Source: Thermosynechococcus vestitus BP-1 | GTDB taxonomy: Bacteria; Cyanobacteriota; Cyanobacteriia; Thermosynechococcales; Thermosynechococcaceae | Assembly (NCBI RefSeq): GCF_000011345.1 | Contig: NC_004113.1 | Location: 744,001-808,000, forward strand | Direction of reading: 5' to 3' | DNA: 64,000 bases | Part shown: positions 1 to 64,000 of the stretch, piece after piece | Position numbering within the stretch: the stretch's first letter is position 1 | How the letters are laid out: every line of letters begins with the position of its first letter | Program-made: the position numbers and the translations under genes | The notes under the pieces: generated by a model | What the model was told of the DNA's origin: nothing | Seen by the model: only the letters and a program-made list of their open reading frames with translations | The model's database searches: none

Positions 1-2
1 TG

Positions 3-602
3 GTGCAGCGGGTCGAAAACGCCACATTTGTCCTCGGCGAGTTTACATTCAATAGCAGCAATCGCATTCCCCCAACAATTGTCCAGCGTGCCCAAGGGAT
101 TGCCATTATTCCCAATGTGGTTCAAGCTGGCTTTATCTTTGGTGGTCGGCGTGGTGCCGGCATTCTGCTTGTGCGCAATGAGAAGAACCAATGGAGTCAG
201 CCTGCTTTTATTACAATGACCGGTGGGAGCTTTGGCCTGCAAATCGGCGCCCAAGCCACGGATGTCGTGCTGGCCTTCATGGATAAATCCGTCGTCATGC
301 GCAGCTTGGCGCAGTCCTTTCGCTTAGGGGGCAATGTCTCCGTGGCCGCAGGCCCCGTGGGTGGAGAAGTTGTCAGTCCTACAGACCCTAGTCCCCAAGT
401 CTTTTCCTACACCCGCAGTGCAGGTCTTTTTGCCGGCGTTGCCCTTGAGGGTGCCAAGATTAGTTTTGACCGTAGCGCCAGTACTCGCTTCTATGGCCGC
501 TCCAACCTGACCCCGATGCAAATTTTCGAGAACTCGCCACCCCTCCCTTCCCCTCCCGTCCTCAATGGTCTCTACAATGCCCTTGCCCGTGCAGCTCGCT
601 GA
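3..602 (+). CDS. SYLF-domain (Ysc84/DUF500) lipid-binding protein, 5' end outside window
   Basis: The reading frame is open from the first bases of the window and ends at a TGA at 600-602, so the true start probably lies upstream; the GTG at position 3 is only the first possible start visible. The 199 visible residues are glycine-rich and fit the SYLF/Ysc84 family: an early AQGIAIIPNV segment, then GFIFGGRRGAGILL, then a TGGSFGLQIGAQATDVVL stretch. Family members bind phosphoinositides in eukaryotes; bacterial members are usually exported envelope proteins of unknown role. A signal peptide would lie in the missing part. The tail ends in a proline-rich SPPLPSPPV stretch. The family call is firm; the function is not known. 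Confidence 0.8.
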   Translation: MQRVENATFVLGEFTFNSSNRIPPTIVQRAQGIAIIPNVVQAGFIFGGRRGAGILLVRNEKNQWSQPAFITMTGGSFGLQIGAQATDVVLAFMDKSVVMRSLAQSFRLGGNVSVAAGPVGGEVVSPTDPSPQVFSYTRSAGLFAGVALEGAKISFDRSASTRFYGRSNLTPMQIFENSPPLPSPPVLNGLYNALARAAR

Positions 603-663
603 TCCCTCATCAAGACAGTGATAAGATAGCAGTCAATAGTCCGCACTGTATAGAGAGAACACT

Positions 664-1011
664 ATGGCACAGGGACAGGGTTTTGGCTTCGGCCTTGGCA
701 AAATGAAAGAGCTGGCCGCCGCTATCCAAAAAGCGCAGCAAGTTCAAGAGGGCGCCAAGAAGCTTCAGGAAGACCTTGAAAGAATGGATATTGAGGGTCA
801 AGCCGCGGGGGGTGCCGTGAAAGTGATTATGAGTGGCACCCAAGAACCCCGCCGCGTTGAGATCAGCCCCGATCTCCTGAGTGAAGGGGCTGAAGTGCTC
901 TCCGACTTGGTGACAGCCGCCATGCGCGATGCGTACCAAAAATCTACTGCCACTATGCGGGAACGGATGGAAGAGTTGACAGGTAGCTTGAACGTTCCGG
1001 GTCTTGGTTAA
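664..1011 (+). CDS. ebfC: YbaB/EbfC family nucleoid-associated protein
   Basis: This small protein of 115 residues matches the YbaB/EbfC family, which forms dimers that bind DNA and help organise the nucleoid. The N-terminus is glycine-rich ([20 protein letters not shown]), followed by a long amphipathic helix with many Gln, Lys and Glu residues. Then comes the beta core containing [19 protein letters not shown] and a C-terminal helix ending near [11 protein letters not shown]. The length is typical of the family. The ATG at 664 follows a GAGAGAA ribosome-binding site. In many bacteria the gene sits beside dnaX and recR, but here it stands between a SYLF gene and a response regulator. The family call is strong. 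Confidence 0.9.
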
Positions 1012-1029
1012 TGCACTTCTGCGCCCACC

Positions 1030-1659
1030 ATGGCACCCAAGCTGCGGCTCCTGATTGTTGAAGATGACCCAATGATGCAACTCGGGCTAGGACAAGCCCT
1101 AGGAGAGCAGTTTGCTGTGGTGGGTTATGCCGAAGATGGCTATGGCGCCATTGATTTGACACGGCAATTACAGCCGCAAGTGATAGTTATGGACATTGGC
1201 CTACCCAGGCTAGATGGGATTGCAGCGACCCAACGGCTGAAGCGAGAATTTCCTGACATTCGTGTGGTGATGCTCACCTCTCACCAATCGGCCCTTGAAG
1301 CCGTTGCTGCCCTTTCTAGTGGTGCCGACGCCTACTGTATCAAGGGGGAAAGGATTGAGCGATTACTGATGGCGATCGCGGCGGCCCAAGAGGGAGCCAC
1401 CTATCTTGATCCCCAGATTGCTCGCCACGTCATCCAGCACCTGCATTCTCCCCAACCGACAATGGACTATCACCTTTCACAGCGGGAACTGGATGTCCTG
1501 AAGCTAATGGTGGAAGGTTACAGTAATCCTGAAATTGCCGGCAAACTGTTTTTGAGTCCAAATACGGTCAAGACCCATGTGCGCGGTATTTTGAACAAGT
1601 TGGCGGTGGATGACCGGGTGCAGGCGGCAGTTGTTGCCCTCCGTAACGGTTTAGTCTAG
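1030..1659 (+). CDS. NarL/FixJ-type two-component response regulator
   Basis: The protein has 209 residues: an N-terminal receiver domain (about 5-120) and a C-terminal LuxR-type helix-turn-helix (about 145-205). The receiver carries the acidic pair EDD at 11-13, the phosphoacceptor Asp55 in VIVMDIGLPRLDG, and a Lys in the AYCIKG segment. The HTH reads LSQRELDVLKLMVEGYSNPEIA and then SPNTVKTHV, which is typical of NarL/FixJ DNA-binding regulators. It starts 18 bp after ebfC and may be read with it. No sensor kinase gene lies nearby, so its partner and target genes are unknown. Confidence 0.9.
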   Translation: MAPKLRLLIVEDDPMMQLGLGQALGEQFAVVGYAEDGYGAIDLTRQLQPQVIVMDIGLPRLDGIAATQRLKREFPDIRVVMLTSHQSALEAVAALSSGADAYCIKGERIERLLMAIAAAQEGATYLDPQIARHVIQHLHSPQPTMDYHLSQRELDVLKLMVEGYSNPEIAGKLFLSPNTVKTHVRGILNKLAVDDRVQAAVVALRNGLV

Positions 1660-1709
1660 GTCTGCCACAAGACTAAAGCAGACCTGTTTGGTAAAGGGGA
1701 ACCGTCAGT

Positions 1710-2057
1710 GTGGAGAGCCTGTGTCCTATGGCATCCCCTACCAATGAGGCAACGGTTTTAGCCTCGGATCAAGAATCATCCCCTTTGTGGCAAATGAGTA
1801 GGCCTGCTTCTGTGGAGGAGTTGCCGCTCCTACAACCTAAGGTGCGGGTAGGGCGATCGCTCCACAATAAGATTGTGATTTCCTATCCGACCATTTCGCG
1901 GCGTCACTTTGAAATTGTTAAGACGGATACAGGTTATCGCATCCGTGATTTGGACAGTAAGCTAGGTCTGGTCTATGGCGATCGCCCCATCAAGGAAAAA
2001 GACCTCAAGGACAAGGATATCTTCTACATCGGTGCCAACGTCCAGACCCTCCACTAG
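1710..2057 (+). CDS. FHA-domain protein
   Basis: This protein of 115 residues consists of a short variable N-terminus and one forkhead-associated domain, a fold that reads phosphothreonine peptides. The hallmarks are visible: VRVGRSLHNKIVI, then the core PTISRRHFEI, then RIRDLDSKLGL and a final KDIFYIGANVQTL. In most FHA domains an Asn follows the Asp-Ser-like turn (NGT); here the sequence is DSKLGLVYGDRPI, a common cyanobacterial variant. The start chosen is GTG at 1710; an ATG at 1728 (MASPTNE) is also possible. It stops about 10 bp before a decayed WD40 gene read in the same direction, and the two may have been one operon. Confidence 0.85.
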   Translation: MESLCPMASPTNEATVLASDQESSPLWQMSRPASVEELPLLQPKVRVGRSLHNKIVISYPTISRRHFEIVKTDTGYRIRDLDSKLGLVYGDRPIKEKDLKDKDIFYIGANVQTLH

Positions 2058-2068
2058 GGGTGCAACTA

Positions 2069-2967
2069 GTGAATTTCCTTATCCCCCTAGGACAAACCCA
2101 ACTCCAAGAAGATGTCACTGCCTTGGCCGGTCGCGATCGCCATCTGTTGGCTGCTTCAGCTACAGGAGAGCTATATCACATTGATCCAGAGGTGGGTGAG
2201 CAGCTCATCCTGCAAACGGCGATCGATTAAACCTTAACAATCCTCGCAGTGTCGAGCGATCGCCAATGGTGGGCAGCGGCCGGGCAGCAGGGACGGGTGC
2301 TCATTGGTTCCTTAGCTGGCACAGAAAATCCTCAGGTGCTCCACTACGGTTCCCACTGGATTGATCAACTCGCTTGGCATCCAACCTTGCCGTGGGTTGC
2401 CTTTAGTCTTGGTCACCACATCCAGGTTTGGGATGTGGCTCAAGCGGATGTCATTGCCACCCTTGATTTTGAAGCCTCCTCAGTTCTGCTTTGGCTTGGC
2501 AACCTACGGGTGACGCTTTGGCCGTTGCGGGTTATGGCGGTGTAGGGCTGTGGTCGACTAAGGATTGGGACGCCGATCCCCAAGAATTAGGATTGATGTC
2601 AGCGGTGGGCGGCGTAGCTTGGTCAGCCACAGGGGAGTATTGTGCAGCCGGCAACATGGACCACACCCTTTTTGTCTGGCGTTCGGGCGATCAGTATCTG
2701 TGGCAGATGCAGGGCTTTCCCAGTAAAGTTCGGAACCTGCATTGGTTAGAGACCACCAACCAAGCCCCCCAGCTCCTCAGTCAAGAGGGGATTATCCTCT
2801 GGCACCTCAGTGAAGATAAAAGTATCTGGCAACCCCAAGTGCTCAATCTGCACCGTCGCACTGTGGGTGCTCTCCCTATTCATCCCCACGGTCAGGGCTT
2901 TGTTTCTAGTGGCGATGAGGGATGGCTCTATTATTGGCAGCAGACTCAACCGCAGGAGTTACTTTAA
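2069..2967 (+). pseudogene. WD40-repeat protein gene broken by a stop and a frameshift
   Basis: The coding signal runs from a GTG near 2069 (or 2060) to a TAA at 2965-2967 but is interrupted twice. An in-frame TAA at 2228-2230 follows LQTAID, and the same frame resumes directly with a sequence containing SSDRQWWAAAGQQGRVLIG. Around 2485-2495 the frame shifts by one base: the upstream frame ends in nonsense while the next frame continues as AWQPTGDALAVAGYGGVGLW. The pieces together give about 300 residues with WD40-like blades, including HPTLPWVAFSLGHHIQVWD, SATGEYCAAGNMDHTLFVW and HGQGFVSSGDEGWLYYW. Intact relatives are cytoplasmic beta-propeller scaffolds of unknown role. Two sequencing errors are possible, but two lesions within 260 bp favour true decay. 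Confidence 0.75.
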
Positions 2968-3104
2968 GGCGCCCAAGAATACTTCACAACCATCGCCTGG
3001 CCGCCCAAGGGAGCAGGGCACCCAAGGGGAACTCTGGCTTGGGCAAGCCAGTGAGGGAGAACCTGTGTGATAGAATCTTGCTGCGGGTTTAAGCGAGAGT
3101 GCCG

Positions 3105-3623
3105 ATGAAACTCATTGATCGCTATGGCCGCCTTTTTGGCAAGGTGAGTCTTTTAGACCTGGGGGCAGGGCTGATTCTCCTGTGTGTCTTAGCGGGGTTA
3201 TTCCTCCTGCCGGGGCGATCGGGCACCTCCTTGGCACAAATGACCGCTGCACAACCCATTGAAGTAGATGTGCTTGTTCTGGGCCTGAGTACCCCCACTC
3301 CCCAAGACCTGATTCCCAAGGGCAGTACCGCCAACTTTATTATTCGTAACCAGCCCTACGGCCAAATCACTGTGAAAAATGTCCAGGTGCTGCCGCGCAC
3401 GGTTACTGTTTCCCAGCCCGATGGGTCGGTTAAAGCCCTGCCAGATCCCCGCCCAGAGATGGCCTTTAGTAGCAACCTGCTCTTGACCCTCGAAGGCCGA
3501 GGCCAAATTACTAACAATGGCCCTGTACTAGGGAATACTGCCATCAAGGTAGGGACGCCCGTAGAACTAGAGGGCAAAGAATATAACTTCCGCGCTTCAG
3601 TGATTGCTGTTAGACCGTTGTAG
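3105..3623 (+). CDS. DUF4330 membrane-anchored protein
   Basis: A conserved cyanobacterial protein of 172 residues from the ATG at 3105; a GTG six bases upstream is also possible. The N-terminus [20 protein letters not shown] is followed by a single transmembrane helix (about residues 18-38, [15 protein letters not shown]). The rest should be a periplasmic or lumenal beta-rich domain with an [11 protein letters not shown] strand and a [13 protein letters not shown] strand near the end. This is the DUF4330 pattern, whose function is not established. Its last 14 bases overlap the end of the convergent ridA gene. Confidence 0.8.
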
Positions 3624-4008
3624 GACAGTAGGCAATGCAGTCAATTTCAACCTTGACCCCCTTCGGTAGCCGTGATACCTCCACACAGGCACGGGCAGGC
3701 GCGGCCTCAGCATCCATGTACTGAGCATAGATTTCATTCATGGCTCCGAAGTCATTGAGGTCGGCGAGATACACGGTTGTTTTCACCACCTGTGACCAAT
3801 CGCTGCCAGCGGCCTTGAGAACAGCCCTGAGGTTCTCCATTACTTGGCGGGTTTGCTCCTTGACATCTTCGCCACCGACAATCTCGCCCGTTTTTGGATC
3901 AAGGGCAATTTGACCCGCAAGAAAGACCCATTCCCCTTGCCGCACCGCTTGACTATAGGGACCAACGGGCATAGGCGCATCAGTGGTATAAATAATCACT
4001 TTTGTCAT
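3610..4008 (-). CDS. ridA: RidA family reactive intermediate (enamine/imine) deaminase
   Basis: The protein has 132 residues from the ATG at 4008, giving [20 protein letters not shown], the usual RidA start; a longer upstream reading adds residues not seen in the family. RidA trimers hydrolyse reactive 2-aminoacrylate and other imines released by pyridoxal-phosphate enzymes, protecting against metabolic damage. Family signatures present are [25 protein letters not shown], and near the end the conserved arginine in [14 protein letters not shown] that binds the substrate carboxylate, followed by VEIDCIA. The length is typical. The gene points away from psaA and overlaps the DUF4330 gene at its 3' end. 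Confidence 0.95.
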
Positions 4009-4369
4009 AAAACTTAAAAACTTAAAAGAATTACATCCAGGGCGCGATCGCCCCAAGTCCTCATTCTACAGGGGATTGAGCCACATCTACCCGTGTCGAA
4101 TCAATGGATATGATAGCCCCTATATTATGCATTTATACCCCCACAATCATGTCAAGAATTCAAGCATCTTAAATAATGTTAATTATCGGCAAAGTCTGTG
4201 CTCCCCTTCTATAATGCTGAATTGAGCATTCGCCTCCTGAACGGTCTTTATTCTTCCATTGTGGGTCTTTAGATTCACGATTCTTCACAATCATTGATCT
4301 AAAGATCTTTCTAGATTCTCGAGGTGAGTGCCCTCGTTCCTTCCTTGCCTAAGAGAGAGGAGAGACTCG
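4009..4369 (+). promoter_or_regulatory. psaA upstream region and leader
   Basis: These 361 bases separate ridA from psaA and hold no gene. A perfect TATAAT box lies at 4210-4215; no convincing -35 hexamer is found 16-19 bases upstream, which fits activator-dependent light-regulated promoters in cyanobacteria. Transcription from there would give a leader of about 150 nt. The leader holds a perfect 10-base palindrome AAAGATCTTT at 4301-4310 inside a wider imperfect inverted repeat (about 4297-4315). The region before the TATAAT is AT-rich (4085-4200) and is the likely place for RpaB-type binding, although I found no exact HLR1 pair. A purine-rich ribosome-binding stretch (AGAGAGAGGAGAG) lies just before the psaA ATG. 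Confidence 0.55.
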
Positions 4370-6637
4370 ATGACCATCAGTCCACCGGAGCGAGAGCCAA
4401 AGGTCAGAGTCGTGGTTGATAATGACCCGGTGCCCACATCTTTTGAAAAATGGGCAAAACCCGGGCATTTTGACCGCACGTTGGCCAGAGGACCCCAAAC
4501 CACCACATGGATTTGGAACCTCCATGCTCTTGCCCACGATTTTGATACACACACGAGCGACCTTGAAGATATCTCCCGCAAAATCTTCAGTGCACACTTC
4601 GGCCATCTGGCTGTGGTGTTCATCTGGCTGAGTGGGATGTACTTCCACGGTGCAAAATTCTCAAACTATGAGGCTTGGCTGGCCGATCCCACCGGTATCA
4701 AGCCCAGTGCTCAAGTGGTCTGGCCCATTGTGGGTCAGGGCATTCTCAATGGTGATGTCGGCGGTGGTTTCCACGGCATCCAAATCACCTCGGGGCTATT
4801 CCAACTGTGGCGTGCCTCTGGGATCACCAATGAGTTCCAGCTTTACTGCACCGCAATCGGTGGCTTGGTCATGGCTGGCTTAATGCTCTTTGCAGGCTGG
4901 TTCCACTATCACAAGCGCGCTCCTAAGCTGGAATGGTTCCAAAACGTGGAATCGATGCTCAACCACCACCTTGCCGGTTTACTTGGCTTGGGATCTTTGG
5001 CTTGGGCAGGTCACCAGATCCACGTCTCACTACCCATCAACAAACTTTTGGATGCAGGGGTCGCTGCTAAGGATATTCCCTTGCCCCACGAGTTTATCCT
5101 TAACCCCAGCTTGATGGCCGAGCTATATCCCAAAGTGGATTGGGGTTTCTTTAGTGGTGTTATTCCCTTTTTCACCTTTAATTGGGCTGCCTACTCGGAT
5201 TTCCTCACCTTTAACGGTGGCTTGAATCCTGTTACCGGTGGCCTGTGGCTGTCGGATACGGCTCACCACCATCTGGCGATCGCCGTCCTCTTCATCATTG
5301 CTGGTCATATGTACCGCACCAATTGGGGGATCGGCCACAGCCTAAAAGAAATCCTTGAAGCCCACAAAGGCCCCTTCACAGGTGCTGGCCATAAAGGTCT
5401 CTATGAAGTGCTGACCACCTCTTGGCATGCCCAACTGGCGATCAACCTTGCCATGATGGGCTCCCTGAGCATTATTGTGGCACAGCACATGTATGCAATG
5501 CCCCCCTATCCCTACTTGGCCACCGACTATCCAACTCAACTGTCGCTGTTTACCCACCACATGTGGATTGGTGGCTTCCTGGTCGTGGGGGGTGCTGCCC
5601 ATGGTGCCATCTTCATGGTGCGTGACTACGATCCGGCCATGAATCAGAACAACGTTTTGGATCGGGTTCTGCGCCATCGCGATGCCATCATTTCTCACCT
5701 GAACTGGGTGTGCATCTTCTTGGGCTTCCACAGCTTCGGTCTGTACGTCCACAACGACACGATGCGGGCCTTCGGTCGTCCCCAAGATATGTTCTCCGAT
5801 ACGGGGATTCAGCTTCAGCCCGTGTTTGCCCAATGGGTGCAAAATTTACATACCCTAGCCCCCGGTGGTACTGCTCCCAATGCAGCAGCGACGGCTAGTG
5901 TCGCCTTTGGGGGTGATGTGGTTGCTGTCGGTGGCAAAGTGGCCATGATGCCCATTGTCTTGGGAACTGCCGACTTCATGGTGCATCATATTCACGCTTT
6001 CACCATTCATGTGACAGTGCTGATTCTGCTGAAGGGCGTACTCTTTGCCCGCAGCTCTCGCCTGATTCCCGATAAAGCCAACTTAGGCTTCCGCTTCCCC
6101 TGCGATGGTCCCGGTCGTGGCGGCACCTGCCAAGTCTCCGGTTGGGATCACGTCTTCTTGGGTCTGTTCTGGATGTACAACTGCATCTCCGTTGTGATTT
6201 TCCACTTTAGCTGGAAGATGCAGTCGGATGTCTGGGGTACTGTTGCCCCCGATGGTACGGTATCTCACATCACGGGCGGTAACTTTGCCCAAAGTGCCAT
6301 CACCATTAATGGCTGGCTACGGGATTTCCTGTGGGCACAAGCTTCTCAGGTGATTGGCTCCTATGGTTCAGCCCTATCCGCCTATGGTTTGTTGTTCTTG
6401 GGTGCTCACTTCATTTGGGCCTTCAGCCTCATGTTCCTCTTCAGTGGCCGCGGCTACTGGCAAGAGCTAATTGAGTCCATTGTTTGGGCCCACAACAAAC
6501 TAAAAGTTGCACCGGCCATTCAGCCCCGTGCCTTGAGTATCATTCAAGGCCGTGCCGTCGGTGTAGCCCATTACCTCCTAGGGGGGATTGCCACTACCTG
6601 GGCATTCTTCCTAGCTCGGATTATTTCTGTAGGATAG
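4370..6637 (+). CDS. psaA: Photosystem I P700 apoprotein A1
   Basis: PsaA is one half of the photosystem I core heterodimer in the thylakoid membrane. It binds P700, the electron-transfer chain and many antenna chlorophylls. The ATG at 4370 ([11 protein letters not shown]) gives 755 residues, the normal cyanobacterial length; an upstream in-frame start at 4328 is not needed and lacks family support. The conserved [12 protein letters not shown] loop supplies Cys578 and Cys587, two of the four ligands of the 4Fe-4S cluster FX shared with PsaB. Numerous histidines in eleven hydrophobic helices are antenna chlorophyll ligands. psaB follows after 23 bp in the usual psaAB operon. Confidence 0.99.
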
Positions 6638-6660
6638 GGGCGAGGAGGAGATAACCAACT

Positions 6661-8886
6661 ATGGCAACTAAATTTCCGAAGTTTAGCCAAGACCTCGCAC
6701 AGGATCCGACCACACGCCGGATTTGGTACGCCATCGCCATGGCCCATGACTTTGAAAGCCACGATGGCATGACCGAGGAGAATCTTTACCAAAAGATTTT
6801 TGCCTCCCACTTTGGGCATCTGGCCATCATCTTCCTGTGGGTGTCTGGTAGCCTATTCCACGTTGCATGGCAGGGGAACTTTGAGCAATGGGTTCAAGAC
6901 CCTGTCAACACCCGTCCCATCGCCCATGCGATCTGGGATCCCCAATTTGGTAAAGCGGCCGTGGACGCCTTCACCCAAGCGGGGGCTTCTAACCCTGTGG
7001 ACATTGCCTACTCTGGTGTCTATCACTGGTGGTACACCATCGGTATGCGCACCAACGGCGACCTGTATCAAGGTGCCATCTTCCTGCTGATTCTGGCGTC
7101 GCTGGCTCTCTTTGCTGGCTGGCTGCACTTGCAACCCAAATTCCGTCCTAGCCTCTCTTGGTTTAAAAATGCTGAATCGCGGTTGAACCACCACTTGGCA
7201 GGTCTATTTGGGGTTAGCTCCTTAGCTTGGGCAGGCCACCTGATTCACGTAGCCATTCCTGAGTCCCGTGGTCAGCATGTGGGCTGGGATAATTTCCTGA
7301 GCACCATGCCCCACCCTGCCGGTCTGGCACCTTTCTTTACGGGGAACTGGGGCGTCTATGCCCAAAACCCTGACACGGCTAGCCACGTCTTTGGCACGGC
7401 ACAGGGTGCTGGCACTGCGATTCTCACCTTCCTGGGTGGATTCCATCCCCAAACAGAGTCCCTGTGGCTCACGGATATGGCTCACCACCACCTTGCTATT
7501 GCTGTGCTCTTTATCGTGGCAGGTCACATGTACCGCACCCAGTTTGGGATTGGCCACAGTATCAAAGAGATGATGGATGCCAAGGATTTCTTTGGCACCA
7601 AGGTGGAAGGTCCCTTCAACATGCCTCACCAAGGCATCTATGAAACCTACAACAACTCACTGCACTTCCAACTGGGCTGGCACTTGGCCTGCTTGGGCGT
7701 GATCACTTCCTTGGTGGCACAACACATGTACTCGCTGCCACCCTATGCCTTCATTGCCCAAGACCATACCACGATGGCTGCCCTTTACACCCATCACCAG
7801 TACATTGCTGGCTTCTTGATGGTGGGTGCCTTTGCCCATGGTGCTATCTTCTTGGTGCGTGACTACGATCCAGCCCAAAATAAAGGTAATGTGTTGGATC
7901 GGGTGCTGCAACACAAAGAGGCGATCATTTCCCACTTGAGCTGGGTGTCGCTCTTCTTGGGCTTCCACACCTTGGGTCTCTATGTCCACAACGATGTGGT
8001 GGTGGCCTTTGGTACTCCTGAGAAGCAAATCCTGATTGAGCCGGTGTTTGCCCAGTTCATTCAAGCAGCCCACGGAAAACTACTCTATGGGTTTGATACA
8101 TTGCTGTCGAATCCCGATAGCATTGCCAGCACTGCTTGGCCGAACTATGGCAACGTCTGGCTACCCGGTTGGCTCGATGCCATCAACAGTGGCACGAACT
8201 CTCTGTTTTTGACAATTGGTCCTGGGGACTTCTTGGTGCACCACGCCATTGCCCTAGGTCTGCACACCACCACCCTGATTTTGGTCAAGGGTGCATTGGA
8301 TGCCCGTGGCTCCAAACTGATGCCAGATAAGAAAGACTTCGGCTATGCTTTCCCCTGCGATGGCCCTGGCCGCGGCGGTACCTGCGATATTTCCGCATGG
8401 GATGCCTTCTATCTGGCTATGTTCTGGATGCTGAACACCATTGGCTGGGTGACTTTCTACTGGCACTGGAAACACCTCGGTGTCTGGGAAGGCAACGTGG
8501 CGCAGTTCAATGAAAGCTCCACCTACCTCATGGGTTGGCTACGGGATTACCTGTGGTTGAATTCATCCCAGCTCATTAATGGCTACAACCCCTTCGGCAC
8601 CAATAACTTGTCAGTGTGGGCATGGATGTTCCTGTTTGGTCACCTTGTGTGGGCCACTGGCTTCATGTTCCTGATTAGCTGGCGGGGCTACTGGCAAGAG
8701 CTAATTGAAACCCTGGTGTGGGCACACGAGCGGACTCCCTTGGCCAACTTGGTGCGCTGGAAAGACAAACCTGTGGCGCTGTCGATTGTTCAGGCCCGTT
8801 TGGTCGGTTTGGCACACTTCAGCGTTGGCTATATCTTGACCTATGCTGCCTTCCTAATTGCTTCAACGGCAGCCAAGTTCGGTTGA
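6661..8886 (+). CDS. psaB: Photosystem I P700 apoprotein A2
   Basis: PsaB pairs with PsaA to form the photosystem I reaction centre. The protein has 741 residues and starts [20 protein letters not shown], the standard start. Its FX loop, again [12 protein letters not shown], supplies cysteines at about 566 and 575 in this translation. PsaB is highly similar to PsaA throughout, including the [19 protein letters not shown] block, and keeps the full set of helices. An AGGAGGAGATAACC ribosome-binding region lies in the 23-bp gap after psaA. An intrinsic terminator begins about 25 bp after the stop codon, closing the operon. Confidence 0.99.
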
Positions 8887-8910
8887 TCGACTTGCGTTAA
8901 GTTCTCTTGA

Positions 8911-8941
8911 GTCCCCCGCCCCCTGGTGGGGGATTTTTTTT
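8911..8941 (+). terminator. Intrinsic terminator of psaAB
   Basis: A GC-rich inverted repeat (TCCCCC and GGGGGA arms around a C-rich loop) is followed directly by a run of eight or nine T residues. It lies about 25 bp past the psaB stop codon. Confidence 0.9.
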
Positions 8942-9327
8942 CCGATGGCAAAACTGCCTGACTAATTAGGTATGCAAATCCCTTGAGAGACGATAATAAG
9001 TGGTTGATTCACAAACAACTCTCCTATCGTGACCTTTAGGCTGTGGCAACAGGCGTGATAAATTCGTTGATCGGATGCGCAACAAAACTGCTTGGGAGAC
9101 GATTAAATAGGCTGTCACCTTCGCAAGATCAATACAGTTGACTGTAATTTTGTATCCCTTTGTATCTCTTTGTTTAGAAGGGGTTTAGAAGGTTGCTGTG
9201 TTGCCCTAAAGGTTATGAACTTGCAACCCCTCTCAATAATTCTAAGAACTGATAACCTATTTTTAACACGCTCACTTTATTGCTGAGCTATGATAGGGTT
9301 GAATTGTTCTGTCTGGAGAAAGTAGTA
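8942..9327. other. Intergenic region with short direct repeats
   Basis: No gene is seen in these 386 bases. Two related blocks occur 110 bases apart: CTTGAGAGACGATAATAAG at 8982-9000 and a close variant CTTGGGAGACGATTAAATAG at about 9091-9110, each preceded by an AAAACTGC(C/T)TG motif. Further on are short direct repeats of CTTTGTAT (about 9150-9172) and TTTAGAAGG (about 9173-9192). A TATGAT box at 9289-9294 could drive the next gene, with a leader of roughly 25 nt. The repeated blocks could be paired regulatory sites or the result of local duplication. Confidence 0.4.
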
Positions 9328-10989
9328 ATGCAGGATAGATTCATATTCTCTATTTCTACATTTCCGTACAAAAACTATATTGAACAGTTATTAGCACAAG
9401 AAGATGTTGGCGAATTTCCCCAGGTTGTGGGCGAAAATTCAGCCAGTTTCACCTTGGGTCTCAATAATTTGGGTGCACTTTTAGTGCAGGTGGTGATTGC
9501 AGTTGCGTTGTTGTTCGTTGGCTGGATTGTTGCAACTGTTTTAGCAAGGGTCACACAATCAATTTTGAAACGGGTGCGCCTCGATGAATGGTTGACCCAG
9601 TTTTTGGGGGGGAATGAATCACTACAAGGCCTATCACCAACAGCAATTTTGTCAGGAGCTGTTTTTTGGATTATCTTTCTGCTGGGAGTGGTGGCCTTCT
9701 TGGATGCCCTGCGACTCACAACCGTTTCCCAGCCCCTCAATGCTTTTCTGAATCAAATTTTTAGTTTCCTGCCAAAACTAGGGGTAGCTATTCTGCTTTT
9801 GGATCTGGCTTGGGTCGTAGCAACGATATCAAAAATGCTCGTGACTCAGTCTGCCCGCTCTCTCAATTTGGATCGCTCACTACCGCTGGAATCTCGCGAA
9901 GAGGGCGCTCCCACAATGTCTGTGGCTGAGATGTTGGGAAATACCCTCTACTGGTTTGTGTTCCTCTTCTTCCTGCCCTTGATTTTAGGGGTGCTGAATC
10001 TAGAGGGCTCCCTGCAGCCGGTGCAAAATCTCTTGAACGATATTCTAGGGACATTGCCCTTTATCTTTAAGGCAGTGATCATTGCTGTTGTTGGCTGGTT
10101 TGTTGCGCGAATTATCCGCAGTTTGGTTATTAACTTGATGACAGCCATGGGAATTCAGCGCATTGGTCAGCGTTTGGGTCTAGGACAAGCCAGTCTGGGT
10201 GAATCCTTAGCAACGGTTATTGGTACAATCGTCTATGTCCTCATTTTGATCCCGACGGCGATCGCCAGCCTTGAGGCTCTGCAAATTCAAGCAATTACGG
10301 CACCGGCAACGGCGATGCTTAATGAGGTGCTGACGGCATTGCCAAGAATTTTTACAGCCGCAGTTATTCTCATCTTGGCCTATGTCATCGGTCGCTTTGT
10401 GGCGGAGGCGGTGCAGAATTTCCTGCAAACCATTGGGTTTGATCAACTGTTGGTCTGGTTGGGTATCGAACCATCCCCTGCAACGGCTACAGAACCTCAA
10501 GGCAGTTCCCTTGGGGAGCGTCCTCCTCATTGGCGCCAACCCTCTGAAGTGGTTGGCATTGTTACTTTAGTGGGGGTGATTCTCTTTGGGGCGATCGCTG
10601 CCGTGGAGGTGCTCGATATCCCTGCCCTGAGCGCCTTTGTGAGTGCCCTTGTGGTCATTCTCGGTCGGGTACTGGTGGGTATCCTCATCTTGGCAGTGGG
10701 TCTATACTTTGCCAATTTGACGTTTCGGATTCTTGCCGGTTCGGGAACCTCCCAAGCCCGTTTTCTCGCTCAAGCGGCTCGGATTGCCATCATGACCTTT
10801 GTGGGCGCCATGGCCCTCCAACACATGGGCGTTGCCACCAGTATTGTTAACCTTGCCTTTGGCCTTCTCTTTGGCTCAATTGCAGTGGCGATCGCCCTAG
10901 CCTTTGGATTGGGATGTCGCGGGATTGCCGCAGCTCAAGTGGAAGAGTGGATTGCCTTGCTCAAGGGTAGGAATTCAACTCCAGAGTGA
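9328..10989 (+). CDS. Mechanosensitive-channel-like membrane protein with repeated TM-helix modules
   Basis: The start chosen is the ATG at 9328, preceded by a GGAGAAAGTAGTA ribosome-binding site; it gives MQDRFIFSISTFPYKNYIEQ and 553 residues. Four or five similar units recur. Each has a hydrophobic helix of the type ILLLVGWIVAxxxxRVxxxxLxxxGLD, followed by a short amphipathic segment and another helix. This is the conserved TM-helix repeat (Pfam TM_helix, PF05552) found in cyanobacterial relatives of MscS. A C-terminal stretch with GLLFGSIAVAIALAFGLGCR resembles the pore-lining helix of MscS. The cytosolic beta domain of classical MscS is absent or very short, so channel activity is inferred only. 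The gene stands alone between terminators. Confidence 0.8.
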   Translation: MQDRFIFSISTFPYKNYIEQLLAQEDVGEFPQVVGENSASFTLGLNNLGALLVQVVIAVALLFVGWIVATVLARVTQSILKRVRLDEWLTQFLGGNESLQGLSPTAILSGAVFWIIFLLGVVAFLDALRLTTVSQPLNAFLNQIFSFLPKLGVAILLLDLAWVVATISKMLVTQSARSLNLDRSLPLESREEGAPTMSVAEMLGNTLYWFVFLFFLPLILGVLNLEGSLQPVQNLLNDILGTLPFIFKAVIIAVVGWFVARIIRSLVINLMTAMGIQRIGQRLGLGQASLGESLATVIGTIVYVLILIPTAIASLEALQIQAITAPATAMLNEVLTALPRIFTAAVILILAYVIGRFVAEAVQNFLQTIGFDQLLVWLGIEPSPATATEPQGSSLGERPPHWRQPSEVVGIVTLVGVILFGAIAAVEVLDIPALSAFVSALVVILGRVLVGILILAVGLYFANLTFRILAGSGTSQARFLAQAARIAIMTFVGAMALQHMGVATSIVNLAFGLLFGSIAVAIALAFGLGCRGIAAAQVEEWIALLKGRNSTPE

Positions 10990-11040
10990 GCCATTCTCCT
11001 CGCGGGCTTCCCTGAAGTTAGGTTGAGGTGCCCTAGTCGA

Positions 11041-11071
11041 TAAAAAATCCCCCAGGGTAACTGGGGGAGCA
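11041..11071 (-). terminator. Intrinsic terminator of ftsH
   Basis: Read on the minus strand this is a CTCCCCCAG arm, a short loop, a CTGGGGGA arm and a T run. It lies about 22 bp after the ftsH stop codon. Confidence 0.85.
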
Positions 11072-11092
11072 GGGATAGAGCTCATGTTTGCC

Positions 11093-12988
11093 CTACAGTT
11101 GGGGCACAAATCGCTCTTTATCGGGAACTACGGTGTACTCAGCAACAATCTGACGGAACTCTTCACCATCAATCGTTTCTTTTTCCACCAATAGATCCAC
11201 CAAACGGTCAATGACGACGCGGTTTTCGCGAATGATCTTAATGGCCAGTTCGTAGCTGTGCTGCACCAGTTCCCGCACTTGGGCATCAATGCGAGCGGCA
11301 ATTTCCTCGGAGTATTCAGTTCGAGACACCAAATCCCGCCCTAAGAACACTTCGCCATTTTGGGTTTCTAAAGACAGTGGCCCAAGGTCGGACATCCCAA
11401 AGCGGGTCACCATTTGCCGTGCCATTGCCGTCACCTGTTGCAGATCATTGCCTGCGCCAGTGGTGACTTCAGCATCGCCAAAGACAACGTATTCAGCTGC
11501 CCGACCGCCAAGAGCACCGGCCATCCGCGCCATGAGTTGCGATCGCGAGATCAGCCCTGAATCCTCTGAGGGCATGAACCAAGTAAGACCACGGGCTTGA
11601 CCACGGGGCACCAAGGTTACTTTTTGCACCGGATCGTGATCCTTGAGCAGTGTACCGACAATAGCATGGCCCACTTCATGGTAGGCAATAAGGCGTTTGC
11701 TCTTGCCATCAATCAGGGGTGTGCCCTCCATACCAGCAACCACCCGATCCACGGCATCGTCAATTTCCAGCATCGTGATCGCCGGCTTGCGACGACGGGC
11801 CGTGAGAATTGCTGCTTCATTGAGGAGGTTGGCCAAATCCGCCCCGGTAAAACCGGGAGTACGGCGAGCAATGGCTTCTAAGGACACTTCGGGCGCCAGT
11901 TTTTTGTTGCGGGCGTGCACCTTGAGAATTGCCAAACGTCCCTTAATATCAGGGGCATCGACAATGACTTGACGGTCAAAGCGACCGGGACGCAACAGTG
12001 CTGCATCAAGAACATCGGGACGGTTTGTTGCAGCAATAACAATGATGCCTGTGTTCCCCTCAAAGCCATCCATTTCTGTGAGGAGTTGGTTGAGGGTTTG
12101 CTCCCGCTCATCGTTGCCACCGCCAATCCCGGCACCCCGCTGGCGACCCACGGCATCAATTTCATCGATAAAGATCAAGCAGGGGGCATTTTCTTTCGCT
12201 TTGCGGAAGAGATCGCGGACGCGGGAAGCGCCGACGCCAACAAACATCTCGACAAATTCTGAACCCGAGATGGAAAAGAAGGGGACGCCTGCCTCACCCG
12301 CGATCGCCTTGGCGAGCATCGTTTTGCCAGTGCCCGGAGGGCCCACCAGCAGAACCCCCTTGGGAATGCGAGCACCGACTGCTGTAAATTTCTCCGGCTT
12401 CTTCAGGAAGGTGACCACCTCTTGCAGTTCTTCCTTGGCTTCATCGACACCAGCGACATCGTCAAACATCACGCCGGTTTTGGCCTCCATTTGGAAGCGG
12501 GCACGAGATTTGCCGAAGTTGATCGCTTGGCCCGGTCCCCCTGGTACATTGCTGGAGCGGCGGAAGAGGAAAAAGAGTCCCCCCAAAAGCAAGATGGGAA
12601 AGAGTAAATTACCCAAGAGACCCCACAGGGCACCATCATTGCGAGCCGGATGCACATCAATTTCTACGTGCTGCTCGCGCAGTTTACTAATGACTTCCGG
12701 CGCTGTCCCCGGCATATCTACCCGTACCCGCAGGGGGCGACCGTTAATCAATTCTGGATCAGAGACATCCACAATGGCGGTGCGACCATTATCGAAAATG
12801 TCGACTTTACTAATGCGGCCCGCATCCAAATAGCTGAGGAATCGCCCATAGCTCATGCGCGTACTGGCGGTATTCAGGGGAGGCTGGCTTTGATTGAGCA
12901 TAAAGTTGCTCACCCCCTGCCACAGGAGAATCCCAATGAGCAGTAGGGGGATTGACCAAAGGAGAACAGTTTTCCAAGAGACTTTCAT
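11093..12988 (-). CDS. ftsH: ATP-dependent zinc metalloprotease FtsH (FtsH2-like)
   Basis: FtsH is a membrane-bound AAA protease. The cyanobacterial FtsH2 type works with FtsH3 to remove photodamaged D1 protein from photosystem II. The 631 residues show two transmembrane helices (about 8-25 and 122-142) around a small periplasmic or lumenal domain. They also show Walker A GPPGTGKT at 216-223, Walker B LIFIDE at 271-276, the second region of homology around ATNRPDVLD, and the zinc site HEVGH at 437-441. The N-terminal helix and the C-terminal sequence ending in FVPQL closely resemble Synechocystis Slr0228 (FtsH2) as I recall it. The gene starts 61 bp after recG on the same strand and ends at a clear terminator. 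Confidence 0.95.
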
Positions 12989-13049
12989 TGGCGGCGCTTT
13001 TTATCAGGTTCTTAACTAAATTTAACATATTCCTCCTGAAGGCGGGAGT

Positions 13050-15464
13050 TTAGTTCATCATCGTCTCGAGGAGGCGATCGCGCCGTTGCTGGAGCACTGC
13101 TTGCAGCAGAGGATAGTTCCGTAACTCAGGATCCTGTGCGATCAGTTCACTCGCCGCCGATCGTGCCGCTTCTAGGCAATCTTGATCCTCAACAAGGCTA
13201 GCCAGAGCAAAGTCTGGTAATCCCGATTGCCGTGTCCCCAACACCTCCCCTGGACCCCGCAGCCGCAGATCCATCTCCGCAATAAAAAATCCATCCTGAG
13301 ACTGAGCCAGCACATTCAGCCGTTGCTTGGCAGCATCATTGCGAGCACTATTGAGCAGCAGAAGACAATAGGACTGTTGGGCACCCCGCCCCACCCGTCC
13401 CCGCAGTTGATGGAGTTGCGATAGGCCAAAGCGTTCAGCATGTTCAATGAGCATCACCGTAGCATTGGGGACATCTACTCCCACCTCCACCACCGTGGTA
13501 GCCACAAGAATATCCAATTCCCCCTGGGCAAAGGCTTGAATCGTTGCATCCTTCTCACTAGATGCCATGCGACCGTGGAGGAGTCCCACCCGAAAATTGG
13601 GAAAAATCTCCGTTTGTAATCGCTGGTGCTCGGCAATGGCCGATTTCAAATCCAGTTTTTCCGATTCCTCAACCAAAGGCAGGATAATGTAGGCCTGACG
13701 CCCTTGGGCAACTTCACGGCGGATTAAATCGTAGGCACAGCAGCGATCGCCCCGTCCCAGGATGGTTGTTTGAATCGGCCGCCGACCGGGGGGCAACTCA
13801 TCAATTTGACTAACCTCTAAATCTCCATGGAGAGTCAAAGCAAGAGTGCGGGGAATCGGTGTTGCCGTCATGGTCAGCACATGGGGCAGGACTCCCTTGG
13901 CCTGTAGCTTCGCCCGTTGCGCTACCCCAAAGCGGTGCTGTTCATCAATCACCACTAGACCGAGCCGCTGAAACCTCACCCCCTCTTGGATCAGAGCATG
14001 GGTCCCCACCAGCACCGGCAATTCCCCCGTTGCCAATTGATCGAGAATCTGGCGTCGCTTGGCCGTGCGTACAGACCCCGTGAGCAGTTCCACCGGCACA
14101 TGGAGGGGGGTGAGCCACTCAAAGAGCTTGCGATAGTGCTGTTCTGCCAGAACCTCCGTGGGCGCCATCAGTGCCCCTTGGTAGCCGGACTGCACTGCCG
14201 CCAATAGGGCAATCACGGCCACAACGGTTTTCCCTGACCCCACATCCCCTTGGAGAAGACGATTCATGGGAATCGGCCGCTCTAAATCCGCCAAAATTTC
14301 CGCCACCACCCGCTGCTGTGCCCCTGTGAGCTGAAAGGGCAACCGTTGGTAAAACTGTTCAATGAGTTCCCCTTGGGGCTTGAGGGGGACACTGACCTGC
14401 TGTTGCTGCTGTCGCCGCCGTTGGAGTAACCCCAATTGCAGATAAAAGAATTCATCAAAAATCAGCCGCCGCCGTGCCAGACTCAGTTGAGTTTGATCTG
14501 GCGGAAAGTGAATGTAACGCAGCGCCGTGTCTAGGGGAATGAGTTGGTGATGCTGGCATAGCGCCTGCGGCAGCGGATCAGGATAGCCCTGCACCAAGGG
14601 TAGAACGCGAGCGACCGCACGGCGAATCACATCGGGAGATACCCCCTCCGTCAGGGGATAGATGGGCACAATCCGGCCAATGGTGAGGGAGTCTATTTCT
14701 GCCCCAGGATGCTCCAGCACTTCCAACTCTGGCTCCTCAAGGGTGAGGCCGTACTTCGTCTGCTTCACGAGGCCAGAGGCGGCCACAAGGGTCTGGGGGG
14801 CATAGAGGCGCTTTTGCTGTTCTTGCCATCCCCGTTGGGCATAGCGGGCACCGGCATAGAAACGAGTCAGGCGAATTTGGCCGGTGCGATCTTGAAGAAT
14901 AATTTCTAGGATGGTTAGCTTGGCATTGCGGGGACTGGTAAAACACTTGCAGCGGCGGACTTGACCCACAAGGGTGACGGTCTCCCCAGCTTGGAGTTGC
15001 CGAATCGGGACTTGGCGGGCATAGTCAATGTGATCGCGAGGAAAGTAATAAATGAGATCCGCAACCGTATAAAGTCCGAGTTTTGCCAATTGGGCCGCAG
15101 TGCGATCGCCGACGACGCAGCGGAGCTGTTCGCCAATCCCATGCAGGGTTTTGAGCCCTTGATCGAGGGGACGGGGTCTTGGGGCTGAACGGGTCAGTTG
15201 TTGGTGGACATCGTGGAGCAGTTGGCGGGTTGTGACCACGAGGTGTTGGCGTTGGCTAGGGGACAGATCGTCGTAGCGGGCGTAGGCGGCCGCTGTTTCC
15301 TGCCAGCGATCGCGCACCTGAGGAGGCAGTTGTTGCAGAGGTGCTTGGGTTAACGCTTGGTGTAAATACTCATTGAACCGATAGGTATTGCCCTGAAGGT
15401 TACAAAAACCCCGCTCCGTTTCAATGGCAAGGGCGCGTTGTAGGCGTGGCCAGTCAAGGGACAC
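13050..15464 (-). CDS. recG: ATP-dependent DNA helicase RecG
   Basis: RecG remodels stalled replication forks and Holliday junctions. From a GTG at 15464 with a strong GGAGG just upstream, the protein has 804 residues, slightly longer than E. coli RecG, as is usual in cyanobacteria. The extra N-terminal part (about 1-120) comes before the wedge/OB-fold domain. Helicase motifs are clear: [11 protein letters not shown] (Walker A), VIDEQHRFG (a DEQH box), [11 protein letters not shown], and [11 protein letters not shown] and QLRGRVGRG in the second motor domain. The C-terminal segment with [18 protein letters not shown] is diagnostic of RecG. The gene starts 15 bp after an upstream hypothetical gene. 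Confidence 0.97.
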
Positions 15465-15479
15465 AGGCGGCCTCCTTAC

Positions 15480-16334
15480 CTAAGGTTCACCATCCATTGC
15501 TTCGGGAACACTCGCGGTCCCATTTGCAGCGTCATTGGCTTTCCACGTTTGCCACCATGCTCGACTGGCCTTGAGAACCAAATATTGCCGCTGCTTTTTA
15601 TGGAGTTGCTTTTGCAACGTGGCCAGCCGCGCTTCCAGTTGGCGAATTTGACTGCGTTGATTGGCGAGGGGGGGGTGCTGAAACTCCAGTTCCTCAAGTT
15701 TCAAGTAAATGGCTGCCATGGGGTGGTGGCTGGCGGATTCCCTTGGGGACTCACTCGCATCTTGCTCCTGTTGGCCTTCCTCTTGCAGTTTCTGCTCATC
15801 TAACATCATGGTCAACAGGTGGGGAATCCGCCCTAGGGGACGATTTTCCGCCTGACTGGCAATCTCTAAAATTACCGCAATTGGGGCAGGCGGTAAGATA
15901 GCCGCCCGTTGCAGCAGATGGTTAATCTTGAGGGAACTTTGATAAAGGACTTGGCTCAATTGCTGCGGTAGGGAGAGGGATTCCTGTGCCTTCGTTGACT
16001 CTGCGTCTTCTTCCCCATTCCCCGCCTCTTGGGCTGGAGTTCGCTCGTCTTGGCGGCGCGGCTGTAGGCCGAGGATAGTATTTTCCAGGGCGATCGCCAG
16101 TTCAACAATCTGACGCTGCAGTTCCTGCTGCTCTGGAGCCTCAAGGGTCAAAAATTGCTCTGGAAAGACTTGGGTACACACCTGATAACTAACGGTGATC
16201 AACTGCTGACGGGCAATGGGGGCAAGCATCTCCAAGTAAACATCATAAAGCTGACGCATTTCCGCCAATGCGGTCAATAGCATCCCCTGCAACCCTAAAA
16301 TTTCCTGCTCAACGGCTTCCAAGTTACCCGACAT
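15480..16334 (-). CDS. Conserved cyanobacterial coiled-coil protein upstream of recG
   Basis: I do not recognise a named family for this protein of 284 residues. It is acidic and glutamine-rich, with no signal peptide or membrane helix. The N-terminal half looks helical (AVEQEILGLQGMLLTALAEM), the middle holds a low-complexity linker rich in Glu and Gln (about 100-125 and 185-200), and the C-terminus has a likely coiled coil (IRQLEARLATLQKQLHKKQ). It ends just before the recG ribosome-binding site, so the two are probably co-transcribed; that suggests, without proving, a role linked to DNA repair. The next gene upstream, uppP, points the other way. Confidence 0.65.
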   Translation of the reverse strand: MSGNLEAVEQEILGLQGMLLTALAEMRQLYDVYLEMLAPIARQQLITVSYQVCTQVFPEQFLTLEAPEQQELQRQIVELAIALENTILGLQPRRQDERTPAQEAGNGEEDAESTKAQESLSLPQQLSQVLYQSSLKINHLLQRAAILPPAPIAVILEIASQAENRPLGRIPHLLTMMLDEQKLQEEGQQEQDASESPRESASHHPMAAIYLKLEELEFQHPPLANQRSQIRQLEARLATLQKQLHKKQRQYLVLKASRAWWQTWKANDAANGTASVPEAMDGEP

Positions 16335-16479
16335 ACAGGCCTAAACTGGCAAAACGGCAAAACAGTGCTGCTGCGTTTAACGAAGACTGTTTCTACAATC
16401 TATTACAAAATCTTGGCGAGGATAGCTTGTTGACCGACTCATGGCAAGATCATGGGGTTGCAAAGGTTGAGACACAAAC

Positions 16480-17301
16480 GTGGATATTATTCTCTGGCTA
16501 CAAGCAGTCATCCTCGGTTTGGTGCAAGGCATGACAGAGTTTTTACCCATTAGCAGTACCGCTCACCTGATTCTCTTTAGTGACCTGTTGGGCTGGAAAA
16601 GCATCTGGCATAAAACGGCCCTAGATGCAATGCAGTTTGGTAGTGTAATTGCGGTTTTGGGATACTTTTGGCAGGATATTCACCAAATTGTCCAAGGGTC
16701 TTGGCAGGCATGGCAGCGGCGGGATTGGCAGCGGGAAGAGTGGAAGCTATTGCTTGGTATTACGGTAGGTACGATTCCCGCATTAGCCGCAGGACTCCTT
16801 CTAAAATTGGCCAAAGTAGAGTTGGATCGGCCTCAGATCATTGCCACGATGGCGATCGCCATGGCGATTCTTTTGGGACTGGCAGAACAATGGGGTTCCC
16901 GTAAACGCACCTATCAAGACATTGGCATTTTAGATGGCTTTCTAGTGGGGTGTGGCCAGATGATTGCCCTGCTGCCGGGAGCTTCACGTTCAGGCTCCAC
17001 CCTAGCCGCAGCTCTAGCTTTGGGACTAGAGCGGCCAACAGCGGCGCGCTTTTCCTTTCTGTTGGGCATTCCTACCCTGACGATCGCCACCCTTGTCCAA
17101 GCTAAAGATGTCTTTGATGAGGGGACGCTGTTGATTCCCCTTGTGATAGCGACACTCTCAAGTATGGTTTTTTCCTATCTGGCGATCGCTTGGCTATTGC
17201 AATTTCTCCAACGCCATTCCACTTGGGTCTTTATCTGGTACCGCATTGGCTTGGGCAGTGCATTGTGGGGGGCGATCGCCCTCGGTAGTCTGCAAAGCTA
17301 A
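16480..17301 (+). CDS. uppP: Undecaprenyl-diphosphatase UppP (BacA family)
   Basis: UppP removes a phosphate from undecaprenyl pyrophosphate, recycling the lipid carrier for peptidoglycan and other envelope polymers. The 273 residues, from a GTG at 16480, form a multi-helix membrane protein of the usual length. Both family signatures are present: GMTEFLPISSTAHL near residue 20, with the catalytic glutamate, and LPGASRSGSTLAAALALG near residue 165, with the essential Ser and Arg. The gene is divergent from the recG operon and lies about 210 bp before sigF. Confidence 0.97.
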   Translation: MDIILWLQAVILGLVQGMTEFLPISSTAHLILFSDLLGWKSIWHKTALDAMQFGSVIAVLGYFWQDIHQIVQGSWQAWQRRDWQREEWKLLLGITVGTIPALAAGLLLKLAKVELDRPQIIATMAIAMAILLGLAEQWGSRKRTYQDIGILDGFLVGCGQMIALLPGASRSGSTLAAALALGLERPTAARFSFLLGIPTLTIATLVQAKDVFDEGTLLIPLVIATLSSMVFSYLAIAWLLQFLQRHSTWVFIWYRIGLGSALWGAIALGSLQS

Positions 17302-17339
17302 GGGACAAGTTTAGCAAATTAGCAAAATTTAACCTTATC

Positions 17340-17355
17340 TGTGGTCAAGATCACA
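17340..17355. promoter_or_regulatory. CRP-like (SyCRP1-type) binding site upstream of sigF
   Basis: The 16 bases TGTGGTCAAGATCACA match the CRP/SyCRP1 consensus TGTGA-N6-TCACA with one mismatch (G for A at position 5). The symmetry extends one base on each side (CTGTG...CACAG). It lies 174 bp before the sigF ATG and 39 bp after the uppP stop. Given the spacing, a factor bound here would more likely act on sigF than on uppP. Assignment to a cAMP receptor is inferred from sequence only. Confidence 0.55.
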
Positions 17356-17513
17356 GGGAAATGAGGGATATCTGAGCATACTAGGTGTGGGATAGTGAAA
17401 GTAGGGAAGCTGCCCAGGGGGCGATCCCTATCCAAGTCAGTCCAGCCAGTCAGATGCACCTGCCTCTGCTGATTTTGTTTTGGCCACAGTAGGGAAACCC
17501 AAGGGTCTATTCT

Positions 17514-18299
17514 ATGTCCAGCACGACAGCCAATACTGACCTAAAGCATTCCACCCTTTCGCTGTTGCAGGCATACCGAGACAACCCTGCCCCCGAATTG
17601 CGGAATCGCCTTGTTGAGTTGAACATAGGATTGGTACGCAAGGAAGCCCATCGCTGGGTACAGTGCACCCAAGAAAGCTTTGACGACCTCATGCAAGTGG
17701 GCACTCTGGGTCTGATTCGCGCCATTGAACGCTTTGACCCAACTAAGGGAGTGGCCTTTAGTTCCTTCGCGATTCCCTATATTCGGGGTGAGATTCAACA
17801 CTACCTGCGGGACAAGAGTCCCCAAATTCGCCTCCCCCGACGTTGGCAAACATTGCAAAGCCAAGGAAAGCGAGTCATTCAGGAATTACGCCAACAACTG
17901 GAGCGCCCCCCCACCGATAGCGAAATTGCCCAAGCCCTCGATGTCCCCCTTGAGGAATGGCAAGCGGCAAAATTTGCCAGCTACCACACCACCCCTGTCA
18001 GCCTTGATGCTCCCACCTTTGAGGGGGAGGAAGAGTCCGTTGCCCTCGGTGACATCCTGCCCGATCAACGGTACCAAAGTTTTCAACTGGCCGAGGAAGA
18101 CCGTATTCGTTTGCAGCAGTGTCTGCGCAAATTGGAAGCTCGCACCTGTCAAATTCTGGAATTTGTCTTTTTGCGTGATTTGAGTCAAAAAGAAACCGCT
18201 GAACTTTTGGGCCTCAGTGCCGTCACGGTCTCTCGGCAGATTAAAAAAGGCCTCCAAGCCCTACAGCAGATGATGCGTCACGACGACGCTGAATCCTGA
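17514..18299 (+). CDS. sigF: Group 3 RNA polymerase sigma factor SigF
   Basis: This sigma factor of 261 residues has region 2 (DLMQVGTLGLIRAIERFDPT and SSFAIPYIRGEIQHYLRD), region 3 (around TDSEIAQALDVPLEEW) and region 4 (LSQKETAELLGLSAVTVSRQ, the -35 binding helix-turn-helix). It lacks the long region 1 of group 1 sigmas and the usual group 2 features, so group 3 fits. In Synechocystis, SigF controls type IV pilus genes and phototactic motility; the same role is inferred here. A CRP-like palindrome lies in its upstream region. ldpA begins about 20 bp downstream. Confidence 0.92.
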   Translation: MSSTTANTDLKHSTLSLLQAYRDNPAPELRNRLVELNIGLVRKEAHRWVQCTQESFDDLMQVGTLGLIRAIERFDPTKGVAFSSFAIPYIRGEIQHYLRDKSPQIRLPRRWQTLQSQGKRVIQELRQQLERPPTDSEIAQALDVPLEEWQAAKFASYHTTPVSLDAPTFEGEEESVALGDILPDQRYQSFQLAEEDRIRLQQCLRKLEARTCQILEFVFLRDLSQKETAELLGLSAVTVSRQIKKGLQALQQMMRHDDAES

Positions 18300-18318
18300 A
18301 AATGCATAAAATATATCC

Positions 18319-19339
18319 ATGGCTGATTTTGCTGCCCCCCTAGCGGCTTTAGCGGCACATCGTTGGTTCAAACTCATTAACGGTGCCAGTTTCCAAGATG
18401 TTGCCCAAATTTATAACCTGACGTTGGCCTATGCCCTTGCAGGGGCTGATTGTATCGATGTGGCCGCCGACCCTGCGGTGATTTACGCAGCCAACGAGGC
18501 CCTGACCGTTGCCGCCAGCCTTGGTGCCACTCGCCCCCTACTGATGGTGAGCATTAACGATGGGGCGGACCCCCATTTTCGGAAGGCCAGATTTGATCCA
18601 AGTCGCTGTCCGCCAGGGTGCGATCGCCCCTGTGAACGCATTTGTCCTGCGGAGGCGATTCGTTTTCATGAACAGGTGCAAGGGGTGGTGCGCGATCGCT
18701 GTTATGGCTGTGGCCGCTGTTTACCCCTGTGTCCCTGGGGGTTGATTAGCACCGATGAGCAACCCGCAGTATTTGAAGACATCACGCCCCTGATTAGGGC
18801 TGGCACAATCCAAGCCCTCGAAATCCACACCCAACCCCAACGTTACCGTGCCTTTGAGGAGCTTTGGCAGCGAGTGCACCCTTGGGTACCCTATTTGCAA
18901 GTGCTGGCCATCAGTTGTCCCCAAGGGGAGAGGATAATTGACTATTTGCGTTGGATCAATAGGCAGATTCAACCTTTGGCCTGTGCTCTCATTTGGCAGG
19001 CAGATGGCCGTCCCATGAGTGGCGATATTGGCGATGGCACAACGCGAGCCACCATTCAATTTGGTCAGGCGATTTTGGGGGCAAACTTACCCGGATTTGT
19101 GCAGTTGGCGGGCGGCACAAATGGTCATACGGTTGCTAAACTCAGGGCAATGGGACTATTAGCCCCAGGGGGAATTGCTGGTGTTGCCTATGGTAGTTAT
19201 GCCCGCAAACGCCTTGCCCCTTTCCACGCGATCGCCGACCAACCCTGGCAAACTGTTCCTGCTGTCCTTGCAGCGGCTGTCGCTGAAGCAGCCAGCCTTG
19301 TTTCTCCGTTGAAATCTGTCCCGTCACTCTCTGTGCCCT

Positions 19340-19347
<8 letters not shown>
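18319..19347 (+). CDS. ldpA: LdpA, iron-sulfur light-dependent period circadian protein
   Basis: LdpA was found in Synechococcus elongatus as a factor that adjusts circadian period to light by sensing cellular redox state through iron-sulfur clusters. This protein has 342 residues and two clear 4Fe-4S motifs: cysteines 97, 101, 105 and 109 (in CPPGCDRPCERICP) and 128, 131, 134 and 138 (in CYGCGRCLPLCP). The N-terminal AHRWFKLINGASFQDV is typical of the family. Its stop overlaps the start of the next gene by 8 bp, implying translational coupling. No kai genes lie in the window. Confidence 0.93.
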
Positions 19348-21043
<1,696 letters not shown>

Positions 21044-21071
21044 TTAGGTGGGGGAAGTAACTCACTCCTGC

Positions 21072-21100
21072 AAAAAGACCCCTAGGGGGTCAGCATTTTT
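21072..21100 (+). terminator. Likely terminator after the R3H ATPase gene
   Basis: A perfect six-base stem (GACCCC and GGGGTC) with a three-base loop is followed by AGCATTTTT about 28 bp past the stop codon. The T run starts three bases after the stem, so strength is uncertain. Confidence 0.6.
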
Positions 21101-21291
21101 CAAGGATGGGCAATCGGCTCCGCCGCATGTCAAGCAAGGGAATTCTCTTCTTAGGGTGTGGGAGCGATCGCCCCCTAGGGTATGATTGTAGGGTTAAACT
21201 CTGTGAATCGCAGGCAACACCTGAGTGCAATAGGGCTTGCTGAGCGACTCCTGCAGAGCGATGGAAAACGATTGGAATTACACATTTTAGG

Positions 21292-22323
21292 ATGACCACC
21301 CCTTTACTCCTACGTGCTGCCCGTGGTGAAAGCGTTGAGCGTCCCCCCATTTGGCTGATGCGGCAAGCTGGGCGCTACATGAAGGTCTATCGTGACCTGC
21401 GCGATCGCTACCCCTCGTTTCGCCAGCGATCGGAAATTCCTGAACTGGCTATTGAAATTTCGCTGCAACCGTTTCGCGCCTTTGCTCCCGACGGTGTGAT
21501 TCTCTTTTCGGACATTCTCACCCCCTTGCCTGGGATCGGCATTCCCTTTGACATTGTTGAAAGTAAAGGACCGATCATTGATCCGCCCATCCGCACCCTA
21601 GAGCAGGTGCAACACCTCCATCCCCTGGAGCCAGAGGCGGCTTGTCCCTTTATTCGTCCAATTCTGGCGACACTGCGCCAAGAAGTGGGCGATCGCGCCG
21701 CAGTACTGGGGTTTGCCGGTGCCCCCTGGACCCTTGCCGCCTATGCCATTGAGGGCAAAAGCTCTAAGGACTACATCCAAATTAAAACCATGGCCTACCG
21801 CGAGCCAGACCTGCTCCACAAATTCCTAAACCATTTGGCCACGGCCATTGCTGACTACCTCTGCTATCAAATTGACTGTGGCGCCCAAGTGGTGCAACTT
21901 TTTGACTCCTGGGCAGGTCAACTCAGCCGTCAGGACTACGACACCTTTGCGTTTCCCTACCAAAAGCAGGTGATCCAGCAGGTCAAAGCGGTCTATCCTG
22001 ATGTGCCCATCATCCTCTACATCAATGGCAGTGCTGCAATTGTGGATCGCATGGCAGCAACGGGAGTAGACATTGTCAGCCTCGACTGGACCGTTGATCT
22101 TGGCACCATTCGTCAGCAGTTTCCCCCAAGTGTTGGCCTGCAGGGAAATTTAGACCCTGTGATCCTCTTTGCGCCGCAGCCAGTCCTCAAAGAGCGGTCT
22201 TTGGCCATCATTGAGGCGGGCCGCAAGGGAAAATATATCTTTAACCTGGGCCATGGCGTTCTTCAAGGTACCCCTGAGGAAAATGTGGCCTTTCTCTTTG
22301 ACTGGGTGAAGTCCCTCGCCTAA
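21292..22323 (+). CDS. hemE: Uroporphyrinogen decarboxylase
   Basis: HemE decarboxylates the four acetate side chains of uroporphyrinogen III to give coproporphyrinogen III, on the common path to heme, chlorophyll and phycobilins. The 343 residues include the N-terminal signature [13 protein letters not shown] and the [16 protein letters not shown] motif. Conserved active-site residues such as the Asp in FSDILTPLP and a late histidine in [12 protein letters not shown] are also present. The ATG at 21292 has only a weak ribosome-binding site. Its stop codon overlaps the next start (TAATG), so the downstream epimerase is coupled to it. Confidence 0.97.
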
Positions 22324-23270
22324 TGCGAATTCTCATCACCGGTGCCAATGGCTGCATTGGTCAATACATTTCTGAGGCCCTGATCCAACAGACGGATCAT
22401 GAGTTGTTTTTACTGGTGCGGGATCCGTCACGCTTATATATTGATCCTCGCCAGCGATCGGGGGTGAATGTGGTTCAGGCAGATTTGATGGATCTAGCGC
22501 CGTTGGAACCGCTACTACCCACCTTTGATGTGGCCATCCTGACGGCAACCGCCTGGGGGGGGAGTAATGTCTTTGCCATTAACTACGAGCAAACCTGCCA
22601 GCTCCTCAGACAACTGGATCCGCAACGCTGCCAGCGGGTATTTTATTTTTCAACAGCCAGTATTCTCAATCATCAGATGCAACCCCTGCCGGAGGCTGGT
22701 ACCCTAGGCACGGACTATATTCGCTCAAAGTATGCCTGCCTTCAGGCCATTGAGGAATTGCCTGTGGCCGATCGCCTGATTGAACTTTTTCCAACGATGG
22801 TTTTTGGCGGTGGCCCCGATGGCAAGCGTCCCTCCTTTATCACCGCAGGCATGGGGGAAGTCCTCAAGTGGTTGTGGCTGGCTCGCTTTTTCCGCGCCGA
22901 TGCCAGTTTTCACTTTATCCATGCCCGTGATATTGCCCAAGTGGTTCTTTACCTATTGCAGCATCCGGAGTATCCGGTACCGCGCCGCGTCGCTCTGGGT
23001 AACCCGCCAATCACTGTCAATGAGATGCTGGCGCAGTTGTGTGCCGCTGCCAAGCTCCGCGTCTATGGCCAAATCCCCTTGACCTTGCCAGTGATCAACT
23101 TCCTTGTGCGCGTGTTTCGCGTGCAGATGTCCCCTTGGGATTATTTCTGCTTGAACTACCGCAACTTTACCTATGAGACGCTTCTCAATCCTCAGGCCTT
23201 GGGGCTAACTCCCTACTGTGGGACGGTGGCGGATTTGCTACGCTGTAGTATGGGCACAGCAGACCTCTAA
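22323..23270 (+). CDS. NAD(P)-dependent epimerase/dehydratase family protein
   Basis: The 315-residue protein is an extended short-chain dehydrogenase. The N-terminal Rossmann motif is GANGCIGQYI (GxxGxxG type), followed by a VVQADLMDLAPL segment typical of the cofactor pocket. The usual catalytic Tyr-x3-Lys is present as YIRSK near residue 135, preceded by FSTASIL. The substrate is not known; relatives act on nucleotide sugars, flavonoids or steroid-like compounds. It overlaps the hemE stop by one base (TAATG) and is followed after 22 bp by the EVE gene, so the three form an operon, but a tetrapyrrole role is only a guess. Confidence 0.85.
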   Translation: MRILITGANGCIGQYISEALIQQTDHELFLLVRDPSRLYIDPRQRSGVNVVQADLMDLAPLEPLLPTFDVAILTATAWGGSNVFAINYEQTCQLLRQLDPQRCQRVFYFSTASILNHQMQPLPEAGTLGTDYIRSKYACLQAIEELPVADRLIELFPTMVFGGGPDGKRPSFITAGMGEVLKWLWLARFFRADASFHFIHARDIAQVVLYLLQHPEYPVPRRVALGNPPITVNEMLAQLCAAAKLRVYGQIPLTLPVINFLVRVFRVQMSPWDYFCLNYRNFTYETLLNPQALGLTPYCGTVADLLRCSMGTADL

Positions 23271-23292
23271 ACCGCTAGTTAGAGACTCTTTG

Positions 23293-23760
23293 ATGGCAGG
23301 CATTTGGTTACTGAAGTCGGAACCTAGCGTTTTTTCCTGGGAGGATTTGAAGGCAGCTCCACAACAAACCACCTGTTGGGAAGGGGTGCGCAACTACCAA
23401 GCCCGCAATTTTATGCGCGATCACATGCAGGTGGGCGATCGCGTGCTTTTCTACCACAGTAATGCCAACCCACCGGCAATCATGGGCATTGCTGAAGTTG
23501 TCAGGCCCGCCTATCCCGATCACTTTGCTTGGAACCCCGACAGTCCCTACTTTGACCCCAAAAGCACCCCTGACAATCCCCGCTGGTTGATGGTGGATAT
23601 CCAGTATCGCCGTGACTTTTTGCCCCCACTTCCGCTGTCGGAACTGCGGCAAACCCGCGGCCTTGAAGGGATGCTGCTGCTGCAAAAGGGCTGCCGTCTT
23701 TCGGTCCAACCGGTTACTGAATCGGAGTGGCAAATTATTCTCAGCTTGCGATCGCCCTAG
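23293..23760 (+). CDS. EVE domain-containing protein
   Basis: The ATG at 23293 gives 155 residues beginning MAGIWLLKSEPSVFSWEDL, the standard EVE start; upstream in-frame codons are not conserved-looking. EVE domains belong to the PUA-like superfamily and read modified bases in DNA or RNA. Typical features are GVRNYQARNFMRDHMQVGD, RVLFYHSN and NPRWLMVDIQY. The ending LPLSELR followed by EWQIILSL is also family-like. Some EVE proteins belong to restriction systems, but no restriction genes lie nearby. The last four bases overlap the convergent zinc-ribbon gene. Confidence 0.92.
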   Translation: MAGIWLLKSEPSVFSWEDLKAAPQQTTCWEGVRNYQARNFMRDHMQVGDRVLFYHSNANPPAIMGIAEVVRPAYPDHFAWNPDSPYFDPKSTPDNPRWLMVDIQYRRDFLPPLPLSELRQTRGLEGMLLLQKGCRLSVQPVTESEWQIILSLRSP

Positions 23761-24299
23761 GGTTGACGAGACAGAGGGCGCAGATAGGGTAAATTTTTGG
23801 CGTGGCGATCGCTGGAATACTGGAAACCAAAATCCGCATACTCGGCAGTATTCACCAGTCGCCGAAAGGCAGATAAGCCAATCCGCCGTTTGCCATCGAG
23901 GCTGCTCACCTTGGAGTGGGGATTGTTGAGGTCTCCCCCTAGGCGTTGAAAAGCCTCTTCGGGAGTCAGCCACTCTCTGTTGGGATCACCGCTGGGAATT
24001 TTCTCCTCAAGGTGTTGCAGCTTTCTCACCAAGCTCTCCCAGAGATTGCGGCGAGGCTGTTGCTGCTGAGAACGGGAGCTCAGCGATCGCCACAATAGCT
24101 GCAGTCGCACCCCCAAATACTGGAAAAAACGTTTGATCAACCGCGCGAGCTGATTCAATAGCAGCGGTAACCCCGTTGGCGGTGGTGGGGAGGATCGCTC
24201 AACGACAACCGTACTCCAGCCGCAGGCACTACACACTTGGCGACCAGAGGACAAGGGTTTCCCTAAACGGGCGCCACAGCGTGGGCAAGTTTCCAGCAT
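23757..24299 (-). CDS. Zinc-ribbon protein of unknown function
   Basis: The 180 residues begin with a clear zinc ribbon: CPRCGARLG and then CSACGW (residues 5-27), followed by a proline-rich linker. A basic, possibly membrane-interacting segment follows (about 45-75, LLLNQLARLIKRFFQYLGVRLQLLW). The C-terminal third (TPEEAFQRLGGDLNNPHSKVSS and RRIGLSAFRRLVNTAEYADFGF) looks conserved. I do not recognise a named family. It lies 36 bp after gcvT on the same strand. Confidence 0.65.
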   Translation of the reverse strand: MLETCPRCGARLGKPLSSGRQVCSACGWSTVVVERSSPPPPTGLPLLLNQLARLIKRFFQYLGVRLQLLWRSLSSRSQQQQPRRNLWESLVRKLQHLEEKIPSGDPNREWLTPEEAFQRLGGDLNNPHSKVSSLDGKRRIGLSAFRRLVNTAEYADFGFQYSSDRHAKNLPYLRPLSRQP

Positions 24300-24334
24300 G
24301 ATTCCAGTATGAATGACGTTTTACCGCGGATAGA

Positions 24335-25426
24335 TCAAATTTTAGCCGTTGACCGCGGCCGGCGATAAAAGGGTCGAGGCACCACCACCGCTGGCACCCA
24401 GCGATCGCGCACCTGCACCGCCAGTTCACGACCTATGTGGGCAAACTCTGGAAAGACATAGCCAAGGGCGATCGCCTTCCCCAACGTGGGAGATAGGGTG
24501 CCACTGGTAACCTCCCCCACGGCCTGGGCTCCTGCGTAGATTGGGTAGCCGTGGCGAGCAATGCCTTTGCCCAGTAGTTCTAACCCCACCAATTGCCGCT
24601 CAATGCCCTGCTGCTTTTGAGCTAAAAGGGCAGCACGACCCACAAAATCGGGCTTTTGCCAATCAATTAACCCATCGAGACCCGCCTCTAGGGGGGTAGT
24701 TTGCTCATCCATATCCTGGCCGTAGAGGAGCATGGCGGCCTCCAACCGCAGCGTATCGCGCGCCCCCAACCCACAGGGAGTCACACCTGCCGCCAACAGG
24801 GTTTGCCACAACTGTTGCCCCAGTTCGGCGGGGACAAGAATTTCCCAACCATCTTCACCTGTGTAGCCGGTGCGCGCTATCCAAGCAGGCTGTCCCAGTA
24901 GGTTCACTGGAGCATGGCGATAGGTCTTGATCTCCCCTAGGGGGCGATCGCACAAGGGAGACAGCGTTGCCGTCGCCGCCGGCCCTTGGAGAGCAATCAA
25001 CACCTGGCTCGCCGACTCATCAATCACCTCAATACTGGCGGGTAAATACTTTTGAAACCATGCCCAGTCCTTGGCAGTGGTAGCCGCATTCACAATACAG
25101 CGGACTTGGCCATCACCCATGTAGAGAATGACATCATCGACAATGCCCCCGGCCTCGTTCAGGAGAACGGTGTATTTTGCTTGGCCGGGCTGTAGCTGGC
25201 TCAGATTCGTGGGCACTAAGGTTTGCAGCGCCCCTAGTACTCCCTCTCCCCGCAGCACCAACTTGCCCATGTGGGAAATATCAAACATCCCCACCTGCTG
25301 CCGTACGGCTTGGTGTTCCTGCAAAATACTGCTGTACTGGAGGGGCATCTCCCAATCGCCAAAGGGGGTAAACCGTGCTCCCTGATGTAGAGGATAGAGG
25401 GGGGTACGTTGCAATGCTTCAGCCAT
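24335..25426 (-). CDS. gcvT: Glycine cleavage system aminomethyltransferase (T protein)
   Basis: GcvT transfers the methylene group from the lipoyl-bound intermediate of glycine decarboxylation to tetrahydrofolate, releasing ammonia. In cyanobacteria this is part of photorespiratory 2-phosphoglycolate metabolism. The chosen ATG at 25426 gives MAEALQRTPLYPLHQGARFT, the usual start; an in-frame ATG three codons upstream is also possible. Family features are FDISHMGKL, QYTVLLNEAGGIVDD-like folate-binding residues, and GLGARDTLRLEA near residue 225. The length of 363 is typical. It overlaps the upstream gene by about 8 bp; genes for the P, H and L proteins are not in the window. Confidence 0.95.
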   Translation of the reverse strand: MAEALQRTPLYPLHQGARFTPFGDWEMPLQYSSILQEHQAVRQQVGMFDISHMGKLVLRGEGVLGALQTLVPTNLSQLQPGQAKYTVLLNEAGGIVDDVILYMGDGQVRCIVNAATTAKDWAWFQKYLPASIEVIDESASQVLIALQGPAATATLSPLCDRPLGEIKTYRHAPVNLLGQPAWIARTGYTGEDGWEILVPAELGQQLWQTLLAAGVTPCGLGARDTLRLEAAMLLYGQDMDEQTTPLEAGLDGLIDWQKPDFVGRAALLAQKQQGIERQLVGLELLGKGIARHGYPIYAGAQAVGEVTSGTLSPTLGKAIALGYVFPEFAHIGRELAVQVRDRWVPAVVVPRPFYRRPRSTAKI

Positions 25427-27455
25427 AGAGATCATCCAGTTGTTGTTGTAGTTGGGCGGGGGTTAGTGCCGGTTCACGGCAGCACAGGCCTTCACAAACC
25501 AAGGCCACAGGCTCTAGGTCATCGCGAACTTTGAGCACGGCGGTGGGTAAATAGCGATCCCAGAGGGGGGCTAGCTGATCGGAGCGAACTTGGACACAGA
25601 GAGGGCGTAGATACCACTGCAACGCCGCCAAGAGGCTTGGACAGCTTTGGGGGGCCTCCTGCATGAGTCGGCTAAAAAAGCGCAGTCCCTTTTCTGCCTG
25701 TTCGAGGTAGGTAGGATTTTCTGTGAGCAAAAAGAGTTGAACCAAGTTGGCGATCGCCACCCCGTTGGCAGAAGGTGTGGCATTATCTAATCCTTCTCGC
25801 TGACGGACAATTAAATCAGGTCGCTCTGGTGCATTGTAGTAGCCGCCATCTTTTGCCCCCAATTCCTGATCAAATAGGGTTTGATACTGAGTGGCCAACG
25901 CCAACCACGGCTGGGCTGTCTCCCCCACGGCTAAACTCGCTTGATGCAGGGCAAGGAGGGCTTGGATCCAGTAGGCATAATCCTCGGCCTGAGCCACCTC
26001 CGCCACAGTGCCTCCATAGTTGAGGCGGTAGAGTTTGCCCTGCCGATATTGCTGCTCGTGGAGCCATTGGGCCGCTTTGGCCGCTCGCTGCCAGTAGGTG
26101 CGCTCCCGCCAGACTTGGGCTGCCGTTGCCAAGCCAGTAATCATCAGGCTATTCCAAGCCAAAATCATTTTTGTATCGGTGACGGGGGGAATCCGTCCTG
26201 GCCAGGCCCGTCCTTTGGCAGTGGCATTATCGGTGGCCACGGGAAAGGGCTGATCCATGGGCGTATCGGCACCGTAGCGGCGGGCAAAGAGTTTGCGCAG
26301 AATCGGCGCCAGCACCTGAGGATCCTCTGGGAGGCGCACCTGCTTGAGCACAATTTTGCCCTCAAAGTTGCCCCCGGCAGAGATGTCAAAATAGCTCTGG
26401 AGTTGGGTGAATTCGGTGGGGCTGAGGGTGGCCTCCAGCTCAGCATAGGACCAGCAGTAAAAGGCGCCCTCCTCTGGCTCTGAATCCGTAGGGCTGAGAA
26501 AGCTATCGGCATCCTGCGCTGCATAGAAGTAGCCCTCAGGGGCGGTCATTTCGCGATCGAGCCATTGAATGGTTTGGGCAATTGCCGCGGGAATCTGGGG
26601 AGAGCGATCGCCCTGCTGCCACAGCCGCGCTAAATAGGTCACAATCTGGCCATTGTCGTAGAGCATTTTTTCAAAGTGGGGCACTGTCCACTGAGGATCC
26701 ACGGTGTAGCGATGCCAGCCGCCGCCAACGTGGTCATAGATGCCCCCCTGCAGAAGGTGCTGTCCCCGCAGCCGACACAGGTGCAACAGTTCTGGGGGAT
26801 TGGGACTAAAAGCCAGCCCCTGTAGGAGCATTTGGGCATAGGGCATCATGGGGAAGCAGGTGCCTTGGGGGCGATCGCGCAAAATTGGCGTTACTTCGCG
26901 AATTCCTGCCCTTAGGAGTTCTTCCGTCAGGGGGATGGCCTCTCCCATCTCGGTGGAGGGTGCCAGATATTGCCATAGGGTGGCCTGGTGGGCAGCCAGC
27001 TTCTCTTTTTCTTGGTCGTAGAAGCGACGCACCGCCTGCAACACCTGCAAAAATCCTGGGCGGCCATAGCGCGGCTGCACCGGAAAGTAGGTTCCCCCAT
27101 AAAAGGGACGCCGATCCTCAGGGGTGAGAAAGATATTCAGCGGCCAGCCCCCTTGCCCCGTCATCAGTTGCAACGCCTGCATATAGATGCTGTCAATATC
27201 GGGCCGCTCCTCGCGATCCACCTTAATCGGCAGGAAATAGGTATTGAGATAGGCGGCAATCTCCAGATCCGAGAAGGCTTCCCCCTCCATCACAGTGCAC
27301 CAGTGGCAGCTGGAATAGCCAATGGACAGAAAAATCACCCGATCCTCAGCGGCTGCTTTGGCCAGGGCTTCATCACACCACGGCCACCAGTCAATGGGGT
27401 TTTCGGCATGCTTGCGCAAATAGAGGCTTTGGCACTGGCTAAGGCGATTCGGCAT
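25419..27455 (-). CDS. Thioredoxin domain protein of the YyaL/SPATA20 (DUF255) family
   Basis: The ATG at 27455 gives MPNRLSQCQSLYLRKHAENP and 678 residues; a longer upstream reading is not conserved-looking. The N-terminal 160 residues form a thioredoxin-like domain with a CxxC site in SSCHWCTVMEGEAF. The rest is an (alpha/alpha)6 barrel like that of glycosidases and N-acyl-glucosamine epimerases (GGIYDHVGGGWHRYTVD, VPHFEKMLYDNGQ). The family is widespread and conserved, but its reaction is unknown. It overlaps both neighbours: its start lies 17 bp inside the end of folB and its end about 8 bp inside gcvT, suggesting one leftward transcript. Confidence 0.9.
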   Translation of the reverse strand: MPNRLSQCQSLYLRKHAENPIDWWPWCDEALAKAAAEDRVIFLSIGYSSCHWCTVMEGEAFSDLEIAAYLNTYFLPIKVDREERPDIDSIYMQALQLMTGQGGWPLNIFLTPEDRRPFYGGTYFPVQPRYGRPGFLQVLQAVRRFYDQEKEKLAAHQATLWQYLAPSTEMGEAIPLTEELLRAGIREVTPILRDRPQGTCFPMMPYAQMLLQGLAFSPNPPELLHLCRLRGQHLLQGGIYDHVGGGWHRYTVDPQWTVPHFEKMLYDNGQIVTYLARLWQQGDRSPQIPAAIAQTIQWLDREMTAPEGYFYAAQDADSFLSPTDSEPEEGAFYCWSYAELEATLSPTEFTQLQSYFDISAGGNFEGKIVLKQVRLPEDPQVLAPILRKLFARRYGADTPMDQPFPVATDNATAKGRAWPGRIPPVTDTKMILAWNSLMITGLATAAQVWRERTYWQRAAKAAQWLHEQQYRQGKLYRLNYGGTVAEVAQAEDYAYWIQALLALHQASLAVGETAQPWLALATQYQTLFDQELGAKDGGYYNAPERPDLIVRQREGLDNATPSANGVAIANLVQLFLLTENPTYLEQAEKGLRFFSRLMQEAPQSCPSLLAALQWYLRPLCVQVRSDQLAPLWDRYLPTAVLKVRDDLEPVALVCEGLCCREPALTPAQLQQQLDDLYG

Positions 27456-27828
27456 GGGGGCGTACCATTTCGACACTAATTTGACCCGTAAAGTTGGGCA
27501 CTGGCGGGGCAAGTTTCGTCACACGCACAGCAGCCCGCTGCACTTGGGGCGGTGCCAGGCAAAGGTTCATAATGGCTGCCGCTAGGGTCTCGATTAACTG
27601 AAACCGTTGCTGCTGCATTAACTGCTCAATGGCTTGCAAAAGGGGGCGATAGTCAAGGGTGTCCTCCAGACGATCGCTGGCGGCAGCAGTTGTCATATCA
27701 AACCACAGTCTAATATCAATCTCAAACCACTGGCCCAGAATTTGTTCCTCTGGGAGAGCGCCGGTATAGCCGTAGTAACGCATTCCCGAGAGGTGTAGAC
27801 AGTCAGTTGTGGACTTGCTCAAGGACAT
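27439..27828 (-). CDS. folB: Dihydroneopterin aldolase
   Basis: FolB converts 7,8-dihydroneopterin to 6-hydroxymethyl-dihydropterin in folate synthesis. The 129 residues include the N-terminal GMRYYGYTGALPEEQILGQW with the conserved Glu that binds the pterin. They also include DTLDYRPLLQAIE, the FQLIETLAAAI helix and the late Lys in VTKLAPPVPNF that acts as a general base. The start at 27828 adds a short leader (MSLSKSTTDCLHLSG) before the core. It overlaps the thioredoxin-domain gene by 17 bp. Folate supply fits the nearby gcvT, which uses tetrahydrofolate. Confidence 0.93.
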   Translation of the reverse strand: MSLSKSTTDCLHLSGMRYYGYTGALPEEQILGQWFEIDIRLWFDMTTAAASDRLEDTLDYRPLLQAIEQLMQQQRFQLIETLAAAIMNLCLAPPQVQRAAVRVTKLAPPVPNFTGQISVEMVRPHAESP

Positions 27829-28020
27829 GCATCCATAACAAGGCAGGAAAAAGTCTTCTGGGCGGATGGATGTTGTGCCCCTTGCCCTTTTTCACTGTAT
27901 CGCCAAAATGCTGCTGATGGCCAGTTTCCCCTCAGGGACCTTGTCCTCACTGCAGCTTGGATTTGCAATGCTACGGGGGCGATCGCCCCCCTCCTGGATG
28001 CTCTTCTGGGGAAAAGGGAA

Positions 28021-28101
28021 TGCGGATGGCGAGACTCGAACTCGCAAGGCAAAGCCACACGCCCCTCAAACGTGCGCGTATACCAATTCCGCCACATCCG
28101 C
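28021..28101 (-). tRNA. tRNA-Leu (anticodon GAG)
   Basis: Read on the minus strand, the 81 bases fold as a class II tRNA. The acceptor arms are GCGGATG and CATCCGC with discriminator A, and the D arm is GCGGAATTGGTATACGC. The anticodon stem carries loop TTGAGGG (anticodon GAG), followed by a long variable arm and a T arm GCGAG-TTCGAGT-CTCGC. The 3' CCA is not encoded. Confidence 0.93.
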
Positions 28102-28573
28102 GTAGCTTTGTCATTATAGCGCAGATGGCTAAATTTCTGAAAGGGGTCTCTGGCCTCTCGAGAGCAGAACATTGAGGAGCGTCTCTCCTCCTCTCTAAAC
28201 TCTCTAAAATCCCGTGCTCGCTGATCTAGGCAGCACTGCCATAAATACAGCAGCAGTCTCCCCTTCAACAGGATTCGCGACTATGGGGAGTTAGGGCTAA
28301 CCCGTGGTGGCTATCGTCTCTTTGCTCCCCTGAGTTTTATCAAACGTTCCTACCCTTGGTCTGACGCTGAGGGATATCAAAGCCTTTCTTGAGTTATACC
28401 ATCTGCGGTGAGAGTTCCGGTGACCCCATCAAGCACACGTTAGAGGAGAAATGGGCCACCCGTTACACATTCTTCAACAGGAATGACAAGGCCTCCTATC
28501 TGGCGGGCGATCGCCCCCACAACCCCGACCGGCCACGATCTGTTCCATTCCCTAGCCAGTGATGCGCTCCTAG
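28102..28573. other. Intergenic region with a possible short gene remnant
   Basis: No complete gene is seen between tRNA-Leu and pcxA. An open plus-strand stretch from about 28235 to 28393 reads protein-like (for example LTRGGYRLFAPLSFIKRSYP) before TGA, without a convincing start. I cannot assign it to a family; it may be a fragment of a lost gene or chance. The next 180 bases, up to the pcxA stop, contain a HIP1-like site and nothing else I can name. Confidence 0.35.
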
Positions 28574-29959
28574 CTACTCGTTCATATTCTTGTAGGTGGC
28601 CACTGCCGAAGGGGAAATCTGGTTGAGATAACGGAAAATCCAATACTTAAACACTGTATCCAGCATCACTGGAAAGGTGGCGATGAACATATTGATAAAG
28701 TCCTCATTGCGAGGAAAGCCAAAGTGCTCGAGGGTATTATTCACCAGCACCTCCCAGCCGTGGGGAGAGTGGAAGCCGACAAAGACATCCGTAAATAGAA
28801 TAATCATAAAGGCCTTGGCGCTGTCACTGAGGCCATAGACCACCTCATCCAAAAAGGTCTTAACAATCGCCAGTTGCCGTTGACCCGTAAACACCAGTGC
28901 CAAAAAGACCGTAAAACCCAAGGCATCGGAGAGGATGTTTTTTAGAGGTTCAATCAGTTCCTTTTGGTATTCTGTGGAGAGCTCGATCGCCTTTTCGCGG
29001 ATGCGGTTTTGAATCTCCTCGGGGGCAATCGGCACATTACTCACAAGGCTTTCAAAGCGAATTTTGTTCTCAAAGCGGGCCAGTTCATCAAGGATGTTAT
29101 CCTCCAGTTGGGAGTTAATGATCCGTTCAATTTGCCCCACCGCCTTAAAGTGGTTAACCAGGGGGCTGACGATGAGCGCCTTGGAAATTTGCTGGGTCAA
29201 CAGGGGCAAAATCACCAGCAACAGCATAAAACGAACCGCCAGGCGGGTCCGCAGCTTTGAGGTGCGAAAATCACGAACGACTTCAGCTTCAGTGGCCTCA
29301 TCGGAATTGAGTTCACGGCGAAAGCGATCGGCGGTGCGCAAAATCGAGCGGGGAATAAAGCTGCTGCTATCCAGTTTGGAATCACTAGTGAGATCATCAC
29401 TGATATATTCCGAGAGATAAAGAGAATCCTCCGCGATTTTGTCCAGGGCGGCCGCCTGCTGGCGTTGTTGGGGGTCTTGGCGACTGAGGCTGGGGCGGGC
29501 TAGGGCATCGAGTTCCTTTTCCCGCTGCCGTTTATAGCGATTGAGGGTGGCATCAATGACCCGCAGCTTTTCATAAACGCTGGGTTCCGCCGTCGTGCTA
29601 CTGACGGTAGCCGTGACCGTATAGGTTTCCGTTGCACCATTGATACCCTCGTTGACAGGAGTGGGGGGGCTTTGGAAAGGAGCAAGGGGCAAAATTTGAC
29701 GGCTGGCCCGAAACTCCATCATCCGCATACGAATGGTTTTCAGCAGTTGTTTTAGCTCTGTCTCAAAATAGCTAGAGACTTCTCCCACGGGCAGATTGAG
29801 GGGACTAATGGGTTGACCGTCAAAGTGTTCCAGTTCAATCGCGCGAATTTTCAGAGCGGCTTCATAGGCTTCCTGTAGGGCGCGCTTAGGAGTTGTGAGA
29901 TACCACTGTTGTGCACCCCTGATCCAGTTTCTAAGGCCAATAAAGGGATTGCTGGACAT
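28574..29959 (-). CDS. pcxA: Proton extrusion protein PcxA (CemA/CotA family)
   Basis: PcxA (CotA) is needed for light-driven proton release and inorganic carbon and pH balance in cyanobacteria; its plastid relative is CemA. The ATG at 29959 gives MSSNPFIGLRNWIRGAQQWY and 461 residues; a TTG five codons upstream is less likely. The N-terminal half is soluble and charged. The C-terminal half holds the membrane helices (FMLLLVILPLLTQQISKALI, then an FTVFLALVFTGQRQ region and a helix near AFMIILFTDVFVGFHSPHGWE). The ending FGFPRNEDFINMFIATFPVM and YWIFRYLNQISPSAVATY is a strong family signature. Confidence 0.95.
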   Translation of the reverse strand: MSSNPFIGLRNWIRGAQQWYLTTPKRALQEAYEAALKIRAIELEHFDGQPISPLNLPVGEVSSYFETELKQLLKTIRMRMMEFRASRQILPLAPFQSPPTPVNEGINGATETYTVTATVSSTTAEPSVYEKLRVIDATLNRYKRQREKELDALARPSLSRQDPQQRQQAAALDKIAEDSLYLSEYISDDLTSDSKLDSSSFIPRSILRTADRFRRELNSDEATEAEVVRDFRTSKLRTRLAVRFMLLLVILPLLTQQISKALIVSPLVNHFKAVGQIERIINSQLEDNILDELARFENKIRFESLVSNVPIAPEEIQNRIREKAIELSTEYQKELIEPLKNILSDALGFTVFLALVFTGQRQLAIVKTFLDEVVYGLSDSAKAFMIILFTDVFVGFHSPHGWEVLVNNTLEHFGFPRNEDFINMFIATFPVMLDTVFKYWIFRYLNQISPSAVATYKNMNE

Positions 29960-30031
29960 TGCTGTTGTTCTCAATGGCTACCGCAAAAGCAGTCAATCGA
30001 TAGGCGATAGGATAGATAGAATCGTAGCAAA

Positions 30032-32065
30032 TTGACTTTGGGCGCTTGGTTGGCAGTGTTGCAGTGGATCAGTGGCGGTAGTCGCAGCGGCAAAACCTAT
30101 GCACTGGTGAGGGAATTTGCCCAATGGGTTCAACAGAACACCTCAGTGATTCCCCGCGAGCGATCGCTCCTCTTTTTGACGGATACAGTGGAAGGCCGCC
30201 AAGCCATCCAAAGGGAAATTCAGTCGCAGTTGGGCAGTGGCTATCGGCCCTATATCGCCACGCCAGTGGGCTTCATGCAGCAGGAGGTGGAACTTTTTTG
30301 GCCGCTGCTGGTCGAGGCCAATGCTGTTCATCCTCACCCCCCCTTACATCTCAAACCAGAAACAGAGTTGATGTGGGCACAGCGGCTGTGGCAGCCTTGG
30401 CTGGAGAACAACACCTTTGCTGCCCTGGGTGAGAATTGTGAACCCCTCCGCTGCGCCGATCGCGCCACTCGCCACCTTCTGGATATTTTTCAACTCTGTG
30501 CTTTTGCCCGCCTCCGCCTGGATGATCTACCCCAACTCATTGGGGATCATCAGCTTGAGATGCCTTCAGAAACTGTGGGGGCGATCGTCACCGCCCTAAA
30601 ACAGTGGCAAAGGTGGTGTACTGACCACAGCCTTCTCACCTATGGCATTACCACCGATTTATTTGGCCGCGTTCTCCTTGACCATCCCCGTTACCAAGCT
30701 TCCTTGGGGCAGCGGTTTCAGTGTCTCCTGGCCGACAACACCCATAACTATCCCGCGGTGATGGCAGACTTGATCACCCGCTTGAACCAACAGGGGATCA
30801 AGATTGTCCTTAGCCACCAACCCATTAGCGCCGTCCGTCTGGGGCTTGGCGCCGATCCCGATGCCTTTCTCCCTCTGCAAAACCAAGCTACGGTGACGGA
30901 GTTAAGCCACTGTCCAGAAACGATTTTCGGTAAAACTAATCTACGGGTCGCCATTCAAGAACGCCTGGGCACGCCCCAATTGACGCTGCCTCAAACCATT
31001 ACCGCGATTCAAACCACTTCGCGGATGCAATTGTTACAGGAAGTTGTGGAAACGATTGCCACTGCCGTGGAGCAGGGGGTAGTGCAGCCAGCAGAGATTG
31101 CCATTCTTGCCCCCGGTGTAGATAGTATTGCCCGCTATGTCCTCAGTAGTGAACTCGAAAAACGGGGGGTTCCCCTTGTGATCCTGAATGAGCAACGCCC
31201 CTTGATTCAATCCCCCCATGTGCGTGCCCTTTTGACGCTGTTGCTGTTCGTTTATCCACGAACAGGAATCATCCCAGAGGCAACGGCGGTTGCGGAGATG
31301 CTAACGGTTTTGCTGCCGCGAGAGATTGACGCCGTGCGGGCAGGCCTGCTCTCTTGCTATTGTTTTCAGCCGGGGCTGGAGCAAGCTGAGCTGCTACCGT
31401 ACACCCACTATAGCCACTGGGATCGCTTTGGCTATCGTGCCACGGCAGCCTATGAGACGTTGCGACAGTGGCTGAGTACACTAGATGCCAGCCAGATGCC
31501 GGTGTATCTCCTGGAGGCGGCAATTCAACGCTATCTCTGGCCGCAACACCTAACAGCCAGTGAGTTGGCCCCCCTGCGATCGCTCCTTGAGGGCACGGCT
31601 GCCTACTGGCAAATTTATGATCACCTCCCAGGGCAGCGAGCCACACCAACAGCTGAGCGGCTGCGGGAATGGATTTACCTGCTGCGGCGGGGAACGGTGA
31701 CCGCAGATCCAGCGCCTCCCCTGCGGCAGCCCCAAGGGGTCTTACTGGCGACAACGTTTCAATATCGCAGCGCTCAACTCGCCCATCCCTGGCATTTTTG
31801 GTTAGATGCTGGTAGTCCACGTTGGCAGGATGGCGGCTTGCAATGTCTCTGGCAGGCACCCATGTTTTTGCGGCAGGGGTCGGCGAGTCCCAGGGCACGG
31901 GTCTGGCAATTGGAGTCAGAACGTTTGGAGCATTTACTGGTGGATTTATGTGCGCGGGTGAGCGATCGCCTATTCCTTTGCCACAGTGACTTGGCAGCCA
32001 ATGGCAGGGAGCAGGAAGGCCCCCTGAGTCCTTGGGTGGATCTGGCGGTGGGCGATCGCCCGTAG
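30032..32065 (+). CDS. Divergent UvrD/AddB-like (superfamily 1) protein
   Basis: The 677-residue protein has a Walker A-type loop near its start (ISGGSRSGKTYALVREFA). A region like the UvrD/AddB motor core follows, including LLADNTHNYPAVMADLI where other members have a VDE(F/Y)Q(D/H) Walker B. Further on are an EIAILAPGVDSIARYV segment (like UvrD motif IV) and a late DRLFLCHSDLAAN segment (like motif VI surroundings). There is no nuclease domain like that of AddB. The start may be TTG at 30032 or GTG at 30056 (MLQWISGGSRSGKT). Function is inferred as a recombination or repair-associated ATP-binding protein. It is divergent from pcxA and lies before metG. Confidence 0.55.
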   Translation: MTLGAWLAVLQWISGGSRSGKTYALVREFAQWVQQNTSVIPRERSLLFLTDTVEGRQAIQREIQSQLGSGYRPYIATPVGFMQQEVELFWPLLVEANAVHPHPPLHLKPETELMWAQRLWQPWLENNTFAALGENCEPLRCADRATRHLLDIFQLCAFARLRLDDLPQLIGDHQLEMPSETVGAIVTALKQWQRWCTDHSLLTYGITTDLFGRVLLDHPRYQASLGQRFQCLLADNTHNYPAVMADLITRLNQQGIKIVLSHQPISAVRLGLGADPDAFLPLQNQATVTELSHCPETIFGKTNLRVAIQERLGTPQLTLPQTITAIQTTSRMQLLQEVVETIATAVEQGVVQPAEIAILAPGVDSIARYVLSSELEKRGVPLVILNEQRPLIQSPHVRALLTLLLFVYPRTGIIPEATAVAEMLTVLLPREIDAVRAGLLSCYCFQPGLEQAELLPYTHYSHWDRFGYRATAAYETLRQWLSTLDASQMPVYLLEAAIQRYLWPQHLTASELAPLRSLLEGTAAYWQIYDHLPGQRATPTAERLREWIYLLRRGTVTADPAPPLRQPQGVLLATTFQYRSAQLAHPWHFWLDAGSPRWQDGGLQCLWQAPMFLRQGSASPRARVWQLESERLEHLLVDLCARVSDRLFLCHSDLAANGREQEGPLSPWVDLAVGDRP

Positions 32066-32129
32066 GCGGTTCCTAATGGCACTATGATAAATAACGCAAT
32101 TTCCTCGACTTCCTAGGGAGAAACACTGC

Positions 32130-33719
32130 TTGTCACCGCACTTTTCACTGACGACCCCCCTGTACTACGTCAATGCCCTTCCCCACATTGGCAGTGCCTA
32201 CACGACTATTGCTGCCGATGTTCTTGCTCGCTTTTATCGTTTGCAGGGCTATCAGGTGCGGTTCATTACCGGTACCGATGAGCATGGCCAAAAAATTGAG
32301 CGCACAGCACAACAACGGGGTCTCAGTCCCCAAGCCCACTGCGATGAAATTGCCGCTGGTTTCCAAGCCCTCTGGCAACAACTGAATATCCACTACGATC
32401 GCTTTAGCCGCACCACCAGTCCTCGCCACCACGCCATTGTCAACGAGTTTTTCCAGCGGGTTTGGGACAACGGCGACATTTATCTAGGTCAGCAGCAGGG
32501 TTGGTACTGTGTCGAGTGTGAAGAATTCAAGGAAGAACGGGAACTGCTTGAGGGTCGGCGCTGCCCAATCCATGTGAATCGGACGGTGGAATGGCGAGAC
32601 GAGCGCAACTACTTTTTCCGCCTCTCGAAATATCAGCAGGCGCTCCTAGACCACTACGCTGAACATCCTGACTTTGTTCAGCCCCCCAGCCGTCGCAATG
32701 AGGTGCTGAGTTTTATTGAGCGAGGGCTTCAGGACTTTTCCATTTCGCGGGTGAATCTGGCTTGGGGGTTTCCCGTGCCCACGGATCCGGAGCAGACCCT
32801 CTACGTCTGGTTTGATGCCCTCTTGGGCTATGTCACTGCTCTCTTGGAACCAGAAGATGAGCCGACCTTGGCCAATGCCCTCAAAACCTGGTGGCCCATT
32901 AACCTGCACATTATTGGTAAGGATATTCTCCGCTTCCATGGAATCTCTTGGCCAGCAATGTTGATGTCGGCGGGCTTGCCCCTACCAGAACAAATTTTTG
33001 TCCATGGCTTTCTAACCAAGGATGGTCAAAAAATGGGCAAAAGTCTGGGGAATACCCTTGATCCCTTTGCCTTGGTGGCGCAATACGGTGCCGATGCAGT
33101 GCGCTACTACTTCATGAAAGAAGTGGAGTTTGGCCGCGATGGCGACTTTAGTGAGACCCGCTTTGTGACTATTCTCAATGCGGATCTGGCCAATGATCTG
33201 GGGAATTTGCTCAATCGCACCCTAAAAATGGCTTGGAAATACACCGATGGGAAGGTACCCAATGTCCAAGGGGCAGCGATTCCGCGAGAGCATCCACTGC
33301 GGCAACTGGCAGAGCACCTCAGCCAAACCTATGGCCAAGGGTATCGGCAACTAGCCTTCCATGAGGTCTGTCAACAGGCCCTGACCCTGGCCAGGGCAGG
33401 GAATAAGTTCCTTGATGAAGAGGCACCGTGGAAACGCTATAGGGCAGGAGAAACCGCAGCGGTGGCGGAGATTCTGTACTGTGTATTGGAGTCAGTGCGC
33501 CTTGTGGCCTATGTGCTTGCCCCGATTATCCCCCAACTGAGTGAGGCCATCTATGGGCAGTTGGGCTATAGTATTAGATTTAACGGATCAATTGCCCCAG
33601 ACCTTTTGGGCGATCGCCAAGCCCAGTGGGGTGTTTTACCTGCGTCACAACCTCTGGCCAATCCAGAGCCGATTTTCCAAAAACTGTTGCTGCCTGCAAC
33701 TGTCGCCGATTCCCCTTGA
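32130..33719 (+). CDS. metG: Methionyl-tRNA synthetase
   Basis: MetG charges tRNA-Met for initiation and elongation. The 529 residues begin at a TTG (32130) after AGGGAGAAAC; no better start is seen. The class I signatures are a HIGH-like HIGS in NALPHIGSAYTTIAADVL and KMGKS (a KMSKS variant) in GQKMGKSLGNTLDP. The zinc-binding region is WYCVECEEFKEE with a later CPIH. The C-terminal EMAP-like dimer domain of longer MetG proteins is absent, as in several cyanobacteria. The next gene begins about 65 bp downstream. Confidence 0.97.
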   Translation: MSPHFSLTTPLYYVNALPHIGSAYTTIAADVLARFYRLQGYQVRFITGTDEHGQKIERTAQQRGLSPQAHCDEIAAGFQALWQQLNIHYDRFSRTTSPRHHAIVNEFFQRVWDNGDIYLGQQQGWYCVECEEFKEERELLEGRRCPIHVNRTVEWRDERNYFFRLSKYQQALLDHYAEHPDFVQPPSRRNEVLSFIERGLQDFSISRVNLAWGFPVPTDPEQTLYVWFDALLGYVTALLEPEDEPTLANALKTWWPINLHIIGKDILRFHGISWPAMLMSAGLPLPEQIFVHGFLTKDGQKMGKSLGNTLDPFALVAQYGADAVRYYFMKEVEFGRDGDFSETRFVTILNADLANDLGNLLNRTLKMAWKYTDGKVPNVQGAAIPREHPLRQLAEHLSQTYGQGYRQLAFHEVCQQALTLARAGNKFLDEEAPWKRYRAGETAAVAEILYCVLESVRLVAYVLAPIIPQLSEAIYGQLGYSIRFNGSIAPDLLGDRQAQWGVLPASQPLANPEPIFQKLLLPATVADSP

Positions 33720-33784
33720 CGCGCGATACCCTAGAGGTATGACTTCATATTTCGATAACACACTTTTTTTGAGATGATTTCTGC

Positions 33785-34468
33785 ATGGTTACACCTTCGT
33801 CTTCAGTTATTTACACGCCAGAACAGGTGTTACAAAACCGTGGGCGCGTTGCCATCTTTATTGATGGCTCCAACCTATTCTATGCAGCGCTGCAACTGGG
33901 CATTGAAATTGACTATTCAAAACTCCTCTGCCACTTGACCCAAGGCTCCCGTCTCTTTCGCTCCTTCTTCTACACGGGGGTTGACCCCACCAATGAAAAA
34001 CAGCAGGGGTTTCTGCTGTGGATGCGCCGCAACGGCTATCGTGTCGTCTCCAAGGAACTCGTCCAACTGCCGGACGGCTCTAAAAAGGCGAACCTTGACG
34101 TCGAAATTGCCGTGGATATGATGGCCCTGGTGGGTTGCTATGATACTGCCATCTTGGTCAGCGGTGATGGGGACTTGGCCTATGCCGTGGATGCGGTGAG
34201 TTACCGAGGGGCAAGGGTCGAGGTGGTGAGCCTGCGATCGATGACCAGCGATAGCCTAATTAACGTTGCCGATCGCTACATCGATCTAGAGAGCATTCGC
34301 GAAGAAATCCAAAAAGCACCCCGACCAACCTACACCTACCGTCCTATGACTGGTAGCTTGACGCCACCTCCCATTGTTACTCCCCATTGGGAGCAAGCCG
34401 AAAGGAAGGAGGAAGCTGCCGGCAATGAGTCACCCGATAGCCTAGATAGTGCCGTCACGAGTTTATGA
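33785..34468 (+). CDS. LabA-like NYN-domain protein with IS-derived C-terminus
   Basis: The protein has 227 residues. The NYN (PIN-like) domain has acidic motifs AIFIDGSNLFYA (about 23-34), DVEIAVDMMAL and SGDGDLAYAVDAV, which would bind metal in nucleases. It belongs to the LabA/DUF88 family. In Synechococcus elongatus LabA dampens KaiC-dependent output, although orthology here is not proven. The last seven residues (DSAVTSL) and the stop are supplied by the left end of an IS element inserted after codon 220. Joining the flanks with one TA restores a tail ENLDNNASA and a stop at 35316-35318. The domain itself is untouched, so the protein is probably still active. Confidence 0.85.
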   Translation: MVTPSSSVIYTPEQVLQNRGRVAIFIDGSNLFYAALQLGIEIDYSKLLCHLTQGSRLFRSFFYTGVDPTNEKQQGFLLWMRRNGYRVVSKELVQLPDGSKKANLDVEIAVDMMALVGCYDTAILVSGDGDLAYAVDAVSYRGARVEVVSLRSMTSDSLINVADRYIDLESIREEIQKAPRPTYTYRPMTGSLTPPPIVTPHWEQAERKEEAAGNESPDSLDSAVTSL

Positions 34469-35286
34469 GATACTGAGCGTGTGTCTGGACTGTATTATAG
34501 GACCGTGCCATGAGGACACCTGACTACCGTCGCCACGATATTTCCGACCGGGTTTGGGAGCGGTTGGAACCGCATCTACCTGGACGCCGAGGGAGCTGGG
34601 GGGGTGTGGCGAAAGACAACCGGCAGTTCATCAATGCGGTGTTCTGGATACTGCGCACCGGCGCCCCTTGGCGGGATTTACCCCCGGAGTACGGAGATTG
34701 GAAGAACGTGCATCGAAGGTTCTGCCGCTGGCGAGACAAAGGCGTGTGGGAAAAGGTCCTTGAGCAGTTGATCGACGAGCCCGATTACGAATGGTTGATC
34801 ATCGATGCTACTCATGTCAAAGTCCACCCTCATGCCACAGGGGCCAAAGGCGGCAACCAAGACATGGGCCGTACAAAAGGGGGCTCAATACCAAGATACA
34901 TCTGGCCGTGGATGCGCATGGTATGCCGCTGCGAATGGTTATCACAGCAGGTACCACTGCGGATTGTCGCCAAGCTGCAACCTTGATCGAAGGAATCGAT
35001 GCAAAGTACCTGTTGGCGGACAAAGGCTACGACAGTGATGCCCTCATCGCCCAAGCCAAAGAGCATGGGATGCAGCCTGTCATCCCTTCGCGCAGACATC
35101 GCAGACAGCGACGTGAATGCGACAAGCAGTTGTATCGGCTTCGTCATCTGGTTGAGAATGCTTTTTTGCATCTCAAGCGTTGGCGAGGTATTGCCACGCG
35201 ATACGCCAAAAATACGGCTTCTTTCCTTGCTGCTGTGCACATCCGTTGTATCGCCATTTGGGCATCAATCTCGTGACGACAGTATC
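34445..35286 (+). mobile_element. IS5-family insertion sequence (IS427-like), copy 1
   Basis: The 842-bp element is bounded by imperfect inverted repeats: left GATAGTGCCGTCACGAG and right (complement) GATACTGTCGTCACGAG, 15 of 17 matching. It is flanked by a TA target duplication at 34443-34444 and 35287-35288 within a CTAG-like site. It carries one transposase in two frames. Copy 2 at 59943-60784 reads identically as far as I can compare. The HIP1 octamer, frequent in neighbouring genes, is absent, which fits a recent arrival. It sits at the end of the LabA-like gene and just before lptC. Confidence 0.93.
34510..35276 (+). CDS. IS5-family transposase, two frames joined by -1 frameshift (copy 1)
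   Basis: The first frame starts at ATG 34510 (MRTPDYRRHDISDRVWERLE, a DUF4096-type start) and continues to GRTKGG. The second frame carries LNTKIHLAVDAHG onward to the TGA at 35274-35276. A slip of -1 on A-AAA-GGG (34875-34881) joins them as TKGG then LNTKIHL, giving about 255 residues in all. Catalytic DDE residues are visible: the Asp in LIIDATHVKVHP, the Asp in LADKGYDSD, and the Glu in a Y-x2-R-x3-E-x6-K signature (YRLRHLVENAFLHLK). Without the slip, the first frame ends at 34986 with 158 residues. The element may still be active. Confidence 0.9.
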
Positions 35287-35304
35287 TAGAGAACCTAGAC
35301 AACA

Positions 35305-36534
35305 ATGCCTCTGCCTAGACCCCTCTTCCTCCTTTGCCTTGTACTCGCCTTGGCAGGCTGTGGCTGGGTGGATCAATGGGTGGGGGAGGAGTCATCTCCA
35401 GAACCAGAAATCACGGGTGATGTCAAGCTGCAACATCTGACCCTGCGGCAAACCAACGCTAAAGGCCAACTCCTCTGGTTGTTGCAGGCGGCCGGGGCGC
35501 GCTATCGCGATGACGATCGCCAGCAATTGGAGATTCAAAATCTAACCGGGGAATTAAAGGCAGAGGGTAAAACCACCTACAAGGTGCAGGCCAAGGCAGT
35601 CAATGTGCGGCAGCGGGAGGGCCAACTTTGGGTTGAAGGTCGCACCACCGTCACTGATCTGCAGCAAAAGGGGACGATTATTGCCGATCAATTGGTTTGG
35701 CAGGGCGATCGCGGGGTACTCATTGCCCAGAAAAACCTGCAGGCCCGCTATCCCCAAGTGACCGTGACGGCTAAGCGCCTCGAAGCCGATAGCCAACGTC
35801 AAGAACTGCGGGCCCTCGATACCGTTCAGGTGAGCGCGGCCGCCAAGGAGGCCAAGGATTTGCGGCTCAAGACAGAAAGTTTAGTGTGGCAGCAGCAGAC
35901 CAATCGACTGTTGGCAGGGGTGATCGGTCAAGGGGGGGTCACAGTCGTCGCTGTGGCGGGCGATCGCCAAGGGCAGCGGCTGCAAGCCCAAAGGGCCATC
36001 TGGTCAATTAGCGATCAACGAGTCACGCTGGAGGGGGATGTCCGAGTGCAGCTTCCTAACCCTGCTCTACGCATTGCAGGAGAAACGGTGCACTGGTTAA
36101 TTCCCCAACAGCAATTGGTGAGCGATCGCCCCCTGCGGGTCAGCTATCCCAGCCAAGGCATTGAAGGGCAGGCCAATCGTGGTGTCTTCCTGATTGCTGA
36201 AAAGCGCGCCATCTTTGACAATGTCCAAATCAATAGCCAACCGCAACAGTCACAACTGCGTGCCCAACGCCTCAATTGGTGGATTCCCCAACAGCGGCTA
36301 GAAGCTCGCGGTCAGGTGGACATCCAGCGCCCTAATGCCCAACTACGCACAGCTCAACTGATTTGGCGGATTCCCCAGCAGGAAGTTGAAGCCCAAGGGG
36401 GAGTCTTTTACCGCCAGAGCAATCCCCACATTCAAGTTCAGGGCCAGCGGGCAAAAGGGTGGCTTGATCGCCAAGAGGTGATAGTGAGTGGCAATGTTCA
36501 GAGCAAAGTGCCGTTGCTAGTGCGCCTTCCCTAG
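35305..36534 (+). CDS. lptC: LPS export protein LptC, long cyanobacterial form
   Basis: LptC links the inner-membrane LptBFG exporter to the periplasmic LptA bridge that carries lipopolysaccharide to the outer membrane. The 409 residues begin with a lipoprotein signal peptide (LFLLCLVLALAGCGW) whose lipobox is LAGC, with Cys19 as the likely lipidation site. Family features then follow (LRQTNAKGQLLWLLQAAGA). The beta-jellyroll region is repeated through the protein (for example LRIAGETVHWLIPQQQL and LRTAQLIWRIPQQEV), making it about twice the length of E. coli LptC. The ancestral LabA-like gene overlapped its start by 14 bp; the IS now separates them, so it may rely on a new promoter. Confidence 0.88.
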   Translation: MPLPRPLFLLCLVLALAGCGWVDQWVGEESSPEPEITGDVKLQHLTLRQTNAKGQLLWLLQAAGARYRDDDRQQLEIQNLTGELKAEGKTTYKVQAKAVNVRQREGQLWVEGRTTVTDLQQKGTIIADQLVWQGDRGVLIAQKNLQARYPQVTVTAKRLEADSQRQELRALDTVQVSAAAKEAKDLRLKTESLVWQQQTNRLLAGVIGQGGVTVVAVAGDRQGQRLQAQRAIWSISDQRVTLEGDVRVQLPNPALRIAGETVHWLIPQQQLVSDRPLRVSYPSQGIEGQANRGVFLIAEKRAIFDNVQINSQPQQSQLRAQRLNWWIPQQRLEARGQVDIQRPNAQLRTAQLIWRIPQQEVEAQGGVFYRQSNPHIQVQGQRAKGWLDRQEVIVSGNVQSKVPLLVRLP

Positions 36535-36561
36535 ACTGAATCCTAGAAATAACCAGTCCCT

Positions 36562-37155
36562 ATGAGTACCGCACCACTGCAAATTCTTGACTTGGGGGGT
36601 GACATTCTCCTTTTCCAGCGTTTAATTCCGGTTCATCACTGTCAGCAGGTGATTGCTACAGCTGAGAAGGTGGGGTTTGAGGATGCGCAAATTCTCATGG
36701 GGACAGTCGATCGCTCAGTGCGCGGCGGCAGTTTGCTCCGCTTTGATCCCCAAGACCCCCAACAGGCAATGGTGCGGCAGATGCTTCTCCAGGCCACGCA
36801 AACAATTCAAATCGTCCTCTACCAGCACTATGGAATTCGCTTTCCTGAAATTGAAAACTTCTCGGTCCTGCGCTATCGGGTGGGGGAGGGCTATCGCCGC
36901 CACGTGGACAACCTATTGCTGGGCAGTCGGCAAATGGAACTAGCCCAGGGAATCCCGACCCGGGATGTGAGTCTTGTCGGCTATCTCAATGAGGACTTCC
37001 AAGGGGGAGAAACCTATTTTGATCGCCAAGGGGTAAAGATCACCCCCCGAACCGGGGATATTGTTGTCTTTCCCGCCTACTACACCCATCCCCATGCCGC
37101 CTTGCCCGTGGTTCAGGGGACGAAATATGCCTTTGCCACTTGGTTATTCTATTGA
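36562..37155 (+). CDS. 2-oxoglutarate/Fe(II)-dependent oxygenase (prolyl 4-hydroxylase-like)
   Basis: The 197-residue protein has the double-stranded beta-helix core of P4H-like oxygenases. The iron-binding triad is visible as HVDN (His and Asp) and the later His in YYTHPHAALPV, with the 2-oxoglutarate-binding Lys in GTKYAFATW. Upstream features include VGEGYRRHVD and DFQGGETYFDRQG. The substrate is unknown; related enzymes hydroxylate prolines in proteins or small molecules. It starts 27 bp after lptC and ends about 30 bp before a membrane protein gene on the same strand. Confidence 0.88.
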   Translation: MSTAPLQILDLGGDILLFQRLIPVHHCQQVIATAEKVGFEDAQILMGTVDRSVRGGSLLRFDPQDPQQAMVRQMLLQATQTIQIVLYQHYGIRFPEIENFSVLRYRVGEGYRRHVDNLLLGSRQMELAQGIPTRDVSLVGYLNEDFQGGETYFDRQGVKITPRTGDIVVFPAYYTHPHAALPVVQGTKYAFATWLFY

Positions 37156-37186
37156 TGCATGATGATGACCCCTTGAGGCACCGACA

Positions 37187-37717
37187 ATGACTGAACCCCT
37201 CTGCTTCAAAACCTCGCCCCTGATTTCTGGAACACTCACTGCCCTCTATGGTGCACTCACGCTTCCCCTACCCTTTTTGGCGACCCAGACGGCGGCTCCC
37301 GTTTCACCCCGGCTGCTTTGGGGGGCGATCGCCCTCGGGGGTGTGTTCCTCTGGGGGGCGCTGAGTCAACGGGTAGAACTCGATGCTGTGGGAATCCGCC
37401 TCACCTATCCCCGTTGGGTTCCCCCCTTCCTGCGGCGGCAGTGGCAACTCACTTGGTCAGACATCCAAGGGCTTCAACCCCGTAGTACCAGCCAAGGGGG
37501 CTTGGTCTATTATCTGGTGACTGCCACAGGTCAGGGCTATCTTTTGCCCATGCGCGTGGCGGGGTTTGCCCAAATGATGCGTGCCATTGAAGCCCATACG
37601 GGATTGCCCACAGACATCATTAAGCCCCTGGCTCAACCTTGGATGTATGGTATTTTGGCTCTCTTGACGCTGCTCCTGGGAGCTGTTGATCTGTGGATTT
37701 TGACCACTGTGGGATAA
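37187..37717 (+). CDS. Conserved cyanobacterial membrane protein, PH-like
   Basis: The protein of 176 residues has an N-terminal pair of hydrophobic helices (about 12-32 and 43-60). A soluble stretch with a PH-domain-like pattern follows (RVELDAVGIRLTYPRWVPPF and then LTWSDIQGLQPR), and a final transmembrane helix lies near the C-terminus (WMYGILALLTLLLGAVDLWI). I do not recognise a named family. The neighbouring genes suggest an envelope or membrane role, but nothing specific can be claimed. Confidence 0.65.
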   Translation: MTEPLCFKTSPLISGTLTALYGALTLPLPFLATQTAAPVSPRLLWGAIALGGVFLWGALSQRVELDAVGIRLTYPRWVPPFLRRQWQLTWSDIQGLQPRSTSQGGLVYYLVTATGQGYLLPMRVAGFAQMMRAIEAHTGLPTDIIKPLAQPWMYGILALLTLLLGAVDLWILTTVG

Positions 37718-37742
37718 TGGGGACGTATTGATGTGCTGAGCA

Positions 37743-38201
37743 ATGACCATGGGTGCAAATCGGTTTGTGGGATATCTGCGGCGAGGCGTGGTGTGTCTGC
37801 TCCTGAGTGTCCTGTGCTGGTCAAGTCTTGCCACACTGCCGGCGATCGCTGGTATTCAAGTGCGGCTCTTTGACCTGAATTACCACAAATGTCCGCCAGA
37901 AATTGGTGAAGGTTCAGTCACACCCGGGGGTACCACCCTCAAGGCCAACTGCTACCTGATTACTGGTAAAGCAGAGAATAAATCCGGCAAAACGGTAGTA
38001 GATGCCGATGTCTTTGGCCGCATCTACGATGCCAATGGTAATCCAGTGTTGCAAAACCGCACTCGGGTCGGTGCAATTGATGTCATTCCACCCGGCATTA
38101 GCGAGTTTGAAATTCGCATTAGTGTACCCTACAACCAACCAGAGCCTTTGCACTTAGAACAATTTAAGGCCTCTGGCTTTACAGCAAAAGTACGCGGTTA
38201 A
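37743..38201 (+). CDS. Exported small protein, FxLYD-like fold
   Basis: The 152 residues start with a signal peptide (GVVCLLLSVLCWSSLATLPAIAG), with cleavage likely after AIAG near residue 37. The mature part is beta-rich, with a pattern GKAENKSGKTVVDADVFGRI and GAIDVIPPGISEFEIRISVP. This resembles the FxLYD type of secreted immunoglobulin-like domain that mediates binding to the cell surface. The start may be ATG at 37743 or 37749. A short hairpin without a T run lies after the stop (about 38209-38240). Function unknown. Confidence 0.6.
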   Translation: MTMGANRFVGYLRRGVVCLLLSVLCWSSLATLPAIAGIQVRLFDLNYHKCPPEIGEGSVTPGGTTLKANCYLITGKAENKSGKTVVDADVFGRIYDANGNPVLQNRTRVGAIDVIPPGISEFEIRISVPYNQPEPLHLEQFKASGFTAKVRG

Positions 38202-38409
38202 GCCACCCCGTCTCTCCTCAGAGTTGCACTGAGGGACAGAAATTGTGATACCCTAAAACGCTTGATACTCCCTTTTGGGGGGAACACTATTCCCTGTTAT
38301 TTCTAAACGTTGAGTCACTGCTGGCAAAGGCTCTCTGTTGCTATTGGCTGCACGTGAGTGTGCTGTCATCGTTGATAGACGGGTTCATCCTATAAAGGTT
38401 TGGGTTCAG

Positions 38410-40431
38410 GTGCGCATTCCCCTCGATTATTACCAAGTGTTGGGTGTGCCTATTCAGGCAACGCCGGAGCAAATTGAGCAGGCCTTTCGGGACCGGCTGT
38501 TGCAGCTCCCTACCCATCAGCACTCCCCCACCACAGTTGCCACCCGTCGCGAACTCATTGAGCAGGCCTATGCAGTTTTGCGAGAACCGGAGCAGCGCGA
38601 TGCCTACGATCGCCACTGCCGTACCGTTGATCCCGATGATTTGATTGCCCAGTTGGATCCCGATGCCACCACTCCCCACATTGAAATTAGTGATGAGCAA
38701 TTGTCGGGGGCACTCCTACTGCTGTATGAACTAGGAAATTATGCCCAAGTTGTCAACCTGGGAGACGCCTTTCTTAAAAAGGATGTTTTTGAGCGCAATC
38801 GCCCCTACACTTCCCCTGCCGCCGTTGCCGACATTACCCTCACTGTGGCTTTGGCCTATCTGGAATTGGGACGGGAGGAATGGCAGCGGCAGTCCTATGA
38901 ATCAGCCGCCTCTCAGCTAGAAGCCGGTCTCCAGGTACTTCAGCGGGTAAATTTGTTTCCCGAGCTCCAGGAGCAGTTTCAGACGGAACTGAATCGGCTG
39001 CGTCCCTACCGCATTCTGGAATTACTGGCACTGCCTTTGTCCGATAGTGCGAATCGGCAGCGGGGTATTTTATTGCTGCGGCAAATGCTGAGTGAGCGCG
39101 GGGGCATTGAGGGGCGCGGTGACGATCGCTCAGGACTAACAGTTGAGGATTTTCTGAAATTTATTTTGCAACTGCGCAGCCATCTTACCGTGGCAGAACA
39201 ACAGGAACTCTTTGAACGGGAATCGCGGCGTCCCTCAGCGGTGGCCACCTACCTTGCGGTACATGCCTTGGTAGCACGGGGAGTGCATGAACTGCAGCCG
39301 AGCTATATTTGTCGGGCCAAGGATTTATTGCAGCAGCTGCTCCCCCATCAAGACGTCTATCTTGAACTTGCCAGTTGCTTGCTGCTTTTGGGACAGCCCA
39401 CCGAGGCCTTGGCAGCTCTTGACCACAGCCAAGATCAACCGACTCTGGACTTTATCCGCCGTCATGCCGGTGAGGCTGGCGATCGACTGCCGGGGCTTTA
39501 TTACTACACCACACAATGGCTCACGGAGGAAATTTATCCTGCATTTCGGGACTTGGGGGAAACACCCGTGGCCTTGGAGGCTTACTTTGCTGATGCCAAT
39601 GTCCAAACCTATCTAGAGGCTCTCAGTGAGGACTCCATTGCCCCTGAACCCCCTGCGACCACTGCCTCTGCGCTCCCTGAAGTGATCAGACCAACGGTGG
39701 CCGTGCCCCCTCCCCTCTCCTTCACAGCGGAAACGTTACCGTTGCAGGATCAGAGTCGGCTGGGTCAGGGCCTTTCGGCATCGGCTTTTACCCCTTCTGC
39801 AACTGCAACGGGGACATCGATGCCCCAACCATCGCCTCGCAAACGGCGCAGCCCTCGAAACCGTTGCGCCCAAAAACGTCAGACTTGGTTTTGGATGGGT
39901 GCAGGAGTGGTTCTTGTGGGTTTAGGGGCGTTGGCAAAAGTCTATTGGCCCGCCAAAACCGCTGAAGCCCCCCCGCCGCCGGTGACACCGGCACCAACTC
40001 CTGTGGCAACGCCGACCCCAACGCCACAACCGACGACCTTAGCCATCACTTTAACACCAGAGATGGCGCGCGATCGCCTCCACACTTGGCAGCAAATTAA
40101 AGCCCAAGCCCTTGGGCGACCATTTGAGGTGGACAAACTAACAACGATTTTGGCGGAGCCAGAACTCAGCCGCTGGCGATCGCGGGCACAGGGCTTAAAG
40201 TCCGAGGGCAGCTATTGGGTTTATACCCTAAAGAACTTAGAAGTGAAGGAAGTCCGCCTCCAAAGGAGCGATCGTGTGGAGGTGTTGGCAGAAGTCAACG
40301 AGGATGCCCGTTTCTATGAACAGGGAACCCTGCGCACTGATATTTCCTATAGCGATCCCTACCGGGTCATTTATACCTTTATCCGTCGCGGCAATCAATG
40401 GTTGATTCAAGGCATGCAGGTGGTTAGTTAA
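38410..40431 (+). CDS. ftn2: Cell division protein Ftn2 (ARC6/ZipN family)
   Basis: Ftn2/ZipN is the cyanobacterial counterpart of plant ARC6. It anchors FtsZ at the membrane and organises the divisome. The GTG at 38410 gives VRIPLDYYQVLGVPIQATPE, the standard start; 24 upstream in-frame codons do not look conserved. The 673 residues have an N-terminal J-like domain (about 3-65, without the HPD motif) and a helical middle region. They continue with one transmembrane helix near residue 500 (FWMGAGVVLVGLGALAKVYW), a proline-rich periplasmic linker and a C-terminal ARC6 IMS/DUF4101 domain ending in ITYTFIRRGNQWLI-like sequence. It overlaps the convergent permease gene by 8 bp. Confidence 0.92.
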   Translation: MRIPLDYYQVLGVPIQATPEQIEQAFRDRLLQLPTHQHSPTTVATRRELIEQAYAVLREPEQRDAYDRHCRTVDPDDLIAQLDPDATTPHIEISDEQLSGALLLLYELGNYAQVVNLGDAFLKKDVFERNRPYTSPAAVADITLTVALAYLELGREEWQRQSYESAASQLEAGLQVLQRVNLFPELQEQFQTELNRLRPYRILELLALPLSDSANRQRGILLLRQMLSERGGIEGRGDDRSGLTVEDFLKFILQLRSHLTVAEQQELFERESRRPSAVATYLAVHALVARGVHELQPSYICRAKDLLQQLLPHQDVYLELASCLLLLGQPTEALAALDHSQDQPTLDFIRRHAGEAGDRLPGLYYYTTQWLTEEIYPAFRDLGETPVALEAYFADANVQTYLEALSEDSIAPEPPATTASALPEVIRPTVAVPPPLSFTAETLPLQDQSRLGQGLSASAFTPSATATGTSMPQPSPRKRRSPRNRCAQKRQTWFWMGAGVVLVGLGALAKVYWPAKTAEAPPPPVTPAPTPVATPTPTPQPTTLAITLTPEMARDRLHTWQQIKAQALGRPFEVDKLTTILAEPELSRWRSRAQGLKSEGSYWVYTLKNLEVKEVRLQRSDRVEVLAEVNEDARFYEQGTLRTDISYSDPYRVIYTFIRRGNQWLIQGMQVVS

Positions 40432-41302
40432 GGGGCATTTCCACCTGGCGACCAAGCTTGAGATTTAAGAGGGACAAAGACAGGATAAACAGGAATAAAA
40501 TCAGCCCCATCGTACAGGCGTAGTTCACCTCTAAGCGCTGAAAGGCATTCTCGTAGATGTAATAAACAATGGTTTTGGAGCTATTGAGGGGACCCCCCTG
40601 GGTCATGACATAGACTTCTTCAAAGACCTTGGTGGCAGAAATTGCTGAGATAATACTCACCAACAGAATATAGGGGCGCATCAGTGGCAGCGTAATATCC
40701 CAATGCTGTTGCCAGCCGTCACTGCCATCGATCGCCGCCGCTTCGTACAGTTCACCGCTAATCCCCTGAAGTCCCGCTAGATAGATCACCATGTAGTAGC
40801 CCAAGCCTTTCCAGACGGTAACAGCCATGACACTAAAGAGAGCGAGGCGCGGACTCGTCAGCCAAGGAATGGGGGTATCCCGCAGATGCAGACCCTGTAC
40901 CAGTTGATTTAAGAGGCCATTGGGGGCATAGAGCCAGCGCCAGGCAATCCCCGCCACCACCATTGAGATAATTACGGGGCTGTAGTAGGCCGCACGAAAC
41001 CAGTGGATGCCCCGCAGGGGTTGATTGACGAGAATTGCCAGCAGTAGGGGAGCGATCGCCAGAATTGGCACCACCACCACTAGATAGAGAAAAGTATTGC
41101 CCAAGGTTTTCCAGAAGACGCCATCGCGCCACAACTGCGCAAAATTGGCCCCTCCTACCCACACGGGGGGGCTCAGGAGATCGGTTTCATAGCGGGTGAA
41201 ACTGAGGAAAAAAGCCTGTAGGGCTGGCCAAAAGACCGTCAGTGTGAGCAACCCCAAGGCAGGGGCAAGAAAGAGATAGGGGGTGAGCGATCGCCCTTTC
41301 AT
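40424..41302 (-). CDS. ABC-type sugar transporter permease (MalF/UgpA type)
   Basis: The 292 residues have six predicted helices and the EAA loop typical of carbohydrate permeases ([22 protein letters not shown]). The N-terminus matches the UgpA/MalF family ([30 protein letters not shown], shown here in part). [20 protein letters not shown] segment precedes the last helix. In cyanobacteria such permeases include the GgtC/GgtD pair for glucosylglycerol, trehalose and sucrose. No partner permease, ATPase or binding protein lies nearby, so the substrate is unknown. Its start overlaps the carA stop (ATGA), coupling it to carA. Confidence 0.9.
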
Positions 41303-42447
41303 TGGCGGCGGGGATGTTGTTGACGATAGGCACGCATTTGCGCTACAAACTCGCCAAAGAGATAATCGGCATCATGGGGGCCAGGGCTGGCCTCCGGGTG
41401 GTACTGCACCGAGAAAATTGGCAATGTTTGGTGCTTCAAACCCGCAACGGTTTTGTCATTGAGGTTAAAGTGAGTAATCTCTACGGGAGTTTGGGCAAGG
41501 GATTCTGCGGTGATAGCAAAGCCGTGGTTTTGGCTGGTAATTTCCACTTCCTGTGTCAGGCCAGCGGGCTGGTTCAACCCCCGGTGACCAAACTTCAGCT
41601 TGAAGGTTTCTGCTCCCAAGGAGAGTCCCAACAACTGATGCCCTAAACAAATGCCAAACATGGGCCGCTGCGCCCCTAGTAATTTGCGCGTGGTTTCAAT
41701 GCCTTCCTGAACTGCCGCCGGGTCGCCCGGGCCATTGGAAAGGAAAATGCCATCGGGGTCATAGCTGAGAATCGTTTCCGCTGGCGTATCCGCCGGCACA
41801 ACAATCACACGGCAGCCATAGCTGGCCAAGCGACGGAGAATGTTGCGCTTCACGCCAAAATCAATGGCCACAACCGTCAAGGGTGGCTCTTCGGTAGCGG
41901 TTTGCGGACGAAATTCCCAGGCGGCGGGCGTTGGCTCTGTCCATTCATAGGGGGTGCGGGTGGTCACCACTTTCGCTAGGTTTTGTCCCTGCATACTGGG
42001 GGCGGCAAGGACTTTTTGCAGCAGTTCAACGGGGTCAAGGATTTCTGTGGAAATGCCGCCATTCATGGCACCGACGGTGCGAATTTTGCGGGTGAGGGCG
42101 CGGGTGTCAATCCCATAAATCGCAGGAATTCGATGGGCTTTGAGGTAATCAGGTAACGATTGTTGCGATCGCCAGTTACTGGGAATATCACAGATATTGC
42201 GAGCAACAGCACCGCGCACTTGGGGGCGATCGGATTCATCGTCTTCGGGGGTGGTTCCCGTATTGCCCAACTCAGGGTAGGTGAATGTCACAATTTGACC
42301 ATAATAACTAGGGTCGGTAAGCACCTCTTGATAACCCGTCATGCCGGTATTAAAGACCACCTCCCCAATGGCTGTCCCCGGTGCCCCAAAGGAAAAACCG
42401 CGAAAGACTGAACCATCGGCGAGAACCAGCAAGGCGGGTGTCGGCAT
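41299..42447 (-). CDS. carA: Carbamoyl-phosphate synthase small subunit
   Basis: CarA is the glutamine amidotransferase subunit that feeds ammonia to CarB for carbamoyl phosphate, used for arginine and pyrimidines. The 382 residues have the N-terminal domain ([18 protein letters not shown]) and a class I amidotransferase domain. The nucleophile Cys is in [19 protein letters not shown], and the His-Glu pair lies near [21 protein letters not shown] ribosome-binding site precedes the ATG. carB is not in the window. pyrG, another glutamine-dependent nucleotide enzyme, lies further right. Confidence 0.97.
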
Positions 42448-43143
42448 TTCAATCGCTCCAAGTGTTTTGGCAATACTCCCACTAGTCTATTGTGTATGAT
42501 AGAGCCACAAGTAGATTGCGTTGGTTACGTGGCAATCACTTCACAGTTTTAGTAGCATGCTCTCTCTCCTCACTCTAGGGAGTAGGGACCTCTGGTGCCT
42601 AGAGATTAAGCTTTGGAGCTTCCCCAATAGATAGCTATAGGGCAGTAAAAATTACAAGCAATGGACCTAAGGCCCTAAGGACCCGAAGCAAGGAGCCGAT
42701 GAACGCACAACGAGAGACCCGGCAAAAAGTGGTAACTCTGAAAAATCTCCTTGTCATCAGATGCCGTTGGCACAAATTCCAGTGCTCATACCCCAAGCTT
42801 GCATCCACTGGTATTTTCAGGCAGACTGGCCCTCACTGAAGGCATCCTCTGCCCTGATATCGTGTGGACTTTGTTGCTTTTTGGCACAATAAGCGATTGA
42901 CGATTCTAGGGGGCGACATGGGCCACTACGCCGCAAAGATTGATCAGCGGTAGCATGCACAGAAGCCAACTACATCCAAGCGACTTAAGGAGGATAGAAA
43001 GCTGCGAGGGCTGGGAAGTATTGCGAGTCAGTACCTGGAAATGGCGTACGACAACCCGGACAGCTCTGCCATACTATCAAACTTGCCAAAATATTTTCTT
43101 CTTGAAAAAGAAAAGCTTATTGTGACCGCAGCCGTAGGTTTTG
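42448..43143. other. Long intergenic region with several small hairpins
   Basis: No gene is seen in these 696 bases between carA and hrcA. A plus-strand TATGAT box at about 42495-42500 precedes a cluster of short perfect stems: GATTGC/GCAATC (42514-42519 and 42532-42537), CTCT/AGAG (42590-42604) and AAGCT/AGCTT (42608-42621). A further bulged stem pairs CTA..CCGC with GCGGTAG near 42920-42955. A GTAGCATGC nonamer occurs twice (about 42551 and 42949). This could be a structured small RNA, a carA regulatory leader on the other strand, or decayed DNA; I could not match it to tmRNA, RNase P RNA or SRP RNA signatures. Confidence 0.35.
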
Positions 43144-44202
43144 TTACCTGCGGCAACTCACCTGCTCTGTCAAATAGTCTGCCGCTGTGGCCACTAGGGG
43201 AATAATCCGTGCATAGGGCATCCGCGTCGGCCCTAGAATGCCAATACTGCCTACGGGAGAGTCCCCATAGCAGTAGCAGGAATAGACCAAGGTACAGCAT
43301 TGCATCGGTGCTAGGGTATTTTCACTGCCAATGCGGATTTGCACTTGGGAGGGGGCTTGGCTATCGGTAGTGATCAAGGGAGCTAGTTGATCCTGTTGGT
43401 CTTCGAGAAGATGCAGCAGCATTTGTACCTGCTCCACTTGGGAAAATTCTGGCTGCTGGAGGAGATCCGCAAGGCCACTGATGACAAAGGCGGTGCCCTG
43501 GTGGCTGTAGCGATCCCTCAACTGCCGCAGTAGGGCCTGAAGCTGCTGGCTGTAGGTTTGAAACTCCAAATCCAGTTTTTGCCAGTCAATGGCACTGAGT
43601 TCCACCAGCGATCGCCCCTGCAACTGATGATTGAGAAAGTTGGTCAGTACCTGTAGGGTACGCTCCCGTAGCTCAGGGTCTTCTTCCCCCTGCTCCAATT
43701 GAATGAGCGCTGATTGGGTTTCGTAGGTATCGAGAACCAGAATGACCATCACCTGCTGCGAATCCAAAGCGACCAGTTGAATCACCCGAATTTGTCGCTC
43801 CAAAGCATTAGGCAGCGTAATGAGCGTAATGTAGCCACTGAGATCCGAAAGTAACTGCGCTGCTTGCCGCAAGATCACCTCAAGACGTTGTTGTCTCCAA
43901 ATAAATCGCTCACTCAAGAGACTCTCAGCTTTGCGAGCTATATCGGGAATAGGCTGGATCAGTTCATCCACATAAACGCGATAGCCAGAATCGGAGGGCA
44001 CTCGCCCTGCGGAGGTGTGGGGCTGGTAAAGCAGGCCGCTTTTCTCGAGGAGCAGCATCGTATTGCGCACGGTGGCTGGGCTGACGTTGAGGTTGTATTC
44101 GGTGGCGATCGCCTTTGAGGCGACGGGTTCCGCCGTAGCAATGTAATGGTTAATCGTAGCGCCCAGAATTTGCTTTTGGCGATCGCTGAGTTCAATCGTC
44201 AT
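43144..44202 (-). CDS. hrcA: Heat-inducible transcription repressor HrcA
   Basis: HrcA represses chaperone genes such as groESL through the CIRCE operator. The 352 residues start with a winged helix (LSDRQKQILGATINHYIATA and SPATVRNTMLLLEKSGLL), followed by HTSAGRVPSDSGYRVYVD, the usual HrcA signature. The dimer and inserted domains then end with IGILGPTRMPYARIIPLV, which is diagnostic. The start at ATG 44202 has a weak ribosome-binding site. I found no CIRCE repeat upstream, so it may not be autoregulated. The recombinase gene lies about 115 bp upstream on the same strand. Confidence 0.96.
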   Translation of the reverse strand: MTIELSDRQKQILGATINHYIATAEPVASKAIATEYNLNVSPATVRNTMLLLEKSGLLYQPHTSAGRVPSDSGYRVYVDELIQPIPDIARKAESLLSERFIWRQQRLEVILRQAAQLLSDLSGYITLITLPNALERQIRVIQLVALDSQQVMVILVLDTYETQSALIQLEQGEEDPELRERTLQVLTNFLNHQLQGRSLVELSAIDWQKLDLEFQTYSQQLQALLRQLRDRYSHQGTAFVISGLADLLQQPEFSQVEQVQMLLHLLEDQQDQLAPLITTDSQAPSQVQIRIGSENTLAPMQCCTLVYSCYCYGDSPVGSIGILGPTRMPYARIIPLVATAADYLTEQVSCRR

Positions 44203-44318
44203 AAGTCCTTATACCTGCGATTTCTTATGGCTGTTTTTTATTTATCTATACCTATAACCTAATCTATAAGCCACCCTGCCCATTTCAGCTCTTCAGCCCA
44301 ACGGGGCACTGGAAATGG

Positions 44319-45632
44319 TTAAGGGGCACTGCCAATAGCAGATTCCCAAATAAATTGTAAATGGACAGACCAAGGCTGTGGGGGGCGGCTGGTGACCTGT
44401 ATGGCCTGTAAAAACTCCCGTAGATAAAAGCGTTGCTCTGCGGCTGAGAGTTGGTACCAAAATTGAGGCTGACTGAGGGTAACCGCGAGTTGCAAGAGGT
44501 TGCTAGGGGGCAGTTGTGCCTGCTGTGCCTCAATTCGTGCCCGCTCCCCAGCCAGTTTATAGCGGCGCAGTTGAGCTGTTTCCGCATCCAAGAGACCTTG
44601 GCCTTCTAGTGCAGTCAGTTGTTGCAGTTGCTTGTCAATAGCTGCAATTTCGGCGGTGAGGGTTGACGACGGTAGGCAAAGTTGAGCGATCGCCGGCGGC
44701 AGGCGTTCGCCAATTTGATCAATGACAGCAGCTAGGGCAGCGTTGTAGGGAATGCTGCGACACTTTGGGGAAAGGGGACAGTGGAGGGGACGCAAATAGG
44801 CATATTGGCTGGGTTGGCGATAGGGCTGCACCTGAGTCCGACCAAAGCGTTGCTGACATTGGCGACAAATCACCAATCCCGCCAGAGGATGGGGAGCACT
44901 GGCACTACGACGGGGCAGAGAGCGTTGGCGCCGCAACAGCCGATCCACCTGAGCCGCTTCATCGGGCGTAATCAGGGGGGCATGGGTTTGGGGAATTACC
45001 GTTTTTCCTTGGTAGTAAAGATGGCCGCGATAGACGGGGTGGGTCAGCCAGCGCCGACCTGTGGCTACGCTAATCCGCTTGTGGTGAGTGTGGGCAATAA
45101 AGCGCACCGCTGCACTGAGGGAGCCATAGAGGAGAAAATGCTCAACAAAATCCTTGACGACAACGGCTGCCGCTCGATCAATCACATAGTGCTCTTTGCC
45201 TCGGCGATAGCCATAGGGGGCACGACCCGGCGGCGGACGGTGCTTGAGACGATGACGAGCGTGGTTGTGGCAGAGGGTTTGCCGGTGGAGTTGCTGCTTC
45301 ACCTGATCCCAGAGGGACAAGAGTTGATCACCAGCGGGGGGGCGATCGCTAACGTAGCCTTCAGCGAGGGCAATCACAGTCATCCCTGCTGTCTCTAGTT
45401 GCCGCAGGCGATCGCTCACTTCCATCACCGTTTGGCCAAGGGCACTTAATTGCTGCAAGAGCCAATACCCAGGCACTAGCCGCTGCAACCAGTACCGCAA
45501 CTGTGGGCGGGAGGCCTCCACATCCAGTACCCAGTGGTCAATCTCCTGTCCCCACACTTGGGGATCGGGTAGGGGCTGCCAGAGGGGGTCAATGTACTCG
45601 TAGGCAATAATCACCACACATTGCCTAGCCAC
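44319..45632 (-). CDS. Serine-recombinase family protein lacking the catalytic serine motif
   Basis: The 437-residue protein has the layout of a large serine recombinase. A short N-terminal resolvase-like domain comes first, then a recombinase domain (GRAPYGYRRGKEHYVIDRAA and LTHPVYRGHLYYQGKT), then a zinc ribbon (CRQCQQRFG with LHCPLSPKC) and a C-terminal coiled coil (LTAEIAAIDKQLQQLTALEG). In active enzymes the N-terminus reads Y-x-R-V-S with the nucleophilic Ser; here the matching position is AYEYIDPLWQ, with Asp where Ser is expected. The arginine motif is partly kept (VSDRLRQLE, compare DRLSR). It starts 22 bp after glgA on the same strand. It may be a conserved DNA-binding protein rather than a recombinase. 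Confidence 0.75.
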   Translation of the reverse strand: MARQCVVIIAYEYIDPLWQPLPDPQVWGQEIDHWVLDVEASRPQLRYWLQRLVPGYWLLQQLSALGQTVMEVSDRLRQLETAGMTVIALAEGYVSDRPPAGDQLLSLWDQVKQQLHRQTLCHNHARHRLKHRPPPGRAPYGYRRGKEHYVIDRAAAVVVKDFVEHFLLYGSLSAAVRFIAHTHHKRISVATGRRWLTHPVYRGHLYYQGKTVIPQTHAPLITPDEAAQVDRLLRRQRSLPRRSASAPHPLAGLVICRQCQQRFGRTQVQPYRQPSQYAYLRPLHCPLSPKCRSIPYNAALAAVIDQIGERLPPAIAQLCLPSSTLTAEIAAIDKQLQQLTALEGQGLLDAETAQLRRYKLAGERARIEAQQAQLPPSNLLQLAVTLSQPQFWYQLSAAEQRFYLREFLQAIQVTSRPPQPWSVHLQFIWESAIGSAP

Positions 45633-45654
45633 GATATAGTCACGATGTTAATGA

Positions 45655-47079
45655 CTAGGTCACTGCCGGTACCAGCGTTGGACTAGGATTGGGCATGGTT
45701 TCCGGCGGCAAGCCATAGATGGAATTATAAAGAGCATTGTAGGCGAGTGCCGATTTTGTCCAGCTAAAGTCCTCGCGCATACCCCGCTGCTGGAGGGCAT
45801 GCCACTCCCGTTTGTAGCGATACCCTTCCCATGCCCGCACTAGACAGGTGTAAAAGTCAAGGGGCTCATAGCGGTCAAAGCAGTAGCCCGTTCCGGTTTG
45901 CTGCTCAGGGTTGTGGTGGGAGACGGTATCCACAAGGCCACCGGTGCGGCGGACAATCGGCACACAACCATAGCGCAGCGCAATCATCTGGGAAATGCCA
46001 CAGGGTTCAAAGCGACTCGGCATAATGAAGGCGTCGGCACCGCCATAGATGCGGCGCGACAGGACATCACTGTAGAGCAACTGCACACTACAGCGCCCCG
46101 GAAACCGTGAGGCAATTTGCCACATCTGGGTTTCGTAGTAGCGATCGCCCGTCCCTAAGAGGACAAACTGACTATCGGTATAGGCAAGAAAGCGATCTAA
46201 AATTTGAATCAATAGATCCAGCCCCTTTTGCTCCACCAGGCGGCTGACCATCCCCACCAAGAAAGCGCCGGAGTTCACCTCGAGTCCTAATTCTTCCTGG
46301 AGAGCAATTTTGTTGGCCCTACGCCGCTCTAGGGTATCTGCGGTGTAGTTTTGGGCAAGGGCGCGATCGCTACTGGGATCAAAAAGCTCAGTATCAATAC
46401 CATTGAGAATGCCAGAGAGTTTGCCACTAATAAACGATAGCAATCCCTCCAATTTTTCGCCATATTCAGGGGTTTTAATCTGTTCGGCGTAGGTGGGCGA
46501 AACGGTATTGACGCGATCGGCATACTGCAACGCTGCCGCCATTGTATTATGGCCCTGCATGTACCACGGACACCAAGTAATTTGCTCTAGGCGCCACCGC
46601 CAAGGTCCTTGATAGGCCAAGTTATGGATCGTAAACACGGTGGTAATGTCGGGATCCTGATGCATCCAGACGGGGATCATGCCCGTGTGCCAATCGTGGC
46701 AATGGATAATTTGGGGTTTCCAGTAGTTCCAAGCAAATTCTGCTGCCCCATTGGCAAAAAAGGTGAACCGCCAGTCCTCATCCTCACCGTAGTAGATGCG
46801 GCGGGGATTAAAGCAGGGATGGCCAAAAAGGTAAAGGGGAACATCCGACCCCGGCAACACGGTTTCATAGACATGGAATGTCTGAAACATGGCATGGCCA
46901 ATCCAGATGGGGTCCTTGGGAATCTCCACCTTATCGGGCAAGAAGCCATAATAGGGCATAAAAATGCGCACATCATGTCCCATGCGGCGTAACACCTTGG
47001 GCAGAGAGCCAACCACATCTCCCATGCCTCCCACTTTCGCCAGTGGTGCCGCCTCAGCAGCAACAAATAGAATTCGCAT
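45655..47079 (-). CDS. glgA: Glycogen synthase (ADP-glucose type, GlgA1-like)
   Basis: GlgA adds glucose from ADP-glucose to glycogen, the main carbon store of cyanobacteria. The 474 residues begin [20 protein letters not shown], with KVGGMGDV in place of the common KTGGLADV, as in Synechocystis GlgA1. Other signatures are [38 protein letters not shown] and the late catalytic-loop region [11 protein letters not shown]. An AGGAGGATC ribosome-binding site directly precedes the ATG. It is divergent from proA and followed by the recombinase-like gene. Confidence 0.97.
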
Positions 47080-47190
47080 GATCCTCCTGAACCTGTTTTT
47101 TGGCCAATTCTAGGGCAATGCAATTGCCGTTAACCTACCACAAGTGCGGGACAATTTGGCGTACGATCGCCCTTAAGGATTTCTCCTGAT

Positions 47191-48510
47191 GTGTCTTTGG
47201 AATTGACAACCCCTATGACCAATTCTCCCCTCGTGCAACGGGTCAAAGAAGTTCATGAGCAGGCGCGTCTGCTGGCCACGCTCGATGCGGCTGCCCGCAA
47301 TGGGGCCCTGGAACAGGTGGCCTGTGCCCTTGAGGAGGCGCGGGAGGAGATTCTGGCGGCCAATGCTGCCGATTGTGAGCAAGCCAAGGCCAATCAGCTC
47401 AATGCCTCGCTCTATGCTCGCCTGGAATTGAGTCCCAGTAAACTAGCGGCGGCGATCGCTGGCGTACGTCAAGTGGCTGCTCTCCCGGATCCCCTTGGCC
47501 AGCGTCAACTCCATCGAGAATTGGATACGGGGCTCATTCTCAGTCGCGTCACCTGTCCCCTTGGGGTGCTAGGGGTGATTTTTGAGGCGCGCCCTGATGC
47601 AGTCGTGCAGATAGCTTCCTTGGCGATTAAATCAGGGAATGGCGCCATTCTCAAGGGAGGACAGGAGGCCAGTCGCTCTTGCCAAACGATTATGCAGACG
47701 ATTCATAGGGGCCTAGAGAAGTCGGCAGTGCCCGCGGGGGCGATCGCCCTCCTGACGCAGCGATCGGAAATCAGCGAACTGCTGCAATTGGATCAGTGGG
47801 TTGATCTCATCATTCCGCGAGGTTCCAATGAATTTGTGCGTTATATCCAGAACAATACGCGGATTCCCGTGCTGGGCCACGCCGATGGTCTTTGTCATCT
47901 CTATGTGGATCGGGCAGCGGATCTTGAAAAGGCGATCGCCATTACCCTCGACGCCAAAACCCAGTATCCTGCCGCCTGTAACGCTATTGAGACCCTCCTT
48001 GTTCACCGCGATATTGCCGAGGCATTTTTACCCAAAGTGGCTGCTGCCTTGCAACAGGCAGGCGTTGAGCTACGGGGGGACGCGATCGCCTGCGACCTCG
48101 TACCCATGAGCCTTGCCAGTGAAGCCGACTGGGCCACAGAATATTGCGATTTGATCCTCGCCATCAAAGTCGTGCCCGATCTCGATGCCGCCCTGGATCA
48201 CATTGCCACCTACGGCTCCGGTCACACGGAAGCCATTGTCACTGAGGATGCCGCCGCCGCCGCTCGTTTTCTCCAAGAAGTGGATGCGGCGGGTGTCTTT
48301 CACAATTGTTCCACCCGCTTTGCCGATGGCTTCCGCTACGGCTTTGGTGCCGAAGTCGGTATCAGTACCCACAAATTACCGCCCCGAGGACCCGTGGGGC
48401 TAGAGGGATTAGTGACCTACAAATATCAACTGGTGGGAAACGGCCACATTGTGGCCACCTATAGCGGTGCCAATGCCAGGCCCTTTACCCATCGCGATTT
48501 GGACTGCTAA
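47191..48510 (+). CDS. proA: Glutamate-5-semialdehyde dehydrogenase (gamma-glutamyl phosphate reductase)
   Basis: ProA reduces gamma-glutamyl phosphate with NADPH in proline synthesis. The 439 residues start at GTG 47191 after an AAGGA ribosome-binding site; an ATG at 47215 ([16 protein letters not shown]) has no site of its own. Family features are [32 protein letters not shown], and the catalytic Cys in [14 protein letters not shown]. The late segment [20 protein letters not shown] is diagnostic. It is divergent from glgA by about 110 bp. The proB kinase is not in the window. Confidence 0.97.
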
Positions 48511-48869
48511 CGAATTTAAGGGATTGTTAAGCCACAGACAAAGCCAATTTTTCTGTTTCAGAATGGAGATATAGGGCAACAGGGATTTCCCTACCGTGCA
48601 GATGACACCCTCTGTAAAGGTTGTCTATCAAGGTCTATCAAGTGACCGGTGGCAATGTATTGCCTACTTTACTCAGTATCTGAGCAGCCTCTCTTTGTCA
48701 ACGGATGATTAGGACTTGGGAATTGCGTGCAGTTAGGTAATTGAGAGATTCACGATAGCAAGGGGAGCCAAAACCCCTCAAAACTTTAACCGCTCAAGCA
48801 CTGCTGTTGCATCCCCATAGAACAGCAAAGGGCACCATCAATGCAACTTAAATCTTTAGGAGCATAACA
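48511..48869. other. Intergenic region before ppsA
   Basis: These 359 bases lack a confirmed gene. A small open frame of 36 codons starts at ATG 48602 (MTPSVKVVYQGLSSDRWQC) and ends at TAG 48710, but it has no ribosome-binding site. Two TCTATCAAG copies lie in tandem near 48630-48650. An AGGGG/CCCCT hairpin near 48760-48777 with little T run could act in the ppsA leader. An AGGAGC site precedes the ppsA ATG. Confidence 0.35.
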
Positions 48870-51308
48870 ATGACTCAATCTATTCCTAGACCAACCAGTG
48901 AAATAACAAATCGGGAAACAGCATTTGTTTTAGAACTCAATGCCTTGAGCTGCAAAGACCTGCCACTGGTGGGGGGCAAGAACTCTTCCTTGGGGGAAAT
49001 GCTCCAACAACTCACTCCCAAAGGTATTAATGTCCCCGATGGTTTTGCAACAACCGCCTATGCCTATCGTTACTTTATTCAAGCGGGAAATCTTGAGACG
49101 CAACTGCGGCGGCTCCTCGAAGGCCTTGATGTTGAGGATGTAACAGAACTCCACCGCGTGGGTCAGACGATTCGCTCGCTAATTTTACATACTCCGTTTC
49201 CCCCGGAATTGACGGATGCGATTGCTGCCGCCTACCAAAAAATGTGCGATCGCTATGGTCCGAATACGGACGTGGCGGTTCGCTCCAGTGCTACCGCTGA
49301 AGATCTGCCCGATGCGAGCTTTGCCGGTCAGCAGGAAACCTACCTCAATGTCCATGGCCTCAAGGGCGTTCTCGATGCCTGTCATCGCTGCTTTGCGTCG
49401 CTGTTTACGGATCGGGCAATCTCCTACCGCCAGATCAAGGGCTTTGATCACTTCAATGTGGCGTTGTCCGTGGGAGTGCAAAAAATGGTGCGCTCTGACT
49501 TGGCCTGCTCTGGGGTGATGTTCTCCATTGACACAGAAACAGGCTTTAAGGACACGGCTCTCATTACTGCCGCCTATGGCCTTGGTGAAAACGTTGTCCA
49601 GGGTGCCGTCAACCCCGATGAATACTTAGTTTTCAAGCCAACCTTGAAGGCGGGCTATAGACCCATTTTGAAAAAAGCCCTCGGCACCAAAGAAATTCGC
49701 ATGGTCTATGACCTCGGTGGAACAAAGCTGACCCGCAATGAACCGGTACCTGAGAGGCTGCGGAAACAATTTGCCCTAACCGATGAGGAAATCCTCACCC
49801 TAGGTCGCTGGGCTTGCCTCATTGAGGAGCACTACTCTGACCTGCGGGGTGCTTATACACCCATGGACATTGAGTGGGCAAAAGATGGCATGACAGGTGA
49901 ACTCTTTATCGTCCAAGCCCGCCCCGAAACAGTCCAGTCCCAAAAAGCCACGAACATCCTGCGTACCTATCATCTTGAAGAAAAAGGGACGCTCCTCGCC
50001 ACAGGTCGAGCAGTCGGTGAAATGATTGGCCAAGGCCGTGCCCGCGTCATCCTCAATGTCAGGAATATCGATCAGTTCCAAGCTGGGGAAGTATTAGTGA
50101 CCCACCGCACAGATCCTGACTGGGAACCGATCATGAAAAAAGCCAGTGCCATTGTCACCGATCAGGGGGGACGCACTTGCCATGCAGCAATCATTGCCCG
50201 CGAGCTGGGGATTCCTGCCATTGTTGGTTGTGGTGATGCCACAGAAACAATCCCCAATGGTGCAGAGGTGACGGTCTCCTGTGCAGAAGGGGAAGAGGGG
50301 CATGTCTATCAGGGATTGCTGCCCTTCCATGTGGCGGAAGTCCCTCTCGAAAAGCTGCCGCGTACCCGCACCCAAATCCTGATGAACGTGGGCAACCCTG
50401 AGGAGGCCTTTAGTTTGGCGGCGATTCCCAATGATGGTGTTGGCCTGGCACGCATGGAGTTTATTATTGCCAACCACATTCAGGCCCATCCCTTGGCGCT
50501 GCTGCACTACGATGAACTGAAGGATGAGGCAGCAAAGCGGCAAATTGCTGAGTTGACCCAGAACTACAGCGATAAGGGGGAATACTTCGTTGATAAGTTA
50601 GCCCAGGGCATTGGGGCGATCGCCGCTGCTTTTTATCCCAAGCCCGTAGTGGTGCGCATGTCCGACTTCAAGAGCAATGAGTACGCCAATCTCATTGGTG
50701 GTCGTCAGTTTGAACCCCATGAAGAAAACCCGATGATTGGCTGGCGGGGGGCCTCTCGTTACTATGACCCCAACTATGCCGAAGGCTTTGCCCTGGAATG
50801 CCGCGCCATGAAGAAAGTCCGCGATGAGATGGGTCTGACGAACGTGATCCTGATGATTCCCTTCTGTCGCACCCCAGATGAAGGGCGGCGAGTGCTGGCG
50901 CAGATGGCTAAACATGGGCTGAAGCAGGGGGAAAATGGTCTGCAAGTCTATGTGATGTGCGAACTCCCCAGTAACGTGGTGTTGGCGGATGCCTTTGCCG
51001 AGGTCTTTGATGGCTTCTCCATTGGCTCGAATGACCTCACTCAACTCACCCTTGGCTTGGATCGCGATTCGGCCTTGGTGGCCCACTTGTTTGATGAACG
51101 CAATGAGGCGGTCAAACGCATGGTGGCGCAAGCCATTCAAACCGCAAAGGCCAAGGGACGCAAAATTGGCATCTGTGGTCAAGCCCCCAGTGACTATCCT
51201 GAGTTCGCCCAATTCTTGGTGGCGCAAGGGATTGACTCCATTAGCCTCAATCCCGACTCCGTTCTAAAGACCATGCTGCAAATTGCGGAGGCTGAAAAGG
51301 AAGCCTAG
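48870..51308 (+). CDS. ppsA: Phosphoenolpyruvate synthase
   Basis: PpsA converts pyruvate and ATP to phosphoenolpyruvate, AMP and phosphate, allowing gluconeogenesis. The 812 residues have an N-terminal ATP-binding domain (LVGGKNSSLGEMLQQL, VAVRSSATAEDLPDASFAGQ) and a mobile phosphohistidine domain whose His is in GGRTCHAAIIARELGIPA. The C-terminal barrel contains SIGSNDLTQLTLGLDRDS and GICGQAPSDYPEF, where the Cys acts in catalysis. A good AGGAGC ribosome-binding site precedes the ATG. A hairpin terminator lies downstream. Confidence 0.97.
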   Translation: MTQSIPRPTSEITNRETAFVLELNALSCKDLPLVGGKNSSLGEMLQQLTPKGINVPDGFATTAYAYRYFIQAGNLETQLRRLLEGLDVEDVTELHRVGQTIRSLILHTPFPPELTDAIAAAYQKMCDRYGPNTDVAVRSSATAEDLPDASFAGQQETYLNVHGLKGVLDACHRCFASLFTDRAISYRQIKGFDHFNVALSVGVQKMVRSDLACSGVMFSIDTETGFKDTALITAAYGLGENVVQGAVNPDEYLVFKPTLKAGYRPILKKALGTKEIRMVYDLGGTKLTRNEPVPERLRKQFALTDEEILTLGRWACLIEEHYSDLRGAYTPMDIEWAKDGMTGELFIVQARPETVQSQKATNILRTYHLEEKGTLLATGRAVGEMIGQGRARVILNVRNIDQFQAGEVLVTHRTDPDWEPIMKKASAIVTDQGGRTCHAAIIARELGIPAIVGCGDATETIPNGAEVTVSCAEGEEGHVYQGLLPFHVAEVPLEKLPRTRTQILMNVGNPEEAFSLAAIPNDGVGLARMEFIIANHIQAHPLALLHYDELKDEAAKRQIAELTQNYSDKGEYFVDKLAQGIGAIAAAFYPKPVVVRMSDFKSNEYANLIGGRQFEPHEENPMIGWRGASRYYDPNYAEGFALECRAMKKVRDEMGLTNVILMIPFCRTPDEGRRVLAQMAKHGLKQGENGLQVYVMCELPSNVVLADAFAEVFDGFSIGSNDLTQLTLGLDRDSALVAHLFDERNEAVKRMVAQAIQTAKAKGRKIGICGQAPSDYPEFAQFLVAQGIDSISLNPDSVLKTMLQIAEAEKEA

Positions 51309-51339
51309 AACGCACAACCCAGTAGCAACTCCTAAGTGG

Positions 51340-51377
51340 AGGGCAGGGCATCGAAGCTGCGATCGCTCTGCCCTTTT
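51340..51377 (+). terminator. Likely terminator of ppsA
   Basis: A perfect seven-base stem (AGGGCAG and CTGCCCT) with a 21-base loop containing a HIP1-like GCGATCGC is followed by TTTTC. It is about 30 bp after the ppsA stop. Confidence 0.6.
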
Positions 51378-51410
51378 CTGTGGGTAAGCGAGTAGGATAA
51401 AAGAAATTGG

Positions 51411-52091
51411 GTGGAGAATGTGGGTGTGGATCCAGCGGCAATTCAGGAACTTATTACCTCGGAGGATGTGGGCGATCGCCTGCGCGGCATCAATCAACTG
51501 CGCAGCCTGGATCCCCAGGATGCCTTTAGGCTGATTCAACCCCTCAGCCAAGATGAAAATTCCCGTGTCCGTTATGCTGCCGTCAGTCAAATCGCCAGCC
51601 TCGGGCACACTAACCTCAATCAAGCCCATGACCTGTTGCGCGATCGCCTGCTCCATGACAGCGAAACCGATGTCCGTGCTGCCGCAGCGGATGCCATGGC
51701 TGCTTTGCAAGTTCCCTTTGCCCTCGAAGATTTAGAAACCGCCTACCACAGTACCAACGATTGGCTGTTGCAGTTTAGTATCATTGCCGCCCTGGGTGCC
51801 CTCGGCAACCCCGCTGCTGTTGGCCTGCTCACGGAAGCCCTCAAGAGTCCCCAGGAATTGGTAAAATTGGCGGCGATTGGTTCGTTGGGTGAACTCAAAC
51901 AACCAGAAAGCATTGAGTACTTGCGGCCATTTGTGGCGTATCCTGATTGGCAAGTCCGCCATCGGCTGGCGATCGCCCTTGGCCAAATTGGTACCCCAGA
52001 GGTTCGCCCCCTTCTTGAACAATTGGCCACTGACTCTGCGGCAGCAGTTGCTGAAGCGGCTCGCGCCAGTTTGGCTCACTTAGCTCCTTAA
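51411..52091 (+). CDS. nblB: Phycobilisome degradation protein NblB (HEAT-repeat)
   Basis: NblB is needed for breaking down phycobilisomes in nutrient starvation or high light; its HEAT repeats resemble bilin lyases of the CpcE type. The 226 residues, close to the family length of about 220, consist almost wholly of HEAT-like repeats. Examples are RLRGINQLRSLDPQDAF, VRYAAVSQIASLG, VRAAAADAMAALQ, IIAALGALGNPAAVGLL and VRHRLAIALGQIGTPEV. The N-terminus (VDPAAIQELITSEDVGDRLR) fits NblB rather than CpcE. The start may be GTG 51411, 51420 or 51426. cbiD begins five bases after its stop. Confidence 0.85.
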   Translation: MENVGVDPAAIQELITSEDVGDRLRGINQLRSLDPQDAFRLIQPLSQDENSRVRYAAVSQIASLGHTNLNQAHDLLRDRLLHDSETDVRAAAADAMAALQVPFALEDLETAYHSTNDWLLQFSIIAALGALGNPAAVGLLTEALKSPQELVKLAAIGSLGELKQPESIEYLRPFVAYPDWQVRHRLAIALGQIGTPEVRPLLEQLATDSAAAVAEAARASLAHLAP

Positions 52092-52096
52092 CACCC

Positions 52097-53200
52097 ATGG
52101 GTTATACGCTACCGGTTTTTGCAACGGCGGCGGCTGTTGCGGCATTGCGCTGTCTCACAGAAGGTGCCTGTCCTCAACAGGTGACCCTTGCCCTCCTACG
52201 CCCCAATCGCTGTGAAACCCTACCCATTGCCCAAGGAGCCTGCTTAGATGCCCAACAGGCCTTGGCCATAACCTACAGTGAACCCAGTGACGCCCTTGAT
52301 CTTACCCGCTATACCCCCATCTGGGCTTGGGTGCGCTGGCAAGACCCTGTAACGGCTCCCAAAATTCAGATTGAGGGGGGCTTTGGGGTGGGGCGCGATC
52401 GCGCCACGGGCAAGGCAGCAATCTATCGCTATGCCCGTTTGTTGTTGACCACCAATCTGTTGCTCTACTGTCCGAAAGAGCGGGCGATCGCTGTCACCAT
52501 TGTCCTACCCCAAGGACGGGACTTGGCAGAGCGCACCTCAAATGCTGCTTTTGGGATTGTTGAGGGACTTTCCCTCCTAGGGACAACCGGCATTGCCCAA
52601 CCCCTCACTGCCCCGGAGCAACTGGACCGCTATCGCGAAGACTTAGCCGAGAAAGCCGCTCAATCCTCCACTCTTGTCTTTTGCATTGGTGAGAATGGCC
52701 TGCAAGTGGCGCAACAACTCCAGATTCCCCCTTCCCGCTGCGTGAAAACTGCCAATTGGCTCGGTCCAATGCTGGTGGCAGCGGCCCACTACGAGGTTCA
52801 ACAGTTGCTTCTCTTGGGTTACCACGGCAAATTAATTAAACTTGCGGCGGGCATTTTCCATACCCATCACCACCTGGCGGATGCTCGCCAAGAAATTCTC
52901 ACCGCCTTTTGTGCCCTTGCCGGTTTAGACCTAGAGATGCTGCATCAGGTGTGGCAAGCGCCAACGGTTGAGGCTGCCCTCAAATTTTTGGAAAGAATGG
53001 TTCCCCACGTCTTGCCTGAGATTCTCAGCCACATTGCCCACCGCATTGATCAACGGGCCACTGCCTATATCCATGCCCATTGTGCCGCTCCTATCGGACG
53101 GTCATTGCAAGTCGGCTGTGCCTTGTTTGGGCGCGATCGCCAAATTGTCGCCACCAGTGGGGCAGGAAACATCATTTTGAGAGAAATCAGCATACGGTAG
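52097..53200 (+). CDS. cbiD: Cobalt-precorrin-5B C1-methyltransferase
   Basis: CbiD methylates C-1 of cobalt-precorrin-5B in the oxygen-independent branch of cobalamin synthesis. The 367 residues show family features near the N-terminus (MGYTLPVFATAAAVAALRCL). They also have GGFGVGRDRATGKAAI, QGRDLAERTSNAAFGIVEGL, and a late LLGYHGKLIKLAAGIFHTHH. The final part, IGRSLQVGCALFGRDRQIVA, may be an extension. It lies five bases after nblB, so both are read together. A cobalamin-dependent radical SAM protein is encoded 2.7 kb downstream. Confidence 0.92.
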   Translation: MGYTLPVFATAAAVAALRCLTEGACPQQVTLALLRPNRCETLPIAQGACLDAQQALAITYSEPSDALDLTRYTPIWAWVRWQDPVTAPKIQIEGGFGVGRDRATGKAAIYRYARLLLTTNLLLYCPKERAIAVTIVLPQGRDLAERTSNAAFGIVEGLSLLGTTGIAQPLTAPEQLDRYREDLAEKAAQSSTLVFCIGENGLQVAQQLQIPPSRCVKTANWLGPMLVAAAHYEVQQLLLLGYHGKLIKLAAGIFHTHHHLADARQEILTAFCALAGLDLEMLHQVWQAPTVEAALKFLERMVPHVLPEILSHIAHRIDQRATAYIHAHCAAPIGRSLQVGCALFGRDRQIVATSGAGNIILREISIR

Positions 53201-53301
53201 GTTCTTGAGATGGGAGGGAAAATAACTATTTCGAAAGCGAGTGACACATTGCAAAGAGAAACAGATGACCCCTAACGCCTCCTCAATATCCCTAAAGAAG
53301 C

Positions 53302-53660
53302 TGAGCGATAGCTTCACTGACGAAAGGGAGTTGTCTGCTCCCTCAAGCAAGGTGGCAAAACCAATGAGGCCACTCAAATCTGTCAGGTGAATCTGTCAGG
53401 TGAATTGCGCCACCCTCCATCGCTGGCTGAAGCGAGACCGCTGAGTGCCCAGGTGGTCCCCCGTCGTCCTTGGAAACTGGATGGGAGGCCCTAGCGGCAG
53501 ACGTCGCCCCACACCCCGATAACCGTTTCATCAACCATGCCCAGGGATTTGGGGTAGAAATTTCCACGATGAGTTACGCCCTCGACCAGAGGGGCATCAC
53601 TGGAAAAAATGGAGGAGTTTCATGAGGTGATTCGCAATTATTCTGCTGCTAGTGGGCTGG
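53302..53660 (+). pseudogene. Degenerate IS630-type transposase orfA
   Basis: Pieces of a transposase helper frame are spread over three reading frames. The piece KQGGKTNEATQICQV is followed by NCATLHRWLKRDR only if one copy of a 13-bp tandem duplication (53377-53402) is removed. Next come SAQVVPRRPWKLD, WEALAADVAPHPDNRF and GVEISTMSYALDQRGIT in other frames. At least four small indels are needed to restore one frame. The pattern is that of IS630-family first ORFs. No terminal repeats or catalytic part were found, so this is an old remnant. Confidence 0.65.
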
Positions 53661-53728
53661 ATACTCTCTCATTCTTTGTGGCGATAGCTAGCTTTGTTGC
53701 GATCGCCCGTACTCAGGGCTGCCAACCT

Positions 53729-55369
<1,641 letters not shown>

Positions 55370-55439
55370 CTAGGGCTGAGCCGCAGAGGACATACTCATC
55401 AAGACCTACGAACTATTCTCGCATATTGCGGCAGGGCGC

Positions 55440-55784
55440 CTAGGAGAAATTATTCACCAATTCCTTGACGACTTGGGATTGCTCCTCAATACGCTGCCTC
55501 AGCCGCTGACAGACCAAATCACACAGCGGAAAAATGGTGGGGTCAGCAATTTCGTAATAGACAGTAACCCCTTGGGGCTGTCGGTGCACCAGGCCAGCCT
55601 GGGCAAGGGTTTTCAAGTGCTTTGAGACATTGGCCTGCCCCAACCCAGTCTCTTGAATAATCTCCGAGACATTGCGCCGCCCTTGTTTGAGGGCACAGAG
55701 CACTTGCAGGCGACTTGGTTCCGACAGCACTTTAAAATACTCGGCAACGTGGGTGAGCAACTCAGGGGAAGGGAGGTCAGCCAT
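55440..55784 (-). CDS. ArsR/SmtB-family regulator with paired cysteines
   Basis: The 114-residue winged-helix protein has the ArsR fold: VLSEPSRLQVLCALKQGRRN, VSEIIQETGLGQANVSKHLK (recognition helix) and GLVHRQPQGVTVYYEI. Cysteines are Cys30 in the second helix and Cys88 and Cys92 in the last helix (LCDLVCQRL). This spacing resembles the dithiol pair of the SqrR/BigR persulfide sensors rather than the metal site of classical ArsR, but that is inference. The start at ATG 55784 is clear. It is on the same strand as pyrG and the radical SAM gene, 79 and 123 bp away. Confidence 0.88.
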   Translation of the reverse strand: MADLPSPELLTHVAEYFKVLSEPSRLQVLCALKQGRRNVSEIIQETGLGQANVSKHLKTLAQAGLVHRQPQGVTVYYEIADPTIFPLCDLVCQRLRQRIEEQSQVVKELVNNFS

Positions 55785-55907
55785 AGGGGATATCGCACAT
55801 TGGGCACATGGATGAATATAATTTTAATTTAGGCTAGGAATTTTATCATATAGCTGTAAAGTAAATAAAGTACTTCACCCTAGGGAGGGGGCATTCTGCG
55901 AGAAGCC

Positions 55908-57593
55908 TTAACGCAGTTTGACTGGCAACTTGATGGCAGGTTTGGGGGAGCTAGGTGTTGTGTTTTTTGGGCGTAGCCGTTGGGCATAGAAGGAGGCTGC
56001 TTCATCACCGCGGGCACATTCTTGGGCAAAGTTAATTAGATGATGCCCCACCACACCCACGTGGATCACTTGTTCAATTTGGCCTTTTTTCAGGGCAGGC
56101 CATGCCAGTTTCCAGAACGTCTTGCGGTAGCTCCCCCAAAGCCCCACGTGCCAGAGGAGATTTTTCATAATCCGCAGTCCCCGCAGGATATTTTCACGGC
56201 TGAGGCGAGCTGGACTATTGGGCACCGCAATGCGGTTGGGATAGGTGTGTTCCATTTGATAGGCAAACCGCTGGTAGAGAAACTCCGGTTCATAGGCAGT
56301 CGTGATAGTGCGGCGCCACATTTCTACCACTTCTTCGTAGGGCATGAGGAACTCAACATTGGACTCGCGGTTTTCGTCGTGGTTGAGGCGGCCTTCCGCT
56401 TCCAAGCGACGCCAGAGGGGAGTACGGGGTAGGGCGTGCAGCAGGTTAATCGTTAAGGTGGGGATGTGGGAAGCGCGAATAAACTCAAGGATGCGATCGC
56501 CGGTTTGTGGAGTATCCGTATCAAAGCCAATAATGATGCCAGAAACCACTTCCATGCCGTAACTATTGAGGGTTTGCACCGCCTGTAAAATTGGCATACT
56601 CAGGTTTTGATCCTTATGGATAGCATGGAGGGCTTCAGGTTCTGGCGTTTCAATGCCACAGAAAATCGTACAGAAATAGGCTTCCCGCATCATTTCTAGA
56701 AGTTTTGGGCTTTGGGCAATATTCAGTGTTGCTTCGCAGGCAAATTGCAGCGGGTAGCCATTGGCTTTTTGCCAGTCAATGAGGTGCGGCAGCAGTTCCA
56801 TCACGGCGCGCCGATTGCCAATGAAGTTATCATCCACAAAATAGACTGCCCCCGGATTCCCTGAGGCCAGCATTGTGTCCAATTCCTTGAGGATCTGCTG
56901 CGGCGTTTTCAAACGCGGATTGCGGCCATAGAGTTCGGGAATATCGCAAAACTCACAGCGAAAGGGACAGCCACTGGAAAACTGAATACTGCCGAGGAAA
57001 TAGTTTTCCATGCGCACATGCTGGTAGGCCGGCACAGGAAATTCACTGAGGGGCAATCGAGCAGTGGTTGCAAAAATGAGTTGCTGGGGTGGACGCTGGC
57101 TACCGTATTCATCAAAGTAGGCAATCATCTTGTCCGTGGCATCCCCCAGTTCCCCTAGGTGGAGAATATCCACATCGGGATAGTATTCCGGACAACTGGA
57201 GACCGAGGGCCCGCCAAGGGCAGTGAGTTTACCGTGACGATGGGCAATTTCGTTGATTTCTAAAATTTGTGGCCGCTGAATGTGCATGCCACTGGTAATG
57301 ACAATATCAGCCCAAGCGTAGTCAGCATCGGTTGCTGGGCGTACATTTTCATCAATCAGGCGCACCTCCCAAGATTCTGGAAGATAGGCGGCCACCAATA
57401 AAATTCCTTGGGGTGGCATAAAGGCGCGTACCGTGCCCATGAGAGGGTAGGCGTGGTGAAACGTACCAAAGGAGCGGCTGTAGCGGGGAAAAATGCAGAG
57501 GATGCGCCGATGGTTACGGGGGGTATAGGGGACTCGACCACTGGTCATCTCGGGAACCAGTTTTATCTCATCGCTGCTCCGACGGAGGTTCAT
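55908..57593 (-). CDS. Cobalamin-binding radical SAM protein, HpnP-like (DUF4070)
   Basis: The 561-residue protein is a class B radical SAM enzyme. An N-terminal cobalamin-binding domain (RRILCIFPRYSRSFGTFHHA and AYLPESWEVRLIDENVRPA) is followed by the radical SAM core with the iron-sulfur motif CPFRCEFC (Cys-x3-Cys-x2-Cys). Later come VYFVDDNFIGNRR and FCTIFCGIETPEPEAL. The C-terminal region (HTYPNRIAVPNSPARL and FAYQMEH) is the DUF4070 tail found in HpnP, the hopanoid C-2 methylase, and relatives. Sequence recall suggests strong resemblance, but many paralogs of unknown substrate exist in cyanobacteria. The start may be ATG 57593 or the Met at MTSGRVPY. Confidence 0.82.
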   Translation of the reverse strand: MNLRRSSDEIKLVPEMTSGRVPYTPRNHRRILCIFPRYSRSFGTFHHAYPLMGTVRAFMPPQGILLVAAYLPESWEVRLIDENVRPATDADYAWADIVITSGMHIQRPQILEINEIAHRHGKLTALGGPSVSSCPEYYPDVDILHLGELGDATDKMIAYFDEYGSQRPPQQLIFATTARLPLSEFPVPAYQHVRMENYFLGSIQFSSGCPFRCEFCDIPELYGRNPRLKTPQQILKELDTMLASGNPGAVYFVDDNFIGNRRAVMELLPHLIDWQKANGYPLQFACEATLNIAQSPKLLEMMREAYFCTIFCGIETPEPEALHAIHKDQNLSMPILQAVQTLNSYGMEVVSGIIIGFDTDTPQTGDRILEFIRASHIPTLTINLLHALPRTPLWRRLEAEGRLNHDENRESNVEFLMPYEEVVEMWRRTITTAYEPEFLYQRFAYQMEHTYPNRIAVPNSPARLSRENILRGLRIMKNLLWHVGLWGSYRKTFWKLAWPALKKGQIEQVIHVGVVGHHLINFAQECARGDEAASFYAQRLRPKNTTPSSPKPAIKLPVKLR

Positions 57594-57663
57594 CGCCCAC
57601 CACTCCTACCTACAGGCACTTTTCAATTAGGTATAGCCTACAAATGCGGCTATCGCCTAGGTT

Positions 57664-58449
57664 TTAGTACCCTTTGGCACTAAAGTCCAGTGTTAGGGGA
57701 ATTTCTACCCGCTCAATGTGGGTTTTAAATGTGCCATTGGGGTATAGCGATAGATGACGAAAACCGGGACCAACGGGTTCAAGGGAAAATTCAGGGGCAC
57801 GGGGCAAAAACTGGATACAGGTGGAGGGACAGCCGAGATACATTACCCCTTGCCGCTCAGTCATCAATTCTTGATGGATGTGACCAAAGAGAACGAGCTT
57901 CACCTGCGGGTGGGAATCTAACACGGCAAAAAGGTCCTCAGGGTTTTGTAGGCGGCTACTATCGAGCCAAGGAGCACCGGTCTCAAAGGGGGGATGGTGC
58001 AGGGCAATGAAGGTGGGGCGATCGCCCGTGTGACTCAAGGTGGCCTCTAGCCAGCTAAGGGTCTCAGGACTCAATTCACCATGAACTTTGCCCTCCACTT
58101 GAGAACTGAGGAGCAGGCCTTGCCAAGTCCCAAGATGGATTTGGCGATCGCCCCGTAGCGGCGGACGCTCAAGGGCCGGCACCATTGCCCTCGGCTCATC
58201 ATGGTTGCCAGGAATCCAATATACGGGACAGCTAAAGTCTCTGAAAGCAGTGGCTAAACGTTCGTAGGTAGGGGTAATGGGTTCCTGTGCTAAGTCTCCC
58301 GTTAGGAGCACGGCATTGGGACTATGGCGACGAGTTGCCTCTAAAACAGCGGCTAGGGATTGAGCCGTAGGCAGGCCAAGGAGTCTGCCTTCATCGGTGG
58401 CAAATAAATGCAGATCGGATAACTGGATGAGGTAAACGGGTTCATTCAT
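57664..58449 (-). CDS. cpdA: Metallophosphoesterase, 3',5'-cyclic AMP phosphodiesterase type
   Basis: The 261 residues carry all the di-metal phosphoesterase motifs in order: QLSDLHLF, TGDLAQEP, PGNHDEPRAM, ALHHPPFETG and LFGHIHQE. This arrangement matches CpdA, which hydrolyses cAMP, although some relatives have other substrates. The ATG at 58449 is clear (MNEPVYLIQLSD). The gene stands about 45 bp after the DMT transporter gene on the same strand. A CRP-like site elsewhere in this window (before sigF) makes a cAMP link worth noting, but it is not evidence of function. Confidence 0.85.
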   Translation of the reverse strand: MNEPVYLIQLSDLHLFATDEGRLLGLPTAQSLAAVLEATRRHSPNAVLLTGDLAQEPITPTYERLATAFRDFSCPVYWIPGNHDEPRAMVPALERPPLRGDRQIHLGTWQGLLLSSQVEGKVHGELSPETLSWLEATLSHTGDRPTFIALHHPPFETGAPWLDSSRLQNPEDLFAVLDSHPQVKLVLFGHIHQELMTERQGVMYLGCPSTCIQFLPRAPEFSLEPVGPGFRHLSLYPNGTFKTHIERVEIPLTLDFSAKGY

Positions 58450-58492
58450 AAACTCGCTGAGGTCTGGGAACGCTGTAACTCGAATGCTGAGG

Positions 58493-59506
58493 CTACTTCA
58501 TCTCATCAACCACCTTAACGCTGACAGACGTTGCCGACTCCCGCAAGCGGGTGGGTAAGGGGAGTTGTTGCCACCACTGCCCAAGCACTTGCCGCTGATT
58601 AATGATGTAAATGCTAACGAGCGTCAGACCCACTCCTAATAACTGAACCTGACTCAGGGTTTCCCCCAAGAACCAATGCCCAAAGGTGAGAGCAAATACT
58701 GGGGTGAGAAATGTTAGGGCACTGAGACTGGTGAGATTTCCCTTGGCAGCGAAATAGAAAAAGACACCGTAGGACAGCGCACTGCCAAAGAGAGTCGCAT
58801 AGCCAAGGTTGAGGACATCCGACCACTGTAGGGCCGCCCAAGGCGCTGGGGTATTTAAGCTCGGCCAAATCAACAGCGGCAACCCGCCCAAGACCATGTG
58901 CCAGCCGGTCGCCACAACGGGATCCGCGTAGCGTGCTAAGGGACGCATGAGAATCGTCCCCACTGCCATCGAGAGGGCAGCCAATAGCATCCACAGCTCG
59001 CCCCGCTGCCACCACTGTCCCCAAGGAATACCTTGCCATGCGCTGGGTTGATGGAGCAAAGGCAATAGATCATCACCTAGACCAATGGCACTAATGCCCC
59101 CTAGGCCAAGCAAGAGCCCCAGCCAACCCCAACCGCCAACTCGCTCTTGATACAGCCAGCGGGACAACAGGGCTACCGCCAGGGGTTGGGAGTCAATCAT
59201 CACAGAGCCAAGACCTGCGCCCGTTTTGGATAGGCCAGTGGCCAGAAGCCCCTGAAATAAAAAGCCATCCACAAGGGCAAAAAGACTAATCCATCCCCAG
59301 GCTCCCAAGGTATTGGGTTGGGGCTTACCGAGGGCGATCGCCACCCCTAAAACCAGTAGGCCTGCGGGCACAAGGCGCACACCGGCAATCCACAGCGGCG
59401 AGGTATGGGGCATAACCTCCTTCATGGCCACCATGGCAGTTCCCCAAAAGAAAAAGGGGGAGATTAAAATCAAGCGTTGCCAGAGTGCAGTCACAGGCGT
59501 TGCCAA
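58493..59506 (-). CDS. DMT-family (EamA) transporter
   Basis: The 337 residues form about ten membrane helices in two EamA repeats, starting LILISPFFFWGTAMVAMKEV. The second repeat includes LWMLLAALSMAVGTILMRPL and ends in GVGLTLVSIYIINQRQ. EamA proteins export amino acids, nucleobases or other metabolites; the substrate here is unknown. The start is TTG at 59506 or GTG four codons in (59494); neither has a good ribosome-binding site. A 45-bp gap separates it from cpdA downstream. Confidence 0.88.
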   Translation of the reverse strand: MATPVTALWQRLILISPFFFWGTAMVAMKEVMPHTSPLWIAGVRLVPAGLLVLGVAIALGKPQPNTLGAWGWISLFALVDGFLFQGLLATGLSKTGAGLGSVMIDSQPLAVALLSRWLYQERVGGWGWLGLLLGLGGISAIGLGDDLLPLLHQPSAWQGIPWGQWWQRGELWMLLAALSMAVGTILMRPLARYADPVVATGWHMVLGGLPLLIWPSLNTPAPWAALQWSDVLNLGYATLFGSALSYGVFFYFAAKGNLTSLSALTFLTPVFALTFGHWFLGETLSQVQLLGVGLTLVSIYIINQRQVLGQWWQQLPLPTRLRESATSVSVKVVDEMK

Positions 59507-59654
59507 ACCAGAAGAATGTTAAGGATTATTGCGATTCGTATCCTTAAATTATAGTCCTGTCGTCGGAAACGGCAACTTCAGGAGGGAATTGCCAAGTTGA
59601 TTTGCTATAACAAGTTCTAATGACCTTCCTGGCATCTTAGGGAAATTTCAGGCC

Positions 59655-59966
59655 GTGGGTGAGGAGCCGCAGCAGGAGATGAAAGCACTCGAGGTTTGGC
59701 AACGCTGGTTCCGGCGGGTTCCTAAGCCAGCGGAGCTAGCGATCGCCCCCGTGGGCACAACAGCCCCTGAATCTAAGCCCTCCCGCTGGCAAGTTTATCG
59801 TCAACGACTCATGGCATATGCATATGAGGGGTGGCCTTGGCTCATCCCTTTTTTTATCTCCGGGGCAACGCTCATGGCGGCCGGTACTTGGCTATTGCTG
59901 TTACCCCCCCTGCCCGATTGTCGTCACCCATTGTTGATCCTAGATAGTGCCGTCACGAGTTTATGA
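59655..59966 (+). pseudogene. 5' part of cyanobacterial membrane protein gene split by IS copy 2
   Basis: From GTG 59655 this frame gives 96 native residues, then seven residues and a stop from the IS (DSAVTSL). The native part has a positively charged N-terminus and one transmembrane helix (WPWLIPFFISGATLMAAGTW). It stops at LPDCRHPLLIL, after which the intact gene continued as RDGDRLYCADQAALHG. Joining the flanks with one copy of TA restores a frame of 647 codons with the part from 60787. Homologs are conserved cyanobacterial proteins of unknown function, as I recall. Confidence 0.8.
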
Positions 59967-60784
59967 GATACTGAGCGTGTGTCTGGACTGTATTATAGGA
60001 CCGTGCCATGAGGACACCTGACTACCGTCGCCACGATATTTCCGACCGGGTTTGGGAGCGGTTGGAACCGCATCTACCTGGACGCCGAGGGAGCTGGGGG
60101 GGTGTGGCGAAAGACAACCGGCAGTTCATCAATGCGGTGTTCTGGATACTGCGCACCGGCGCCCCTTGGCGGGATTTACCCCCGGAGTACGGAGATTGGA
60201 AGAACGTGCATCGAAGGTTCTGCCGCTGGCGAGACAAAGGCGTGTGGGAAAAGGTCCTTGAGCAGTTGATCGACGAGCCCGATTACGAATGGTTGATCAT
60301 CGATGCTACTCATGTCAAAGTCCACCCTCATGCCACAGGGGCCAAAGGCGGCAACCAAGACATGGGCCGTACAAAAGGGGGCTCAATACCAAGATACATC
60401 TGGCCGTGGATGCGCATGGTATGCCGCTGCGAATGGTTATCACAGCAGGTACCACTGCGGATTGTCGCCAAGCTGCAACCTTGATCGAAGGAATCGATGC
60501 AAAGTACCTGTTGGCGGACAAAGGCTACGACAGTGATGCCCTCATCGCCCAAGCCAAAGAGCATGGGATGCAGCCTGTCATCCCTTCGCGCAGACATCGC
60601 AGACAGCGACGTGAATGCGACAAGCAGTTGTATCGGCTTCGTCATCTGGTTGAGAATGCTTTTTTGCATCTCAAGCGTTGGCGAGGTATTGCCACGCGAT
60701 ACGCCAAAAATACGGCTTCTTTCCTTGCTGCTGTGCACATCCGTTGTATCGCCATTTGGGCATCAATCTCGTGACGACAGTATC
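59943..60784 (+). mobile_element. IS5-family insertion sequence (IS427-like), copy 2
   Basis: This 842-bp copy is in the same orientation as copy 1, with the same inverted repeats and a TA target duplication at 59941-59942 and 60785-60786. I see no base differences from copy 1, so one arrived recently or they are kept alike by gene conversion. It interrupts a membrane protein gene at codon 96. Confidence 0.93.
60008..60774 (+). CDS. IS5-family transposase, two frames joined by -1 frameshift (copy 2)
   Basis: The same reading as copy 1: the first frame from ATG 60008 and the second frame to TGA 60774, joined by a -1 slip on A-AAA-GGG at 60373-60379. Together they give about 255 residues with a full DDE triad. 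The element keeps intact ends and transposase. Confidence 0.9.
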
Positions 60785-60786
60785 TA

Positions 60787-62442
60787 AGGGATGGCGATCG
60801 CCTCTACTGTGCCGATCAAGCAGCGCTCCACGGCAACTTACCCTCTCTCGCGCAAGCGATTGAAACCGTCAGTCAGTGGCCAGAAGATCACCCCCTGTTT
60901 CCTCAAGCTAAGCGGCGCCTGGATGAGTGGTCAGCTGTCCTATTGGTCATCGCCCGCCAACAGTTGAGCCAAGGCAATATCAAACTGGCAACGCTGCTCC
61001 TGAAAAAAATCCCCATCACTGCAGCAAGCTACTCCCAAGCCCAAGAGCTACTAAGCGCAACGAATGTGGGAGACGGTGGAAACTTGTTGGCGACGGCTGA
61101 GGCGGCACTGCGCCACCAGGATTGGGGATTGGCTTTGCTGCAAGTAAAACTCATGAACCAGCTGGGTACCGACTACTGGCGCGAACAGGCACAAAAGCTC
61201 TCGGTGCGCATCTCCCAAGAACAGGATGCGTGGGTACAACTGGTGCAGGCACGGGATTTGGCGGCTTGGTTAACGGCCAATGAACTGGCGGCGGCGGTTA
61301 TGCTGGCTCTGAAAATTCCCCCAGAGGCGGTTGTCTATTCCCAAGCCCAGGCGGATATTCGCCGTTGGATTCCGGAAGTGTTTGCCTATGCTGAGGAACG
61401 CTTAACGGCCGGCGATCGCGAGGGTGCCTTAGCCCTCATTGAAAAAATTGCCCCGGCTCTCGATGTTTCCTACCACGATCGCCCAATCGTCATCCTCGGT
61501 CAGGCCAAAGCCCTTGCGGCGAAGGGAACGGTTCTAGGTTACTGGGAGGCGATCGCCCGCGCGCGGCAGATTCCGATCACAGATCCCTTCTATGAATCGG
61601 CTCAGGCCTACCTCAACACATGGCAGCAACGGTTGCGTAACCAGCAGCACCTCCAGTGGGCGACATGGCTTGCCAATACCCGTCTGCGCTGGGGGTATGC
61701 CTTGGCCATTGCCCAAGCTCGGCAAGTGCCCCTTGGTCAGCCGGAACGGGCTCAAGCCCAAGGTTTGATTGCCCTTTGGCAGCGGGATCTGGGCACGATT
61801 GACGAGCGGCCTCTGCTCCATGCAGCGATCGCCCTCGCAGAACGGAAACAGTACCAAGCTGCCCTAGGGGTTCTACAATCTTTCCCCCGCAATGCGGTGC
61901 TGGCTTCTGTGGTGGCCAACTATCGCGACCAGTGGCAGGCAAAACTCGAAGAAATTCAGGATCGTCCTATTCTGGATCGAGCGATTCGCTTGGCACGGCA
62001 AGGCAAACTGGAGGAGGCCATTCGAACCGCTGAGCAAATTGGTCGCGATCGCGCCCTCTCCCCCGAAGCCCTCAATCGCATTTGGCAATGGGACTATGAA
62101 CTCAGCCTGCGCCAACGTCAACAGGCAGCCCCCACCCCCGCCTGGTGGGACAGCCCCCCCACTACCTCTGAAAGGACTGCTGAACCAGTCACTGAGCCAG
62201 AATCAGCTTCCCCGGCAACACCCACAGCAGAGGCCACCACCCCTGGGGTATCTCCCCCAGCAACACCCACACCAGAGGCCACTACCCCTGGAGTATCTCC
62301 CCCACCCACCCCTGAGACCACCATTGCCCCTGCCAGTCCTTCACCAACCCCTGAAGCTACTGTTGTCCCTACGCCGACACCTGTTCAATCTCCACCTGTT
62401 CAATCTCCACCAGCGGAACCGGAACCAACGGCTACCCCCTAG
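60787..62442 (+). pseudogene. 3' part of the split membrane protein gene
   Basis: The frame continues directly from codon 96 of the 5' part, starting RDGDRLYCADQAALHG, to TAG 62440-62442 (551 residues). It is soluble and helical, with repeat-like helices (QQLSQGNIKLATLLLKKI, AEERLTAGDREGALALIEKI, AIALAERKQYQAALGVLQSF) recalling TPR or SEL1 units, and ends in a proline- and threonine-rich tail. A TTG at 60943 could start a shorter product, but no ribosome-binding site is seen. Loss of the membrane anchor should abolish normal placement. Confidence 0.78.
62215..62304 (+). repeat. 45-bp tandem repeat encoding Pro/Thr-rich tail
   Basis: Two near-identical 45-base units (62215-62259 and 62260-62304) encode a PT(A/P)EATTPGVSPP repeat. 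A 15-base unit follows in tandem at 62380-62409, encoding repeated VQSPP. Such in-frame repeats expand and contract by slippage and may vary in copy number between strains. Confidence 0.8.
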
Positions 62443-62495
62443 GGATCGCTGGTCATCGTAAAATAGAGGCTCTGTGCAGTATCGATAGCCCAGGT

Positions 62496-64000
62496 ATGCG
62501 CCTCTCCCAAATGCTCTTTGTCACGCTCCGCGATGAGCCAGCGGAAGCAGAAATTCCCAGCCACAAATTATTGCTGCGGGCGGGATATATTCGGCGGATT
62601 GCCAGTGGCATCTATAGCTATCTGCCTTTGATGTGGCGAGTCTTGCAAAAAGTGAGCGCGATTGTTCGTGAAGAAATGAACCGCAGTGGTGCTTTGGAAT
62701 GTTTGCTGCCGCAATTACAACCCGCTGAACTATGGCAAGAATCGGGACGTTGGGATACCTATACCAAAGCTGAGGGGATTATGTTTTCCCTCACCGATCG
62801 CGCTCAGCGGCAGTTAGGACTCGGGCCCACCCATGAGGAGGTGATCACTGCCCTTGCCAAGGACTTGATTCGCTCCTATCGGCAGTTGCCCGTGCACCTG
62901 TACCAAATTCAAACGAAATTCCGTGATGAAATTCGCCCGCGATTTGGCCTGATGCGGGGACGGGAATTCATTATGAAGGACGGCTACTCCTTCCATGCTG
63001 ATGTGGCCAGCCTGAAGGAAACCTACCAGGTGATGTACGACACCTATAGCCGTATTCTTCAGCGCTGTGGCCTGACGTTTCGAGCTGTGGAGGCGGATTC
63101 GGGGGCGATCGGCGGCTCGGGTTCCCATGAGTTTATGGTACTGGCTGCCGCCGGCGAAGATGAGGTGCTCTATACGGCTGACGGCCAATATGCCGCCAAT
63201 GTGGAAAAGGCCGTCTCGCTCCCCCCTGACGCGGTGCCAACAACCTACAAAACGGTGGCCACCCTAGATACCCCCAATGCAGCGACGATTGATGCCCTGG
63301 TTGAGCAGTTGCAGTGCCATCCTACGCAAATTGTCAAAAATGTCCTCTATCGAGCGGTCTTCGATAATGGGCGAGTGGGGCTTGTGCTGGTGAGTATTCG
63401 CGGCGATCAAGAGGTAAACAGCGTTAAGCTGCACAACACCCTCACTTCCCTTGCGCCCAACTACGGGGCAACGAAACTGCTGGATCTGCGGCTGGCAGAT
63501 GCCCATACAGCCCAAGAGTGGGCAGCCACCCCCATTCCCTTTGGTTACATTGGCCCTGATTTAGAAGATGCCGTTATTAAAGCCGATTCCCAAATCATTC
63601 CCCAGTGGATTCGCATTGCCGATCGCACCGTGGTGGAGTTAAAGCGATTTATTACCGGAGCCAATCGCGATCAACAGCATCGGGTGGGGGTGAACTGGGG
63701 CAAATCCTGTCCCCTGCCCGCAATTATTGCCGATGTTCGCAAAGCCCAGGCGGGCGATCGCGCCTGCCATGATCCAACCCAGCACCTAGAAGCGGCACGG
63801 GGCATTGAAATTGGCCATATTTTCCAGTTGGGCACCAAGTATTCTGAGGCAATGAAGGCCACCTATACCAATGAGCAGGGGGAAGAGGTCCCTCTGGTGA
63901 TGGGTTGCTATGGCATCGGCATTTCCCGCTTGGCCCAGGCGGCGGTGGAGCAGCACCACGACGCCCAAGGGATTGTCTGGCCGCTGGCGATCGCCCCCTA
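62496..64000 (+). CDS. proS: Prolyl-tRNA synthetase (3' end outside window)
   Basis: ProS charges tRNA-Pro. The open frame from ATG 62496 runs to the end of the window; about 501 of roughly 600 residues are visible. It begins [20 protein letters not shown] and has the class II motif 1 region ([18 protein letters not shown]). Motif 2 follows ([21 protein letters not shown], shown here only in part). The inserted editing domain (about 225-385) is present, so this is the bacterial type. The late [11 protein letters not shown] is the start of motif 3. It lies 53 bp after the split gene. Confidence 0.96.

Follow-up and report, generated by a model that had tools for sequence, protein, structure and literature searches.

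We found a CRP-type palindrome, TGTGGTCAAGATCACA (17340..17355, + strand), in the gap between uppP and sigF of the window (the whole 64,000-nucleotide stretch of Thermosynechococcus vestitus BP-1 DNA that was analysed). It probably serves as operator in a CRP-activated sigF promoter of class II, at which cAMP-CRP would recruit RNA polymerase. The direct link from CRP to sigF proposed in the initial annotation thus gains support from a conserved site, a fixed spacing to a -10-like box, class II geometry, and genes for CRP and class III cyclases in the genome. Type IV pilus phototaxis has already been studied in Thermosynechococcus, and a conserved CRP promoter at sigF would offer a directly testable cAMP-to-SigF cascade in this genus, as well as a case in which the input of one sigma factor has been rewired between lineages.

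The palindrome and the layout of the proposed sigF promoter

The upstream neighbour uppP (BacA family; 16480..17301, + strand; PF02673, 260 bits) lies outside the promoter. The downstream gene sigF (17514..18299, + strand), listed as tlr0738 of BP-1 in a table in PMC2758279, encodes a group 3 sigma factor of 261 aa (NF005644, 406 bits, cut-off 261) with Sigma70 regions 2, 3 and 4. With uppP ending at 17301 and sigF starting at 17514, the gap has the 212 bp given in the initial annotation, which had described a near-consensus operator with dyad symmetry beyond its core. Both descriptions proved accurate: TGTGGTCAAGATCACA differs from TGTGA-N6-TCACA by one mismatch, and the symmetry extends outwards with a single broken pair (C-TGTGGTC-AA-GATCACA-G).

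By itself the palindrome is little evidence, since similar near-palindromes are no commoner in the genome than a control pattern. With up to two mismatches, TGTGA-N6-TCACA had 13 matches in the 64-kb window against 23.7 expected, and with up to one mismatch it occurred at 39 places in the whole genome (one contig of 2,593,857 bp) against 58 for the reversed control. Raw counts of the motif, showing enrichment in neither the window nor the genome, were rejected as evidence; it is position and conservation that make the site convincing.

A -10-like hexamer, CATACT (17377..17382, + strand), lies 21 nt after the palindrome. The hexamer reads CATACT, CATAGT or GATACT in all 12 genomes carrying the site (see below), at a spacing of 21 nt, or 22 nt in genome G024. 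Because this conserved hexamer is read as the -10 box (about -12 to -7), the centre of the palindrome (17347.5) falls at -41.5 from the predicted start in 11 of the 12 genomes and at -42.5 in the other. The sigF transcript would then start at 17389 (+ strand) and have a leader of about 125 nt. There is no -35 hexamer: the 17-nt spacing gives CAGGGA, which matches TTGACA at 1 of 6 positions. Further upstream, an A/T tract, AAAATTTAAC (17324..17333, + strand; about -65 to -56 from the predicted start), has an AA-TTA core that is invariant in 11 genomes and is a possible UP-like contact for the alpha subunit of RNA polymerase.

In E. coli, a centre at -41.5 is the class II CRP position, and an absent -35 element and an upstream A/T tract also belong to this class. 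The proposed sigF promoter resembles the E. coli class II promoters in the spacing from centre to -10 box (the start here being a predicted one) as well as in these two features, but differs from them in its target and its left half-site. PMC2633013 reports that in cyanobacterial CRP promoters the -10 box follows the site at a distance of about 22 bp. When 386 cyanobacterial genomes were searched with the pattern TGTGG-N4-GATCACA-N22-ATACT, there were 5 matches, all at sigF of Thermosynechococcus or of G018, a genome from another genus of the same family, and the controls gave 0. A looser class II pattern had 32 matches in 11 Thermosynechococcus genomes against 4 for the control; the recurrent ones were at sigF, at the promoter of a small RNA, and at one place resembling coding sequence.

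Conservation and linkage to sigF

The initial annotation had suggested scanning orthologous sigF regions, absence of the palindrome counting against a regulatory site; the scan located it in 11/11 genomes of Thermosynechococcus and in a single one from another genus. A family-wide search for SigF yielded 29 genomes, among which the site was found in the 10 Thermosynechococcus genomes with DNA available upstream of sigF (that of the window included) and in G018, whose SigF is 72% identical. The eleventh genome of the genus, G024, has its sigF at the end of a contig and the site on the contig ending with uppP. All 12 genomes have TGTGG-N6-TCACA before sigF, and GTG-N8-CAC is invariant among them. 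In 11 genomes, no other stretch of the intergenic region is as well conserved as the 16-mer, which has 12 of its 16 columns invariant and a mean pairwise identity of 0.89 versus 0.57 for the flanks; flank identity to the window falls to 0.42–0.49 in the three most distant genomes. The site is therefore conserved far beyond chance expectation.

The site also stays with sigF rather than with uppP. At one locus (L112, genome G027) it adjoins sigF although uppP is displaced, and another locus (L113) has no uppP frame upstream and still has the site with sigF. In G027, the DNA splitting uppP from sigF is about 420 bp long and contains palindromic repeat DNA (L112:1067-1486), the CRP-type site being kept at sigF.

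Most other members of the 29-genome family set do not have the site before sigF, so that a site common to the whole family was rejected. Several of them have kept CRP yet lack the site, as in G016, where CRP is 85% identical.

Candidate regulator and alternative readings

The genome contains six matches to the cNMP domain, and four CRP-family regulators were examined (L002, L003, L005 and L006). When L003 (G000:C1:2219816-2220529, minus strand), assigned as CRP, is aligned to E. coli CRP (30% identity over 187 aa), its recognition helix reads ARETVTRVL and its cAMP pocket GEMAPLEEVPRS. Among the CRP-family proteins of the genome, only L003 has both the RETV-x-R helix and the GE...RS cAMP pocket. 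It scores below the NCBIfam equivalog cut-off for CRP (NF008732, 85.6 bits versus 266), a model that looks built on proteobacterial CRP. L005 is NtcA, and L006 resembles PtrA with a score below the cut-off.

The genome also has two class III cyclase genes, one of them with an apparent N-terminal FHA-like region, as in Cya1. The initial annotation had also placed a CpdA-type 3',5'-cAMP phosphodiesterase in the window, and the gene at 57667-58449 (- strand) indeed scores above the cut-off (NF008359, 240.5 bits versus 225); its product is a possible member of the same signalling pathway.

In the mechanism we propose from these sequence features, cAMP-CRP (L003) would bind the site centred at -41.5 and substitute for the absent -35 element, bringing an RNA polymerase that carries a housekeeping-type sigma factor to the -10 box, C/GATACT. 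The SigF then made would act on pilin and motility promoters, as is known in Synechocystis. A second conserved promoter, built like that of sigF and preceding a small RNA, also speaks for CRP. However, the left half is TGTGG in 12/12 genomes and never TGTGA, a non-consensus base that is maintained instead of drifting. Why this half-site is kept does not follow from plain CRP binding; this counts against the proposed mechanism and is its main unexplained feature. The half-site may reflect affinity tuning, or be the sign of a partner or of a different regulator. The family members with CRP but no site before sigF, and the lack of genome-wide enrichment of such sites, also weigh against the mechanism.

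Another protein of the CRP/FNR family, namely NtcA, the PtrA relative or L002 (a second CRP-like protein), alone or with CRP, is an unlikely regulator. All three are encoded in the genome, NtcA promoters use the same -41.5 layout, and a different or mixed dimer could be the reason for the constant non-consensus G of the left half. However, NtcA sites have GTA-N8-TAC, and CRP is favoured over NtcA because GTG-N8-CAC is invariant here. In addition, the motif in NtcA and in the PtrA relative is RVT-x-TR instead of RETV-x-R, and L002 has no CRP recognition motif. These three candidates were thus rejected on a misfit of site motif or recognition helix, although in Synechocystis SyCRP2 was reported to act together with SyCRP1 (PMC7076178).

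It is quite improbable that CRP binds the palindrome but represses, or that it affects a transcript other than sigF. The evidence is sequence, and a site over the -35 region could also block the promoter, but the fixed 21-nt spacing to the -10-like box, the absent -35 hexamer and the upstream A/T tract fit activation. Hardly any weight falls on the palindrome being a product of chance, or an RNA-level feature such as a short hairpin after uppP, that is read by no regulator. Palindromes with one mismatch do turn up in the genome about as often as chance would give, but the strictness of conservation and spacing across 12 genomes nearly excludes this reading; moreover, the site is kept where uppP is displaced or absent, and no terminator-like T-run follows the palindrome.

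Control of sigF in other cyanobacteria and further candidate CRP-type promoters

The parallel with Synechocystis drawn in the initial annotation held in part. There, pili and phototaxis require the cAMP receptor as well as SigF. An influence of SyCRP1 and of SigF on pili and motility is reported (PMC7076178, PMC7690835), but sigF was reported to be autoregulated and transcribed from a SigF-type promoter, TAGGC / GGTAA (PMC2758279). That promoter controls the orthologous gene, yet no TAGGC / GGTAA pair is conserved in the Thermosynechococcus sigF regions, where the best single matches have 2 mismatches, and a SigF-type autoregulatory promoter in the uppP-sigF gap was rejected as not conserved across the genus. 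Since no such conserved promoter was found, the input of sigF seems to have been rewired to cAMP in Thermosynechococcus. Given the autoregulation reported for sigF of Synechocystis, the step from CRP to sigF looks specific to this lineage and not like wiring shared with Synechocystis.

The closest known counterparts are SyCRP1-activated promoters of Synechocystis PCC 6803 (slr1667-slr1668 and slr2015-slr2018), which have a TGTGA-N6-TCACA-like site with the -10 box about 22 bp downstream and, like the sigF site, are linked to type IV pili (PMC2633013, PMC7076178). They differ in that the SyCRP1 targets are pilus-related genes, whereas the target here is a sigma factor gene and the left half is TGTGG. 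A genome-wide prediction by Xu and Su in 2009 (PMC2633013) gave CRP sites in T. elongatus BP-1; sigF is not named in the main text, and the supplementary BP-1 table of 29 sites may list the site. The literature searched contained neither a direct CRP-sigF link nor a start-site map, CRP binding or expression data for sigF.

Outside both genera, 8 of 106 non-redundant sigF upstream regions have a site within one mismatch of TGTGA-N6-TCACA, where 1.2 would be expected and 60 shuffles gave at most 4, and 4 of these 8 sites have a -10-like box at 20–23 nt, against 0.1 expected. At 77 loci, the site density was 0.37 per kb in sigF upstream DNA versus 0.015 per kb elsewhere with both strands counted, a background equal to about 0.03 per kb when double-stranded DNA is taken as the unit. 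Motif discovery by EM in the 106 regions reached a log-likelihood of 119.5 versus 65–111 in 12 shuffled null runs, a result that is no more than suggestive since these runs tend towards degenerate motifs. The site counts suggest a recurrent or ancient CRP-sigF link in cyanobacteria, although they are low and owe something to related sequences. Several of the sites elsewhere have a non-A fifth base (TGTGC, TATGT) at 21–22-nt spacing. CRP-like palindromes 21–22 nt from a TAN3T box were seen upstream of sigF in other lineages at L174, L192, L090, L070 and L207.

We offer only tentatively, and with more doubt than belief, a wider scheme in which cAMP-CRP control of sigF would be recurrent and perhaps ancient, and an upstream half-site of reduced strength (here TGTGG; in other lineages TGTGC or TATGT) would be selectively kept in a class II promoter, giving a response only at high cAMP. 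In this scheme SigF autoregulation would have been replaced in Thermosynechococcus, and CRP would also drive a conserved small RNA.

Upstream of menA (L242:1501-1645; G000:C1:2280905-2281049), a perfect CRP palindrome, TGTGATCATCGTCACA, is followed after 22 nt by CATACT and a structured RNA of about 90–100 nt with a 5' hairpin, a single-stranded AUCAACAGGGAACACACAACG and a terminator with a U run (fold z -4.3). The Thermosynechococcus genomes and G018 share both this promoter and the RNA, and the RNA core was matched in 22 of the 29 family genomes. In Rfam, the sigF region had no match, and the RNA had none at the gathering score and none of note at E 10. It is a candidate cAMP-CRP-activated small RNA. 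Between rnz and a cysteine-desulfurase-like gene of G022 lies TGTGCTGTTGATCACA with CATAGT at 22 nt (L220, site 1501-1544); the site in G025 (L240, 1501-1544) is identical in sequence, and similar matches occur in G019 and G027. This is a possible third class II CRP promoter.
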